Positions 1-57,506 of a stretch of 57,506 bases of DNA are shown piece by piece (position 1 is the stretch's first letter; each line of letters begins with the position of its first letter). A program made the position numbers and the translations under genes. The stretch is from an uncultured Clostridia bacterium (GTDB lineage: Bacteria > Bacillota > Clostridia > TANB77 > CAG-508), in NCBI GenBank assembly GCA_944393375.1, contig CALXZX010000008.1, positions 1-57,506 of the forward strand, written 5' to 3'. The notes below the pieces were generated by a model that did no database searches, was not told where the DNA came from, and saw nothing but the letters and a program-made list of their open reading frames with translations.

Positions 1-28
1 AAAATCAAAAAAATAAATCTAAAGAAAA

Positions 29-70
29 GACTGTTGAGCAAAATATTTTTTATATACTTTGTCAACAGTC
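29..70. other. Hairpin at window edge
   Basis: GACTGTTGA at 29-37 is perfectly complementary to TCAACAGTC at 62-70, with a 24-nt AT-rich loop. It lies just beyond the terminator at 73-105. Its gene context is cut off by the window edge, so its role cannot be judged. Confidence 0.4.
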
Positions 71-72
71 TG

Positions 73-105
73 AAAAAACCTGTATTTATAAAATACAGGT
101 TTTTT
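73..105. terminator. Bidirectional rho-independent terminator
   Basis: A perfect inverted repeat (CCTGTATTT / AAATACAGG, 3-nt loop) is flanked by an A-run on the left and a T-run on the right. It can terminate transcription on both strands. On the minus strand it closes the gene ending at 112. Confidence 0.85.
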
Positions 106-111
106 ATAAAA

Positions 112-951
112 TTATTTTACAATTTTAATGAAATTATATTCATATCCTGAAACAGAGGTATTATCATATTTATATCCTTCTTTATAAATACCACCATCAT
201 CACCACTCAAATCTACTTTAAGTCTTACAGGACAAATAAATTCTTCATTTAAATTATTCACAATATGAATCGTAAAGTTTAAAGAATAATTGATATCATT
301 TAAATCTATACCAGCTTCTTGTAGTACTTTTCCATTAAAAGAAATTGTATTAGAATCAGAAGAAGCAGCATAATTTGTGATAATATCTTGATTCATATAT
401 TCTAAAGTGATTGGGTTTGAACAGTCAGCGTAAAAAGTAGGCGATCCATAATCTGTCTTATTATTTTCTTCGTTTGTTCTAACAATATTATATTCTATTT
501 TGTCACTATTTAGTTCTTCAATTTCTTTATATTTTGCAAAATCTAATGCACTTTTATAATTAACATATTGATGACCTTTATCAGAGCCAGTTGATATACT
601 TATGTTATCAATATATAAATCTTTTACAGTATTTTCATTTGTAAGGTCATAGATTGCACTTGTATTATCTATGGTGATTGCAATATCACTATATTGTAAA
701 ATACTTAAATCTTGCAATGATTCATTTTCACTTTTATCAATCGCATTTGCACTACTATATATTAATATCTTTTGAATTTTAAAGATAGGATTTTCATTTT
801 GCTTAGCAATTTTTTCAACTTGAGTTGAAAATTCATCTTTTGCATAAGAAGCTTTGAAAATCAAATCATAATATAAAAATGATAATATACATAATAGTAA
901 TATAAAAATTGTTAAAACAGTTTTATGATGTTTAATTCTAATTTTTTTCAT
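112..951 (-). CDS. Membrane-anchored exported protein, unknown function
   Basis: 279 aa. I do not recognise the family. After a basic start (MKKIRIKHHK) comes one hydrophobic segment at about residues 11-30, so the protein is probably anchored in the membrane with the rest outside. The exterior is polar and rich in Asn, Ser, Asp and Ile, with two Cys (in YADCSNP and in FICPVRL) that might pair. No catalytic motif is visible. It lies 11 bp downstream of the glucosaminidase gene on the same strand, so the two are probably co-transcribed and share an envelope role. The terminator at 73-105 ends the unit. Confidence 0.7.
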   Translation of the reverse strand: MKKIRIKHHKTVLTIFILLLCILSFLYYDLIFKASYAKDEFSTQVEKIAKQNENPIFKIQKILIYSSANAIDKSENESLQDLSILQYSDIAITIDNTSAIYDLTNENTVKDLYIDNISISTGSDKGHQYVNYKSALDFAKYKEIEELNSDKIEYNIVRTNEENNKTDYGSPTFYADCSNPITLEYMNQDIITNYAASSDSNTISFNGKVLQEAGIDLNDINYSLNFTIHIVNNLNEEFICPVRLKVDLSGDDGGIYKEGYKYDNTSVSGYEYNFIKIVK

Positions 952-962
952 AATGACTCCTT

Positions 963-2378
963 TTAGCTAAGTCTATTATATAACATTTCCATGTAAGAAT
1001 ATACTTTTGTATGCCAATCTGGGTCACTAGCATATCTTTGGTTAACACCTTCTAGGGTAGGACCATTATAATACCAAGCACTTGCTGTTTCTCCGTCATA
1101 GATTTTAGTTCCAGCAGGGTTTAAGTAATATTTTACTAATGATTTTGTTACAGTTTCAATTCCTTCAGAAAATGAACTAAAATCATAAGAAGATTCGTAA
1201 GGTGTTTCATCATAAGAACCATAACCGAATAAGTTATTTTTATCTTGTGCAATTTGTGATGTACCCCAAGCACTTTCATGGATAGCGATAGAAGCAATAA
1301 AGATACCATTTACGTTATACTTCTTGTCCATGTTATAAAAGACTTCAGCACTTTCTTCAAATATTCCATTTGTATCATTTGGTAAATCTTTAAAGATTTT
1401 TTGATAATCTTTTAATGTTAATCCAGTAGATTTATTTAATTCCATTTCAATATTAACATTGATTAAGATTCTTTGAATTCTATTTCTTTCTAAAATACTT
1501 GGTGTTTTTGTAGGTGATGTCAATACATCAGTAGGTAAATATCCTTCGATTGTATCAAAAGATACTTTACACCAATCTTCATTAGGTAATTCAAGAAGTT
1601 TAACATCTATATAATTTTTGATATCTGCAACTTCTTCTGAATCTTCTGAAGGTTCTTTTCTTAAAGTTGCATCTTTGTTTAAGTAAACTGTATCGCCAAT
1701 ATGTATATTTAAATCTGCTAAGAAATCAGAAGTTCCAATATCTAAAATTTGTGGTGTTGGTTCTTCAATTGTTTCTTTGGCTAAAATAATTTCTTCTATA
1801 AATTCTCCATTTTCATAAGTTTTTACTAAAGAGACATTTTCTTTACCCATAACACCTTCTTGTAAAACAACTTGTTCTCCTCTTGGAAGGGTTGGATTTT
1901 GTTGTGTTTGGATGTCATATTCAATTTCTCTTTCTTCAGAAACTTGCTCTTTTACTTTTTCAAAACTTGAGTTTTCAGAAATTATCTTTTGCATATTCAA
2001 CGCTTTTCTGTTGATTTCAAAATCAGTAGGAATAGATGCTGTTTCTACAACTTCTTCAGAATCATCAGTAGTATCTCCGGTTTCAACTGAAAATACATTC
2101 ATTGGAAATACAGCAATAATGACTAATACTAAAACAACAAAAACAATCAGTAAATTTGAAAGTTTTATTCCTTTTTTGTTATCAAAAGAAACATTATTTG
2201 TTTCAATAAAAGAAACTTTAGCTTTTGGTTTGCTTTTTTTATTTGTTGTTTTAGGATTTGAAGATGTATTTACTTGATTTGTTTGAGAATATCGAATTTC
2301 TTGTAACTCTTTAAAAACTTCAGACAAATTTCTGTTATCTTGATTTTTGTTCATAGAGTTATTTTTGTCATCTAACAT
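963..2378 (-). CDS. SH3-domain N-acetylglucosaminidase (peptidoglycan hydrolase)
   Basis: 471 aa. The start is set at the ATG complementary to 2376-2378, preceded by GAGGAAAT; the open frame continues 26 codons upstream but without a ribosome binding site. In order: a polar Asn/Lys-rich cytoplasmic tail, one membrane segment (LSNLLIVFVVLVLVIIAVF), an acidic linker, an SH3-like domain (around VYLNKDATLRKEPSED and EGYLPTDVL), and a C-terminal glucosaminidase domain. The latter carries HESAWGTS with the expected catalytic Glu, followed by NNLFGYG. The family cleaves glycan strands of peptidoglycan during growth or sporulation. The single N-terminal anchor places the enzyme on the outer face of the membrane. 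Confidence 0.85.
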   Translation of the reverse strand: MLDDKNNSMNKNQDNRNLSEVFKELQEIRYSQTNQVNTSSNPKTTNKKSKPKAKVSFIETNNVSFDNKKGIKLSNLLIVFVVLVLVIIAVFPMNVFSVETGDTTDDSEEVVETASIPTDFEINRKALNMQKIISENSSFEKVKEQVSEEREIEYDIQTQQNPTLPRGEQVVLQEGVMGKENVSLVKTYENGEFIEEIILAKETIEEPTPQILDIGTSDFLADLNIHIGDTVYLNKDATLRKEPSEDSEEVADIKNYIDVKLLELPNEDWCKVSFDTIEGYLPTDVLTSPTKTPSILERNRIQRILINVNIEMELNKSTGLTLKDYQKIFKDLPNDTNGIFEESAEVFYNMDKKYNVNGIFIASIAIHESAWGTSQIAQDKNNLFGYGSYDETPYESSYDFSSFSEGIETVTKSLVKYYLNPAGTKIYDGETASAWYYNGPTLEGVNQRYASDPDWHTKVYSYMEMLYNRLS

Positions 2379-2834
2379 CTTAATTTCCTCACTTTCATAA
2401 AATTCTACATCCCTATTATACACTAACAAAAAGAACTTGTCTACAAAAAAATGCAAAAAAGAGCAAAGTAGAAAAAATTTCTAGTTTAGCTACGAAATAA
2501 TAAAAATAGGTAGAAATAAAATGGGGGATTTTTTAGATATAAAAATGAAAAAAATCTTAGAGTTCAATACTCTAAGAACGATTTTTGATATCTAAATTTT
2601 AACAATAAAATATAGTAAAGTCAATAAAAAGATGTGAAAAAAAGTAACCAAAAAATGCAAATACATTTTTTGGTTTTGACTAGATTTTGAACATGTTAAA
2701 AATCTGTAAAAATAGATATATCAATGCTTTGGAGAATAGACTTACATTCTTAGAGTATTGAACTTTAAGTAGTCAAATAAACAAAATTCAACCAATGTAT
2801 TATTTGAATAAAAAACAGAAGAAAGGAGAACAGT
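2379..2834. other. Structured intergenic region between divergent genes
   Basis: No gene is seen in these 456 bp. They hold three structures. (1) A long hairpin at 2532-2596: TTTAGATAT at 2532 pairs with 2588-2596, AAAAATC with GATTTTT, and TTAGAG with CTCTAA. (2) The 18-bp arm AGTTCAATACTCTAAGAA (2561-2578) recurs in inverted orientation at 2747-2764. (3) A perfect 12-bp hairpin AACCAAAAAATG / CATTTTTTGGTT lies at 2646-2675. The regulatory DNA for both flanking surface-protein genes must lie here, but no clear promoter could be assigned. Confidence 0.6.
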
Positions 2835-4283
2835 TTGAGAGAGATGAAAAAACAAAAGAATAAAGGTATTACATTAATTGCATTAGTTATTACAATTATT
2901 ATATTATTAATTTTAGCAGGAATTACCATAAGTGCGATAACAGGGGATAATGGAATTATAGGCAATGCTGGACAAGCAAAAGAAGAAACAGAAATTGCTA
3001 ATGAAAAAGAAATCGTAGAAAAAGCAACTGTACAAGCAATGGGGAATAACAAATATGGAAATATTGTAGAAAATGAATTACAAGAGCAACTAGATAAGGA
3101 AACAGGAGAAGGAAAAACAGAAGCAACAGATATAGGGGGTGAATTTGAAGTTGTATTTAAAGATAATAATAGATATTATATCGTTGATAAAAATGGAAAT
3201 GTAACAGAATTTTGTGGGATTAGATTAAGTGATAAAGAATTAGCATTGTCTATAATAAATGGAGTTTTGCCAGAATATACCATAACTGCGACTAAATTTA
3301 ATATAACAGGAGATATTATTTGGGAAAGTTCTGATACAGAAGTTGCAACAACAGAAAATGGAAAAGTTGTAGCAGTTAATAAGGGAAAAACAATTATTAC
3401 AGCAAAATGTATAAGCGATGGAAAGGAATATACAGCAAATTGTGAGGTGGAAGTGGCAGAACATGTAGATAATAGCTATGTCCAATATGATGTGGAATAC
3501 AAGGATGTATATACAGGAACACAATATACCCAAAATACAGGATGGAGATTATTAAATCAGACAGATAATGGGGATGGAACATATGATATAGATATTATTA
3601 GTACAGGAATACCTGCAAAATTATATTATTATGGTTATGATAATTTTAAAGAAATTGAAAATACGACTCCTACAACAATAGGAAATTGGGCAGGAGATAG
3701 TGCACAAAGAAATGCTTTTGTAGAAAGATATTATGGGGTAGCAAGCTATAATAATGTTTATGCAGCAGCAGGATTATTATATAATTTTGAAAATATTGTA
3801 TTCAATGTGACAGGAACAACTAGTACATTAAATAAAACAGGTATAGAAAAAGAACATGGAGGATATATAGAAATTAAAAATGCTGGAGAAATAGTTGAAG
3901 CAACTGATAGTACTACAGGAGAAGATTTATTTAGAACCAATATAGCAAGTGGAACAGTAAAAGATATAAGGTCCATAAATCTTGAAGATATAATAGGAAA
4001 AAATCCAAGTTCAGATAAATTACAGATAAATACGGAAAAAAGCAAAGGTTTATTTATATTACAAAACTATACACCAGATCCGCATTCTAGTTCTAATTAT
4101 TGGTTAGCCTCTCCATTTTATAATGGATATGAACGTTATTTATATTATGTAGATGGTAGTGGCGGTAGTACTAGAGAAGATGGATATAATGCAGGACCAT
4201 TTGGAGTTCGTCCTATTATTTCAATATCTGGAGTAAAAATGATTCAAGAAGAAGGAAGTTATATATGGAAGATAATAAAATAG
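2835..4283 (+). CDS. Pilin-leader surface protein with Ig-like (BIG2) domain
   Basis: 482 aa. A TTG start at 2835 is 6-7 nt after AAAGGAGA; the ATG at 2844 is the alternative. The N-terminus (NKGITLIALVITI, then ILLILAGITI) resembles a type IV prepilin leader, cleavable after Gly, but has Ala where pilins have Glu5. A bacterial Ig-like group 2 domain follows at about residues 130-210 (IIWESSDTEVATTENGKVVA, then KGKTIITAKC). The C-terminal half has YWLASPFYNG and ends with PFGVRPIISISG, a layout seen in clostridial surface proteins (DUF6273-like; tentative). It is a leader paralogue of the DGR target at 42598. Its own C-terminus does not match the TR in this window. Confidence 0.75.
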   Translation: MREMKKQKNKGITLIALVITIIILLILAGITISAITGDNGIIGNAGQAKEETEIANEKEIVEKATVQAMGNNKYGNIVENELQEQLDKETGEGKTEATDIGGEFEVVFKDNNRYYIVDKNGNVTEFCGIRLSDKELALSIINGVLPEYTITATKFNITGDIIWESSDTEVATTENGKVVAVNKGKTIITAKCISDGKEYTANCEVEVAEHVDNSYVQYDVEYKDVYTGTQYTQNTGWRLLNQTDNGDGTYDIDIISTGIPAKLYYYGYDNFKEIENTTPTTIGNWAGDSAQRNAFVERYYGVASYNNVYAAAGLLYNFENIVFNVTGTTSTLNKTGIEKEHGGYIEIKNAGEIVEATDSTTGEDLFRTNIASGTVKDIRSINLEDIIGKNPSSDKLQINTEKSKGLFILQNYTPDPHSSSNYWLASPFYNGYERYLYYVDGSGGSTREDGYNAGPFGVRPIISISGVKMIQEEGSYIWKIIK

Positions 4284-4307
4284 CACCATTTTATGTGGTG
4301 TTATTTT
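4284..4307 (+). terminator. Rho-independent terminator
   Basis: CACCA (4284-4288) and TGGTG (4296-4300) form a short stem followed by TTATTTTG, directly after the stop codon of the pilin-leader gene. Confidence 0.65.
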
Positions 4308-4326
4308 GTTATTTATAGGAATTTGC

Positions 4327-4354
4327 TTGCAAAATCTGTAAAATAGTATATAAT
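4327..4354 (+). promoter_or_regulatory. Sigma-A-type promoter for rnc
   Basis: TTGCAA (4327-4332), a 16-nt spacer and a perfect TATAAT (4349-4354) lie about 85 nt upstream of the rnc start. No other gene intervenes. Confidence 0.7.
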
Positions 4355-4438
4355 AAAGGCATAAAGTTCAGAGAGAAAATTAGGAAGAAATAAATTTCTT
4401 AAAAACTAGATTTGACTTAGGAAGGAAAGCGAGCAAAC

Positions 4439-5113
4439 ATGAATTTAGAAGGAATTGAAAAAGAAATAGGATATACATTTCAAAATAAAGAATTATTAAA
4501 AAAAGCATTAACACATACATCTTATGCCTATGAAAAACATATAGACAGTAATGAAAAGTTAGAATTTTTAGGAGATAGTATATTAGAATTTTTGTCAAGT
4601 AGATATCTATTTACACATTATAAAAATCTAAGAGAAGGGGAAATGACAAAAGTAAGAGCAACAGTCGTATGTGAAAAAAGCTTATACAAAGTAGCAACAA
4701 AGCATCATTTTGGAGATTATTTGTTATTAGGAAAATCAGAAAAGATAAATGGAGGAAATAAAAGACCAGCTATATTAGCAGATAGTGTAGAAGCAGTCAT
4801 TGCTGCTATGTATTTAGATGGTGGATTAGAACCAGTAAACACATTTATCATTGAAAATCTAAAAGAAGAAATTGAACAAGCAAGTAAACATGTAGGAGAT
4901 AAAGATTATAAAACGGTATTACAAGAAAAGTTACAAGAAGCAGGAGATGTTAAAATAGAATATGAGATTATAAAAGAAAGTGGACCAGACCATGATAAAA
5001 GCTTTGAAGCACAAGTCAAATTTAATGGAAAAGTCTTGGCGAAAGGTTCAGGAAAAAGCAAAAAAGGGGCTGAAATGCAAGCTGCAAAAAAAGCGCTTGA
5101 AAATTTAAAATAG
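4439..5113 (+). CDS. rnc: Ribonuclease III
   Basis: 224 aa, the usual length for the family. RNase III cleaves double-stranded RNA, including rRNA precursors and structured mRNA leaders, in the cytoplasm. The signature NEKLEFLGDSILEF (residues about 39-52) contains the acidic metal-binding residues, and a second acidic cluster is at LADSVEAVIAAMY. The C-terminal double-stranded-RNA-binding domain begins near DYKTVLQEKLQEAG and ends in KGAEMQAAKKALENL. It is followed after 15 bp by the radical SAM gene, so the two are probably one transcript from the promoter at 4327. Confidence 0.95.
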   Translation: MNLEGIEKEIGYTFQNKELLKKALTHTSYAYEKHIDSNEKLEFLGDSILEFLSSRYLFTHYKNLREGEMTKVRATVVCEKSLYKVATKHHFGDYLLLGKSEKINGGNKRPAILADSVEAVIAAMYLDGGLEPVNTFIIENLKEEIEQASKHVGDKDYKTVLQEKLQEAGDVKIEYEIIKESGPDHDKSFEAQVKFNGKVLAKGSGKSKKGAEMQAAKKALENLK

Positions 5114-5128
5114 AAAAGAGGTAAATCT

Positions 5129-6220
5129 ATGAAACATCAATACATAATACCGATATTTGTACCACATTTAGGTTGTCCAAATGATTGCATTTTTTGTAAT
5201 CAAAAATCAATCAGTGGTCAAAAGAAGAATATGACAAAAGAAGAAGCAAAAAAGATAATAGATGATTACCTAGAAAATATAAAAGATAAAGAAGCACAAA
5301 TTGAAATTGCCTTTTTTGGAGGAAGTTTTACAGCAATAGAAGAAACATTGCAAAATGAACTATTAGAACTAGCATATGAATATGTAAAAAACGGAAAAGT
5401 AGAAAGTATTAGAATATCTACAAGACCAGATTGTATTAATAAAGATATTTTAAAAAGATTAAAAAAATATAAAGTAAAAACCATTGAATTAGGAGTACAA
5501 TCTTCAAATGATTATATCCTAAAAAGAGCCAATAGAGGACATACATTTGCAGATGTCAAAAAAGCATCTAAATTAATTCGATTTTATGGATTTAAATTAG
5601 GACATCAAATGATGGTTGGATTACCAGAAAGTACAAGGATAGATGAAATTAATACAGCAAAAGCATTGATAAAATTAAAACCAAGAATGGTAAGAATTTA
5701 TCCAGTTTTAGTAGTGAAGAATACAAAATTAGAAAAAGAATATCAAGAAGGCATTTATGAACCATTACCATTGCCACAAGCAATTGAAACTTGTAAGGAA
5801 TTGGTTAGGATGTTTGCAGATAAAAAAATTGATATTATTAGAGTTGGACTACAAAACACAGATGAAATTGCAGATCCAAGTCAAGAAAAAAGTGAAGTTG
5901 TAGCAGGACCTTATCACCCAGCATTTAGGCAATTGGTGGAATCAGCTATGTGGTATGATGCTATTGTTGGGAAAATTAAGAAATTAAATGTAAAAGTAAA
6001 AGAAGTAGAAGTCAAAGTAAATCCAATAGATGCTAATAATGTGATTGGACATAAGAAAGAAAATGTTAAAAAATTAAAAGAATATTATGATGTGGATTTA
6101 GTTTTAAAACAAGATAAATCGATTAAGCAAGGAAAATCTAAAATTGAAGTAACAAAAACATTTAAAGATTTTGCTTATGAAGAAAAAGAGGAAGAAAAAA
6201 AAGAAGTGAGTAAAAAATAA
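5129..6220 (+). CDS. Radical SAM protein, Elp3-related
   Basis: 363 aa. HLGCPNDCIFCNQ near the N-terminus carries the CxxxCxxC cysteines that bind the SAM-cleaving 4Fe-4S cluster. FFGGSFTAI, RISTRPDCI and ELGVQSSNDYILKRANRGH match the Elp3/coproporphyrinogen-oxidase-like radical SAM group. The acetyltransferase half of true Elp3 is missing, as in the short firmicute relatives found beside rnc. The Lys/Glu-rich tail may be flexible. The substrate is not known to me; a tRNA or other RNA-related role would suit the neighbour. The start has GAGGTAAA just upstream. Confidence 0.8.
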   Translation: MKHQYIIPIFVPHLGCPNDCIFCNQKSISGQKKNMTKEEAKKIIDDYLENIKDKEAQIEIAFFGGSFTAIEETLQNELLELAYEYVKNGKVESIRISTRPDCINKDILKRLKKYKVKTIELGVQSSNDYILKRANRGHTFADVKKASKLIRFYGFKLGHQMMVGLPESTRIDEINTAKALIKLKPRMVRIYPVLVVKNTKLEKEYQEGIYEPLPLPQAIETCKELVRMFADKKIDIIRVGLQNTDEIADPSQEKSEVVAGPYHPAFRQLVESAMWYDAIVGKIKKLNVKVKEVEVKVNPIDANNVIGHKKENVKKLKEYYDVDLVLKQDKSIKQGKSKIEVTKTFKDFAYEEKEEEKKEVSKK

Positions 6221-6231
6221 AGGGGATATTT

Positions 6232-6762
6232 ATGAAAAAAGGTTTAGTAATCATATTAGTAATTGTTCTTGTTTTAATACTTCTAGGTGTTATCTTGTAT
6301 ATGACAACAGAAAGAACAGTTACCAATAGAGAGGACTTGTATGAAAAGATAGAAGAATATTTGGTTAGTTTAGAAGAACCACATTATTCCTTAGAGACAA
6401 AAGAATCTACGCCCAATTATGATATCAGTGATTTTAAAGTGTTTACTGATATACAAAAATTAGGAATTAAGCAAAAAGGAAATCAGTTCTATGTATATGT
6501 ATGGGCAAAAGTTTACAGTTATTATGTAGAGGATCATCAATTAGAAGTAAATAGTGGATATTCTGCACCATGTAAATTTATTATAGAAAATGATGATGTT
6601 ATTGATTGTATCATGCCAGAAGATGGTGAGAGATATGCAGAATCCATAAAGGAAATATTTCCTGAAGATATCAGAGAAAAAATGAAAAACTTAGATTCTG
6701 ATAATCAAACAATAAAAAAAGAAGTGGATGAATATTATGCTTATTTAAATGAGAATGAATAA
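6232..6762 (+). CDS. Small membrane-anchored protein, unknown
   Basis: 176 aa. An N-terminal Lys-Lys-Gly is followed by a strong hydrophobic segment (VIILVIVLVLILLGVILY, residues about 5-22), then an acidic soluble domain with many Tyr (YVYVWAKVYSYYVEDHQ). No known motif. It begins 11 bp after the radical SAM gene with AAAGGGGAT as ribosome binding site, so it is likely the last gene of the rnc operon. The domain is probably extracytoplasmic. Confidence 0.65.
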   Translation: MKKGLVIILVIVLVLILLGVILYMTTERTVTNREDLYEKIEEYLVSLEEPHYSLETKESTPNYDISDFKVFTDIQKLGIKQKGNQFYVYVWAKVYSYYVEDHQLEVNSGYSAPCKFIIENDDVIDCIMPEDGERYAESIKEIFPEDIREKMKNLDSDNQTIKKEVDEYYAYLNENE

Positions 6763-6794
6763 TTCTATAAATTTGCATATAAAAAATGGATGTC

Positions 6795-6819
6795 TTAGAG
6801 AAATCTACGATTTTTCTAA
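6795..6819. other. 11-bp hairpin
   Basis: TTAGAGAAATC (6795-6805) pairs with GATTTTTCTAA (6809-6819), with one G-T pair and a 3-nt loop. It lies after the small membrane-protein gene, but no T-run follows on the plus strand, so it is not a classical terminator. Confidence 0.4.
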
Positions 6820-6827
6820 AAAAGAAT

Positions 6828-6870
6828 AAAATCACCTAAAATTACCAATACTAGTAATAAAGGTGATTTT
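6828..6870 (+). promoter_or_regulatory. Hairpin that buries the YitT ribosome binding site
   Basis: AAAATCACCT (6828-6837) is perfectly complementary to AGGTGATTTT (6861-6870). The inner arms ATTAC / GTAAT extend the stem. The right arm contains AGGTGA, the only ribosome binding site for the ATG at 6875. A folded leader would block translation, so this looks like a translational switch; that role is inference. Confidence 0.6.
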
Positions 6871-6874
6871 TATT

Positions 6875-7735
6875 ATGAGCTTAAAAGAAAAAATACAAAT
6901 CAAAAAAATAATATTAGAAATATTAGGAACCATTTTAGGTGCATTTATCATTGCAGTAGCTGTATCATTATTTTTATTGCCCAATAAATTATCTTCAGGA
7001 GGCGTGGCAGGACTTGCAACAATCACCTATTATTTGTTTCATTTACCAATGGGAATTAGTATGTTAATCATAAATGTTCCATTATTTTTAATGTCCATAT
7101 TAAAAATCGGAAAAAAATTTTTTATAGAGTCGATTATAGGAACAATTAGTTTATCCATGTTTATTGATATATTAGATAAAGTCACACCTTTAACAGAAGA
7201 TAAATTTTTAGCCTGTATTTATGGTGGTATTTTAATGGGAGTAGGGACAGCGATTATTTTAAAATGCAACAGTTCGACAGGAGGAACAGATTTATTTAGT
7301 TATATAGCAAGAATTTATAAACCAACTATAAAGGTTGGAGAAATCATCTTTTTAATTGATATTGCGATAGTGGCTCTAAATATGATTTTTTTAAGAGAAA
7401 TTGAAATCGGATTATATTCAGCAATTGCTATTTATTTAATGGGAAAAATTATTGATATTTTATTTGAAGGAATTTATTTTACAAAACTTATCTATATTGT
7501 TTCTGACAAATCAGAAGAAATTGCAAAGGAAATTGGAGAAACAATAGGAAGGGGTACAACAGGAATTTATGGAAAAGGTATGTACACGAATTCTGACAAA
7601 CTAATTTTAATGTGTGCAGTTACTAGAAAGGATGTAGGAAATACCATACAAATCATAAGAAAAATAGACAAGAAAAGTTTTGTAATTATTACAAATTCAA
7701 GAGAAGTGTTAGGGTTAGGATTTAAGAATGAATAA
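6875..7735 (+). CDS. YitT family membrane protein
   Basis: 286 aa. The ATG at 6875 is 8 nt after AGGTGA; a GTG at 6863 overlaps that site and is rejected. The N-terminal two thirds hold about five hydrophobic segments with the family motifs FLLPNKLSSGGVAGLATI and ILKCNSSTGGTDLFSYI (DUF161 repeats). The C-terminal 90 residues form a soluble DUF2179-like domain (IGRGTTGIYGKGMYT). YitT proteins are integral membrane proteins of unknown transport or sensing function. Translation is probably controlled by the hairpin at 6828-6870. Confidence 0.85.
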   Translation: MSLKEKIQIKKIILEILGTILGAFIIAVAVSLFLLPNKLSSGGVAGLATITYYLFHLPMGISMLIINVPLFLMSILKIGKKFFIESIIGTISLSMFIDILDKVTPLTEDKFLACIYGGILMGVGTAIILKCNSSTGGTDLFSYIARIYKPTIKVGEIIFLIDIAIVALNMIFLREIEIGLYSAIAIYLMGKIIDILFEGIYFTKLIYIVSDKSEEIAKEIGETIGRGTTGIYGKGMYTNSDKLILMCAVTRKDVGNTIQIIRKIDKKSFVIITNSREVLGLGFKNE

Positions 7736-7736
7736 T

Positions 7737-7767
7737 AGGGAATTTGGGGACGGACTCATTTTTCCCT
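7737..7767. repeat. GGGGACG palindromic element (copy A)
   Basis: AGGGAA at 7737 pairs with TTCCCT ending at 7767, enclosing GGGGACGGACTCATTT. It differs at only two positions from each arm of the element at 50677-50784. It starts 1 bp after the YitT stop codon and could act as a terminator. Confidence 0.65.
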
Positions 7768-7835
7768 GCTTTGTTGTGAATTATATATTTTTATGCTAAT
7801 ATGGACATGTAAATTATAAAAAGGGGAAAAATAAA

Positions 7836-9410
7836 TTGAAAAAAATTGTTTATCTATTCGCAATTATATTTTTAGTAATGATTGTAATAGTCAATATAGT
7901 ATTTACAACCTATTTAGATACATCAGAACAAGCAATTATTCAAACAAATCATTTAGGATATATTTTAGGTGTTTTACTGGTAGGAATCCTGATATACTTT
8001 ATTACACATAGGGTAAATCAATATTTATATAAAGATAAATCTTCAGATATCAATAAAAAAATAAGAAAAAAATTATTTATAGTTGCTTTTACGATGTATA
8101 TCATATTCAACATAATATGGGTTATCCTTATCAATCCAAAAGTAGTAGGAGATTCTGTTCATGTTTGTAATTTAGCACAAACATTTTATGGAGATAATTC
8201 GCAAGATTTTTTGCAAAATCCAACATATGTAGGCGTTAGTTTAAAAGAATATATGCAGGCATATCCACATCAAATTACATTAGCATTTGTATATAGTATC
8301 TTTTTTAGGATTATTCATTTTGATGTTATGGAGATATTAAGAGTATGGAATATGATTGGAAATTTAGCAATTATTGTAGCAATATATAAAATTGGAAATC
8401 AACTATCTAAAAAATATAAAATGAATAAAGTACGATTATTATTATTGATACTAACTTTTATATCTTTGCCAATGCTTACAACATATATTTATGGAGATAT
8501 TCCAAGTTTAGCCTTATGTTTATTTTCTGCTTATTTTATGATAAGATATACAGAAACGAAAAAGATAATTTATCCAATAATAGCCTCTATTTTTACAATG
8601 ATAGCATATATGATGAGAATGAATAGTCTGATTTTTATAATTGCAACAAGTATGTATTTGATATTAAATATATGGAAAGAATGGTCAAAAGAAAAATGGA
8701 GAGATAGAATGTTACAAATATCCATCATATGTATATATCTTATAATAACCATGTTTCCAGCATTATTAGTAAAAGACTATTATTTTCAGAAATATGATTT
8801 AGATAAAGATAAGATTTATCCGAATAATAGCTATTTACTTATGGCGATGGAAGAAGGACCAAGAGGAAATGGTTGGTATAATGAAAATATAGCAGGGCCA
8901 GCACTAAAAGAACCAGAAAAAATGAAGACAGAATATACTCAAAAAATAAAAGACAGATTAATCTATTTTTCAGAGAATTGGGGATATATGCTTAAATTTT
9001 ATACCAATAAAATCACTTCTATGTGGACAGAAAATACATATGCAGCTGTTAGAAATAATACATTAGCAGACAATACAATGATAGATAAGTTTATAAATCC
9101 ATTAACATTGTATCAAAAAGCAGTATTAATACTTATTTGTACTTGTAGCATCATCATATTGGTACAAAATAGAAAAAATCTTTCATATGAATTGATATTT
9201 TTAGCAACAATTTTTATAGGAGGATTTGCCTTTCATATATTGTGGGAAGCAAAATCAAGATATATTATTCCATATATTGTCGTCTTAATACCAATGGCAT
9301 CAATAGAAATTCAAAAATTTCAAGTAATGAATTCTAAAATGATAAAAAAAATAAAAAATTTCTCAAATAGTATCATCTTGCATTTTAATAAAGGAAGGAA
9401 ACAAGTATGA
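7836..9410 (+). CDS. Polytopic membrane protein, GT-C glycosyltransferase-like
   Basis: 524 aa from a TTG start preceded by AAAGGGGAAA. There are about ten to twelve hydrophobic segments. After the second or third segment lies NPKVVGDSVHVCNLAQTF, an acidic loop in the place where GT-C enzymes (family 39-like, lipid-linked sugar donors) carry the catalytic Asp. Later come YIYGDIPSLALCLF and, near the end, HILWEAKSRYIIPY, a motif often seen in this fold. The likely role is transfer of a sugar from a polyprenyl phosphate to a cell-surface acceptor; the substrate is unknown. Its stop codon overlaps the response-regulator start by 4 bp, so the two genes are translationally coupled. Confidence 0.65.
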   Translation: MKKIVYLFAIIFLVMIVIVNIVFTTYLDTSEQAIIQTNHLGYILGVLLVGILIYFITHRVNQYLYKDKSSDINKKIRKKLFIVAFTMYIIFNIIWVILINPKVVGDSVHVCNLAQTFYGDNSQDFLQNPTYVGVSLKEYMQAYPHQITLAFVYSIFFRIIHFDVMEILRVWNMIGNLAIIVAIYKIGNQLSKKYKMNKVRLLLLILTFISLPMLTTYIYGDIPSLALCLFSAYFMIRYTETKKIIYPIIASIFTMIAYMMRMNSLIFIIATSMYLILNIWKEWSKEKWRDRMLQISIICIYLIITMFPALLVKDYYFQKYDLDKDKIYPNNSYLLMAMEEGPRGNGWYNENIAGPALKEPEKMKTEYTQKIKDRLIYFSENWGYMLKFYTNKITSMWTENTYAAVRNNTLADNTMIDKFINPLTLYQKAVLILICTCSIIILVQNRKNLSYELIFLATIFIGGFAFHILWEAKSRYIIPYIVVLIPMASIEIQKFQVMNSKMIKKIKNFSNSIILHFNKGRKQV

Positions 9411-10075
9411 AAACTATATTAATCGTAGAAGATAATACAGATATTCATAATTTACTAAAAGAAGTATTAGAAAAAGAAAATCACAAAGTTTTAAATAGTT
9501 ATTCTGGAACAGAAGCCTTAATGGTTTTAGAAAAAGAAAAAGTGGATTTAATTTTATTAGATTTAATGTTACCAGGATTAAATGGGGAAGACATTATAAA
9601 AAAAGTAAAAGACATCCCTATTATTGTGATTAGTGCCAAAATTTCTCCAGAAGACAAAGTAAATGCTTTATTAAGTGGGGCAAATGACTATTTGACAAAA
9701 CCATTTTCAACAGAAGAATTGTTGGCTAGAATACAGGTACAATTTAGAATGAATAAAGACAGAGCAAATCATAAAAATGCAAAATTAGTATATAAACAAA
9801 TGGTATGTAATCAAGAAAATCATACAGTATGTATAGGAGAAAGGCCAATATATCTAACAAAAACAGAATATGCAATTATGAAACAATTATTGCTACATCC
9901 GAAACAAGTAGTAACCAAATCAAAGTTACTAGAATGTATTAGTCAAGACACATTAGATTGTGATGAAAATTCGTTAAAGGTACATATTAGTAATATAAGA
10001 AAGAAAATAAGACAAGTAACAGAAGAAGAATATATTGAATCTGTATGGGGAATTGGTTTTAAAATGCATGAATAA
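9407..10075 (+). CDS. OmpR-family response regulator
   Basis: 222 aa. The receiver domain has the acidic pair VEDN, the phosphoacceptor Asp in LILLDLMLPG, the Ser of VISAK and the Lys of YLTKPFS. The C-terminal winged helix (PIYLTKTEYAIMKQLLLHP, ending ESVWGIGFKM) binds DNA. The cognate kinase is probably the one at 11986, after the ABC transporter genes. The likely targets are the four TTAAC repeats at 10078-10117, directly downstream of this gene and ahead of the transporter. Confidence 0.92.
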   Translation: MKTILIVEDNTDIHNLLKEVLEKENHKVLNSYSGTEALMVLEKEKVDLILLDLMLPGLNGEDIIKKVKDIPIIVISAKISPEDKVNALLSGANDYLTKPFSTEELLARIQVQFRMNKDRANHKNAKLVYKQMVCNQENHTVCIGERPIYLTKTEYAIMKQLLLHPKQVVTKSKLLECISQDTLDCDENSLKVHISNIRKKIRQVTEEEYIESVWGIGFKMHE

Positions 10076-10077
10076 AA

Positions 10078-10117
10078 TTAACGAAATCTTAACGATTTTC
10101 TTAACTGAATTCTTAAC
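10078..10117 (+). promoter_or_regulatory. Direct TTAAC repeats, probable response-regulator site
   Basis: TTAAC occurs at 10078, 10089, 10101 and 10113, with spacings of 11, 12 and 12 bp. All copies are on the same face of the helix. OmpR/PhoP-family regulators bind tandem direct repeats of this spacing. The ABC transporter start codon follows at 10154. Confidence 0.6.
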
Positions 10118-10153
10118 TATTTTGTTGTAAAGTAATAAGGAAAGGAGGAGGTT

Positions 10154-11068
10154 ATGGAATATATTTTAGAAACAAATCAATTGGAAAAAACATATCATCA
10201 TTTTAAAGCGATTAATAACTTAAATATGCATATAGCGAAAGGTGCTATTTATGGCTTGATTGGAAAGAATGGAGCAGGAAAAACAACTTTGATTCGATTA
10301 ATTTGTGGGTTGCAAAATCCTACAAATGGAACTTATACAATTTATGGTATTCTTAATACAGATAAACAAATATTGCATGTCAGAAAACGAATGGGAGCTA
10401 TTATAGAAACACCATCCATTCGATTAGATGCAACAGCAGAAGATAATTTAAAAGAACAATACAGAATTATGGGGTTACCTAGCTTTGATAATTTACAAGA
10501 AATTTTAAAATTAGTAGGATTAATGGATACAGGAAAGAAAAAGGCAAAACATTTTTCTTTAGGTATGAAACAAAGGCTAGGCATTGCTATTGCATTAGTA
10601 GGAAATCCGGATTTTTTAATATTGGATGAACCAATTAATGGATTAGATCCAGAAGGAATTATTGAAATTAGAGAATTAATTTTAAAATTGAATAAGGAAA
10701 GAGGCATTACTTTTCTAATTTCTAGTCATTATTTAGATGAATTATCTAAAATTGCAACTAATTACGGATTTATTGAAAATGGACATATGATGCAAGAAAT
10801 TCCTAAAGAAGAATTAGAAAAAAAGTGTAAGAAAAGACTAGAACTTGAAGTTAGTAATATAAAAGAATGTGTAAAATATTTTGAAGAAAAACAATTTCCT
10901 TATGAAGTCATTTCCAATGAAAAAATTTATTTATATCATAAGATGAATATCACAGAATTAGCAATTGCTCTTTCTGAAAGAAATTGTATCATCAACAAAT
11001 TAGAAGAAAAAGAAGAATCCCTTGAAAGTTATTATATCAACTTGATGGGAGGTGACAATCATGTATAA
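10154..11068 (+). CDS. ABC transporter ATPase, BcrA-like
   Basis: 304 aa, start directly after AAAGGAGGAGG. It has Walker A (GKNGAGKTT), the signature FSLGMKQRLGIA, Walker B (FLILDEPINGLDP) and the switch His in ISSHYLDEL. It resembles the bacitracin/lantibiotic-resistance ATPases. A C-terminal extension of about 90 residues follows the core. With the permease at 11061 it forms an exporter or a detoxifying complex. The two-component genes on either side suggest induction by a cell-envelope stress such as a peptide antibiotic. Confidence 0.9.
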   Translation: MEYILETNQLEKTYHHFKAINNLNMHIAKGAIYGLIGKNGAGKTTLIRLICGLQNPTNGTYTIYGILNTDKQILHVRKRMGAIIETPSIRLDATAEDNLKEQYRIMGLPSFDNLQEILKLVGLMDTGKKKAKHFSLGMKQRLGIAIALVGNPDFLILDEPINGLDPEGIIEIRELILKLNKERGITFLISSHYLDELSKIATNYGFIENGHMMQEIPKEELEKKCKKRLELEVSNIKECVKYFEEKQFPYEVISNEKIYLYHKMNITELAIALSERNCIINKLEEKEESLESYYINLMGGDNHV

Positions 11069-11921
11069 ATTGTTAAAAGCAAATTTCTTTAGATTAGTAA
11101 AAAACAAAATATTTTGGGGAATTGTCATCATCACCATATTGATAGCTAGTTTTATATTATTCAATACCATTTTAAATCAGCAAGGAGAGACAAAAGAAGG
11201 AATTGATAACATATTGGTAATGTATATTCATTTTATTGGAATTTTTATTGCCATATTTACTAGTTTATTTGTAGGTACAGAATATTCAGACGGGGCTCTT
11301 AGAAATAAAATCGTGATAGGGCATAGTAGAAAAAATATATATTTTGCAAATATGATGACAAGTATTGTTGTAGGAATATGTATAGAATTGATTTATATGC
11401 TTGTTATAACGATTGTAGGAATTCCAACTCTTGGAACTTTGCAAATGACAACTGAAAAGTTTTTATTTATTGTGTTAGATATTGTCTTTATTATTATTGC
11501 ATATGCTTCTATTTTTACTTGTATTACCTTATTATGCTCAGATATTACAGTTTCAACAGTTGCTTGTATTATTTTGGTACTTGTTATGCTGGTAGTAAGT
11601 ATGGCACTATCTTCAACAGCAAATGCAACCAAATATTATGAAAGTTATTCTCAGAATGAAAATGGGGAAATAATAGTTTATCAAGAACCTAACCCTGATT
11701 ATCCAGGAGATTTTAAGAAAAATGTAGCCAAAACAATTTTATATTGTATTCCTACTGGACAGGCATCTCAAATTGCAAGTCAAGTAAATAAACAGCCATT
11801 TCAAATGGTAGATTATATGTCAGATACTGAATTGAAAACAGCTTTCCTATATTCATTAGGAATGACAGTATGTATAACAGGAATAGGAATTTATTGTTTC
11901 AAACGAAAAGATTTGAAATAA
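11061..11921 (+). CDS. ABC transporter permease (ABC-2 type)
   Basis: 286 aa. The ATG at 11061 is 7 nt after GGAGGTGA and overlaps the end of the ATPase gene by 8 bp; a GTG at 11052 falls inside the ribosome binding site. There are six hydrophobic segments, the first at IFWGIVIITILIASFILF and the last at TAFLYSLGMTVCITGIGIY. The motif FVGTEYSDGALRNKIVIGHS is typical of BcrB/LanE-type permeases. A large loop of about 60 residues lies before the last segment. It pairs with the preceding ATPase. Confidence 0.88.
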   Translation: MYKLLKANFFRLVKNKIFWGIVIITILIASFILFNTILNQQGETKEGIDNILVMYIHFIGIFIAIFTSLFVGTEYSDGALRNKIVIGHSRKNIYFANMMTSIVVGICIELIYMLVITIVGIPTLGTLQMTTEKFLFIVLDIVFIIIAYASIFTCITLLCSDITVSTVACIILVLVMLVVSMALSSTANATKYYESYSQNENGEIIVYQEPNPDYPGDFKKNVAKTILYCIPTGQASQIASQVNKQPFQMVDYMSDTELKTAFLYSLGMTVCITGIGIYCFKRKDLK

Positions 11922-11985
11922 CTTAATAATGATTTGAAATAAAAAATTGGAAAGACAAATAAAGAAGACGAAAGGTTTGGTGAAC

Positions 11986-12858
11986 ATGTGGATTTATATC
12001 ATTAACATTATATTATGCATGGTATTGCTTTTTTTAACAATAAAACTATATTTCATAAAAAAATCTATAAAAGAAATTCGTGTTTTAATACATAAAATTA
12101 TAAAAGCAGATACCAATCAATTGTTAACCATATCTTCATCAGACAAAGAAATAAAAAGCTTAGCAAATGATTTAAATAAAGAATTACAAGAATTACGAAA
12201 AGAAAAATTACAATATCAAAATGGCAATCAAGAATTAAAGAGAATCATTACGAATATTTCTCATGACATGAGAACACCACTTACAGCAATTAGTGGATAT
12301 ATTGATTTAATGAAAGAAAATAAAGAAAAGCAAAAAGAATACATGAAAATCATAGAGAAAAAGACAGAAGAATTAACTTTGCTTACAGACCAATTATTTG
12401 ACTTTTCCAAAACAATGGATATAGGTGTAGAAATGCAAAGAGAGAAATGTTGTATAAATGAAATTTTAGAGGAAACTTTGGCAAATATGTATAACTTTTT
12501 TAAAGAAAAACAGATAGAACCCAAGATTGAAATATGTACACACAAAATAAATAAAAATTTAGATAAGTATAGTATTATTCGTGTGTTTGAAAATATTTTA
12601 TCAAATGTTTGTAAATATAGTAATGGAGATTTTAAAGTAACATTAAATGAAAAGGGAATCATAACATTTTCAAATAAAGCTAATTCATTAGATGCAACAA
12701 CAGTACAAAAAATTTTTGATAGATATTTTACTGTTGAAAATGCCAAAAAATCTACAGGACTAGGATTATCTATTAGTAAACAATTGGTGGAACTAAATGG
12801 AGGAGAAATATCTGCTAAATATGTTAATAAGCATTTAATTATTCAAATAGAATTTTAA
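11986..12858 (+). CDS. Sensor histidine kinase
   Basis: 290 aa. The start is set at the ATG at 11986; the open frame begins 13 codons earlier. There is one N-terminal membrane segment (WIYIINIILCMVLLFLTIKL), a short linker, the HisKA box NISHDMRTPLTAI with the phosphorylated His, the N box NILSNVCKYSN, and the G box STGLGLSISKQLVELNGGEI. There is no extracellular sensor domain. Kinases of this kind usually read their signal within the membrane or from a partner ABC transporter, here probably the one at 10154-11921. The gene closes a regulator-transporter-kinase module. Confidence 0.9.
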   Translation: MWIYIINIILCMVLLFLTIKLYFIKKSIKEIRVLIHKIIKADTNQLLTISSSDKEIKSLANDLNKELQELRKEKLQYQNGNQELKRIITNISHDMRTPLTAISGYIDLMKENKEKQKEYMKIIEKKTEELTLLTDQLFDFSKTMDIGVEMQREKCCINEILEETLANMYNFFKEKQIEPKIEICTHKINKNLDKYSIIRVFENILSNVCKYSNGDFKVTLNEKGIITFSNKANSLDATTVQKIFDRYFTVENAKKSTGLGLSISKQLVELNGGEISAKYVNKHLIIQIEF

Positions 12859-12916
12859 TGATAGCATTTTTATGGTAGAATAAAAGCATAAAAATAAAAG
12901 GAAATATATAATAAAA

Positions 12917-13945
12917 ATGAATAGAAAAGAATTAAAATCTATATTTTTAAAAATAAAAAAAGATGACAAAAAAGGCATAGAAGAATTATATAGCAAATAC
13001 CATAAAATGGTTTATGGTATTGCTTTTTCTATACTAAAAAATAAAGAAGATGCAGAAGATATCATGCAAATTGTTTTTGCTAAAATACAAGAACTAGATA
13101 AAACAAAGTTACCAGAAGATAAAGAAATGACATGGTTATATACACTTACAAAAAACGAAGCATTAAATTATCTAAAAAAGAAAAAGGAAGAACTGTCATT
13201 AGATACTATATATGAAATAGAAAATAAAAATAATGAGATAGATGAAAAAATAGATAGTATAGAATTTAATCGATTAATTCGTAAATTAAATAAGAAAGAA
13301 CAGGAAATCATTTCTTTAAAAATACTATCTGATTTTTCGTTTCAGGAGATTAGTGAATTACTAAATGAACCTGTTGGAACAGTAAAATGGAGATATTACA
13401 AAAGTTTACACTCTATAAAAGCAATGTTAGGAAGTTTCGCAATGTTTGTTATTACATTTACGATTGGAATGAAAGCTATATTTACAAATTTGAAAACAGG
13501 TAAACAAGAAGAAACAGTGCAATCAGAAGAAAATGTAAATGATGTCAGACAAGAGATAGAAAATACAAGTAGTCAAGATAGTGATAGTATGAATGGTGGA
13601 GAGCTTCAAGAGGAAGAACAACATAAAGAAATGCAAGATACTATACAAGAGGAAAATACAACAAGAGAAGAAGATACGAATAAAGCGGAAGAAAATAGAA
13701 CAGAACAAAATAGCACAACTGAAAATACAATAGAAGAAACAGAAATAAAAGATGAAACAATTTCAAACACAATAACACAAGAAAATCAAATAAAGCAAGA
13801 AACAATGGTAAGTAAAGAATTTACAGAAAATGAGATTTCATACATGGGAATAGGATTCATTGGGATATCTGTTATATTTTTCATTATGACGATTATTTTT
13901 TTCATAAAATACCAACTAAAAACAAAAAAGAAATTGTCTAAATAA
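12917..13945 (+). CDS. ECF-like sigma factor with two membrane segments
   Basis: 342 aa, about twice the usual ECF length. Residues 1-165 are sigma-70 like: region 2 (YHKMVYGIAFSILKNKEDAE) and region 4 (LNKKEQEIISLKILSDFSFQ, then PVGTVKWRYYKSL). A hydrophobic segment follows (LGSFAMFVITFTIGMKAIF, about 172-190), then about 100 residues of Glu/Gln/Thr/Asn-rich low complexity, and a second membrane segment near the C-terminus (YMGIGFIGISVIFFIMTIIF). The sigma domain thus appears tethered to the membrane, perhaps released by proteolysis. The exported protein at 13960 follows 14 bp later and could be its partner. Confidence 0.8.
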   Translation: MNRKELKSIFLKIKKDDKKGIEELYSKYHKMVYGIAFSILKNKEDAEDIMQIVFAKIQELDKTKLPEDKEMTWLYTLTKNEALNYLKKKKEELSLDTIYEIENKNNEIDEKIDSIEFNRLIRKLNKKEQEIISLKILSDFSFQEISELLNEPVGTVKWRYYKSLHSIKAMLGSFAMFVITFTIGMKAIFTNLKTGKQEETVQSEENVNDVRQEIENTSSQDSDSMNGGELQEEEQHKEMQDTIQEENTTREEDTNKAEENRTEQNSTTENTIEETEIKDETISNTITQENQIKQETMVSKEFTENEISYMGIGFIGISVIFFIMTIIFFIKYQLKTKKKLSK

Positions 13946-13959
13946 TAGAGGTGGTATGA

Positions 13960-15072
13960 ATGAAAAAGAAAATCTTAATTATCATAAGTGTAGCTATTAT
14001 TTTATTAATATTAGGATATGGAAGTATTGTATATATAGATTATCATAATGTGGTAAATGGAAATTTACCTATTTTTGCTAATCAATCTGAAGATGGAAGT
14101 TATCAAGGATTAGGGTATACAGTTGAAGTAACATATTATCCTGATACAGATGTAATTGAAGAAATGAAGATGAAACTTTTTGAAAAAATAATAGCAGGAA
14201 TGGTGCAAGATGTTGAGAAACAAAACGAAAATCAAGAGAATCAAGAGATTGTCATCATTGACAATGGGAATATACAAAATGAAAATAAAATTGATGCATT
14301 TATTGATAAAGGAGATAATCGTGAAGCAGATATTTTACAGATACATATAATTTTAAATGATAAAACAGATAATATGACAATCGAATTTGTACCAGGAACA
14401 TATGACGAAACATCTTTTGAAGAAAGTGATACAGAAAGTGAGAATACAGTAAATAGACAAGTGCCAAGAAGTGTTACAACAGCAGAAGAATATGAGGAGG
14501 TCTATGGATATTATAAAATAACTGTAAATGGAGAAGAAACAGGAAGATATGATGGTTTGCGTTGGCACATGAAAAGGGTAACAAAAGATAATACAGTACA
14601 AGTTATTATGGAACCATATTTAATAGAAGTAACAGAGTTTCCTGCTATTTGCGAATATTCCTTAGAAAGTTCAAATTATGAAAAGAAATTTGAGTTAACA
14701 TATATGGCTAGAAAAGATATGGGAGTAAAGAAAATTGCAGAAAAAAATCAATTTGATAATTTGGATTTCGAAGTATATACAATTGCAGGAGATGTTTCTA
14801 TTACCATAGAAGGGGATATGGTATATTCTTTAGAAGATGCTTTAACGCAAGGAGTAATTACAGTTCAAGACATCTTAGAACAAGTAAAAGAAGATGAAAA
14901 ATATGGATTTTGTGAAAAAGCTTATTATAGTGATGGAGGAAGCACAGAATATCGATATGCAGAATATACCATACTAAAATACAATACATTAGATGGTAAT
15001 AAAGATTTGGTAATTGGTATGCAAGGAACGATTATAAATCAAATAAATGCAAGTGGATATAAAACTGAATAG
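13960..15072 (+). CDS. Exported protein next to sigma factor, unknown
   Basis: 370 aa. A signal anchor (MKKKILIIISVAIILLILGY) is followed by an acidic extracytoplasmic domain with one coil-prone stretch rich in Asn, Gln and Glu (around residues 88-105). No family is recognised. It is co-transcribed with the sigma factor (14-bp gap, AGAGGTGG as ribosome binding site), so it may sense or carry out the response of that sigma factor; this is guilt by association only. A strong terminator follows at 15101. Confidence 0.65.
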   Translation: MKKKILIIISVAIILLILGYGSIVYIDYHNVVNGNLPIFANQSEDGSYQGLGYTVEVTYYPDTDVIEEMKMKLFEKIIAGMVQDVEKQNENQENQEIVIIDNGNIQNENKIDAFIDKGDNREADILQIHIILNDKTDNMTIEFVPGTYDETSFEESDTESENTVNRQVPRSVTTAEEYEEVYGYYKITVNGEETGRYDGLRWHMKRVTKDNTVQVIMEPYLIEVTEFPAICEYSLESSNYEKKFELTYMARKDMGVKKIAEKNQFDNLDFEVYTIAGDVSITIEGDMVYSLEDALTQGVITVQDILEQVKEDEKYGFCEKAYYSDGGSTEYRYAEYTILKYNTLDGNKDLVIGMQGTIINQINASGYKTE

Positions 15073-15100
15073 AAAGAAATTATAGAATAGATAAAATCAT

Positions 15101-15138
15101 AAAATTACTTTATACGAAAGTATAGAGTAATTTTTTTT
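15101..15138 (+). terminator. Rho-independent terminator
   Basis: AAATTACT and AGTAATTT arms, with inner TATAC / GTATA around a GAAA loop, are followed by eight T residues. It ends the sigma factor / exported protein transcript. Confidence 0.9.
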
Positions 15139-15174
15139 AATATGATATAATTTAACAGAATTAGGAGTGAAAAA

Positions 15175-16044
15175 ATGAAAGAGCAACAATATATATTAAA
15201 AGAACCAAAGACATTTAATTTAAAAGATATCTTCGAATGTGGACAATGCTTTCGTTGGAATGAACAAGAAGATGGAAGCTATACAGGAATATGGAAAGAA
15301 AATGTAGTAAATGTCAAAAAAGAAGGACAAGATTATGTGTTTTCTGGTATATGTAAAAACGAAAATTTAGAGAAGGAAATATATACATATTTTGATTTGG
15401 ATAGAAATTATGAAAAAATAAAAGAAGAATTATCTAAAAAAGATAATTATATGAAAACAAGTATTGCACATGGTAAAGGTATTAGAATCTTAAATCAGGA
15501 TTTATGGGAAACCATTATATCATTTATTATATCTGCTAACAACAATATACCGAGAATAAAAGGGATTATTGAAAGATTATCAAAGGCATATGGAAAAGAG
15601 ATAGAATGGAAAGGAAAAACATATTATACATTTCCAACACCAGAAGAACTAAAAGATGTTACAGTAAAAGAATATAGAGATTTAGGATTAGGATTTAGAG
15701 ATATTAGGACTTATGAAACCACAAAAATGATATTAGATGGAAAAGTAAATTTAAAAGAATTGAAAGAAAATCCAAATACAATGGAGGTAAGAGAAAAATT
15801 ATTGACACTTTCAGGCGTAGGACCAAAAGTTGCAGATTGCATATTATTATTTTCTGACTTGAAACGTTTAGAGGTATTTCCAATAGATGTGTGGGTAAGA
15901 AGGGTTATGAATGATTTATATATACAAAATGAGGATGAAACAAAAGTAAGCAAAAAACAGATTCAAAAGATTGCAAGAGAGAATTTTGGGGATTTAGCAG
16001 GTTTAGCGCAACAATATTTGTTTTATTGGAGAAGGGAGGCGTAA
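15175..16044 (+). CDS. ogg: 8-oxoguanine DNA glycosylase (OGG1 type)
   Basis: 289 aa. Removes 8-oxoguanine from DNA in base-excision repair and can nick at the abasic site. The N-terminal domain has the family motif FECGQCFRWN. The helix-hairpin-helix motif LSGVGPKVADCILLF contains the catalytic Lys, and the essential Asp is in VFPIDVWVRRVM. Length and order match bacterial OGG1-like enzymes. The start at 15175 has AGGAGTGA upstream. It stands between two terminated units and seems monocistronic. Confidence 0.92.
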   Translation: MKEQQYILKEPKTFNLKDIFECGQCFRWNEQEDGSYTGIWKENVVNVKKEGQDYVFSGICKNENLEKEIYTYFDLDRNYEKIKEELSKKDNYMKTSIAHGKGIRILNQDLWETIISFIISANNNIPRIKGIIERLSKAYGKEIEWKGKTYYTFPTPEELKDVTVKEYRDLGLGFRDIRTYETTKMILDGKVNLKELKENPNTMEVREKLLTLSGVGPKVADCILLFSDLKRLEVFPIDVWVRRVMNDLYIQNEDETKVSKKQIQKIARENFGDLAGLAQQYLFYWRREA

Positions 16045-16062
16045 AATTAGGATATAAAAATA

Positions 16063-16091
16063 TTGTAAAATAAAAGTAGGTATGATAGAAT
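16063..16091 (+). promoter_or_regulatory. Sigma-A-type promoter of the fructose PTS genes
   Basis: TTGTAA (16063-16068), a 17-nt spacer and TAGAAT (16086-16091) lie 20 nt upstream of the fruK start codon. GAGGAGGG follows as ribosome binding site. Confidence 0.6.
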
Positions 16092-16110
16092 CTGAAACGA
16101 GGAGGGAAAA

Positions 16111-17028
16111 ATGATTTATACAATAACATTTAATCCTGCATTAGATTATATCACGCAAGTTGAAAATTTTAAAATTGGTGAAATAAATAGAACAAAAACG
16201 GAAACAATATTACCAGGAGGAAAAGGACTTAATGTTTCTATTGTACTAAAAAACTTAGAAATTGAAAATACAGCACTTGGTTTTGTGGCTGGTTTTACTG
16301 GAGAAGAGTTAATACGTAAAATGGAGTCACAAGGTGTAAAGACAGATTTTGTTAAGGTAGAAAAAGGGTTAACAAGAATCAATGTGAAAATAAGTTCTAT
16401 AAATGAAAATAAGGTGGAAGAAACCGCTTTAAATGGAATGGGACCACAAATTACAAAAGAAGATATTGAAGTATTATTTGAAAAAATACAAAAGATGTCA
16501 ACAAATGATATTGTGATTTTGTCAGGAAGTATACCTAAAAATATAGATAATGATATCTATGAAAAAATATGTAAAGAACTTAATGAAAAACATATCACGT
16601 TTATAGTAGATTCTACACAGGAATTACTTATGAATGTATTAAAATATCATCCTTTTTTAATAAAACCAAATAAAGAAGAATTAGAAGAAACACTAAATCG
16701 TAAAATTTTAACAAAAGAAGATATTATTAATGCAGCGAAAACTCTGCAAAAAATGGGAGCACAAAATGTGTTAGTATCATTAGGAAATGATGGAGCACTA
16801 TTGTTAACTAAAGAGGATGACACATATTATTCAAAAGCGCCTAGAGGACAAGTAGTAAATACAGTTGGATCAGGAGACTCTATGGTGGCAGGATTTTTAG
16901 CAGGATATTATCAAACAAAAGATTATGAATATGCATTGAAAACAGGAGTGGCAGCAGGAAGTGCAAGTGCATTTTCTATACGACTTGCAACAAAAAAGGA
17001 TGTTGATTTACTTTTAAAACAATTATAA
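16111..17028 (+). CDS. fruK: 1-phosphofructokinase
   Basis: 305 aa. Phosphorylates fructose 1-phosphate to the 1,6-bisphosphate with ATP. PfkB-family marks are present: the N-terminal GGKGLNVSIVLKNL and the C-terminal VNTVGSGDSMVAGFLAGYYQ with the catalytic Asp and anion-hole glycines. The start MIYTITFNPALDYI is typical of FruK/LacC. It is the first gene of a run with fruA, ptsH and ptsI, which identifies the substrate as the product of the fructose PTS. No DeoR-type regulator gene is adjacent. Confidence 0.92.
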   Translation: MIYTITFNPALDYITQVENFKIGEINRTKTETILPGGKGLNVSIVLKNLEIENTALGFVAGFTGEELIRKMESQGVKTDFVKVEKGLTRINVKISSINENKVEETALNGMGPQITKEDIEVLFEKIQKMSTNDIVILSGSIPKNIDNDIYEKICKELNEKHITFIVDSTQELLMNVLKYHPFLIKPNKEELEETLNRKILTKEDIINAAKTLQKMGAQNVLVSLGNDGALLLTKEDDTYYSKAPRGQVVNTVGSGDSMVAGFLAGYYQTKDYEYALKTGVAAGSASAFSIRLATKKDVDLLLKQL

Positions 17029-17125
17029 AAAAGATGTGTGTTAACAAAATGAAAAGGTTCTACACACAGATGTGAAGACTGGTTTGCAGTACTTCAAAAA
17101 ATAATACAAAAGAAAGGGGTAAAAT

Positions 17126-19048
17126 ATGAGAATTACAGATTTACTTAGCGAAAAAGCCATCACTCTACAAGGAAAAGCAAAGAATAAATCGGAAGCAATT
17201 GATGAATTAGTAGATTTAATGATGGAAAATGGAAACATTAAGGACAAGGAAGCATACAAAAAGGTAGTCTTAAAAAGAGAAGAAGAAGGAACAACAGGAA
17301 TTGGAGAGGGAATTGCCATTCCACATGGTAAAACAGATGCAGTAACCAAACCAGGTTTGGCTGCAATGGTAATTCCAGAAGGGGTGGATTTCAATTCATT
17401 AGATGGAAGTCCAGCAAAGTTGTTATTTTTAATAGCAGCACCAAATACAAAAGATAATGTACATTTAGATGTTTTAAGTAGATTATCTACACTATTAATG
17501 GATACAGAATTTAGAGAAGCATTATATAAAGCAAAATCACCAAAAGAATTCTTAAAATGTATAGATAAAGCTGAAAGTGAAAAATTAGGAGAAGAAAAAA
17601 ATACAAATGAGCAATATGAAATTTTAGCAATCACTAGCTGTCCAACAGGTATTGCACATACATATATGGCAGCAGAGGCTTTAGAACAAATGGGAGAACA
17701 ATTAGGACATAAAGTGAAAGTAGAGACTCATGGATCATCAGGTGTGAAAAATAAATTTACAAAAGAAGAAATCAAAAATGCAAAGGGAATTATTATCGCA
17801 TCAGACACAAAAATTGATTTATCAAGATTTGATGGTAAAAAATTAGTGAAAGCAAAAGTAGCAGATGGAATCAATAAGCCTAAAGAACTAATCGAACATA
17901 TATTGTCAGCAAATGCAAAAACATATCATTCAAATAATAAAAACACAACACAGGAAAATGATGAAGAAAAAGAAAAAATCGGAACAAAAATTTATAAACA
18001 TTTAATGAATGGTGTTACACATATGTTACCATTTGTTGTTGGTGGAGGAATTTTAATAGCTATTGCATTTTTATTAGATGATTATTCAATAGATCCTTCA
18101 AACTTTGGTATGAATACACCGATTGCAGCTTTCTTTAAAACAATAGGAAATGCAGCATTTAATGTTATGCTATATATACTTGCAGGGTATATAGCTATGA
18201 GTATTGCAGATAGGCCAGGTCTAGCAGTTGGATTTGTTGGAGGAATTCTAGCAGTACAAGGAACAACATTTGAATCATTAACCAATAGTGATATCACATT
18301 AGTCAGTTCAGGATTTTTGGGAGCATTAATTGCAGGATTTGCAGGTGGATATATTGTTTTAGGATTGAAAAAATTATGTAGTTATTTACCAGACAGTATA
18401 GAAGGTATAAAGACAATTCTTTTATATCCTGTATTTGGAATATTAATTATGGGAACATTTATGTTATTAATAAATCCTTATGTAGCAGCAATTAATACTG
18501 CAATTAATAATTATTTATCTTCAATGAGCAATGCCAATAAAATTATATTAGGTGCTATATTAGGCGGAATGATGGCTGTGGATTTAGGAGGACCTATCAA
18601 TAAAGCAGCATATACATTTGGAACAGGAATGTTGGCATCAGGACAATATGAAATCATGGCAGCTGTTATGGCTGGAGGAATGGTTCCACCACTTGCAATT
18701 GCATTTTTAGCAACAGCATTCCCAAGGAAAATTCCTAAAAAAGATAAACAAGCAGCATATGTAAATTATATTATGGGATTATCATTTATATCAGAGGGAG
18801 CAATTCCTTTTGCATCAGCAGATCCATTAAGAACAATACCAGCATTTGTCATTGGATCAGCAGTTACGGGAGCACTTTCAATGTTGTTTAGTTGTACATT
18901 AATGGCACCACATGGAGGAATATTTGTTATAGCAACCATTGGGCATCCTGTAAAATATTTATTGGCAATTGCAGTAGGAGCAATCGTTTCTACATTAATT
19001 ATGGCAAATTTGAAAAAGAATTTGCCTGAATATGAAAAGAAAGCATAA
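17126..19048 (+). CDS. fruA: Fructose PTS permease, EIIABC fusion
   Basis: 640 aa. Imports fructose and phosphorylates it to fructose 1-phosphate. EIIA is at residues 1-150 with the phosphorylated His in GIAIPHGKTDA. EIIB is at about 170-265 with the active Cys in ITSCPTGIAHTYMAAEALE. EIIC runs from about 290 to the end with eight or more membrane segments, among them MLPFVVGGGILIAIAFLLDD, and the motif GAIPFASADPLRTIPA. Domain order A-B-C is the usual one for Firmicutes. It is followed 18 bp later by HPr. Confidence 0.95.
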   Translation: MRITDLLSEKAITLQGKAKNKSEAIDELVDLMMENGNIKDKEAYKKVVLKREEEGTTGIGEGIAIPHGKTDAVTKPGLAAMVIPEGVDFNSLDGSPAKLLFLIAAPNTKDNVHLDVLSRLSTLLMDTEFREALYKAKSPKEFLKCIDKAESEKLGEEKNTNEQYEILAITSCPTGIAHTYMAAEALEQMGEQLGHKVKVETHGSSGVKNKFTKEEIKNAKGIIIASDTKIDLSRFDGKKLVKAKVADGINKPKELIEHILSANAKTYHSNNKNTTQENDEEKEKIGTKIYKHLMNGVTHMLPFVVGGGILIAIAFLLDDYSIDPSNFGMNTPIAAFFKTIGNAAFNVMLYILAGYIAMSIADRPGLAVGFVGGILAVQGTTFESLTNSDITLVSSGFLGALIAGFAGGYIVLGLKKLCSYLPDSIEGIKTILLYPVFGILIMGTFMLLINPYVAAINTAINNYLSSMSNANKIILGAILGGMMAVDLGGPINKAAYTFGTGMLASGQYEIMAAVMAGGMVPPLAIAFLATAFPRKIPKKDKQAAYVNYIMGLSFISEGAIPFASADPLRTIPAFVIGSAVTGALSMLFSCTLMAPHGGIFVIATIGHPVKYLLAIAVGAIVSTLIMANLKKNLPEYEKKA

Positions 19049-19066
19049 GAATAAGAGGAGGATATT

Positions 19067-19330
19067 ATGGTAAAAGATACAATCATATTAAAAAATGAAA
19101 CAGGATTACATGCAAGACCAGCAAGCGAACTTGCAAAACTTGCAGCATCATTTAAAAGCACAATAAAATTAAATGTCAATGGTAAAACTGTTGACGCAAA
19201 ATCAATATTAGGTATCATGGCAGCAGGAATAAAATACAATACAGAAATTGAAATAGAATGTGAAGGAGAAGATGAAGAAAAAGCTTTATCAGAAATTGTA
19301 AAAGGTTTTGAAAATAATTTTGGTGAATAA
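19067..19330 (+). CDS. ptsH: Phosphocarrier protein HPr
   Basis: 87 aa. Passes phosphate from enzyme I to the EIIA domains. The active His15 is in ETGLHARPASELA. The regulatory Ser46 motif DAKSILGIMAAG is present, so the protein can take part in Firmicutes carbon catabolite control by HPr kinase/CcpA. AGGAGGAT precedes the ATG. Finding HPr and enzyme I next to fruKA rather than in a separate pts operon hints that this may be the main general PTS pair of the cell. Confidence 0.96.
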   Translation: MVKDTIILKNETGLHARPASELAKLAASFKSTIKLNVNGKTVDAKSILGIMAAGIKYNTEIEIECEGEDEEKALSEIVKGFENNFGE

Positions 19331-19401
19331 TAAAAAGATTTTAGTTAAAGGTTTATAGGTTTATCCATAAAACCTAAATACATATATAAGGAATGATACA
19401 G

Positions 19402-21093
19402 ATGCTAAAAGGAAAAGGTGTTTCAACTGGTGTAGGATTCGGAAATATAGTGGTTTTAAAAAAAGTAGAAAGAAAAATAGAAAAGAAAACAATAGAAAGT
19501 GAACAAGTCGAACATGAATTAGAAAGACTTCATGAGGCATTAAACCAAGTCATTGATGAAACAGAAACACAAATGAAAAATATGAGTGGTACAGAAGCAG
19601 ATATCATGCAAGCATATGTCATGATTATGCAAGATCCTTCATTAATTTTAGAAACAGAAAATGCTATTAAGAATTCACATTATAATGCAGAATATGCTGT
19701 GGAATTTGGATTCAATAGTGTTATACAGATTTTTGAAAATATGGATGATGAATATATGGCTTCAAGGTCTAGAGACATTTTAGATATAAAAAATAGAGTA
19801 TTAGGAAAACTATTTAAGGAAGAAAATATCGACTTAAGCAAATTAAATCCCAATACAATTATTGTAGCAACAGAATTAACTACTTCTGAAACTGCAAAAC
19901 TAGATTTTAAAAATGTATCTGGAATTATCACAGAGCTTGGAGGAGAAAATTCACATACATCTATTATGGCAAGAACACATACGATTCCAGCAATTACGAA
20001 AGTAGAAGAAGCAACAAAAATATTAAAAGATGGTGATAGTGTTGCGATTAATGGTACATCTGGAGAAATCTATCTAAATCCGACTGAAGAAGAAAAACAA
20101 AAATTATTAGATTTAGAAAAACAATTAGAACAAGAAAAATCAGAGTTGGATAAATATAGAAATGAAGAAAGTGTCACAAAGGATGGAACAAAAGTAAAAC
20201 TATATGCCAATATTGGACTTCCAGCAGATGCTGAAATAGCAGTAAATAATACAGCAGAAGGTGTTGGGTTATTAAGAAGTGAGTTTCTATATATGGATAG
20301 TGATACAATGCCATCAGAAGAAAGTCAATTTGAAGCATATAAAAAAGTAGCAGAAATTATGAAAGATAAAGAAGCTATCATAAGAACATTAGATATTGGA
20401 GGAGACAAAGAGCTAAAATATTTAACATTAGAAAAAGAAGCAAATCCATTTTTGGGATATAGAGCCATTAGATTGTGTTTGGATAATCCAACAATATTTA
20501 AAACACAATTAAGAGCTATCTTAAGAGCAAGTGCGTTCGGAAAACTAGCCATCATGTTCCCAATGATATCTTCTATAGAAGAATTAAGAGCTGCTAAAGA
20601 AGTATTAGAGGAATGTAAACAGGAATTAGACAATGAAAATATTTTATATGACAAAAATATTCAAGTAGGAATTATGATTGAAATTCCATCAGCAGCTTTA
20701 ATAGCAGACAAATTAGCCAAAGAATGTGATTTCTTTAGTATAGGAACAAATGATTTAATTCAATATACAGTAGCAGTAGAAAGAGGAAATGAAAAGATTT
20801 CTAAATTATATACAAAATACCATCCAGCAGTTATCAAATTGATCAAAAAAGCAATCGATGGCGCACATTCAGCAAACATTATATGTGGAATGTGTGGAGA
20901 AGCAGCCGGAGATCCAACTTTTATACCACTTCTAGTTGGTCTAGGTTTAGACGAATTTTCAATGAACTCAAACAACATATTAAGGGCTAGAAAAACCATC
21001 AATAACTTAGATAAAGAAACATGTGTAAAACTTAGTGAAGAAATATTACAAATGGCATCTGCAGAAGAAGTGGAAAAAAGATTAAAACAATAA
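19402..21093 (+). CDS. ptsI: PTS enzyme I (PEP-protein phosphotransferase)
   Basis: 563 aa. Takes phosphate from phosphoenolpyruvate and gives it to HPr. The start is the ATG at 19402, 9 nt after AAGGA; an ATG at 19393 touches that site. The active His is in GGENSHTSIMARTHTIPAI. The PEP-binding half shows GVGLLRSEFLYMD, RTLDIGGDKEL and FFSIGTNDLIQYTVAVERGN. The C-terminal CGMCGEAAGD contains the catalytic Cys. A short inverted repeat (AGGTTTAT / ATAAAACCT) lies in the 71-bp gap after ptsH and could tune relative expression. Confidence 0.95.
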   Translation: MLKGKGVSTGVGFGNIVVLKKVERKIEKKTIESEQVEHELERLHEALNQVIDETETQMKNMSGTEADIMQAYVMIMQDPSLILETENAIKNSHYNAEYAVEFGFNSVIQIFENMDDEYMASRSRDILDIKNRVLGKLFKEENIDLSKLNPNTIIVATELTTSETAKLDFKNVSGIITELGGENSHTSIMARTHTIPAITKVEEATKILKDGDSVAINGTSGEIYLNPTEEEKQKLLDLEKQLEQEKSELDKYRNEESVTKDGTKVKLYANIGLPADAEIAVNNTAEGVGLLRSEFLYMDSDTMPSEESQFEAYKKVAEIMKDKEAIIRTLDIGGDKELKYLTLEKEANPFLGYRAIRLCLDNPTIFKTQLRAILRASAFGKLAIMFPMISSIEELRAAKEVLEECKQELDNENILYDKNIQVGIMIEIPSAALIADKLAKECDFFSIGTNDLIQYTVAVERGNEKISKLYTKYHPAVIKLIKKAIDGAHSANIICGMCGEAAGDPTFIPLLVGLGLDEFSMNSNNILRARKTINNLDKETCVKLSEEILQMASAEEVEKRLKQ

Positions 21094-21106
21094 TGTTCTT
21101 TTGGGA

Positions 21107-21491
21107 CAATTTGGGACAATTGGGGACGTTTCTTTTTGGACCTTTTTATAGGTGATTAATTTTAACGAAAATATCTTTCCTAGGATACCGTAGAATTATT
21201 GCGTTATTAAAAAAGAAGAATTAAATAACTGGAAATAAAATACTTTTATAGGAAAATAGCAAGAAAAATCTTGCTATTTTTTATATTGTATAATACAATT
21301 TGTAAAAGATAGTTTAGTTTGAAAGATGTTTCTTTTGGAAATATGTGAATGTATTAATTATAGTATTTTAAGTAACGAATGAGAATAAATAAAATGATTA
21401 GTATCAAAATATTAATATAGTAAAATGAATGCGATTACTGATAAAGTAGTAAAAAGGTCCAAAAAGAAACGTCCCCAATTGTCCCAAATTG
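21107..21491. mobile_element. MITE-like element with 42-bp perfect inverted ends
   Basis: The left arm 21107-21148 and right arm 21450-21491 are perfect reverse complements (42 bp), enclosing 301 bp with no gene. The arms contain GGGGACG, the core of the other palindromic repeats in this window. The interior holds a terminator (21254-21282). No transposase is encoded, so any mobility would need one in trans. The element sits between ptsI and addB; the right arm ends 18 bp before the addB start codon. Confidence 0.65.
21254..21282 (+). terminator. Rho-independent terminator
   Basis: AAATAGCAAGA (21254-21264) and TCTTGCTATTT (21269-21279) form an 11-bp stem with an AAAA loop, followed by Ts. 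It probably ends the fru-pts transcript inside the MITE-like element. Confidence 0.85.
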
Positions 21492-21509
21492 AGCATAAAG
21501 GAGAGAATC

Positions 21510-24500
21510 ATGGGCTTAAGAATTATTTATGGAAAAACAGGAACAGGAAAAAGTGGTTTATGTTTTTCAGAGATAGCAAAGTTAATAGAAAAAGAAGAAA
21601 ATATATATTATATTACCCCTGAACAATTTTCATTTACTGCAGAGAAAAATTTAATGGGATTTTTAAATGAGAAGGCAGTGATGAATGCAGAGGTTATTAC
21701 GTTTAGTAGAATGGCTAATAGAGCTTTAAATGAAATTGGAGGAAGAAATAAAACCAATTTATCAAAATGTGGAAAAGCCATGCTAATTTATTCTATTTTA
21801 TCGAAATATCAAAATGATTTTCAATTTTTAGGAAAAAGTGATGAAAACATAGAGATTGGTATTCAAAGTATTACAGAATTAAAAAAACATGGAATTACAT
21901 TAGATATATTAGATAAAGAGATTGAAAATCTAGATGATAAATATTTAAAGACAAAGTTAGAAGATATTCGATTCATTTATCAAAACTATGAGGAACAAAT
22001 TTCAGAAAACTATATTGAAGAAACAGATTTGTTAGATTTCTTAGCAAAAAATATAGAAAATTTAAGTTGGATAAAAGATAGTATTATTTATATAGATGAA
22101 TTTTCAGGTTATACAGCACAAGAATATGAAGTGATAAAACAATTTATCAAATATGCAAAGCAGGTCAATATCACGATATGCATTGATAATTTAGAAATGG
22201 AAACCAATCCAGATATAGATGTGTTTTATTCAAACAAACAAACATTAAAAAAACTAATTAGAATGATTGATGAAAATCATTTTAAACTAGAAGAACCTGT
22301 CAATTTAGAAAATCAATATCGATTAAAAAATGAAGAATTACAAGTTTTAAGTCAGAATTTATTAAATACAAAATCTACAAAATATGCAAAAAATGTGGAA
22401 AACATACATTTATTTTTAGCAAAAAATAGGTATTCAGAAATTGAAAATGTGGCAAAAACAATTTGTAAAATGGTAAGAGAGAAAAAATTAAGATACAAAG
22501 ATATAGTAATTATTACAAAAAATATAGATATGTATTCTTCATTAGTAAGAAGTATTTTTGCAAAATATGATATACCAGTGTTTATCGATGAAAAAAGAGA
22601 TTTAAATCAAAATATCATTGTGCAATATGTACTTTCTATATTTGAAATCTTTGCAAACAATTATACAAGTGAAGCCATGTTTAATTATATTAAGTTAGGT
22701 TTTTTAGATATAGAAGATGATGAAATCTTCCGATTAGAAAACTATTGTACAAAATGGGGAATTAAACGAAATAAATGGAAAGAAGATTTCAAATATGAAA
22801 TGGATGATGATGCTAAAAAACAAGAAATCGAAAGACTAAATGAAATTAGAAAACAAATCATAGAACCATTAGTTACTTTGAAGAAGCGTATAGATAAAGA
22901 AAAGACTGCAAATCATATAAGCAAACAAATCTACACATTTTTGCAAGAACAACATATAGAAGAAAAAATTTCTCAAAAAGTGAAATGGTTAGAAGAAAAT
23001 GGTTTTATTGATTTAGCAAATGAATATGTTGAAAGTTATAACATCATTTTAGAAGTGTTAGATGAAATTGTTTTGGTATTTCAAGAAGATAAGATGAGTA
23101 TGGATGTTTATAGCAAAATTTTAAAAATCGGACTAAAAAATAGTGAATTGGGTAAAATTCCAGCCACACAAGACCAAGTAACTTTAGGAGATGTGGATAG
23201 AACAAGAAGTCATAAAGTGGACATTGTATTTGTGATTGGACTAAATGATGGTGTTTTCCCAAGTGTCAATAAAGATGAAGGATTTTTAAATGATGCAGAT
23301 AGAGAAAAATTAAAAAATGATGGTATGGAATTGGCAAATGGTACATTAGAAAATTTATATGAAGAAAACTTTAACATATATAAAGTTTTAACAACTGCTG
23401 AACAAGAGATGTATTTATCCTATGCTTCATCAGATGGAGAAGGAAAAGCTTTAAGACCATCTATCTTAATTCATAAAATTAAGAAAATTTTTCCAAAACT
23501 AGAGGAGCAAAGTGATGTAGTAGGTAAAAAATATGAAATTGTAGGTCAAAATATTACCTATGAAGAATTACTAGAAAAACTATATCAATTAAAAAACAAA
23601 GAAGATATAGAAAAATTATGGTATACAGTATATGATTGGTATAAACAAAATCCAAATTGGAATATCAGATTAGAACAAGATATGGAAGGATTAACTTATA
23701 CAAATGTACCTAAAAAATTAAAAAAAGAGAATATGAATAAATTATATGGAAATACTTTACATACAAGTGTATCTAGATTAGAACAATATAGAAGATGTCC
23801 ATTTTCCTATTACTTACAATATGGCTTAAAAGTAAAACCAAAAGAAGAACTAAAAATTCAAAGTTTTAATACAGGTTCTTTTATGCATGAAACCATCGAT
23901 GAATTTTTTAAGTATGTACATGAAAACAACTTGAATTTAGCAGAATTAGAAGAAGTGGATATTCAAAAAATTGTATCTAAAATCATTGATGAAGATTTAG
24001 AATTATCAAAAAATTACATCTTTAAGGCAACAGTAAAATATAAAATCTTAGTAAGAAGATTAAAAAAGATTGTCAGTAAAGCACTAAAATACATTATTCA
24101 AACATTAATTTATAGTGATTTTACCATTAAAGGAACAGAAGTGGAATTTGATAAAAAAGGAGAATATAAACCAATTTTATTAGAATTAAAAGATGGAAAA
24201 AGGATTGAAATTACTGGTAAAATTGATAGAATTGATATTGCAAAAGAAGAAGATGGAAATTATTTAAGAATTATTGATTACAAATCTTCAAGTAAAAATA
24301 TTGATTTAAATGAAGTGTATGCAGGTTTGCAGATCCAATTATTAACTTATGCAGATGCTGTATGTAAGGAAGAAGATTTGATTCCAGCAGGGATATTTTA
24401 TTTTTCACTATTAGAGCAAATGATAAAAGCAGATAAAAAAATATCAGATGAAGAAATAGAAGAATTAATTAGAAAAAACTTTAAGATGAAAGGATTAATT

Positions 24501-24875
24501 GTTGCTGATGTAAAAGTTATCAAAATGAACGATAATTCTTTGACAACAGGAACTTCTAAAATGGTTCCAGCAGCTATTAGTAAATCTGGAGAAGTGATTG
24601 AAAAATGGACAAATGGTGTCAAACAAGAAGAATTTAACATATTGCAAAAATATATTTATCAAACCATAAAAGAGATTGGAAAAGAAATTTTTGATGGGAA
24701 TATTGATTTAAAACCGTACTATAAAGATGGAAAAACACCATGTGAATATTGTGAATATAAATCCATATGTATGTTTGACCCAAGAAAAAAAGAAAATACA
24801 TATCAATATGTTAACAAATTTTCAAAAGATGATATAATAGAAAAAATGAAAAAAGAAACTTATAACGATAAATAG
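21510..24875 (+). CDS. addB: AddB helicase-nuclease subunit
   Basis: 1121 aa. AddAB resects double-strand breaks and loads recombinase. The start is the ATG at 21510 after AAAGGAGAG. Walker A is GKTGTGKSG near residue 10. The C-terminal nuclease domain has IDRIDI and LRIIDYKSSS (catalytic Asp/Lys), and cysteines in RRCPFSYYLQYG and CEYCEYKSIC that ligate the 4Fe-4S cluster. AddB usually stands next to AddA, but here the next genes are MFS transporters; addA must be elsewhere. Confidence 0.92.
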   Translation: MGLRIIYGKTGTGKSGLCFSEIAKLIEKEENIYYITPEQFSFTAEKNLMGFLNEKAVMNAEVITFSRMANRALNEIGGRNKTNLSKCGKAMLIYSILSKYQNDFQFLGKSDENIEIGIQSITELKKHGITLDILDKEIENLDDKYLKTKLEDIRFIYQNYEEQISENYIEETDLLDFLAKNIENLSWIKDSIIYIDEFSGYTAQEYEVIKQFIKYAKQVNITICIDNLEMETNPDIDVFYSNKQTLKKLIRMIDENHFKLEEPVNLENQYRLKNEELQVLSQNLLNTKSTKYAKNVENIHLFLAKNRYSEIENVAKTICKMVREKKLRYKDIVIITKNIDMYSSLVRSIFAKYDIPVFIDEKRDLNQNIIVQYVLSIFEIFANNYTSEAMFNYIKLGFLDIEDDEIFRLENYCTKWGIKRNKWKEDFKYEMDDDAKKQEIERLNEIRKQIIEPLVTLKKRIDKEKTANHISKQIYTFLQEQHIEEKISQKVKWLEENGFIDLANEYVESYNIILEVLDEIVLVFQEDKMSMDVYSKILKIGLKNSELGKIPATQDQVTLGDVDRTRSHKVDIVFVIGLNDGVFPSVNKDEGFLNDADREKLKNDGMELANGTLENLYEENFNIYKVLTTAEQEMYLSYASSDGEGKALRPSILIHKIKKIFPKLEEQSDVVGKKYEIVGQNITYEELLEKLYQLKNKEDIEKLWYTVYDWYKQNPNWNIRLEQDMEGLTYTNVPKKLKKENMNKLYGNTLHTSVSRLEQYRRCPFSYYLQYGLKVKPKEELKIQSFNTGSFMHETIDEFFKYVHENNLNLAELEEVDIQKIVSKIIDEDLELSKNYIFKATVKYKILVRRLKKIVSKALKYIIQTLIYSDFTIKGTEVEFDKKGEYKPILLELKDGKRIEITGKIDRIDIAKEEDGNYLRIIDYKSSSKNIDLNEVYAGLQIQLLTYADAVCKEEDLIPAGIFYFSLLEQMIKADKKISDEEIEELIRKNFKMKGLIVADVKVIKMNDNSLTTGTSKMVPAAISKSGEVIEKWTNGVKQEEFNILQKYIYQTIKEIGKEIFDGNIDLKPYYKDGKTPCEYCEYKSICMFDPRKKENTYQYVNKFSKDDIIEKMKKETYNDK

Positions 24876-24909
24876 AAAATAGAAAATAAAAAACAGAAGA
24901 GGAATTTTT

Positions 24910-26196
24910 ATGAAAGAAAAAGAAAAAGTACAGATGCGAAAACGAAATATGAAATTGTTTCCTATATATAAAACACTTAGTTGGGATTATATATTCTTTT
25001 ATACAACTAATTTCTTATTTTTAACACAATGCAAACATATTAATCCAGCAGATGTTGTATTAATAGATTCTTTTTATGCTTTATTTGGAATCATTATGCA
25101 GGTTCCAGCAACATTTGTCATAGAATATTTAGGAAGAAAAAAAAGCATGATTTTTGCGAATTTTTTAAATTGTATCTATATGTTAGTGGTCATGTTCAGT
25201 ACTAATTTATTTAATTTAATAACGGCAGAATTATTGTCATCATTGGCTTTTGGAATTAAAGAATCGGTAGATCCAGCATTGTTAAATGAATCTATACCAC
25301 CTTCGAGATATAAAAGTAAAATCTTTGCAAAAATTAGCCAAAGGGGAATGGCAAACTATTATATTATCAATGCAATAGCAACCATATTGGCAGGATTTTT
25401 CTATGATATCAATCCATATATACCCATTACATTATCATTCATCATAACGATATTGGTAACAATCATATCTACAGGATTTATCGAACCACAGACTGAAAAT
25501 AAGAAACACAAAATACAAGAATTTAATCAACTAAAAGAACTGAAAGACTCTTTTAAGTTTATTCTTAAATCAGAAAGATTGAAAGCATTAATCTTATTTT
25601 CAGCAATATCAGGTGGAGTCATAAGTCTTATGGCAACATATGAAGTCAGTTTATTAGAAGATTTTGATATGCCAGCAAAATATTTATGTATGATTTTTGC
25701 TATATTAGGAATGATTTCAGGAATATTAGCTAAAAAGCAGGAGGCTTTTCATGAGAAATATAGGAATAAATCTTTATGTACTTTATTAGCAATCATAGGA
25801 GGAATGATTTTAATAGCAGGAATATGTGGAGCCATAGCGAAACAATATAGTGTGTTTATTTTATTCATAGTTGTTACATATATGATTCGATATTCTTGCC
25901 AAGGAATATATTATCCATTAACAGAAAGATATTTAAGAAATTTCTCAAATGAAAAGATTGATACAAAAATATTTACAGCAAAAAATTTCTTAAAAAGTAT
26001 ATTAAGTGCTGTTATTGGTATCATTGGTTCATTTTTATTAGATAGAATGAATATTTCTTATTGTATGCTTATTATAGGTGTTTCAACCATTATATTGACA
26101 ATACTTATGAGTCAATATATGAAAACAAGGGTAGGATTAAAACCACAAGAATATTCTAAGGAAGAACTTCGATTTGATGAATTAGCAAACAAATGA
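24910..26196 (+). CDS. MFS transporter (first of tandem pair)
   Basis: 428 aa with about twelve hydrophobic segments. The loop between segments 2 and 3 has EYLGRKKSM, the MFS motif-A position. The family-specific stretch LLNESIPPSRYKSKIFAK is shared with the next gene. Other shared stretches are FILKSERLKALIL, YLRNFSNEKIDTKIF and, near the C-terminus, QYMKTRVGLKP. The substrate cannot be told from sequence. A 16-bp gap separates it from its paralogue. Confidence 0.85.
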   Translation: MKEKEKVQMRKRNMKLFPIYKTLSWDYIFFYTTNFLFLTQCKHINPADVVLIDSFYALFGIIMQVPATFVIEYLGRKKSMIFANFLNCIYMLVVMFSTNLFNLITAELLSSLAFGIKESVDPALLNESIPPSRYKSKIFAKISQRGMANYYIINAIATILAGFFYDINPYIPITLSFIITILVTIISTGFIEPQTENKKHKIQEFNQLKELKDSFKFILKSERLKALILFSAISGGVISLMATYEVSLLEDFDMPAKYLCMIFAILGMISGILAKKQEAFHEKYRNKSLCTLLAIIGGMILIAGICGAIAKQYSVFILFIVVTYMIRYSCQGIYYPLTERYLRNFSNEKIDTKIFTAKNFLKSILSAVIGIIGSFLLDRMNISYCMLIIGVSTIILTILMSQYMKTRVGLKPQEYSKEELRFDELANK

Positions 26197-26212
26197 AAAA
26201 GGGAGGAATGGT

Positions 26213-27514
26213 ATGGAAAATAAAGAAAATGTACGAATGATGCGAAAGACAAATATGAGAATATTTCCAACATATAAAAAATTAGCATGGGATTATCTAT
26301 TTTTCTATACAATTGACTTTTTATTTCTAACACAAATAAAAGGAATCAGTGCAGCAGATGTTATGCTAAAAAGTACATTTTATGCATTTTTTAGTATTGT
26401 ATTACAAATTCCTGCCAATATCATTGTTGAGTTTTTAGGAAGAAAAAATAGTGTCATATTAGGGAATATTTTAAGTTGTCTTCATATGGTAATTATTATG
26501 ATGAGTGGAAGTCTATTTGATTTAATTATTGCAGAATTTTTCAGTGCTATGTCTTTTTCTATTAAAAATGTAGCAGAACCAAGCTTATTAAATGAATCTA
26601 TTCCACCTTCAAGATATAAAAGTCAAATATATTCTAAATTGAGTTCCAAAGGGGCATCAGGATTTTATTTCTTTGATGCAGTTTCAAGAATAGTAGCAGG
26701 TGTATTGTTCACAGTAAATGCTTATTTACCAATTATGTTATCATTATTCGTATTAATCATTGTTACAGTATTATCAATTGGTTTTATAGAGCCAATAAAA
26801 AAGAAGAAAAAAGGAAATGCTGTATTCATGTATAAAGTAGAGATGAAAAATGTAAAAGAGGGTTTTGCGTTTGTATTAAAATCAGAAAGATTAAAAGCTT
26901 TAATATTATGTGCAGCATTAATATATGCATTATTACAAATATCTTCTACCTATAATGTTAGCTTAGAAGAAAATATTGGGCTATCATCAGTTATTATAGG
27001 AATTATAGCAGCAATAGGAGGAATCATTAGCTCACTAGCTTCTAAATATCAAAATCAATTTCATAATAAATTTAAAAATAAAAGTTTACTAACAATTGCA
27101 ATCTTACTTTCAGTAAGTGTTATTGTTGCTGGTGTTGTAGGTATGGGTGCAAAACAGTCAATGATATTATTGTTATTTGTCATCTTGTCAATATTTATAT
27201 ATAATTTCTGCTTAGGAATGTTTCATACAAGCATTGATAAATATCTAAGAAATTTTTCTAATGAGAAAATAGATACAAAAATATTTGCAGCATATAATTT
27301 ATTTAGAAATGTATTTAGAATGGTAGGAACGTTATTTGCATCATTTTTATTGGACAAAATGGCAACTGCATATTGTATGATAGTAATTGGTGTTCTATTT
27401 ACAATTATATATATTTTATTAGGAAAATATATGAAAACAAGAGTAGGATTGAAGCCAGAAGAATATTCTAATGAAGAAAGAAAATATGATGAGTTAAATC
27501 AAGTAAAAGAGTAA
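26213..27514 (+). CDS. MFS transporter (second of tandem pair)
   Basis: 433 aa, about twelve membrane segments, clearly homologous end to end with the transporter at 24910. It keeps EFLGRKNSV, SLLNESIPPSRYKSQIYS, FVLKSERLKALIL and YLRNFSNEKIDTKIF. The start has GGGAGGAATGG upstream. The pair arose by local duplication and has diverged substantially, mainly in the membrane segments, so the two may differ in substrate or act as a heterodimer. pgeF follows 25 bp later. Confidence 0.85.
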   Translation: MENKENVRMMRKTNMRIFPTYKKLAWDYLFFYTIDFLFLTQIKGISAADVMLKSTFYAFFSIVLQIPANIIVEFLGRKNSVILGNILSCLHMVIIMMSGSLFDLIIAEFFSAMSFSIKNVAEPSLLNESIPPSRYKSQIYSKLSSKGASGFYFFDAVSRIVAGVLFTVNAYLPIMLSLFVLIIVTVLSIGFIEPIKKKKKGNAVFMYKVEMKNVKEGFAFVLKSERLKALILCAALIYALLQISSTYNVSLEENIGLSSVIIGIIAAIGGIISSLASKYQNQFHNKFKNKSLLTIAILLSVSVIVAGVVGMGAKQSMILLLFVILSIFIYNFCLGMFHTSIDKYLRNFSNEKIDTKIFAAYNLFRNVFRMVGTLFASFLLDKMATAYCMIVIGVLFTIIYILLGKYMKTRVGLKPEEYSNEERKYDELNQVKE

Positions 27515-27539
27515 ATAAAAATATCTTAGAGGTGATGAT

Positions 27540-28430
27540 ATGAAAGATTTATCCAATAAAAATGTAATTCATGTAAAGGATGAAAAAATAGAATATTTAC
27601 AATTTAGAAAATTATTAGAATATAAAGATATCATTCATCATGCATATGCATTAGGATTAGATGTGGGATTTAAGACAACAACAGCTAATCAACAACTAGC
27701 ATCACCAGAAAGAATAGATTTGGCAAGACAATCATATAAGAAATTATGTAGTAGTATGGGAAGTGATGATGCACATATTGTGCAAGCTAATCAAAATCAT
27801 ACAGACATTGTCAAAGTTGTCCAAACAAAAATAAATATGGATGAACCAGATTTTAGCTTAACAGAAGAAGGTATAGAGGATGGATTAGTGACCAATAAAA
27901 GAAAATTAGCATTAGCAACCACTAATGCAGACTGTATTTTATTATTGTTTTTTGATCCAGTAAAGCGTGTAATTGCTAATACACATTCTGGTTGGAAAGG
28001 AACCTTACAAAGAATTTCTATTAAAACTGTTCAAAAAATGATAAAAGAATTTGGAAGTCAAGCTCAAGATATCATATGTTGTATTTGTCCAAGTATTAGA
28101 AAATGTCATTTTGAAGTGGATAAAGATGTGAAAGACATGTTTGAAAAAGAGTTTTATGATTTAGAAAATGTTAAATTTATTGATATAGAAAAAGAAAATC
28201 AAGAAAAAATAATTCAGCTAACAGATTTTATAGAAGAAAAGATAGAAAATACAAAGTGGAATATAGATACAGTTTTTATCAATAAAATTCTTCTTCAAAG
28301 AGAAGGATTAAATCCAGAAAATATTATTGATTCAGGGATTTGTAGTGTTTGTCATTCTGACATGATACATTCCTATCGAATTGAAAAGAAAGATTATAAT
28401 ACAGAAACAGCAGTTATAGAATTAAAATAG
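27540..28430 (+). CDS. pgeF: PgeF/YfiH family purine nucleoside phosphorylase-like
   Basis: 296 aa. The multicopper-oxidase-like (laccase) family has been shown to act on purine nucleosides and, in PgeF, to clear a wrong amino acid from peptidoglycan precursors. Zinc/copper ligands are seen in ATTNADCILLLFFDP (Cys), ANTHSGWKGTLQRI (His) and the late SGICSVCHSDMIHSYR. IVQANQNHTDIVKVV holds another family His. AGAGGTGAT lies directly before the ATG. Probably co-transcribed with the UDG gene 18 bp downstream. Confidence 0.85.
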   Translation: MKDLSNKNVIHVKDEKIEYLQFRKLLEYKDIIHHAYALGLDVGFKTTTANQQLASPERIDLARQSYKKLCSSMGSDDAHIVQANQNHTDIVKVVQTKINMDEPDFSLTEEGIEDGLVTNKRKLALATTNADCILLLFFDPVKRVIANTHSGWKGTLQRISIKTVQKMIKEFGSQAQDIICCICPSIRKCHFEVDKDVKDMFEKEFYDLENVKFIDIEKENQEKIIQLTDFIEEKIENTKWNIDTVFINKILLQREGLNPENIIDSGICSVCHSDMIHSYRIEKKDYNTETAVIELK

Positions 28431-28448
28431 GAAAAGGATGTAAGAGAA

Positions 28449-28997
28449 ATGTTTAAAACATGGGAAGAATTAGAAGAATCAATTAAAGATTGTAACAGAT
28501 GTAAATTATGTAAGACAAGACAAAATATCGTATTTGGTACAGGAAAGAAAGATGCGAAGCTAATGTTTATTGGAGAAGGACCAGGAGCAGATGAAGACAG
28601 ATTAGGAGAACCTTTTGTGGGTAGAGCAGGAAAATTAATGAATTTAGCTTTTGAAACTTTAGGTATTGATAGAAAAGAGGTATATATTGCAAATGTTGTA
28701 AAATGTAGACCACCATCTAATAGAAATCCAGAAGAAGATGAAGCAACAGCATGTTTAGATTATTTAAGAAATCAAGTTATACTTGTGCAACCAGAAATTA
28801 TTGTTTTGTTAGGAAGTGTTGCTTTAAAAAATATCCTAGGAAAAGAATATGGAATAACAGCTTCTAGAGGAAAATGGGTAGAAAAGAAAGGGATAAAATA
28901 TATGCCAACTTGGCATCCAGCAGCATTATTGAGAGATGAAACAAAAAAAATAGATTTTATAAAAGATTTACAAAAAGTAGTAGAAGAAATGAACTAG
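28449..28997 (+). CDS. Uracil-DNA glycosylase, family 4 (Fe-S)
   Basis: 182 aa. Removes uracil from DNA. The N-terminal CNRCKLCKTR gives two of the four Fe-S cluster Cys; others are in NVVKCRPPSNRNP and TACLDYL. Motif 1 is FIGEGPGADEDRLGEPFVG, and the C-terminal motif is TWHPAALLRD. Length and motifs match the thermophile/Firmicute type-4 UDG. It ends a probable unit with pgeF, closed by the hairpin at 29063. Confidence 0.92.
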   Translation: MFKTWEELEESIKDCNRCKLCKTRQNIVFGTGKKDAKLMFIGEGPGADEDRLGEPFVGRAGKLMNLAFETLGIDRKEVYIANVVKCRPPSNRNPEEDEATACLDYLRNQVILVQPEIIVLLGSVALKNILGKEYGITASRGKWVEKKGIKYMPTWHPAALLRDETKKIDFIKDLQKVVEEMN

Positions 28998-29062
28998 CAA
29001 ACGATATAGTCAGTTTTATTGACGAAATAAGAGAAACAATGTAAAATATTTATAGAATAATC

Positions 29063-29092
29063 AAAAGAATTGACAACCATCAATTCTTTTTT
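29063..29092 (+). terminator. Rho-independent terminator
   Basis: AAAAGAATTGA (29063-29073) and TCAATTCTTTT (29080-29090) pair over 11 bp with a 6-nt loop and run into TTTTTT. It overlaps an apparent upstream TTG start of the next gene, which argues for the later start at 29133. Confidence 0.85.
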
Positions 29093-29132
29093 AAAGGATA
29101 TAAATAAGAAAACAAGAAAAGAGGCGTCAAAA

Positions 29133-30386
29133 GTGAAAAAAGAAATAGAAGAAAAAGTGAATTATTGTTTAAATTGTAAAGTAAAACCATGTTCTTTAAA
29201 AGGGTGTCCATTAAATAATCATATCCCAGATTTTATACAAGCTTTGAAAAAAGAGGAATATTTAGAAGCCTATAAAATTTTATCAAAAACCACTGTTTTA
29301 CCAGGTGTATGTGGAAGAATTTGTCCACATGAAAAACAATGTCAAGGTTCTTGTGTAAGAGGAATAAAGGGAGAACCTGTTTCTATAGGAGAATTAGAAG
29401 CCTATACTTTTGATAAAGTACATGAATTAGGATATCATCTATTAGATTGTTATGAAAAGATTGAAAAAAAGAATAAAAAAGTAGCTGTTTTAGGAGGAGG
29501 ACCAGCAGGACTAACTTGTGCGGCTTTTTTAGCAAAAGAAGGAATACAAGTAACGATATATGAAAAATATGACTATTTGGGTGGTTTATTAATGTTTGGA
29601 ATACCAGATTTTAGACTACCGAAAGAAATTGTAGAAAATACAGTAAAAGATATTCTAGATTTAGGTATAGAAGTAAAATATCATCAAGAGCTTAGAAAAG
29701 ATTTTATTTTAAAAGATATAGAAAGTGAATATGATGCTATATTTTTAAGTATTGGTGCAAACTGTTCTTCTAAGATGGGAGTAGAAGGAGAAGATTTGGA
29801 AGGTGTTTATGGTGGAAATGAATTGTTAGAATACAATTTACATCCTGATTATAAAGGAAAAAAAGTCATTGTTACTGGTGGAGGAAATGTAGCAATGGAT
29901 TGTGCAAGAACCATTAATAAATTAGGAGCAAAAGAAGTAACAGTGGTTTATAGGAGAGCAGAAGAACAAATGCCAGCAGAAAAGAAAGAAATACAAGATG
30001 CGAAAAATGAAGGTGTACAGTTTGCTTTTCAAAATAATATTGCAAAAATAATGGGAAATCAAAAAGTAGAAAAAGTAGAATTAATTAAAACAAAATTAAT
30101 TCAAAAAGAAGGAGACAGTAGATTATCTCCTGTTAATATTGAAAATAGTAATTATCAAGTAGATGTTGATTATATTGTTATGGCATTAGGTTCAAAACCA
30201 CAGAAATTTGTAAAAGACCTGGGCTTAGAATTAAATAAATGGGGAAACATACAAGTAGATGAAGAATATAAAACTTCTAATCCTAAGGTTTATGCAGGTG
30301 GAGACTTAGCAGGCATGAAAGGAACTGTTGCATGGGCAGCAAAGTCAGGAAGAGAAGCTGCAAAAAACATCATGAACAATATATAG
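29133..30386 (+). CDS. GltD-like NAD(P)H oxidoreductase (Fe-S flavoprotein)
   Basis: 417 aa from the GTG at 29133, which follows GAGG; a TTG at 29070 lies inside the upstream terminator stem. The N-terminal domain has the Cys clusters NYCLNCKVKPCSLKGCP and CGRICPHEKQCQGSC for two 4Fe-4S centres, as in the glutamate synthase small subunit and dihydropyrimidine dehydrogenase. The FAD site is VAVLGGGPAGLTCAAFLA, the NAD(P) site is KVIVTGGGNVAMDCART, and the C-terminal FAD motif is PKVYAGGDLAGM. No large subunit is adjacent, so it may serve another partner. Confidence 0.88.
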   Translation: MKKEIEEKVNYCLNCKVKPCSLKGCPLNNHIPDFIQALKKEEYLEAYKILSKTTVLPGVCGRICPHEKQCQGSCVRGIKGEPVSIGELEAYTFDKVHELGYHLLDCYEKIEKKNKKVAVLGGGPAGLTCAAFLAKEGIQVTIYEKYDYLGGLLMFGIPDFRLPKEIVENTVKDILDLGIEVKYHQELRKDFILKDIESEYDAIFLSIGANCSSKMGVEGEDLEGVYGGNELLEYNLHPDYKGKKVIVTGGGNVAMDCARTINKLGAKEVTVVYRRAEEQMPAEKKEIQDAKNEGVQFAFQNNIAKIMGNQKVEKVELIKTKLIQKEGDSRLSPVNIENSNYQVDVDYIVMALGSKPQKFVKDLGLELNKWGNIQVDEEYKTSNPKVYAGGDLAGMKGTVAWAAKSGREAAKNIMNNI

Positions 30387-30403
30387 AAAAATAAAAGTAA
30401 ATA

Positions 30404-30446
30404 AAAACACTTTAATGAATAAAATGAAAATTCACTAAAGTGTTTT
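30404..30446. terminator. Bidirectional terminator between convergent genes
   Basis: AAAACACTTTA (30404-30414) pairs with TAAAGTGTTTT (30436-30446); inner TGAAT / ATTCA extends the stem. T-rich ends on both strands let it serve the oxidoreductase gene and the minus-strand gene at 30451. Confidence 0.85.
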
Positions 30447-30450
30447 GTTT

Positions 30451-31554
30451 TTAAATATCGTTATTTTCTATTTCAGAAGATTTACCTAAAATAATTCGTT
30501 TTATTGTTTTAAATAAGGTCATAATCTTACTTTCGTGCTTGGGTTGTATATGAATTGCTGTTTCAACACCACCATTTTCTAAGATATTATATTTATGTTC
30601 TAATTGAGACATTTTTTCAACATAATAGTCGTTAAAAAATGTATATCCTTCAGCAAAACCTAAATAAGATTTTATATCATATAATTTTTTTCTGTAATTT
30701 TCTAGTTCTTCTAAATTCGTTATACTTAGATAAGCTTTATCAAAATAGCTAGATATAATTAGATTTTGAGTTCTTAAAAAGGTTACTTTAATTTTTTCTT
30801 TTAAATCGTCTATCTTTTTAACCATATCATCAACTTTCTTATTTCTGTCATCAATTAGAGCGATTTTATTATTTAATTTGATGATATCTTCTTCTGCAAA
30901 TAAAATATCATCAATAGCATTTTGGATAGCCATAAATGCTTTTTGTGATGTTAATTCAGAAAATTTTATTTTAAAATTATCATCACTATTTAATGTACTT
31001 TTAAATAAAACATCTTCACCTGTAATAAAAGCCAATTGATTTACCAAACAACATTCTAAAGGATAATAAGAAGGACTTGTTGTTTCAAAGCTAATTCCAA
31101 AATATTTTACGTAATCTTTTGGAATACCAATGACTTTTGATGACATTAATTGAACAGCTGCTTCATTTAATCCTAATCCATAGATTTTAAACTCTGTATA
31201 ATCACATAATCCCATTTTTAATAAATAGTTTCTTTTATCTTTTACTTCTTGAAGATAGTGAATACATTCATGAATAGCAAATTCTTCCATATCTTCTTCA
31301 GGAATATGTTCATTAAAATAAATAGACGTATTTTTATAATAATAATTTGCCTCTGCCATTCCTTCAGGCATTTTTGCTTTATACATATCTAGTCTGGATA
31401 ATTTTATAAATAAGTCATTTTCATTTAATCCATAAGAAGGAAAGGTTTGACATAATTTAGCTGCAATATTTTTAGCAATAGAATTAATCTTTAGGGTATC
31501 TAATTTTTGAGTTACTTCGATTCCATCTTTTTTCAAATCAGATTTTATACTCAT
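30451..31554 (-). CDS. Putative zincin-like protein with HExxH motif, unknown
   Basis: 367 aa, AAGGAGAA before the start. I do not recognise a named family. At about residue 110 lies AIHECIHYLQE, an HExxH zinc-protease motif, followed about 35 residues later by GLGLNEAAVQLMSSK, whose Glu could be the third ligand as in gluzincins. A coiled-coil-like stretch follows (LNNKIALIDDRNKKVDDMVK). No signal peptide, so it is cytoplasmic. The C-terminus is basic. Monocistronic, convergent with the oxidoreductase gene. Metallopeptidase activity is inferred from the motif alone. Confidence 0.65.
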   Translation of the reverse strand: MSIKSDLKKDGIEVTQKLDTLKINSIAKNIAAKLCQTFPSYGLNENDLFIKLSRLDMYKAKMPEGMAEANYYYKNTSIYFNEHIPEEDMEEFAIHECIHYLQEVKDKRNYLLKMGLCDYTEFKIYGLGLNEAAVQLMSSKVIGIPKDYVKYFGISFETTSPSYYPLECCLVNQLAFITGEDVLFKSTLNSDDNFKIKFSELTSQKAFMAIQNAIDDILFAEEDIIKLNNKIALIDDRNKKVDDMVKKIDDLKEKIKVTFLRTQNLIISSYFDKAYLSITNLEELENYRKKLYDIKSYLGFAEGYTFFNDYYVEKMSQLEHKYNILENGGVETAIHIQPKHESKIMTLFKTIKRIILGKSSEIENNDI

Positions 31555-31735
31555 CTTTGTTCTCCTTAGTCTATAATTATCTAACCATATTATACTATAA
31601 GAAAGAATGAAGAATATTTCAATATGATTAAATCTTCTTTACAGTTTAATGACAAATGGTGATGATAAATGGAATAAAACTATAGAATATAAAATAAGAA
31701 TAATATAAATGTAGAATTTTGTCGAAATGTTTTTG

Positions 31736-31764
31736 TTGACATGATAAGATTTGGAATATATAAT
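31736..31764 (+). promoter_or_regulatory. Consensus sigma-A promoter
   Basis: Perfect TTGACA (31736-31741), 17-nt spacer, perfect TATAAT (31759-31764). It starts about 25 nt before the ATG at 31790 and is among the best promoters in the window, so the coiled-coil gene should be strongly expressed. Confidence 0.85.
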
Positions 31765-31789
31765 ATCTAAAAAAGAAAGGAGGGAAAGA

Positions 31790-32320
31790 ATGAGTACCAC
31801 AAATAGAGATTTACTTTTAAAAATATATAAAGAATTACAAGAAACAAAAGACAAAGTAAAAGATATACCAGAAATGAAAAAGCAATTGGAAGAAATACCA
31901 AAAATCAAAAAACAGTTAGAAGAAATACCAAAAATCAAAAAACAGTTAGAAGAAATACCAAAAATGAAAAAGCAGTTGGAAGAAATACCAAAAATGAAAA
32001 AGCAACTGGAAGAAATACCAAAGATCAAAGAAGAATTAATACCTACAATGCAACAAGATATATTGCAAATTAAAGAAATTTTAAAGGAAATACCAGAAAT
32101 TAAACAAGAATTACGTAATATTAGTGGATCTGTTGCTAGAATCGAAGTTGAACATGGCGAAAAATTAGCAATTTTGTTTGACGCATTTAAAGCAAATACA
32201 GAAAAAATAGAAGAACAAAATAAAAGAATTACGAAATGTGAAAAAATATTAGAAAAGCATGATCATCAAATTTATATTTTAAATTCAAAAGTTCAAAATC
32301 AAGAAATTAAAAATACATAA
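31790..32320 (+). CDS. Coiled-coil protein with 10-residue repeats
   Basis: 176 aa. The ATG at 31790 follows AAAGGAGGGAAAG; upstream in-frame codons precede the promoter's likely start site. Residues 25-84 are six copies of a 10-residue unit (EEIPKIKKQL and variants), strongly helical apart from the Pro in each unit. The rest (EVEHGEKLAILFDAFKANTE, then a Lys/Glu-rich tail) also predicts as coiled coil. No signal peptide or catalytic motif. It may be a scaffold or a nucleic-acid-associated rod. The function is unknown. Confidence 0.75.
   Translation: MSTTNRDLLLKIYKELQETKDKVKDIPEMKKQLEEIPKIKKQLEEIPKIKKQLEEIPKMKKQLEEIPKMKKQLEEIPKIKEELIPTMQQDILQIKEILKEIPEIKQELRNISGSVARIEVEHGEKLAILFDAFKANTEKIEEQNKRITKCEKILEKHDHQIYILNSKVQNQEIKNT
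31862..32041 (+). repeat. Tandem 30-bp coding repeats, six units
   Basis: Six 30-bp units, each starting near GAAATACCA, run in frame through the coiled-coil gene. Units 2 and 3 are identical at the DNA level and others differ by a few bases, which points to recent copy-number change by slippage or recombination. Confidence 0.85.
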
Positions 32321-32357
32321 AAGCCTATTAGTATGCTTTTATAACTAACAGGCTTTT
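32319..32357. terminator. Bidirectional terminator between convergent genes
   Basis: AAAAGCCTATTAGT (32319-32332) pairs with ACTAACAGGCTTTT (32344-32357) with one mismatch. It serves the coiled-coil gene on the plus strand and leuS on the minus strand. Confidence 0.85.
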
Positions 32358-32367
32358 ATGAAATCAA

Positions 32368-34791
32368 TTATTTTACAACAATATTATAAATTTTATTCTT
32401 AACATAGATTTCTTTTATAATCGTTTTATCTTCCAATTTATCACTAACGGCTTTATGTACTTTTTCTTTAACACTTTCTTCAGCTTCATCTAAAGAAATG
32501 GTGATGGTTGCTTTTAATTTACCATTAAATTGTATAGGTAATGTAATTTCATCAGCGATTGTTTTTTCTTCATCATATGTAGGCCATTCCATATAAGCTA
32601 ACATTTCTGTACCACCTAATACAGTTTGCCAAAGTTCTTCTGTCATATGTGGTGCAAAAGGATTTAACAATTGTAAAAAGGTTTTAAATTCTGCTTTGTT
32701 AATTGCTTTTTCTTTATAGAAATCATTTACTAAAGTCATAAAAGTTGAAACAGCAGTGTTAAATTTCATTTCTTCGATATCAGAAGATACTTTTTTAATA
32801 GTTCTATGCATTTCTTTTTCAAATTTTGGAGAATATTCTTCACCATCTACTAATAAGTTCTGAAGATTCCAAACTCTGTCTAAGAATTTTGCACAACCTC
32901 TGATACTTTCCATAGACCATGGAGCTGTTTGATCAAAAGGCCCCATAAACATTTCATAAACTCTAAAAGCATCTGCACCAAATTCATTAATAATGTCATC
33001 TGGATTTACAACATTACCTTTAGATTTAGACATTTTTTCTCCATTGCTTCCAAGAATCATTCCGTGAGAGGTACGTTTTTGATATGGCTCTTTTGTTGGA
33101 ACAACACCTATATCATATAAGAATTTGTGCCAAAATCTTGAATATAGTAAGTGAAGTGTTGTGTGTTCCATACCACCATTATACCAATCAACAGGTGACC
33201 AATATTCTAAAGCTTCTTTTGAAGCCAAAGCTTTATCATTATGAGGATCCATATATCTTAAGTAATACCAAGAAGAACCAGCCCATTGAGGCATTGTATC
33301 TGTTTCTCTTTTTGCTTTTCCACCGCAATGAGGACAAGTTGTATTTACCCATTCTTCATGTCTTGCAAGAGGAGATTCTCCATTTTCACCTGGTTCATAA
33401 TCTTCAACATCAGGTAATTTTAAAGGTAATTCTTCTTCTGGAACAGGAACCCAACCACATTTTTCACAATAAATCATAGGGATTGGTTCTCCCCAATAAC
33501 GTTGTCTAGAAAATACCCAATCACGTAATTTATAATTTACTTGTTTTTTACCAATGTGATGATCTTCTAAAAAGCTAATTACTTTTTTCTTAGCTTCCAC
33601 AACTGGTAAATCATTTAAAAATCCTGAATTGATTAGTATACCAGTTTCCACATCTGTAAAAGCCTCTTTATCAATATCACATTCCATTGTTTCATGGGCA
33701 GGCTTAATTACTTGAACAATTGGTAAATGGAATTTTTTTGCAAATTCATGGTCACGTGTATCGTGTCCAGGTACAGCCATGATGGCACCTGTACCATAAG
33801 TGATTAAAACATAATCAGAAATCCATATAGGAATTTCTTTATTTGTTAATGGATTAATTGCTTTAATGCCTTTTATCTCACAACCAGTTTTCTCTTTATT
33901 TAATTCTGATCTTTCAAAATCAGATTTTAAAGAAGCTTGATGTTTATATTCTTCAATTTCATCCATATTGGTAATTTTATCAGAAAGTTTGTCAATTATA
34001 TGGTGTTCTGGAGCAACAACCATGTATGTAGCACCAAATAAGGTATCTGGTCTTGTTGTATAAACTGTTAATGTTTCATCAGAATCAGCAATTTTAAAGG
34101 TAACTTCTGCACCTTCAGAACGACCAATCCAATTTTTTTGTTGTGCTTTAATTTTATCTAAGTAATCTACATCATCTAAATCATCAATTAATCTTTGTGC
34201 ATATTCAGTGATTTTTAACATCCATTGACTTTTTTCTTTTTGAACAACTGGACTTCCACATCTTTCACAAACACCATTGACAACTTCTTCATTAGCAAGT
34301 CCTACTTTACAACCTGTACAGAAGTTAATAGGCATTGTTGCTTTATATGCCAATCCATGTTTATATAATTGAATAAATATCCATTGTGTCCATTTATAAT
34401 ATTCTGGGTCAGTAGTATTAATTTCTCTTGACCAATCAAAAGAATAACCAATTGATTTTAATTGTTCTCTAAAATGGTTAATATTTTTCTCAGTGGTTAT
34501 CTTTGGATGAATATGATTTTTAATAGCATAATTTTCTGCAGGTAATCCGAAAGCATCAAATCCAATTGGGAATAATACATTATATCCTTGCATTCTTCTC
34601 TTTCTTGCAATGATATCTAATGCAGTATAACTTCTAGGGTGTCCTACATGAAGACCTTGACCTGATGGATATGGAAATTCAATTAATCCAAACCATTTTT
34701 TCATAGTGAAGTCATCTTTTGCATTATATGTTCCTTCAGCATACCATTTATCTTGCCATTTTTTTTCGATTTCTTTAAAGTTATAACTCAT
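32368..34791 (-). CDS. leuS: Leucyl-tRNA synthetase
   Basis: 807 aa, normal for bacterial LeuRS. Charges tRNA-Leu. The start is the ATG complementary to 34789-34791 ([17 protein letters not shown]) with AAAGGA upstream; a longer frame of 22 codons overlaps the promoter. HIGH motif: HVGH in [23 protein letters not shown] motif: [16 protein letters not shown]. The editing domain shows [16 protein letters not shown], and a zinc-type CEKCGW pair is present. No T-box leader is visible in the 130 bp upstream. Confidence 0.97.
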
Positions 34792-34828
34792 GCTTCTAAT
34801 CCGTCCTTTCAAATGTTTTATAAGTCGT

Positions 34829-34857
34829 ATTATATAACAAAAAACTATGAGTTTCAA
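34829..34857 (-). promoter_or_regulatory. Sigma-A promoter of leuS
   Basis: On the minus strand TTGAAA (complement of 34852-34857), 17-nt spacer, TATAAT (complement of 34829-34834). It begins a leader of about 30 nt. Confidence 0.8.
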
Positions 34858-34893
34858 GAGAAAAAGGCGAATTCATACAGATAATAGATAATC

Positions 34894-34922
34894 TTGAAAT
34901 AGAAAAAGAAAAATGATAGAAT
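34894..34922 (+). promoter_or_regulatory. Sigma-A promoter of HD-domain gene
   Basis: TTGAAA (34894-34899), 17-nt spacer, TAGAAT (34917-34922). The expected transcript start is near 34929, so the ATG at 34921 cannot be used and the one at 34942 is favoured. Confidence 0.7.
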
Positions 34923-34941
34923 GCATAACGAGGTGAATGTT

Positions 34942-35718
34942 ATGATAGATATACTAAGAGCAAAAAAAGTATTTGCAGAATATGTAAAAGCATATGATGC
35001 AGAAAATGATAAAATAAAATTAAAAATTGAACATATAGAAAGAGTTTCACAAGTTGCCAAAAAATTAGCAACAACATTAGAACTTGAAGAAGATGATATA
35101 AAGTTGGCAGAATTAATAGGATTGCTTCATGATATAGGAAGATTTGAACAAATAAAAAGATTTAACACATTTAATGATGGAAAAAGTGTTAATCATGGGG
35201 AATATGGAGTGCATGTGCTATTTAATAAGCAAGATGGAATTATTCGAAAATTTGTAGAGGATAACCAATATGATAATATTATTAAAAATGCTATTTTTTA
35301 TCACAATAAAGATAAATTAGATATCCCAGATAATTTGACAACCAGGGAATTATTACATATCAAAATTGTAAGAGATAGTGATAAGATTGATATATTGAAT
35401 ATATTAACATATGCAAAAAAAGAAACTGCCTGGGAAAAGGCAGACTTATCAGATGATCTCATTACTGAAGAAATTTATAAAGAATTTATGGAAAATGGAA
35501 GAATTGATTATCATAAGAAAAAAACAAGTGCAGATAGTTTAGTAGGACACTTGGCATATATTTTTGATTTTAATTTTCCAGAAAGTATTCAATTTGTAAA
35601 ACAACAAAATTATATGGAAAAAATATATAAACGATTTGTATTCCATGATTCAAAGACCATGGAACAATATCAAAAGATATACAATAAAGTTGTGAATTAT
35701 ATGAAAACAGTGATATAA
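34942..35718 (+). CDS. HD-domain phosphohydrolase
   Basis: 258 aa. The start at 34942 follows GAGGTGA. The HD motif is in LIGLLHDIGRFEQIKRF, with a preceding His in KIEHIERVSQVAKKLA and later IFYHNKDKLDIP and VRDSDKIDILN, giving the metal ligands of the superfamily. Such proteins hydrolyse nucleotides or cyclic/linear phosphoesters; the substrate here cannot be assigned. It is divergent from leuS, sharing a 150-bp control region, and topB follows 37 bp later, possibly co-transcribed. Confidence 0.85.
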   Translation: MIDILRAKKVFAEYVKAYDAENDKIKLKIEHIERVSQVAKKLATTLELEEDDIKLAELIGLLHDIGRFEQIKRFNTFNDGKSVNHGEYGVHVLFNKQDGIIRKFVEDNQYDNIIKNAIFYHNKDKLDIPDNLTTRELLHIKIVRDSDKIDILNILTYAKKETAWEKADLSDDLITEEIYKEFMENGRIDYHKKKTSADSLVGHLAYIFDFNFPESIQFVKQQNYMEKIYKRFVFHDSKTMEQYQKIYNKVVNYMKTVI

Positions 35719-35755
35719 TTTATAACATATATAAAAATATAAAAGGATGATCACA

Positions 35756-37750
35756 TTGAGCAAAAAATTAATCATAACAGAAAAGCCATCTGTGGCAATG
35801 GAATTTGCAAAAGCATTAAAAATTACAACAAGTAGAAAAAATGGTTACTTAGAATCTAATGATTGGATTATTACATGGTGTGTAGGTCATCTAGTCACTA
35901 TGAGTTATCCAGAAAAATATGATGAAAAATTAAAATTTTGGAGACTAGATACTTTACCATTTATTCCAGAACAATGGAAATATGAAATTATACCACAGGT
36001 GCAAAATCAATTTAATATTGTACAACAATTATTACAAAGAGAAGATGTAGAAGAAATATATAATGCAGGAGATTCTGGACGAGAAGGAGAGTATATACAA
36101 AGACTTGTATTTATGATGGCAAAGCCAAACCCAAAAGCAAAAATGAAAAGAGTATGGATAGATTCACAGACAGAAGAAGAAATTTTAAGAGGAATTCGAG
36201 AAGCAAAAGATATGTCAGAATATGATAGCTTGTCTGATAGTGCTTATTTAAGAGCAAAAGAAGATTACTTAATAGGAATTAACTTTTCTAGACTATTATC
36301 TATCATATTTGGAAGAAGATTGGCACAAAATATTCATGAAGATAGAGCATCTATTTCTGTGGGAAGAGTGATGACTTGTGTATTAGGAATGGTAGTATCT
36401 CGTGAAAGAGAAATTCGAAATTTTGTCAAAACAAAATATTATAAAATTATGGGAGAATTTGGAGAAGAACAAGCTTCTTTTAAAGCAGATTGGAAGGCAA
36501 CAGAAAAATCTACTGTATGGGAATCTCCTAAGTTATATAATGAAACAGGATTCAAAAAAGAAAAAGATGCGAAAGAATTTATTGCGAGTTTAAGTAATAA
36601 AAAAGCAATTATCACAGAATTAAAAAAATCAAAACAAAAAGAAAATGCACCGTTACTATTTAACTTAGCAGAAATTCAAAATGAGTGTACTAAACGATTT
36701 AAAATCAAACCAGATGAAACATTGGAGATTATCCAAAATCTATATGAAAAAAAATTGGTTACTTATCCTAGAACAGATGCGAGAGTATTATCAACAGCAG
36801 TTAGCAAGGAAATTAACAAAAATTTAAATGGAATCGCAAAAGGGTGTAAAAATGAAGAAATACAAGGATATATCAAGAAAATGGTAGAAGAAAAATATTC
36901 TACGAATTTAGCAAAAACAAAATATGTGAATGATAGTAAAATTACAGACCACTATGCGATTATTCCAACAGGACAAGGGTATGAAAATTTTAATGGATTA
37001 CCACAATTACAAAAAGATATTTATTTGGTGATTGTAAAACGTTTCTTAGCCATTTTTTATCCACCAGCAGAATATAATAAAATTCAATTAACGATTGAAG
37101 TAGAAATGGACAAAGACAAAAAAGAAACTTTTACAACAAGTGAAAGAGTTTGTATTAATCAAGGTTTTCTAGAAATCTTAAAACCAGTTGATAAAGAAAA
37201 TAAAAAGAAGAAATCCACAAATGGTGAGCAAGATGTGGAAAATAAAGAGGAAGAAAACAAAAATAGTGAAAATAAATCAGCAGATTTAGAAATTTTAAAA
37301 AAACTAAAAAAAGGACAAGAAGTATTAATTAAGAATTTTGAAATCAAAGAAGCAGAAACTTCACCACCAAACAGATATAATTCTGGTTCCATTATTCTAG
37401 CTATGGAAAATGCAGGAAAATTAATAGAAGAAGAAGAACTAAGAGAGCAAATAAAAGGTGCAGGAATAGGAACAAGTGCCACAAGAGGAGAAATTATTAA
37501 AAAATTAGAAAAGATAAATTATATAGAAATTAATAATAAAACGCAGATTATTACACCAAGTCAAAAGGGAGAATATATCTATGATATTGTGATGCAATCT
37601 ATGCCGGATATGTTAAATCCAAAATTAACAGCTAGTTGGGAAAAAGGGTTAGATATGGTGGCTAAAAAAGAAATTAAGCCAGATGAGTTTATGACGAAAT
37701 TAGAAAACTATATCAATAGTAAATTTAATAAATTGGTGGTCAAAATGTAA
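35756..37750 (+). CDS. topB: DNA topoisomerase III
   Basis: 664 aa. Type IA enzyme that passes single strands and resolves linked DNA. The TTG at 35756 is preferred (AAGGATG about 8 nt upstream); an ATG at 35747 abuts that site. The TOPRIM domain has KLIITEKPSVAMEF and IYNAGDSGREGEYIQRL. The catalytic Tyr is in KLVTYPRTDARVLS. GAGIGTSATRGEIIKKLE belongs to the core. A Lys/Glu/Asn-rich insert (around residues 475-505) interrupts the C-terminal part. No C-terminal zinc fingers. A terminator follows directly. Confidence 0.93.
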   Translation: MSKKLIITEKPSVAMEFAKALKITTSRKNGYLESNDWIITWCVGHLVTMSYPEKYDEKLKFWRLDTLPFIPEQWKYEIIPQVQNQFNIVQQLLQREDVEEIYNAGDSGREGEYIQRLVFMMAKPNPKAKMKRVWIDSQTEEEILRGIREAKDMSEYDSLSDSAYLRAKEDYLIGINFSRLLSIIFGRRLAQNIHEDRASISVGRVMTCVLGMVVSREREIRNFVKTKYYKIMGEFGEEQASFKADWKATEKSTVWESPKLYNETGFKKEKDAKEFIASLSNKKAIITELKKSKQKENAPLLFNLAEIQNECTKRFKIKPDETLEIIQNLYEKKLVTYPRTDARVLSTAVSKEINKNLNGIAKGCKNEEIQGYIKKMVEEKYSTNLAKTKYVNDSKITDHYAIIPTGQGYENFNGLPQLQKDIYLVIVKRFLAIFYPPAEYNKIQLTIEVEMDKDKKETFTTSERVCINQGFLEILKPVDKENKKKKSTNGEQDVENKEEENKNSENKSADLEILKKLKKGQEVLIKNFEIKEAETSPPNRYNSGSIILAMENAGKLIEEEELREQIKGAGIGTSATRGEIIKKLEKINYIEINNKTQIITPSQKGEYIYDIVMQSMPDMLNPKLTASWEKGLDMVAKKEIKPDEFMTKLENYINSKFNKLVVKM

Positions 37751-37784
37751 AGCAGGATGTAAGTGTAAACATCTCTGCTTTTTT
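37749..37784 (+). terminator. Rho-independent terminator
   Basis: AAAGCAGGATGT (37749-37760) pairs with ACATC and CTGCTTT (37769-37781, one bulged T), followed by a T-run. It overlaps the last base of the topB stop codon. Confidence 0.88.
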
Positions 37785-37933
37785 GTAGAATAGAAAAAGG
37801 TTCTCGCGAAGCAAGATTTGTCCATTAAAAGAAAATATATTTGCTAAAAACTATTTATATTTTCTAAAAAAAGTAGTATAATATAGAAATCAAACAAACA
37901 AGGAGAAGAAAATGAATACCATATTAGGAGAGC

Positions 37934-40900
37934 TTGGAAAATCTCGGGAAGTTTGTAACATTGGTAAATCAAATCGAAAAAGAAAAAAGTCCGATTATGT
38001 TATCGGGCTTAACTGGCGTGGGAATGGTAGAACTATTAGCTAGTATCAATGAATATGCCAAAAGACCAATGTTAATTGTTACATATAATGAAATTCAAGC
38101 AAAACAAATTCTAGACAATATAAAAGCATTTATGGATAAGGGAGATATTTTTCCAAAAAAAGAAATTGTAACTTACGACTATATTGCAGAAAGTAAAGAC
38201 TTACCTTATGAAAGAATAGAAGTTCTAAGTAAAATCAAAGAAAAAAGAAATTCAATCATAGTAACAACGATAGAAGCTCTAATGCAAAAATTACCACCAA
38301 AAGATGTACTATTTAAAAACTTATTACATTTCAAAGTAGGAGATATCTATTCATTAGAAGATATAAAGAAAACGCTAGTAAATCTAGGATATGTAAGGTG
38401 TGACTTAATAGAAGGTAGAGGTCAATTTAGTGTTAGAGGTGGAATTTTAGATATTTCTGTTTCTGATAAAATCGGTGTCAGAATTGAATTTTGGGGAGAT
38501 GAAGTAGACTCTATTAGAAATTTTGCCATTGTTAGCCAAAGATCCATTAATACATTAGAAAAGGTAGAAATTTATCCAGCACATGAATACATATTAGAAC
38601 AATCCATAGAACAAGTATGTAAAAATATTAGAAATTTAAGTGTCAATGAAAAACAAAAAGAAATCGTAGAAGAAGATATAGAGCAAATTATAGGTGGAAA
38701 CTATATTAGTAAAATTGATAAATATTTTGATTGTTTTTATACAAATTCTTCTACATTATTAGACTACTTATCAGACAAATATATCATTGCATTAGATGAA
38801 GAAAGAAAAATAGAGCAAAGAACAGAAAATATTAAACAAGATAGAAAAAATCTAATCAATGCTTTGGTAGAAAAAGAAAAAATAATTCCACAAAGTATAG
38901 AGAATACGATTGAATATGAAGAAATCGAAGATATTTTAGAAAATGGAAAAAGAAATGTAATCTATTTAGAAAAACAAGATAGTGTAACCAATAAACAAGC
39001 AGAAAAATATGTTTTTGAATATAGAGAAGTCAATTTCTATAAAAGCGAGATTGAAAATTTATTTGAAGAATTAAAGGAAGCTTTAAAGCAAAAAAAGAGT
39101 GTATATGTATTAGTTGAGAATAAGGAAAAGGCGAAAAAACTAAAGGAAATATTAGAAAAAGAAGAAATTATTTGTAAGATAGAAGAAAAACTAGACAAAA
39201 CTATTGTTGTAAAAACAGTAGAAAAAGTCGTTACCATTGGAATTGGAAAAATATCTGCAGGTTTTGAAAATTATGAAATTAATCAATTAGTCATTTCAGC
39301 AGATGAATTAATTAGTGGAGAAAAGAGAAAAAGAAAAGCTGTCCATTCTGCCTATACAGAAGGAGAAAAGGTTGTATTTGCTGATTTAAAAATAGGAGAT
39401 TATGTGGTTCATAAAACTTATGGAATTGGTATCTATATTGGTGTCAATACCATTAAAGCAGATGGAACGATTAAAGACTATATCAAAATCAAATACAAAA
39501 ATGATGATATTTTGTATGTACCAACAAACCAAATGGATATGATTCGTAAATATGTTGGTGGAGATAAGATTAATCCAAAAATTAATCGATTAGGTAGCAA
39601 AGAATGGGAAAATACTAAAACAAGGGTTAAGAAAAACTTAAGAGAGGTAGCGACAGAATTAATCGAGTTATATGCTAAAAGAGAAAAATCACAAGGTTTT
39701 GCTTTTTCTAAAGATACACCATGGCAAAATGAATTTGAAGCAAAATTTCCATATCAGGAAACAGATGACCAATTACGTTGTATAGAAGAAGTAAAAAAAG
39801 ATATGGAATCTAATAGACCAATGGATAGATTATTATGTGGGGATGTTGGATATGGTAAAACAGAAGTAGCCATAAGAGCAGCTTTTAAGGCTGTAATGGA
39901 CCAAAAACAAGTGGCATATTTAGCACCTACAACAGTCTTAGCAGAACAACAATATCAAGAATTCAAAGAAAGAATGAAAGATTATCCAATCAAAGTAGAA
40001 ATATTGAACAGATTTAAGTCTGCAAAATATCAAAAAGAAGTTATCAAAGGTTTGAAATTAGGAGAAGTTGATGTTGTTGTGGGAACCCATAGAATTCTTA
40101 GTAAAGATGTAGAATTCAAAGATCTAGGATTATTAATTATTGATGAGGAGCACAGATTTGGTGTAAAAGATAAAGAGAAAATCAAACAATACAAAACCAA
40201 TGTAGATGTCTTAACAATGACAGCAACACCAATTCCAAGAACTTTACACATGTCTATTGTGGGAGTAAGGGATATGTCTGTTATCTATGAACCACCACAT
40301 AATAGAAGACCTGTACAAACTTATGTATTAGAATATGATAGAGAAGTGATAAAAGAAGCGATTACAAAAGAATTAGAAAGAGACGGGCAAGTATTTTACA
40401 TCTTTAATAATGTGGAAAATATCCAAAGAAAAGTGGATGAAATATCAAGACTTGTACCAGAGGCAGAGGTTTCTTATGCACATGGGCAAATGTCAGGAAA
40501 TCAGATTGAAGAAATCATGAATGATTTTATACAAAAGAAATCGAATGTATTGGTATGTACAACTATTTTAGAATCTGGAATTGATATACCAAATGCCAAT
40601 ACCATTATTGTTGAAAATGCAGATAGAATGGGGTTAGCACAGTTATATCAAATACGAGGGAGAGTGGGAAGAAGTGATAGGCAAGCCTATGCATATATTA
40701 CCTATAAACGAGATAAATTGTTGTCAGAAGTGGCAGATAAGAGATTAAAAGCCATAAAAGAATTTACAGAATTTGGTTCAGGATTTAAAATTGCCATGCG
40801 TGACTTAGAAATCAGAGGTGCAGGAAGCTTACTTGGAGAGATTCAATCAGGACATTTAGAACAAGTAGGATATGATACTTACTGTAACTTATTAGATGAA

Positions 40901-41386
40901 GTGATAAAAGAAATGAAAGGTATTGAAGTAAAACCAGAAGTCGATATCCAAATAGATTTAAATGTAACTAGCTATATTCCAGATGACTATATCTCAGATG
41001 CTAACCAAAAAATCGAAATTTATCAAGATATTGCACTATGTAAAAATGAAGAAGACATTCAAAACATCATTGATGAAATTATTGATAGATTTGGTAATAT
41101 GCCAGCAGAATTAGAAAACTTAATTGACATTGCAAGAATTAAATATTTAGCAAAGGCATTAAATATATCAAAAATTGCAAGCAAAAAAACGGCTGTTGTA
41201 TTTACTTTTGAAGAAAGCCAATTTCCATATGATGTCGCACAACTTGTAAAAGAATATGGAAATAGATTAAAATTTTCAGCAGGTATTAAACCTATGATTA
41301 CACTAGAGATTGGTACAGATAATGAGATGAAAATTTTGAATGATGTGACAGAATTTTTAAAAATGCTTGCCAAAATGAAAAATTAA
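37934..41386 (+). CDS. mfd: Transcription-repair coupling factor Mfd
   Basis: 1150 aa from a TTG at 37934. Mfd removes stalled RNA polymerase and recruits UvrA. The UvrB-like N-terminus, the CarD-like RNA-polymerase-interacting domain (KIGDYVVHKTYGIGIYIGV), Walker A (LLCGDVGYGKTEVAIRAAF), LLIIDEEHRFGV, TMTATPIPRTLHMS and QIRGRVGRSDRQAYAY are all present. The start is odd: the good ribosome binding site AAGGAGAAG serves an ATG at 37912, which is one frame off; removing one T near 37934 would fuse MNTILGEL to the Mfd frame. A TATAAT lies at 37877-37882. Confidence 0.93.
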   Translation: MENLGKFVTLVNQIEKEKSPIMLSGLTGVGMVELLASINEYAKRPMLIVTYNEIQAKQILDNIKAFMDKGDIFPKKEIVTYDYIAESKDLPYERIEVLSKIKEKRNSIIVTTIEALMQKLPPKDVLFKNLLHFKVGDIYSLEDIKKTLVNLGYVRCDLIEGRGQFSVRGGILDISVSDKIGVRIEFWGDEVDSIRNFAIVSQRSINTLEKVEIYPAHEYILEQSIEQVCKNIRNLSVNEKQKEIVEEDIEQIIGGNYISKIDKYFDCFYTNSSTLLDYLSDKYIIALDEERKIEQRTENIKQDRKNLINALVEKEKIIPQSIENTIEYEEIEDILENGKRNVIYLEKQDSVTNKQAEKYVFEYREVNFYKSEIENLFEELKEALKQKKSVYVLVENKEKAKKLKEILEKEEIICKIEEKLDKTIVVKTVEKVVTIGIGKISAGFENYEINQLVISADELISGEKRKRKAVHSAYTEGEKVVFADLKIGDYVVHKTYGIGIYIGVNTIKADGTIKDYIKIKYKNDDILYVPTNQMDMIRKYVGGDKINPKINRLGSKEWENTKTRVKKNLREVATELIELYAKREKSQGFAFSKDTPWQNEFEAKFPYQETDDQLRCIEEVKKDMESNRPMDRLLCGDVGYGKTEVAIRAAFKAVMDQKQVAYLAPTTVLAEQQYQEFKERMKDYPIKVEILNRFKSAKYQKEVIKGLKLGEVDVVVGTHRILSKDVEFKDLGLLIIDEEHRFGVKDKEKIKQYKTNVDVLTMTATPIPRTLHMSIVGVRDMSVIYEPPHNRRPVQTYVLEYDREVIKEAITKELERDGQVFYIFNNVENIQRKVDEISRLVPEAEVSYAHGQMSGNQIEEIMNDFIQKKSNVLVCTTILESGIDIPNANTIIVENADRMGLAQLYQIRGRVGRSDRQAYAYITYKRDKLLSEVADKRLKAIKEFTEFGSGFKIAMRDLEIRGAGSLLGEIQSGHLEQVGYDTYCNLLDEVIKEMKGIEVKPEVDIQIDLNVTSYIPDDYISDANQKIEIYQDIALCKNEEDIQNIIDEIIDRFGNMPAELENLIDIARIKYLAKALNISKIASKKTAVVFTFEESQFPYDVAQLVKEYGNRLKFSAGIKPMITLEIGTDNEMKILNDVTEFLKMLAKMKN

Positions 41387-41442
41387 TGTTAATATAGTAT
41401 CGTAATAAAGCTTTATTAGAAATTAAAAATAAAAGTAGAAAA

Positions 41443-41512
41443 CATTTCAAGAGGCGAAGCTACTTGAAATGAACAACATAATTTATGCACGAAAGTATAT
41501 GAGTTATGTTGT
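41443..41512. other. Two consecutive hairpins before 20-bp repeats
   Basis: CATTTCAAG (41443-41451) pairs with CTTGAAATG (41463-41471). Directly after, ACAACATAA (41473-41481) pairs with TTATGTTGT (41504-41512). Both stems are perfect 9-mers. No T-run follows either, so they are not ordinary terminators; an RNA or DNA structural role is possible. Confidence 0.55.
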
Positions 41513-41597
41513 GCTCGAAATAAAAATCGGGTGCTCGAAATAAAAATCGGGTGCTCGAAATAAAAATCGGGTGCTCGAAATAAAAATCGGGTGCTCG
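41511..41597. repeat. Tandem 20-bp repeat, 4.35 copies
   Basis: GTGCTCGAAATAAAAATCGG is repeated without change at 41511, 41531, 41551 and 41571, with a partial GTGCTCG at 41591, followed by TTTTTTT. There are no spacers between units, so this is not CRISPR. It lies between mfd and the MutS domain-I-like gene at the left edge of the DGR region. Confidence 0.9.
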
Positions 41598-41627
41598 TTT
41601 TTTTGCTTTTAAGAAAAGAGGTGAGAA

Positions 41628-42113
41628 ATGAAATTTTATGAATTTATTGAAAATTTACGAAAATTAAATCCAGATAAAATTATTATGATAAAAACAGGAG
41701 CATTTTTCAATAGTGTTGGCCGAGATGCCATAATATTAGAATATACATTAGGATTAAAAAGAACATGTTTTGCAAAAGGAGTGTGTAAAGTAGGTGTTCC
41801 AGTAGCACATTTTAAAGAAAATTTAGAAAAAATAAAAAACAGAGTAAAAGAGAAGAATTTGGGAATAATAGTTTATGATGAAGTTAAAGATGGAAGATAT
41901 AAATTTAAAGACAAAAGTTATGATGTCATACTGGAATTAGAAGGAAAGAGTATATCAGAAACAAGAAGAAATACAAATTGCAATGAATGTGAAAATAATG
42001 TATATGTAAAAGAAACAAATATGTATACAATCCGAAAGGAAGATTATGAAGAATTAGCAAAAAAATTTGAAAATTTTTTAGAAAGTATAAAACAAATTTT
42101 AAGAATAAAATAA
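41628..42113 (+). CDS. Stand-alone MutS domain I-like protein
   Basis: 161 aa. The first 85 residues follow the mismatch-recognition domain I of MutS: KFYEFIENLRKLNPDKIIMI, then KTGAFFNSVGRDAIILEYTL (in MutS, a G-x-F-Y-E/D-x-F...DA pattern), CKVGVPVAHFKENLEKI and LGIIVYDEV. The Phe-x-Glu mismatch wedge is degenerate (AFFNSVG). The connector, core, clamp and ATPase domains are absent. The C-terminal part has NCNECENNVYV with two Cys and a helical tail. The start follows GAGGTGAG. It lies upstream of a DGR; MutS-like accessory genes have been reported beside some DGRs, so it may act on VR/cDNA heteroduplexes (inference). Confidence 0.7.
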   Translation: MKFYEFIENLRKLNPDKIIMIKTGAFFNSVGRDAIILEYTLGLKRTCFAKGVCKVGVPVAHFKENLEKIKNRVKEKNLGIIVYDEVKDGRYKFKDKSYDVILELEGKSISETRRNTNCNECENNVYVKETNMYTIRKEDYEELAKKFENFLESIKQILRIK

Positions 42114-42154
42114 TTGAATAATAATTGAGAAATGGAGAATAGAAAAAAGAAGAT

Positions 42155-42397
42155 TTAGTCATCTTCTAAGTTATCAATATTAAAAATAGACGAATTAAAA
42201 AAATCTTGTAAAGTAATGTTAAGTCCTCTACATATTCTCATGATTGTTAAAATATTCAAATTTGCATTTTGTCTAGAATTTATATTAGCAAGAGTAGATT
42301 GTGTAATACCAGAAATTGTACAAAGTTTATTAATGGTTATATTTTTTTCATCACAAAGTTCATAAATTCTTTTTCTTACAGCCATACTTAAATACAT
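42155..42397 (-). CDS. Small XRE-family HTH regulator
   Basis: 80 aa. A Cro/C1-type helix-turn-helix covers almost the whole protein: RKRIYELCDEKNITINKLC, GITQSTLANINSRQNANLN, then IMRICRGLNITLQDFF. No effector domain. GGTGATT precedes the start. It is transcribed toward the MutS-like gene and away from the DGR target, sharing the 200-bp control region 42398-42597, so it is a good candidate to repress the target gene and itself. Related short regulators are common in this group of bacteria. Confidence 0.85.
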   Translation of the reverse strand: MYLSMAVRKRIYELCDEKNITINKLCTISGITQSTLANINSRQNANLNILTIMRICRGLNITLQDFFNSSIFNIDNLEDD

Positions 42398-42441
42398 AAA
42401 ATAATCACCAAAAAAAGTATAGCAAATAAAGAAGGAAAAGA

Positions 42442-42459
42442 TTAACTCAAAAGAGTTGA
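42442..42459. promoter_or_regulatory. Palindrome overlapping DGR promoter, possible XRE operator
   Basis: AACTC-AAAA-GAGTT (42444-42457), with near-symmetric flanks (TT / GA), covers the first bases of the TTGACA box at 42456. It lies between the divergent XRE and target genes. Binding by the XRE protein is inference. Confidence 0.45.
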
Positions 42460-42483
42460 CAAATAAAAAATAAATGATAAAAT
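42456..42483 (+). promoter_or_regulatory. Promoter P1 of DGR target gene
   Basis: TTGACA (42456-42461), 16-nt spacer, TAAAAT (42478-42483). The -35 box overlaps the palindrome at 42442-42459. Confidence 0.6.
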
Positions 42484-42499
42484 AAATTTAAAATTTTAC

Positions 42500-42528
42500 T
42501 TGAAAAGCATAATAGCTTATAGTAAAAT
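42500..42528 (+). promoter_or_regulatory. Promoter P2 of DGR target gene
   Basis: TTGAAA (42500-42505), 17-nt spacer, TAAAAT (42523-42528). It lies 70 nt upstream of the target start codon, in tandem with P1. Confidence 0.6.
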
Positions 42529-42597
42529 ATAAATATATGCTAGAAGTAAAAAATAATTAATCGCAAAAGAAAATAAACAAGGAAGGGAGAAAAGCAA

Positions 42598-44211
42598 ATG
42601 AAGAAAAAACAAACATTTGAGATGAAAAACATAATCCAAAAGAATAATGGTATTACTCTAATAGCATTAGTAATTACAATCATTGTTTTGCTAATATTAG
42701 CAGGCGTAACGATTGCAACATTAACAGGAGAAAATGGAATCTTAACAAGAGCAAGCGAAGCAGCCCAAAGGACAGAAGAAGCAAATGCAAGAGAACAAGT
42801 ACAATTAGCCGTAGCAGCAAGTATAGGTGAAGATGGAAAAATTAATTATGATAATTTAAATAATGAATTAGCAAAAATAGATGGATTAACATATCATGGT
42901 AGCTCAATATCAGATAGTAATAGAATAGAAAGTTTACCAGAAGATGTAGTGCTAGATGGATATACGATTACAATTAATGCAGATGGAAGTATCAACAGTA
43001 ATGGAGGAGGAATAACACCACCTTCAACAGCAGGAAAAACAGATGGAAGCTATGATGAAAATAAAAAAGTAAATACACCAAAACTAGGTTCTGATATGGA
43101 ATTAGTCGTATATGAAAATGGAGAATGGGTGACTGATGAAACAAATGCAGCATATAGTTATGTAGCTCAAACAGGAACAACTGAAGATGGAGGAACAAGT
43201 GAATGGGCAAATGCAAAAGTAACCATAGATGGAGTAGAGAGTTATTTTGTATGGATACCAAGATATGCCTATAAAATAGATACTATTAACCATGTAATAG
43301 ATGTGAAATTTATAAAAGGAACAGGAACAGAAGCAACAGATGGAACACCATGTAAATATGCAGATGATAGTAGTTTAAATACAAGTACAGATTATATCAT
43401 CCACCCAGCATTTACAACAAATGCAGATTTAGGAGGAGGATGGAGTACAGAACTACCAGGAATATGGATAGGAAAATATGAAAGTAGTTTAGTAAATAAA
43501 TCAGATAGTAGTTATATAACAACAAGTAGTAGCGATATAGGAAATATATTATTATCCAATAACACAGATAAAGCAATAGCAGTACAACCAAATATGAGTT
43601 CATGGAGATATTGTACAATAGGAAACATGTATACAAATGCACTAGCATATTCACCTAATTTAAATTCACATATGCTAAAAAATAGTGAATGGGGAGCAGT
43701 GGCATATCTAACCCATAGTCAATATGGAAGAAATGGAACAGAAATAGCAATCAATAATAGTAGTAATTATATAACAGGAACATCAGGAGGAACTGCAAAT
43801 GCAAGTTCAAGTGATGCAACATATGCATATAATGATACAACAAATGGAGTACTAGCAAGTAGTACAGGAAATGTATATGGAATCTATGATTTATCAGGAG
43901 GAGCAAGGGAATATGTAGCTGCATATTATGGTGAAAGTTCATATCTAGCAAATGGAAGTTCATTTGCAAATGAAACAAGCGACAGAAAATATTCAACAGT
44001 ATATGGAGATTCTGGAATTACAGGAGATGCAACAACAGAAACAAGTGGATGGAATGACGATTACGCCGCCTTTGTGGATTCTGACTTCCCTTTCTTCGGG
44101 CGTGGAGGTGTCTATAGCGATGGGTCTAGCGCTGGGGTATTCTTCTTCATCGGCTACAATGGGAGCAGTTACAGCAACTACAGTTTCCGTGTAAGTCTCG
44201 CGATACAGTAA
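42598..44211 (+). CDS. DGR target: pilin-leader protein with lectin-like variable domain
   Basis: 537 aa, GGAAGGGAG before the ATG. A type IV prepilin-like leader ends at G18 (KNNGITLIALVITI, then VLLILAGVTI), with Ala where pilins have Glu5, so the protein should be exported and membrane-held. Residues about 200-537 resemble the formylglycine-generating-enzyme/C-type-lectin fold of known DGR targets: SYFVWIPRYAYKI, LKNSEWGAVAYLTHSQYG, GNVYGIYDLSGGAREYV. The last 52 codons are the variable repeat, ending FRVSLAIQ. VR codons have far higher G+C than the rest. Its surface position suggests a binding protein with tunable specificity. Confidence 0.92.
   Translation: MKKKQTFEMKNIIQKNNGITLIALVITIIVLLILAGVTIATLTGENGILTRASEAAQRTEEANAREQVQLAVAASIGEDGKINYDNLNNELAKIDGLTYHGSSISDSNRIESLPEDVVLDGYTITINADGSINSNGGGITPPSTAGKTDGSYDENKKVNTPKLGSDMELVVYENGEWVTDETNAAYSYVAQTGTTEDGGTSEWANAKVTIDGVESYFVWIPRYAYKIDTINHVIDVKFIKGTGTEATDGTPCKYADDSSLNTSTDYIIHPAFTTNADLGGGWSTELPGIWIGKYESSLVNKSDSSYITTSSSDIGNILLSNNTDKAIAVQPNMSSWRYCTIGNMYTNALAYSPNLNSHMLKNSEWGAVAYLTHSQYGRNGTEIAINNSSNYITGTSGGTANASSSDATYAYNDTTNGVLASSTGNVYGIYDLSGGAREYVAAYYGESSYLANGSSFANETSDRKYSTVYGDSGITGDATTETSGWNDDYAAFVDSDFPFFGRGGVYSDGSSAGVFFFIGYNGSSYSNYSFRVSLAIQ
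44056..44205 (+). repeat. DGR variable repeat (VR)
   Basis: 150 bp matching the TR at 44340-44489 without gaps. All 26 mismatches are at TR adenines: 15 A-to-G, 10 A-to-T, 1 A-to-C. They change 17 amino acids and are silent at 2 codons. The 3' end from 44180 to 44201 is 22 bp identical and contains the likely IMH site (TTTCCGTGTAAGTCTCGC). Homology stops at 44205, one codon before the stop. Confidence 0.97.
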
Positions 44212-44220
44212 TGTGAAATC

Positions 44221-44236
44221 TGTTATCTGAGTAACA
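44221..44236 (+). other. Small hairpin after VR
   Basis: TGTTA (44221-44225) and TAACA (44232-44236) with a 6-nt loop, about 19 bp after the IMH and just beyond the target stop codon. In the Bordetella phage DGR a hairpin/cruciform just downstream of the IMH aids homing. This one is shorter, so the parallel is tentative. Confidence 0.45.
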
Positions 44237-44287
44237 TGAAATACAACCCTACACGTAATAAAACAAGAAGATATTAAATCATAAGTT

Positions 44288-44320
44288 CTTTTCGTTCGAG
44301 CGAAAGCTTAGAGCGAAAAG
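44288..44320 (+). other. Hairpin upstream of TR
   Basis: CTTTTCGTTC (44288-44297) pairs with GAGCGAAAAG (44311-44320) over 10 bp including one G-U, with a 13-nt loop. An alternative fold (TTCGT / GCGAA within 44291-44304) competes. It lies 20 nt before the TR and would be in the 5' part of the TR RNA. Confidence 0.5.
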
Positions 44321-44339
44321 CATAGGGATATACCTGTCA

Positions 44340-44489
44340 AACGATAACGCCAACTTTGTGAATTCTAACAACCCTTTCTTCAAACGTGGAGGTAACTATA
44401 ACAATGGGTCTAACGCTGGAGTATTCAACTTCAACAACAACAATGGGAGCAGTAACAGCAACAACAGTTTCCGTGTAAGTCTCGCAATA
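44340..44489 (+). repeat. DGR template repeat (TR)
   Basis: The unmutated, non-coding donor copy. Read in the VR frame it has 18 AAY codons and one AAA, the design that lets adenine mutation reach many amino acids without making stop codons. It is intergenic between the target and the avd gene. The IMH* end has A at 44486 where the VR has G. An open frame across it (44358-44582) is only a by-product. Confidence 0.97.
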
Positions 44490-44547
44490 TGGCATAACAT
44501 TATCAGATATATTTGTTCAAGGATAAATATAGAGCATACATGCCATA
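44488..44547 (+). ncRNA. Stem bracketing the TR 3' spacer of the DGR RNA
   Basis: TATGGCAT (44488-44495) is complementary to ATGCCATA (44540-44547), enclosing 44 nt. The first arm starts exactly where TR/VR homology ends. In the Bordetella phage DGR the spacer after the TR folds and primes cDNA synthesis; this stem is in the corresponding place. The role is inferred. Confidence 0.5.
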
Positions 44548-44594
44548 CAAGGTATATTCCTTCCAAAAGTAAATATTGGTAAAAATATAAATTT

Positions 44595-44655
44595 AAAAGT
44601 ATATTCTAGTATTTCAGCAATGATTAAGAACGAATATACTTTTTCTTTTTTCTAT
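44595..44655 (+). terminator. Terminator of the TR RNA
   Basis: AAAAGTATATTC (44595-44606) pairs perfectly with GAATATACTTTT (44632-44643) over 12 bp, followed by TTCTTTTTTC. It would end a DGR RNA about 150-165 nt after the TR, ahead of avd, leaving avd and RT to partial read-through or their own promoter. Confidence 0.65.
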
Positions 44656-44671
44656 TCTGGAAAGGAAAATA

Positions 44672-45040
44672 ATGTATAAACCAAAACAAACAGAAAGTAA
44701 ATTGTTAATCTATCAAAAGTATATAGATTTAATAGAATATGGATATAGGTTATTAATTAAATATCCAAAATATGAAAAATATGCATTGGTAAGCGAAATA
44801 AGAAGAAATATGTATCAATCGTTAAAATATATACTTTATGCCAATAAAATAGCAAATAAATATAATAGGTTGGATATACTAAACAGATTAGATGCTGAAA
44901 TTGCTACGCAAAGTTTTTTTGTCAGATTTTCATATAAAAATAAATATATAAATACAAGTAATTACTACGAATGGTCAAAAAGACTGGAAGAAATAGGAAA
45001 AATACTAGGAGGCTGGATAAAATCATGCCTAAGAGAATAA
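44672..45040 (+). CDS. avd: DGR accessory variability determinant (Avd-type)
   Basis: 122 aa, GGAAAGGAAA before the ATG. Avd proteins form pentamers of four-helix bundles that bind the RT and nucleic acid and are needed for mutagenic homing. The sequence is basic (many Lys/Arg) and reads as four helices: YQKYIDLIEYGYRLLIKYPK, SEIRRNMYQSLKYILYANKI, LDILNRLDAEIATQSFFVR, and YYEWSKRLEEIGKILGGWI. The last helix motif (SxxLEEIGxxLGGWI) is characteristic of the four-helix-bundle/Avd family. It overlaps the RT gene by 16 bp, indicating translational coupling. Confidence 0.88.
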   Translation: MYKPKQTESKLLIYQKYIDLIEYGYRLLIKYPKYEKYALVSEIRRNMYQSLKYILYANKIANKYNRLDILNRLDAEIATQSFFVRFSYKNKYINTSNYYEWSKRLEEIGKILGGWIKSCLRE

Positions 45041-46047
45041 ATCATATATTTAAGGAAAATATCAGTTTTGCCAAGCTATTAGAAGCACACAATAAATGTA
45101 AGAAAAACAAAAGATTCAAAAAACAAGTAATAGAATTTGAAATGAAATTAGAAAGTAATTTAATACAAATAGGAAAGGAATTGTTAAATGATACATATAC
45201 TTTTTCAGAATATTTTGAATTTACAATATATGAACCAAAAGAAAGAAAAATAAAGACATTAAATTATAGAGATAGAGTTGTACAAACATGGTATGTAGAA
45301 AATTTTTTAAAACCACACTTTAGACCAAATTTTATAAATGATAGTTATGCTTGTATAGAAGGAAAAGGAACTCATAAAGCGGTAGAGCAAACACAAATAT
45401 ACTTGCAAAAAGCAGATAGAACATATAAAGAAGTATGGGTATTAAAATGTGATATAAAAAAATTTTTTTTTAATATAGATAGAGAAATATTGTTTAATCT
45501 ACTGAAAAGAAAAATAAAAGATAGATATTTTTTAGAATTTAGTAAAAAAATTATATTTTATGATGAAGAAAAAGTAGGAATACCAATTGGAAATTATACA
45601 TCACAATATTATGCAAATATATACATGACAAAACTAGATAAGTATATAAAGGAAAATCTAAAAACTTGCTACTATACAAGATATATGGATGATTTTGTTT
45701 TAATATTAGAAAGCAAAGAAAAAGCAAAAGAAATGTTAGAAAAAATAAGAGATTTTTTGAGTGAAAACTTAAAATTAGAATTAAATTCAAAAACAGCATA
45801 TTTCAAACAAAATCAAGGCATAAATTATTGTGGTTTTAGAATATGGAAAACACATAGGCTATTAAGAGAACAAAGTAAAAAGAAAATGAAAAGAAAATTA
45901 AAAAATTTTGAAAAGTTATATAAAAAGGGAAAAATAGAATTACCATATATAACAGCTTGTATAAATTCATGGAAAGGCCATGCAAAACATGCCAATAGTT
46001 TTCGTTTGGTAAATAAATTGCTAGATGAATTTGTATTAAAGAAGTAG
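45025..46047 (+). CDS. DGR reverse transcriptase
   Basis: 340 aa. The ATG at 45025 follows AGGAGG (45007-45012) inside the end of avd; an in-frame ATG at 44971 has no such site. Catalytic Asp143 is in LKCDIKKFFFNID and the YMDD box is at residues 220-223. The DGR-specific motif 4, IGNYTSQ (188-194), replaces the QGxxxSP of retron and group II intron RTs. YRDRVVQTWYVENFL and NYCGFRIWKTHRLL fit DGR enzymes. No maturase, RNase H or integrase domain. Makes adenine-mutated cDNA from the TR RNA together with Avd. Confidence 0.95.
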   Translation: MPKRINHIFKENISFAKLLEAHNKCKKNKRFKKQVIEFEMKLESNLIQIGKELLNDTYTFSEYFEFTIYEPKERKIKTLNYRDRVVQTWYVENFLKPHFRPNFINDSYACIEGKGTHKAVEQTQIYLQKADRTYKEVWVLKCDIKKFFFNIDREILFNLLKRKIKDRYFLEFSKKIIFYDEEKVGIPIGNYTSQYYANIYMTKLDKYIKENLKTCYYTRYMDDFVLILESKEKAKEMLEKIRDFLSENLKLELNSKTAYFKQNQGINYCGFRIWKTHRLLREQSKKKMKRKLKNFEKLYKKGKIELPYITACINSWKGHAKHANSFRLVNKLLDEFVLKK

Positions 46048-46084
46048 GAAACATATTGCTAAAATCGAAAAAAAGTTATAAAAT

Positions 46085-46120
46085 ACAATCATACAAAGAA
46101 TTATTGTATGGTTGTTTTTT
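46085..46120 (+). terminator. Rho-independent terminator after RT
   Basis: ACAATCATAC (46085-46094) pairs with GTATGGTTGT (46106-46115), with G-U pairs, then a T-run. It closes the DGR. A TTGTTT-16-TATAAT promoter (46112-46139) overlaps it and probably drives the next gene. Confidence 0.75.
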
Positions 46121-46197
46121 GTTTTGTATGTATTATAATATGCAATCATATTTATATAATACAAAATATCATTATAAAAAAAGAAAGAGGTAACATT

Positions 46198-47316
46198 ATG
46201 GAAAAATCAAAAGTATATTTTACAGACTTTAGAGCAAGATCAGGATATAACTTATTACAAAAATTAGAAAAATTAATGAAAAAAGCAGGAATTGAAAACA
46301 TTGATTTTCAAAATAAATATGTAGCTATTAAAATCCATTTTGGAGAACCAGGAAATTTAGCATATTTAAGACCTAACTATGCAAAAGTAGTTGCAGATGT
46401 TGTAAAAGAATTAGGTGGAAAACCATTTTTAACAGATTGCAATACCTTATATGTTGGTGGAAGAAAAAATGCTATTGACCATTTAGATGCAGCATATGTA
46501 AATGGATTTAGTCCATTTTCAACAGGCTGTCATGTGATTATTGCAGATGGGCTAAAAGGAACAGATGAGGCATATGTAGATATTAATCAAGAATATGTAA
46601 AAACAGCAAAAATAGGAAGGGCTATTATGGATGCTGATATTGTCATATCTTTAAATCATTTTAAAGGACATGAAGGAACAGGATTTGGAGGAGCTATTAA
46701 AAATATTGGAATGGGTTGTGGTTCAAGAGCTGGAAAAATGGAAATGCATAGTAGTGGAAAACCAGAAGTTCTTTTAGAGAAATGTAAAAAATGTAAACAA
46801 TGTATTAAAATTTGTGCACATGGTGCTATTTCATATAATGAAGAAGGAAAAGCTGTGATTGATCATAACAAATGTGTTGGATGTGGTAGATGTATTGGAA
46901 TTTGTAATTTTGATGCTATTAAATCACCAAATGATGAAGCAGCAGATATTCTAAACAAAAAGATGGCAGAATATGCATTAGCAGTTGTAAAAGATAGACC
47001 ACAATTTCATATTAGTTTAATTTGTGATGTTTCACCAAACTGTGATTGTCATGCAGAAAATGATGCACCAATTGTTCCAAATATTGGTATGTTAGCTTCA
47101 TTTGACATGGTTGCATTAGATAAAGCTTGTGCAGACTTAGTGAATAAACAAGAAGTATTTCAAAATAGTGCATTAGGAGAAAACATTAAGAAAAAAGTCG
47201 AAGGACATGATCATTTCCATATCAATCATCCAGATACGAATTGGGAAAGTCAAATTGAGCATGGAGAAAAAATTGGTTTAGGAAGTTCTGAATATGAATT
47301 AATAGAAATGAAATAA
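46198..47316 (+). CDS. DUF362 protein with ferredoxin domain
   Basis: 372 aa. The start at 46198 follows AAAGAGGTAA; a frame extending 30 codons upstream crosses the promoter. The N-terminal DUF362 domain has VAIKIHFGEPGNLAYLRP and SLNHFKGHEGTGFGGAIKNI. Two 4Fe-4S motifs follow: EKCKKCKQCIKICAHGAI and NKCVGCGRCIGICNFDAI. A further Cys-rich stretch is CDVSPNCDCHAEN. Members are cytoplasmic Fe-S proteins of unknown reaction, often in anaerobes. It is not part of the DGR. Confidence 0.88.
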   Translation: MEKSKVYFTDFRARSGYNLLQKLEKLMKKAGIENIDFQNKYVAIKIHFGEPGNLAYLRPNYAKVVADVVKELGGKPFLTDCNTLYVGGRKNAIDHLDAAYVNGFSPFSTGCHVIIADGLKGTDEAYVDINQEYVKTAKIGRAIMDADIVISLNHFKGHEGTGFGGAIKNIGMGCGSRAGKMEMHSSGKPEVLLEKCKKCKQCIKICAHGAISYNEEGKAVIDHNKCVGCGRCIGICNFDAIKSPNDEAADILNKKMAEYALAVVKDRPQFHISLICDVSPNCDCHAENDAPIVPNIGMLASFDMVALDKACADLVNKQEVFQNSALGENIKKKVEGHDHFHINHPDTNWESQIEHGEKIGLGSSEYELIEMK

Positions 47317-47353
47317 GTGGATATACTATAAAAAATGAATTTAAGGAGATAGT

Positions 47354-48163
47354 ATGCAAGTAATATCAAGTAAAGATAATGAATTTATCAAACACATTAA
47401 AAAATTAAAAGATAAAAAATATAGAGACTTGAACAATGAATATATCATTGAAGGTATTAAAATTATAGAAGAAGCCATCAATGAAAAAGCAAATATTAAA
47501 CAAGTCGTTATTTGTGACGATTGTGAAAAAACATCAAATATTCCAAAAGAGCTTATGTATGAAATTGCGAAACAAGAATGTGTCTATGTTACAAGCAAAT
47601 TATTTGAAAGTTTAACAGATGTTACAAATCCACAAGGAATATTAGCTGTTGTAGAAAAAAATACAATGAAATCAGCAGTTGCTGGTAGTGAAGAAATTGA
47701 TTATAATCAAGACATCATAGTAGCCTTAAATGATATTCAAGATCCAGGAAACTTAGGGACGATTTTGAGAACAGTAGATAGTATAGGAATTAATCAAATC
47801 TTAGTATCAAAAGGAACGGCTGATAGCTATAATCCTAAAGTTGTACGTTCTACAATGGGAGCTATATTTCGAGTAAAAATTATAGAATGTGAAGATTTAG
47901 AAAAAACGCTTAAAGAAATCAAAAAACACAAATTTGAAATTGTTGTAACATCCTTACAAACAAAAAATAGCATCTATGATATAGACTACAAGAAAAAAGT
48001 AATTGTCATTGGAAATGAGGCAAATGGAGTAGAAGAAAAAATACAAAAACTAGCAGATAAAAAAGTAAAAATACCAATGCTTGGAAAAACAGAAAGCTTA
48101 AATGCTTCTGTTGCAACAGGCATCATATTATATGAATATGTCAGACAAAAAATTGAACGATAG
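47354..48163 (+). CDS. TrmH-family (SPOUT) RNA 2'-O-methyltransferase
   Basis: 269 aa. The N-terminal substrate-binding domain (KKLKDKKYRDLNNEYIIEGI) is followed by the SPOUT domain with NDIQDPGNLGTILRTVDSIG (motif 1), IVIGNEANGVEE (motif 2) and IPMLGKTESLNASVATGIIL (motif 3) that form the trefoil knot and SAM site. Similar to RlmB/TrmH-type enzymes that modify rRNA or tRNA; the exact site is not clear. The stop codon is the first triplet of the palindromic element at 48161. Confidence 0.88.
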   Translation: MQVISSKDNEFIKHIKKLKDKKYRDLNNEYIIEGIKIIEEAINEKANIKQVVICDDCEKTSNIPKELMYEIAKQECVYVTSKLFESLTDVTNPQGILAVVEKNTMKSAVAGSEEIDYNQDIIVALNDIQDPGNLGTILRTVDSIGINQILVSKGTADSYNPKVVRSTMGAIFRVKIIECEDLEKTLKEIKKHKFEIVVTSLQTKNSIYDIDYKKKVIVIGNEANGVEEKIQKLADKKVKIPMLGKTESLNASVATGIILYEYVRQKIER

Positions 48164-48209
48164 GGACGTGCCAAATCGTTCAAAAATTAAACGATTTGAC
48201 CTGTCCCTA
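48161..48209. repeat. GGGACG palindromic element (copy C), terminator-like
   Basis: TAGGGAC (48161-48167) pairs with GTCCCTA (48203-48209), and inner CAAATCGTT pairs with AACGATTTG. A 16-bp stem in two parts. It includes the stop codon of the methyltransferase gene. A more distant relative of the elements at 7737 and 50677. Confidence 0.65.
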
Positions 48210-48307
48210 ATGTTCAAAAAATGAACAAAAGGGAAAGACCTAAAGAGAGAGTAAAGAGGAGTCAAAGAGAAATTTATGTCCAAAAAAACATAAAAGGAGA
48301 AATAAAG

Positions 48308-48805
48308 ATGAAATTACATGTTGTATTAGTTGAACCAGAAATACCTCAAAACACAGGGAATATTGCAAGAACTTGTGCAGCAATTGGTGCTAAATTACAT
48401 TTGGTACATCCTTTGGGATTTAGCATTTCAGAAAAAGCTGTAAAAAGAGCAGGATTAGATTATTGGGACAAGTTAGATATAGAAGAACATATATCTTTTA
48501 AAGAATTCTTAAATACATATAAACCAGAAGAACATAACATGTTTTTTGTAACAACAAAAGGAAAACATGTCTATTCGGAACCAGATTTTAAAAATATGGA
48601 AGAAATTTTTATATTATTTGGAAAAGAAACCAAAGGATTACCAGAAGATGTTTTACAAAAATATATAGATAAAACGATTCGAATTCCTATGAGACCAACC
48701 TTAAGGTCATTAAATTTGTCAAACTCTGTTGCGATTGTTGCATATGATATTTGTCGACAAAAAAATTTTGAGGAATTGGAAGAAATTAGTAGTTATTTTG
48801 ATTAA
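48308..48805 (+). CDS. trmL: tRNA (cytidine-2'-O)-methyltransferase TrmL
   Basis: 165 aa. The ATG at 48308 has AAAGGAGA upstream; a frame open from 48221 adds 29 unlike residues and is rejected. Small stand-alone SPOUT enzyme that methylates the wobble base of tRNA-Leu isoacceptors. Motifs: VEPEIPQNTGNIARTCAA, LFGKETKGLPED and IPMRPTLRSLNLSNSVAIV. The length matches TrmL/CspR. A second SPOUT gene just upstream makes this a small RNA-modification cluster. Confidence 0.93.
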   Translation: MKLHVVLVEPEIPQNTGNIARTCAAIGAKLHLVHPLGFSISEKAVKRAGLDYWDKLDIEEHISFKEFLNTYKPEEHNMFFVTTKGKHVYSEPDFKNMEEIFILFGKETKGLPEDVLQKYIDKTIRIPMRPTLRSLNLSNSVAIVAYDICRQKNFEELEEISSYFD

Positions 48806-48882
48806 AAATATAAAAAAGGATTGAAAAATTTTATAATACACTATATAATAAGCTAAAACACGTAAGATGAAGGAGAATACAA

Positions 48883-49680
48883 ATGAATACATTTCGATTT
48901 GTGCCAGAAGGTTGGAATGAAGAAGTTGAAAATTTAAGTTTACAAAAGATACAGGAATATCAAAACAAAAATAAGACGGTACAAGGAATTGTACAAAGCT
49001 GTGATGAAAAATATAATTTACATATCCATTTAGGTAATGAAATAGAGGGAATTATCCCAAGATGTGAAGTGGAAGACATTGAAGAAGGTTTGCCGGATGA
49101 AAGATTATGTACAGGAAAGGTACATAAATATGTACAGTTTAAAATAGAAAATATTGAAAATGATAATACAGTTGTATTATCTAGAAAAAATGTACAACAG
49201 GAAGCTTTGCAATATATAAAAAAAGATATGCAAGTTGGACAACATGTGATTGGAATTGTAAAAAATATTAGATCGTATGGAGCTTTTATAGAAATTGGTG
49301 GAGGTATTGTTGGACTAGCACATATAGAAGATTTGTCTGTTGCAAGGATAAAAACACCCTATGAAAGGCTAAAAATTGGACAAAAAATAAATGTTGTAGT
49401 AAAATCTATAGATAGATATACAGGAAAAGTGAATTTATCATATAAAGAAACATTAGGAACATGGGAAGAAAATGCCGAAAAATTTTCTACAGGTATGAAA
49501 GTTCAAGGCATTATTCGAGAAACTGAAAAAAATAAGAATGGAATTTTTATAGAGCTAACACCAAACTTAGTAGGAATGGCTGAATATAGTGAAGGATATG
49601 AATATGGTCAAAAAGTGAATGTATATATTAAAAAAATAGATAAAGAAAAGAAAAAGGTTAAATTGTTGATTGAACAATAA
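48883..49680 (+). CDS. S1-domain RNA-binding protein
   Basis: 265 aa with three S1-like beta-barrels: residues about 33-100 (VQGIVQSCDEKYNLHIHLG), 115-188 (GQHVIGIVKNIRSYGAFIEI, the clearest, ending GKVNLSYK) and 200-264 (KVQGIIRETEKN, ending KKVKLLIEQ). Related to short firmicute ribosomal-protein-S1 homologues that aid mRNA binding or turnover. No nuclease domain. GAAGGAGAA precedes the start. It stands alone, with 59 bp before the next gene. Confidence 0.85.
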   Translation: MNTFRFVPEGWNEEVENLSLQKIQEYQNKNKTVQGIVQSCDEKYNLHIHLGNEIEGIIPRCEVEDIEEGLPDERLCTGKVHKYVQFKIENIENDNTVVLSRKNVQQEALQYIKKDMQVGQHVIGIVKNIRSYGAFIEIGGGIVGLAHIEDLSVARIKTPYERLKIGQKINVVVKSIDRYTGKVNLSYKETLGTWEENAEKFSTGMKVQGIIRETEKNKNGIFIELTPNLVGMAEYSEGYEYGQKVNVYIKKIDKEKKKVKLLIEQ

Positions 49681-49738
49681 TGTGGTTTATTATTAAAAAA
49701 TATAGATAATTCTAAATTTATAAGGGGGAAAATAAAAA

Positions 49739-50674
49739 ATGGTAGAAGATAGTGAAATCAAGGCGCAAGTATCTCCATTCGCTATAAGAGAAGGTGAAAT
49801 TAAAACCTTTGATGGAAAAGATGGGTATGTGTCAATGAATCAAATCGTACATAAGATTAATATTGGACATATTAATGAAATCCATTTTGCAATTTTAGAC
49901 TTAGTAAATGAATTTGAATTTATTACATCAAGACAGTTATATCAAATGCTAGAGATCAAAGGAATTGATCCTAAGTCACAAGATAAATTAAATAACAAAT
50001 TAGATCAATTAGTAAAATCTAAAATTTTAACAAGATATTATTTTACTTCTGATGAGGGTAAAGGTATTTATAGAATTTATTGTTTAGAGAAGATGGGAAA
50101 ATATTTATTAAATTCTAAAGAAATTGATTGTAAATGGCAACCATCTGATAATACAAAACCAGTACCAATGATTAAAAAGAGATTGGCTGGAAATCAAACA
50201 TTAATTGCTTATTTAAGAAAAGTAAAAGCATTTGACAGTTATATTGTAAAACCAGCAATTACTGCAAAAGTATCAGGAAAGTTATTTAAAGCAAGTGGTG
50301 GAGCAGTTAAACTTACGAAAAATGGAAAATCAATTCAATTTGTTTTTGAAGTTATTAGGAGAGAACCTGACTGGGAGAAAAAATTAGTTGAAAGAATGAG
50401 ATTATATAAAGAATTCTATGAAAACTATGTTCCAGGTGATTCAGGATTTGCAGCAATGCCACAATTGATATTAATCTGCGAAGATGAAAAACATATGGCA
50501 GAAACTTTTAAAGAAATTGTAAAAAATAAATTAGAGATTCCACAAATCAAATTATATTTTACAACTGATTTAAGACAGAATAAAGAAACACTAGAAGATA
50601 CATTAGTAGATTTTAAATTAGTAGATGGAAAATATAAAATGGAAAATGTAGAATTAAAATTATTAGGAATGTAA
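49739..50674 (+). CDS. Winged-helix protein, replication-relaxation-like
   Basis: 311 aa. An N-terminal winged helix (residues about 40-125: FITSRQLYQMLEIKGID, LDQLVKSKILTRYYF, IYCLEKMGKYLL) is followed by a domain with FVFEVIRREPDWEKKLVERM and an alternating strand/helix pattern (LILICEDEKHMAETFKEIV). The layout recalls replication-relaxation proteins of plasmids and integrative elements, whose second domain is a nuclease-like fold; I am not certain. GGGGGAA precedes the ATG. No other plasmid gene is nearby. A palindromic element directly follows the stop codon. Confidence 0.55.
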   Translation: MVEDSEIKAQVSPFAIREGEIKTFDGKDGYVSMNQIVHKINIGHINEIHFAILDLVNEFEFITSRQLYQMLEIKGIDPKSQDKLNNKLDQLVKSKILTRYYFTSDEGKGIYRIYCLEKMGKYLLNSKEIDCKWQPSDNTKPVPMIKKRLAGNQTLIAYLRKVKAFDSYIVKPAITAKVSGKLFKASGGAVKLTKNGKSIQFVFEVIRREPDWEKKLVERMRLYKEFYENYVPGDSGFAAMPQLILICEDEKHMAETFKEIVKNKLEIPQIKLYFTTDLRQNKETLEDTLVDFKLVDGKYKMENVELKLLGM

Positions 50675-50676
50675 AG

Positions 50677-50784
50677 AAAAGGGAAATTGGGGACGGTCTC
50701 ATTTTTCCCTTTTTTTATAATATTAAAAATTATCAAGATTTAAATAAAAAAGGGAAAAATGAGACCGTCCCCAATTTCCCTTTT
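50677..50784. repeat. Paired GGGGACGG palindromes (copy D) as convergent terminator
   Basis: Arms of 39 bp at 50677-50715 and 50746-50784 are perfect reverse complements separated by 30 bp. Each arm is itself a hairpin (AAAGGGAAA / TTTTTCCCTTT) around GGGGACGGTCTCA with a terminal T-run. It fills the whole gap between the convergent genes ending at 50674 and 50784, so it should terminate both. Confidence 0.85.
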
Positions 50785-51518
50785 TAGCTAATTCCTAAGA
50801 TTGCTTTTGCACGTTTTACATCATCACTAGTAGCATCTTTAATATTTTCTAGATCATATTTTAAACCTAATTTTGTCCATTTATATTTACCAATACTGTG
50901 ATATGGTAAAATTTCTACTTTTTCAACTGTATTTAAGGTAGAAATAAAATCTTTTAGTCTTCGTAAATCTTTTTCATCGTCTGTAAGCCCTGGAACCAAT
51001 ACTTGTCTAATCCAAATAGGGATATTATTTTCACTTAAATATCTAGCAAATGCTAATTCTAGTTTATTATCAAAGCCTACTAAATTTTTACATTTTTCGC
51101 TATCAATGTGTTTAATATCTAGTAAAACTAAATCTGTTAAAGTTAATAATTGTTTAATATCATCTGTTAAAGCGACCATTCCAGAAGTATCAATACAAGT
51201 ATGAATTTTTTTCTTTTTTAATTTTGTAAACAATTCAATTAAAAATTTTACTTGTAATAAAGGTTCTCCACCTGAAACAGTCACACCACCATTTGGAGTG
51301 ATATAATTTTTATATTTTAAAATCATTTTATAAATATCATCAACTGATTGATATTTCCCTTCTTTCATATCCCAAGTATCACGATTGTGACAATATTTAC
51401 ATTGTAAATGACAACCTTGAAGAAATAATACAAAACGAATTCCTGGGCCATCAACAGCACCAAAGGTTTCTATTGAATGTACTTTTGCATAATATCTTAA
51501 ATCTTTTTCTTCTTCCAT
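50784..51518 (-). CDS. pflA: Pyruvate formate-lyase activating enzyme
   Basis: 244 aa. The start is the ATG complementary to 51516-51518 after AGAGGAAGG. Radical SAM enzyme that installs the glycyl radical on PflB. The CxxxCxxC motif is in LQGCHLQCKYCHNRDTWD. VTVSGGEPLLQ and LLDIKHID are family marks, and VDGPGIRFVLFLQGC is typical. It lies 89 bp after pflB on the same strand with a hairpin between, a usual arrangement in which less enzyme than substrate is made. Confidence 0.95.
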   Translation of the reverse strand: MEEEKDLRYYAKVHSIETFGAVDGPGIRFVLFLQGCHLQCKYCHNRDTWDMKEGKYQSVDDIYKMILKYKNYITPNGGVTVSGGEPLLQVKFLIELFTKLKKKKIHTCIDTSGMVALTDDIKQLLTLTDLVLLDIKHIDSEKCKNLVGFDNKLELAFARYLSENNIPIWIRQVLVPGLTDDEKDLRRLKDFISTLNTVEKVEILPYHSIGKYKWTKLGLKYDLENIKDATSDDVKRAKAILGIS

Positions 51519-51563
51519 AAGCCTTCCTCTTTCTATTTGTAGTACATAAATCATTACTTTATA

Positions 51564-51597
51564 AAAGGGATTTTAAGAAAAATCTTGAAATCCCTTT
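51564..51597 (-). terminator. Hairpin between pflB and pflA, partial terminator
   Basis: AAAGGGATTT (51564-51573) and AAATCCCTTT (51588-51597) pair perfectly. Read on the minus strand it is followed by TTATA only, so it is probably a leaky terminator or an mRNA-end stabiliser that lowers pflA relative to pflB. Confidence 0.6.
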
Positions 51598-51607
51598 ATC
51601 AATTTAA

Positions 51608-53845
51608 CTAAATTTTTTCATGAATAGTTCTATTAATAACATCTAATTGTTGTTCTCTTGTTAATTTTGTGAAGTTTACAGCATATCCAGATACTCTAAT
51701 GGTTAATTGAGGATAATTTTCTGGATGTTCCATAGCATCAATTAATAAACTTCTATCGAAAACATTTACATTGATATGATGTCCTGTTTGTTTGAAATAT
51801 CCATCTAACATATTTACTAAGTTTGTAATTCTTGTATCTTCATCTTTTCCTAATGTTTTAGGTGTGATTGAGAATGTATATGAAATTCCATCTTCTGCAT
51901 AATCAAATGGTAATTTTGCAATAGAATTCATAACAGCTAAAGCACCATTTGTATCTCTTCCATGTAATGGATTTGCACCAGGTCCGAATGGAGCTCCCAT
52001 TCTTCTTCCATCAGGAGTATTTCCTGTAGCTTTTCCGTAAACGACATTTGATGTAATTGTAAGAATAGATAAAGTATGTTTAGAATTTCTATAAGTTGGA
52101 TATCTTTTTAATTTATTCATAAATGTTTTTACAATATCAACAGCAATACTGTCTACTCTTTCATCATCATTACCAAATTTAGGGAAATCTCCTTCTATTT
52201 CATAATCAGTAGCTAGTCCAGTTTCATCTCTGATAACTTTTACTTTTGCATATTTAATTGCAGAAAGTGAATCAGCAACAACAGATAAACCAGCAATACC
52301 ACAAGCCATTGTTCTGATAATATCTTTATCATGAAGTGCCATTTCAATTGCTTCATAACAATATTTGTCATGCATGTAGTGGATAGCATTTAATGCTTTA
52401 ATATAGATTTCAGCTACATAATCCATCATTTGATTGAATTTCTCCATAACCTCATCATAATCTAAATATTCAGAAGTAATTGGAGCAAATTTTGGAGTAA
52501 CTTGTTTTCCAGACATTTCATCTCTACCACCGTTGATAGCATATAATAAAGTTTTTGCTAAGTTTGCTCTTGCACCAAAGAATTGCATTTGTTTACCAAT
52601 TTTCATTGGAGAGACACAACAAGCAATCCCATAATCATCTCCTAATGTGATTCTCATTAAATCATCACTTTCATATTGGATAGAAGATGTTTGGATAGAT
52701 AAATCTGTTGTATATCTTTTAAATCCTTCTGGTAAATTTACAGACCATAAAACAGTTAAGTTTGGTTCTGGAGCTGGTCCTAAGTTTTCTAGTGTATGAA
52801 GAATTCTAAAAGAGTTTTTTGTAACTAAAGTTCTTCCGTCAATTCCCATACCACCAATACTTTCTGTTACCCATACAGGGTCTCCACTAAATAATTCATT
52901 GTATTCAGGTGTTCTTAAGAAACGAACCAATCTTAATTTCATAACAAAATGGTCCATGATTTCTTGAATTTCTTCTTCTGTGATAGTTCCATTTTCTAAA
53001 TCTCTCTCAAAATAGATATCTAAGAAAGTAGATGTTCTACCAAGACTCATTGCAGCACCATCTTGAGATTTTACAGCACCTAAATATCCAAAGTATAACC
53101 ATTGAACAGCTTCTTTACTATTGCTTGCAGGTTTAGAAATATCAAAACCATATTTTGAAGCCATTGCTTTTAAATCATTTAAAGCTTTGATTTGTTCACT
53201 AATTTCTTCTCTTTCACGAATCACTTCTTCAGTTAAACAATCCACATTTAATATATCTAAATCTTTTTTCTTTTCTTCGATTAATACATCAACACCATAA
53301 AGGGCAATTCTTCTGTAATCACCAATAATTCTTCCTCTGCCATATCCATCTGGTAATCCAGTAAGTAAGTGAGCACTTCTAGCAGCTCTAATATCTGGTG
53401 TGTAAACACTAAATACACCATCATTATGTGTTTTTCTATAATTGTGAAAAATTTCTTCTACTTCATCATCCACTTTTTTGTCATAAGCTTCACAAGCTTT
53501 TTCTACAATACGAATTCCACCATAAGGCATAATGGCTCTTTTTAGAGGAGCATCTGTTTGAAGTCCTACGATTTCTTCTAAGTCTTTATCAATATATCCA
53601 GGCTCATAGGCATTTACACTAGAAATTGTTTTGGTGTCTATATCTAGTACACCACCTTTAGAAGCTTTCTCTTTTTTGTAAAGTTCTAGTACTTCGTCCC
53701 ACAATTTTTTTGTTTTCTCTGTAGGTCCAGCCAAAAATGTTGAATCTCCTTCATAAGGTGTATAGTTTCTTTGAATGAAATCTCTTACATTAATTTCACT
53801 TTGCCAGTCACCTTTTTCAAATCCTTCCCATTGTTCAAATTTCAT
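51608..53845 (-). CDS. pflB: Formate C-acetyltransferase (pyruvate formate-lyase)
   Basis: 745 aa. Converts pyruvate and CoA to acetyl-CoA and formate anaerobically. The two catalytic Cys are in [13 protein letters not shown]. The glycyl-radical Gly is in [14 protein letters not shown] near the C-terminus. Other PFL marks are [16 protein letters not shown] and [18 protein letters not shown]. Full length. AAGGAGGG lies before the start. A Fur-type palindrome at 53890-53904 is 45 bp upstream of the start codon. Works with pflA and with AdhE at the right edge, which reduces acetyl-CoA to ethanol. Confidence 0.97.
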
Positions 53846-53889
53846 AATATTAAAAACCCTCCTTAATTAAGAATAAAATGAAATATAAT

Positions 53890-53904
53890 TAATAATCATT
53901 ATCA
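53890..53904 (-). promoter_or_regulatory. Fur-like 7-1-7 box upstream of pflB
   Basis: On the minus strand the 15-mer TGATAATGATTATTA matches the Bacillus Fur box TGATAATnATTATCA at 13 of 14 defined positions and is an almost perfect palindrome. It lies about 45 nt before pflB. PerR-type proteins use similar boxes, so the regulator is not fixed. Confidence 0.5.
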
Positions 53905-54174
53905 ATACATTCATTTCATTTTCCTTTTTCTTAGTATTATCATTTTGACCACATAATATGATACCATATCTGCGAAATATAATCAATCCAAAATGAAAAT
54001 AATTTGATAAACTTGTAAAATTATGTCGATACAAGGAAAATACTATGGCATAATTTGTATCAAATTTAAACAGCATATCTTTTGTATGAAAGATAATAGA
54101 TAATTTCTATTATTAATTACATTTGCAAACTAATCATATGAATAAAAAACAAAAAAATCTGTTGCAAAAGCAAC
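53905..54174. other. Intergenic region upstream of pflB
   Basis: About 270 bp with no convincing gene. It must contain the pflB promoter on the minus strand (a TATTAT-like -10 near 53950 is possible, no clear -35) and a small hairpin TGTTGC / GCAACA at 54160-54175. Open frames here are short and lack ribosome binding sites. Confidence 0.4.
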
Positions 54175-54207
54175 AAAAAACCAACATTTTTTTAATATTG
54201 GTTTTTT
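54175..54207. terminator. Bidirectional terminator
   Basis: AAAAAACCAA (54175-54184) pairs with TTGGTTTTTT (54198-54207). On the minus strand it ends the XRE gene at 54216. Confidence 0.85.
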
Positions 54208-54215
54208 ATACGAAT

Positions 54216-54542
54216 TTATTCAGATTCTGCAATGATTTTTGCAATTTTATAGATTAATCTTTGTTTATGTGCAGGGCAACTACTTAATAAATCAGAAAAT
54301 TCTTTAGACAAATAATTTTCTGAATCACTAGAAGTACCACTTAAAATATAGCCTTCTGAAACATCTAATAAATTACAAATTTGTGTTAATCTTTTTAAAT
54401 TAATATGAGAATTTCCTCTTTCAACTCTACTTAAGAATGCGACAGAAACATCTATTTTTTCAGATAATTCTTCTTGTGTATAGTTTTTAGCAAGTCTTGC
54501 TTGTTTAATTCTTTGACCAATGATTGTATAATCTAATGCCAT
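54216..54542 (-). CDS. XRE-family transcriptional regulator
   Basis: 108 aa. The start is the ATG complementary to 54540-54542 with AGGAAGGTGAT upstream. An N-terminal Cro/C1 helix-turn-helix (QRIKQARLAKNYTQEELSEK, then VAFLSRVERGNSHINLKRL) is followed by a short C-terminal helical part with one Cys (LLSSCPAHKQRLIYKIAKII) that may serve dimerisation. Resembles SinR-like or SlrR-like repressors of Firmicutes. Monocistronic with its own promoter and terminator. Targets unknown; the divergent M23 peptidase gene is one candidate. Confidence 0.88.
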   Translation of the reverse strand: MALDYTIIGQRIKQARLAKNYTQEELSEKIDVSVAFLSRVERGNSHINLKRLTQICNLLDVSEGYILSGTSSDSENYLSKEFSDLLSSCPAHKQRLIYKIAKIIAESE

Positions 54543-54614
54543 ATATATCACCTTCCTAATTTTTTATTACAAAACAAATACAAAGTATATGTTTACCATA
54601 TAGTCTACGAAAAT

Positions 54615-54643
54615 ACTATATAATAATAAATGTAAAAAGTCAA
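54615..54643 (-). promoter_or_regulatory. Promoter of XRE regulator
   Basis: On the minus strand TTGACT (complement of 54638-54643), 17-nt spacer, TATAGT (complement of 54615-54620). Confidence 0.6.
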
Positions 54644-54814
54644 GGATTTCTTGTTAAAAGCTAAAAAATGGAAATTTAATATTGGAAGTGTATGTAAAAT
54701 TAAGAAAAAATAAGTAAAAAAGAGAATTTGAGAGAAAAAATGGCAATAATAGGAAAAGAAATTTGAAAATTCTGAATAATTTTGTTTTTTTATCTAAGAT
54801 TATGTATACAAAGT

Positions 54815-54843
54815 TTGAAAAAAGGCAGAATATATAGTATAAT
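54815..54843 (+). promoter_or_regulatory. Sigma-A promoter of M23 peptidase gene
   Basis: TTGAAA (54815-54820), 17-nt spacer, perfect TATAAT (54838-54843), 34 nt before the GTG at 54877. The rest of 54552-54876 is AT-rich and holds no gene. Confidence 0.8.
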
Positions 54844-54876
54844 ATAGACTAGTCGCGTAAAAAAACATAAAGGAGA

Positions 54877-55884
54877 GTGGATTTTATTTTAAAAAAGAAA
54901 CTAAAATTTTACACAAAAGAGTTTCTGAAATTTTTTAACATTACAATTATAGCTTTGGGTATTATCATCGCGATTATATTAATAAAATATAAACCAATGT
55001 ATAAAGTAAGTATTTCTGGTGAAGAACTTGGATATGTAGAAAATAAGCAAGCTTTAGAAGAAACGTTGAAAGAGGAAATTACAGAAAGTTCAAATAAAAC
55101 AATTGAAGATATTAGCTTAAATGAAGAACCAGAATATGAGTTAAGATTAGTAAGCAGGACAGAAAATACAGAGGAGAAAGAGGTTGTACAAGAATTAAAA
55201 GAAGAAACAACAGTTACTTATAAATATTATGAGATAGCGGTACAAGAAAATGTTGTTGAAAAAGTAAATACAAGTGAAGAAGCAGAAGAATTAGTAAATG
55301 AAATAAAAGAAGAAAATGATAGTGAAGAAATTAATTTAAGTATTGTAGAGAAATATACACAAAACGAAGAAGAAGCAAATACATCAGATTTAGAAGTTGC
55401 AAAAGCCAATGTTCAAGAAACAGTACAAACTGCTATACAAGAAATCAAACAACAAAAAGAAGAAGAAGAAAGATGGAATGCATTACCAAGTATTAATGGT
55501 ATTAAATTAGCAGTAACACCAATCGAAGGAAGAATCACTTCTAGATATGGAGTAAGCAGTAGTATTAGGAAATCAACACATACAGGATTAGACATTTCAG
55601 CAGTAACTGGTACAGACATAAAAGTGGTGGCAGATGGAACTGTCATTAGTGCAGGATATAGTGGTTCTTATGGATATCTAGTAAAAGTAGACCATGGAAA
55701 TGGTGTAGAAACTTGGTATGCGCATACAAGTAAAATGTATGTAAAAAAAGGAGATACTGTAAAAGCTGGTGATGTTATAGCAGCAGTTGGTTCAACAGGA
55801 AATTCAACAGGACCTCATTTACATTTAGAAATTAGAGTAAATGGCGAAACTGTTGACCCACAAGATTATTTATACAAGGATTAA
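54877..55884 (+). CDS. Membrane-anchored M23 metallopeptidase
   Basis: 335 aa. One N-terminal membrane segment (ITIIALGIIIAIILIKY), an acidic Glu-rich middle region of about 170 residues with coiled-coil character, then an M23 (LytM) domain: RITSRYGVSSS, HTGLDISAVTGT (zinc His/Asp) and STGPHLHLEIRVNGETVDP (HxH). All zinc ligands are present, so it should cut peptidoglycan cross-links outside the cell. The start is unusual: the GTG at 54877 directly abuts AAAGGAGA, while an ATT at 54886 has better spacing. Confidence 0.9.
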   Translation: MDFILKKKLKFYTKEFLKFFNITIIALGIIIAIILIKYKPMYKVSISGEELGYVENKQALEETLKEEITESSNKTIEDISLNEEPEYELRLVSRTENTEEKEVVQELKEETTVTYKYYEIAVQENVVEKVNTSEEAEELVNEIKEENDSEEINLSIVEKYTQNEEEANTSDLEVAKANVQETVQTAIQEIKQQKEEEERWNALPSINGIKLAVTPIEGRITSRYGVSSSIRKSTHTGLDISAVTGTDIKVVADGTVISAGYSGSYGYLVKVDHGNGVETWYAHTSKMYVKKGDTVKAGDVIAAVGSTGNSTGPHLHLEIRVNGETVDPQDYLYKD

Positions 55885-55914
55885 AATACAAGCATGAAAG
55901 TGCTTGTATTTTTT
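55883..55914 (+). terminator. Rho-independent terminator
   Basis: AAAATACAAGCA (55883-55894) pairs with TGCTTGTATTTT (55901-55912) with a 6-nt loop and a T-run. Confidence 0.9.
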
Positions 55915-55971
55915 GTTAGTGGCAATTGAAAAATTTTGTCAAAAAAACTGAAAAATATCTTTTGGATATTA

Positions 55972-55999
55972 TTGACATTTCATACCAATCATATATAAT
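55972..55999 (+). promoter_or_regulatory. Strong sigma-A promoter of adhE
   Basis: Perfect TTGACA (55972-55977), 16-nt spacer, perfect TATAAT (55994-55999). The leader is about 80 nt and ends with a 6-bp hairpin GAGCAA / TTGCTC (56052-56070) directly before the ribosome binding site AGAGGAGG. No clear Rex box was found. Confidence 0.8.
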
Positions 56000-56085
56000 G
56001 GATTTGTTGAAATCTTTTATAATAGAGTAATAGAAGGTTTTATAAAACATAGAGCAAATCTTTATTGCTCAAGAGGAGGTTATTT

Positions 56086-57506
56086 ATGAGTGATAACGTA
56101 AATGAAGAACAAGAAATTAAACAAATGATTGATGATTTAGTACAAAAGGCAAAAATAGCATCTCAAGAATATTTGAAATTAGACCAAGAAACAGTAAATA
56201 ACATCACAAAAGCAATGGCAATGGCAGGTCTTGAAAATCATATGAGATTAGCAAAAATGGCAGTTGAAGAAACCAAAAGAGGAATCTATGAAGATAAAAT
56301 TACAAAGAATATGTTTGCGACAGAATATATATATCATAGTATTAAATATGAAAAAACAGTAGGTATTATAGATGAAAATGCTGAAGAAGATTATGTGGAA
56401 ATTGCAGAACCTATTGGAATTATAGCAGGGGTTACACCTGTTACAAATCCAACATCAACAACCATGTTTAAATCTATCATATCAGCAAAAACGAGAAATG
56501 TTATCATATTTGGTTTTCATCCATCTGCACAAAAATGTAGTGTGGAAGCAGCTAGAATTTTAAGAGATGCAGCTGTAAAAGCAGGGGCACCAGAAAACTG
56601 TATTTTATGGATTGAAAAACCAAGTATTACAGCTACAAGATTATTAATGAATCACCCAGATGTGAATTTAATTTTAGCAACAGGTGGGACAGGCATGGTT
56701 AAATCAGCTTATTCTTGTGGGAAACCAGCATTAGGTGTAGGTCCTGGAAATGTTCCATGCTATATTGATAAGACAGCAAAATTAGAAACATCAGTAAATG
56801 ATTTAGTCATGTCAAAAGCATTTGACAATGGCATGATTTGTGCATCAGAACAAGCTGTTATTATTGATAAAGAAATTCAAAAAAGATTTGAAGAATTAAT
56901 GAAAAAAGCAGGTTGCTATTTTGTCAATAAAGAAGAAAAAGAAAAATTAGCAAATAGTATGTTTGAAAAATTAGAAAATGGAGATTACAAATTAAAATCA
57001 CATGTACCAGGACAATATCCTCATACAATTGCAAAAGAGGCAGGATTTGAAATTCCAGAAGATACAAAAGTAATCGTTGTTCCTGAAACAGGAGTTGGAA
57101 AAGAATATCCATTCTCAAAAGAAAAATTAAGTCCAGTATTAACATACTATGTTGTAAAAGATGAAGATGAAGGAATACCATTAGCAGAAAAATTACTAGA
57201 ATTTGGTGGACTAGGACATTCAGCTGTTATTCATTCTGAAAATAAAGATACCATTTTAAGATTTTCAGAAACCATGAAAGCAGGAAGAATTATTGTAAAC
57301 TCTCCATCAACACATGGTGCAATTGGTGATATATATAATACAAATATGCCATCATTAACATTAGGTTGTGGTTCATTTGGTGGAAACTCAACAACAGCCA
57401 ATGTATCATCAGTAAACTTAATTAATATAAAAAGAGTTGCAAATAGGAGGGTTAATATGCAATGGTTTAAAGTTCCAGAAAAAATATATTTTGAAGCAGG
57501 TTCAAT
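56086..57506 (+). CDS. adhE: Bifunctional aldehyde-alcohol dehydrogenase AdhE (partial)
   Basis: The first 473 codons; the gene runs off the right edge. Start ATG after AGAGGAGG. The aldehyde dehydrogenase half (reduces acetyl-CoA to acetaldehyde with NADH) is complete: AEPIGIIAGVTPVTNPTST, LATGGTGMVKSAYSCGKPAL, the catalytic Cys in FDNGMICASEQAVI, and TLGCGSFGGNSTTANV. The last residues, MQWFKVPEKIYFEAGSI, begin the iron-dependent alcohol dehydrogenase half. With pflBA it completes a formate/ethanol fermentation route. No stop codon or frameshift is seen. Confidence 0.96.
   Translation, partial: MSDNVNEEQEIKQMIDDLVQKAKIASQEYLKLDQETVNNITKAMAMAGLENHMRLAKMAVEETKRGIYEDKITKNMFATEYIYHSIKYEKTVGIIDENAEEDYVEIAEPIGIIAGVTPVTNPTSTTMFKSIISAKTRNVIIFGFHPSAQKCSVEAARILRDAAVKAGAPENCILWIEKPSITATRLLMNHPDVNLILATGGTGMVKSAYSCGKPALGVGPGNVPCYIDKTAKLETSVNDLVMSKAFDNGMICASEQAVIIDKEIQKRFEELMKKAGCYFVNKEEKEKLANSMFEKLENGDYKLKSHVPGQYPHTIAKEAGFEIPEDTKVIVVPETGVGKEYPFSKEKLSPVLTYYVVKDEDEGIPLAEKLLEFGGLGHSAVIHSENKDTILRFSETMKAGRIIVNSPSTHGAIGDIYNTNMPSLTLGCGSFGGNSTTANVSSVNLINIKRVANRRVNMQWFKVPEKIYFEAGS

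Follow-up and report, generated by a model that had tools for sequence, protein, structure and literature searches.

The window, a stretch of 57,506 nucleotides from an uncultured Clostridia bacterium (contig CALXZX010000008.1), very probably carries an intact, recently active, chromosomal diversity-generating retroelement (DGR) that diversifies a pilin-like surface protein of this gut-type lineage. That the element is a DGR, as the sequence-only reading had it, is secure: the reverse transcriptase (RT), Avd, the template and variable repeats, the adenine specificity, the target family and the RNA on the 3' side of the template repeat all hold. To the parts listed in that reading the cassette adds a MutS-like gene and an RNA element, both described below. 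It is ordinary in kind, such elements being known, but it is well preserved and the evidence for it is unusually clear.

Variable and Template Repeats

The variable repeat (VR, 44056-44205) lies at the 3' end of the target gene, on the forward strand like the template repeat (TR, 44340-44489). A recomputed gapless alignment of the two reproduced what had been reported from the letters at these positions: 26 of 150 positions differ, every one of them opposite a TR adenine (26/26), with G in the VR at 15, T at 10 and C at one. None of the 26 falls on a TR C, G or T. With 53 adenines in the 150-bp TR, the hypergeometric p is 1.0e-14, in keeping with the earlier statement that chance would hardly give such a pattern. 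The recount of residue changes agreed with the 17 claimed for the C-terminal codons of the target, 17 of 49 whole codons being altered. Among the same 49 codons, the TR has 18 of the AAY type and only one that is stop-capable (AAA, codon 501).

Plain duplication, with drift or gene conversion between the repeats, could leave two copies that are 83% identical at an offset of 284 bp, as these are. It is contradicted, however, by the base-specific pattern, in which 26 of 26 differences sit on the adenines of one repeat only (the p of 1.0e-14 given above); the same adenine pattern is found in relatives, and RT, Avd and the RT-14 RNA described below adjoin the repeats. We give this explanation practically no credence. 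Among gapless 150-bp self-matches of the window at offsets of 151-3000 bp other than 284, the best has 110 identities, against 124 for VR and TR.

The longest mismatch-free run, 22 bp at 44180-44201 on the forward strand, is common to VR and TR and corresponds to the IMH end that had been called intact. The last mismatch, an A-to-G difference at 44202, falls on the first A of the TR sequence AATATGG, and it is here that we part from the interpretation of all 26 changes as adenine mutagenesis. In the VR of 10 of 10 close loci, one or both of two adjacent A columns at the IMH end are G, and in none are they T or C: the first column in the window and in L066, both in L063, and the second in the remaining seven loci. 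No A is changed in the 18 bases before these columns, where L061 and L079 have one T-to-C difference each. The ten loci are related, so the pattern does not amount to ten independent observations; it suggests that the change at 44202 probably did not arise by mutagenesis and is instead a fixed difference between IMH and IMH*, passed on together with the end of the VR. Because 44202 probably has this origin, 25 rather than 26 of the changes in the window are read as mutagenesis.

A conserved stretch directly 3' of the VR, across the stop codon (44207-44229, forward strand), is identical at 23 of 23 positions in L063, as is 44208-44230 (23/23) in L089. No stable stem-loop of the BPP-1 kind was found 3' of the VR and IMH (the DNA fold has z 0.20, and 102 of 200 shuffles did as well). 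Since in BPP-1 that structure is an efficiency aid and not strictly required, according to the available text of PMC12875486, we do not treat its lack as defining.

The window is one of 14 close loci, the others being L059-L066, L079, L089, L093, L104 and L106. Ten of these entered the count of adenine changes; L064 and L089 have short gapless stretches, L104 starts inside the RT and L106 has no pair. In the ten, 242 of 253 VR/TR differences are at TR adenines (128 become G, 90 T and 24 C), a share that we take as consistency and not as independent proof, because a pair in relatives was listed only with six or more mismatches of which 75% or more lay on adenines of one copy, a filter that favours adenine-specific pairs. 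The window pair and the comparison with L066 below are independent of this filter. When AAC contexts were counted in 12 close loci, with unchanged sites included, the first A became T most often (45/145, 31%) and the second A rarely became C (6/145, 4%, and 4/216, 2%, in 35 other loci). According to the available text of PMC12875486, the first A of AAC likewise goes to T in BPP-1, through misincorporation of A, and misincorporation of G is raised at the second A, whereas A-to-C is rare there in our loci (the 4% above). This suggests an error profile different from that of BPP-1, and only suggests it, since natural VRs have been filtered by selection.

Comparison with a Near-Identical Contig

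Recent activity of the DGR is supported by one independent contig, L066, a 4.5-kb piece of a low-coverage MAG assembly that was aligned with window positions 41551-46064; like all our loci, both are consensus assemblies. The two differ at 3 of 1047 sites upstream and at 1 of 1458 (0.07%) in the constant part of the target gene. They also differ at 2 of 150 in the TR, and at none in the gap between VR and TR (0/134), the spacer (0/182) or avd before its overlap with the RT (0/299). The RT has 26 differences in 1076 sites and one gap, the changes lying in two patches (45316-45405 and 45897-46008). In the VR, 32 of 150 sites differ (21.3%). Thirty of these are at an adenine of the window TR. Of the other two, 44108 is where the L066 TR has A and 44166 falls on a C, so that 31 of 32 fall where one of the two TRs has A. 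Comparison with a related contig had been set as a possible refutation of activity, and what was found, with VR changes on TR adenines between nearly identical flanks, is the opposite of the refuting outcome. The pattern is as recent mutagenic retrohoming would predict, and not as drift would.

Because the collection holds one genome per species, L066 is perhaps a misbinned contig or comes from a close species, and we take it solely as an independent allele. Assembly collapse of VR and TR does not explain it, because its VR is identical to neither the TR on the same contig nor the VR of the window.

It could also be supposed that the DGR was formerly active and is now silent, the VR differences being old. 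Assembly data cannot show ongoing events, and what is seen is only the turnover of alleles between two contigs; moreover, decay does occur in the clade, as in L059, where 5 of 30 VR/TR mismatches are non-A (the most among the close loci), and in L106, with a gap inside its RT match. Yet the window and L066 are near-identical around VRs that differ at 32 of 150 sites, the target, avd and RT frames are all open, and 0 of 26 VR/TR differences in the window are non-A. We consider a silent relic very unlikely, and retain the reading of an intact and recently active DGR.

Reverse Transcriptase, Avd and the RNA 3' of the TR

The best solved relative of the RT (44971-46047, forward strand; RVT_1, PF00078) is 8ub7_A (E 4.9e-54), of which chain B is named Avd, and the next is a group II intron RT (E 4.6e-17). 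The protein carries YMDD and IGNYTSQ, which we take to be marks of a DGR-class RT; the curated NCBIfam RT models that it resembles were all below cut-off (best 128 bits of 300). Both RT and Avd genes had been described as intact. The RT frame is indeed open, but its start needs revision from 44971, where the ORF opens, to probably 45025, since AGGAGG lies upstream of the ATG there and the PDB match starts at residue 20. The avd gene (44672-45040, forward strand, 122 aa) stands as described, with an open frame and scores over the curated cut-offs (PF22296 82.6 bits, cut-off 40; NF033474 90.2, cut-off 80); it also matches the PHROG 'Avd protein of DGR' (E 1.1e-32) and 4dwl (E 0.002).

Directly 3' of the TR is an RT-14 RNA (RF02921; 44487-44644, forward strand) that scores 49.9 bits against a gathering score of 48.1. 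Its helices pair 44488-44495 with 44540-44547, 44508-44515 with 44524-44531, and 44595-44606 with 44632-44643. Among 27 other loci scanned, RT-14 reaches the gathering score in four (L059, L066, L037 and L068); it is below that score in the second DGR of the genome (L004), and in close relatives (L060 and L061, for example) the region aligns well but stays below the score. It overlaps the TR end by 3-5 nt in L059, L066 and L037. In L068 it begins 13 nt past the TR, and there the RT is on the opposite strand and RT-14 is still on the TR strand.

Pairing was assessed in alignment A2, which comprises nine relatives, with L066 left out as near-identical, over the three helices and against 500 shuffles. 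Helix cells were paired at 99.2% versus 94.2% in shuffles (0/500 as high), double-change cells numbered 14 versus 4.0 (0/500), and pairs with a double change 6 versus 2.7 (6/500). Extra pair types, at 15, were unexceptional (197/500 shuffles), and the first helix shows covariation in only one of its eight pairs. These helices were derived from the window's own sequence, which tilts the comparison with the slid controls in their favour. The fold z of the window RNA is -2.66. On alignment A1, RNAalifold recovered the third helix alone, which we attribute to misalignment between clades.

According to the available text of PMC12875486, the BPP-1 spacer on the 3' side of the TR is structured, and it both recruits bRT-Avd and primes cDNA. 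By analogy, we infer that RT-14 may be the counterpart of this spacer RNA. In open-licence full text, no paper joining RT-14 to DGRs was found, the sole match concerning group II introns, and we do not claim that the link is unpublished. Two further pairings were considered and set aside. A pseudoknot between the AAGG loop and a downstream CCTT showed no covariation in the clade, and in some other loci the loop reads ACGG instead; a pairing of the ATCTG downstream of the VR with the CAGAT motif of RT-14 was dropped because it looked weak, as judged informally. On the other side of the TR is a leader (44260-44336, forward strand), of which 44260-44332 recurs at 88% downstream of the L059 RT with no TR behind it.

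The Target Protein

The target gene (42598-44211, forward strand) encodes a variable protein of 537 aa, of which the VR encodes residues 487 to about 536. Near its start is a pilin-like segment (GITLIALVITIIVLLILAG..., 42649-42777, forward strand; residues 18-60), in which 34 of 43 residues are identical to each of two short pilins from the type IV pilus locus of the genome. That locus, on contig C17, has two T2SSE-family ATPases (PilB/PilT-type) and a prepilin peptidase over cut-off, with a PilC-like protein and others named by eye. Prepilin-like starts recur widely on DGR targets: 51 loci have a VR, 27 of these have complete open targets of at least 400 aa, and 25 of the 27 begin with such a segment (23 by pattern and, judged by eye, L099 and L100; the exceptions are L081 and L105; L096 and L098 are near-duplicates). 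In six Bacilli loci, of which two are near-duplicates, the targets have FTLIEL- or GFTLAEL-type prepilin starts. Pilins as DGR targets are not a new idea, since the available text of PMC6642488 already mentions putative pilin structures among them.

The C-terminal region (43159-44208, forward strand) appears to contain an FGE-type C-type-lectin domain that carries the VR. A profile of 19 C-terminal sequences (A4, with L071 and L072 left out by hand) matches 5vf4 at E 5.1e-6; this is TaqVP, an FGE-subtype C-type-lectin DGR protein (PMC6328139, available text). PF03781 gives E 3.4e-4 and 20.8 bits on the target, below its cut-off of 23.3, and the 43159-44208 stretch alone had no phmmer match in the PDB up to E 1. 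AlphaFold models were poor (pLDDT 42 for the full target, 58 for the C-terminal region) and Foldseek against the PDB returned 0 matches at E <= 0.001; because these added no support, the fold claim stands on the sequence profile.

Classical pilins have Glu at position 5 of the mature segment. The target has Ala there, scores 13.4 bits for N_methyl (Pfam, cut-off 21.2), and is large for a pilin at 537 aa. Matches to it occupy 40 places in the 1.54-Mb genome (itself, its TR and 38 more), the 38 nearly all over the N-terminus only. It is quite possible, if in our judgement somewhat less probable, that the pilin-like segment is a membrane anchor holding the variable domain at the cell surface outside any pilus, a reading that competes with the display step only. 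However, both pilus-locus pilins share Ala at position 5 and nevertheless pass the N_methyl cut-off (22.3 and 23.0 bits). The identity of 34 of 43 residues, the PilB/PilT-type ATPases and prepilin peptidase in the genome, and the prepilin starts of the Bacilli targets also speak against a non-pilus target. Display on the pilus is likely, as judged from these resemblances.

The MSL Gene

MSL (41628-42113, forward strand) is a 161-aa protein with MutS domain I only (PF01624 25.4 bits, cut-off 20.6), and has no family in NCBIfam or PHROGs. Its association with DGRs is already known, as the available text of PMC10053308 names HRDC and MSL (PF01624) among DGR accessory proteins. The MSL of that source is likewise a MutS domain I protein encoded with a DGR, but ours lies upstream of the target gene and not beside the RT as do the accessories there.

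A phmmer search of 80 loci at E 1e-3 found an MSL relative in 44 of the 50 DGR loci from Bacillota and in 0 of 30 others. In four of the six Bacillota loci lacking one, the sequence upstream of the RT is shorter than 2.4 kb and does not extend as far as the gene; L059 and L106 have no MSL match in 13 kb. With profile A5 (L079 left out), 51 short-frame MutS-I places were found in 55 related genomes at E <= 1e-15, and an RT match lay within 5 kb of 42 of these; when every short-frame match up to E 0.001 is included, the figure is 43 of 62. These counts take in all 81 RT rows and every short-frame MutS-I row. Every genome with a place at E <= 1e-15 has an RT match (25/25, versus 35/55 overall), as do 27 of 28 when weak matches are included, the exception being G043. 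Contig breaks may explain some of the 9 of 51 places that are not near an RT match.

In MutS, Phe36 stacks on the mismatch and Glu38 hydrogen-bonds to it; Glu38 takes part in signalling to the ATPase, and the Glu38-to-Gln change loses discrimination (PMC3848065, available text). At this Phe-X-Glu motif, the MSLs have Phe in 47 of 47 and Glu in 0 of 47, a loss of which the accessible portion of PMC10053308 makes no mention. We venture, though we regard it as rather doubtful, that MSL could act as a repair decoy on the VR/cDNA heteroduplex, a Phe wedge without the Glu that would keep host mismatch repair from rejecting the mismatched strand. If it could hold mismatched DNA yet not summon repair, such a domain would suit an element that introduces many mismatches in one step. 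With RT-14 as a TR-bound loading RNA, and if all this were true, these Bacillota DGRs would be self-contained mutators that locally disarm repair. Against it, an MSL without Glu may bind any duplex, going by the same text on MutS (PMC3848065), or may do no more than bend DNA or associate with Avd-RT. When mutS was deleted in the reconstituted BPP-1 system, an 18-nt insertion reporter was unaffected; unlike substitutions, this is a substrate on which, the authors say in the available text, MutS does not act (PMC12875486). L059, with no MSL match, has more non-A mismatches (5/30) than seven close loci with MSL (5/180; Fisher p 0.006); this is one locus compared post hoc, part of the excess looks like later TR change, and we regard it as a hint only. 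Any role of MSL is one that we infer.

Genomic Setting and a Second DGR

The DGR is chromosomal, between mfd and a DUF362 gene. Prophage origin was considered and rejected: ten flanking genes are not phage structural genes, and a search of the phage collection at E 1e-5 returned nothing for MSL. RT relatives below 60% identity are found in 163 phage records. A weak Replic_Relax domain is seen in one of the flanking genes (49739-50674).

The genome has a second DGR, on contig C9, with a target (443 aa, pilin-like N-terminus), MSL, Avd and TR; its RT and a further MSL lie on the other strand. Its Avd scores 41.6 bits, over the Pfam cut-off of 40, and 41.2, under the NCBIfam cut-off of 80. Its VR and TR have 15 differences over two gapless stretches (105 + 57 bp), all at TR adenines, and a 3-nt gap at an AACAAT site. 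No convincing further VR was found in the genome for either TR, the best other matches being at most 20 bp for TR1 and at most 39 bp for TR2.

Discussion

We suggest the following course of events. The TR would be transcribed together with the structured RT-14 RNA on its 3' side, and RT and Avd would copy the TR RNA into cDNA, with errors at template adenines and perhaps with priming by RT-14. The cDNA would then replace the 3' end of the target gene up to the IMH, altering residues in the FGE-type C-type-lectin domain. The pilin-like N-terminus would probably be cleaved by the prepilin peptidase of the genome, placing the target at the surface and perhaps in a type IV pilus. In this way the binding specificity of the target, presumably for some ligand, could be diversified.

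The element provides a natural experiment for the study of DGR activity in a gut-type lineage that is uncultured. Our results also connect DGRs in many Bacillota loci with the diversification of pilin-like surface proteins, and link Rfam RT-14 to the DGR template RNA. They also make the role of MSL testable: does it shield mismatched cDNA from mismatch repair?

The DGR of the Bordetella phage BPP-1 (avd-TR-spacer-brt), whose target is a C-type-lectin, resembles the present one in its RT, Avd, TR and VR, adenine-specific changes and IMH. It has avd 5' of the TR, whereas here avd is 3' of the TR and its RNA; also unlike BPP-1, our element is chromosomal, has an MSL gene and shows no clear stem-loop 3' of the VR. 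A structured RNA 3' of the TR is common to both (PMC12875486, available text). TaqVP of Thermus aquaticus (5VF4) is alike in its FGE-subtype C-type-lectin domain and C-terminal VR; it is prophage-borne and single-domain as described in the available text of PMC6328139, while here the domain is joined to a pilin-like N-terminus. Inverted DGRs are known as group 4 in the available text of PMC3521204, and the second DGR of this genome is like them in having target, Avd and TR on one strand and the RT on the other; it differs in its pilin-like target, its two MSL genes and a VR that ends about 25 codons before the stop.

The N-terminus of the target, the 537-aa variable protein of the diversity-generating retroelement (DGR), recurs widely in the genome of the window. 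The target matches 38 more places on many contigs, and nearly all of these matches are confined to its pilin-like N-terminus, with varied C-terminal parts. One of them lies in the window itself (2835-4283) and has a weak Big_2 match that falls below the cut-off.

The same genome carries a second DGR on another contig (C9, 22558-25431; 4470-8477 in locus L004), with an inverted reverse transcriptase (RT) gene, a pilin-like target and two genes for MSL, the accessory consisting of MutS domain I only. Its variable repeat (VR) has a 3-nt gap, sited at an AAC repeat.

Between the window and L066, a near-identical 4.5-kb contig, the RT differences are confined to two short patches (window 45316-45405 and 45897-46008), which suggests recombination or assembly mixing.

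L106 (5200-7000) looks like a decaying DGR: its RT match has an internal gap, its template repeat (TR) is short and an MSL match is also absent. In L068 (7306-7780) the long pilin-like ORF ends within the VR, and the target therefore looks frame-shifted or truncated. L059 has a copy of the TR leader 3' of its RT (7622-7694), followed by sequence resembling RT-14, the Rfam RNA directly 3' of the window TR, with no TR in between; this arrangement looks like a decayed template RNA. L059 also lacks an MSL match, and the proportion of its mismatches that are non-A (5 of 30) exceeds that of every other locus among the ten close ones.

In Bacilli, the DGR targets of L092, L094, L096 and L098-L100 have prepilin starts reading FTLIEL or GFTLAEL, and inverted repeats lie directly 3' of the VR in several loci, most clearly in L081, L094 and L099.
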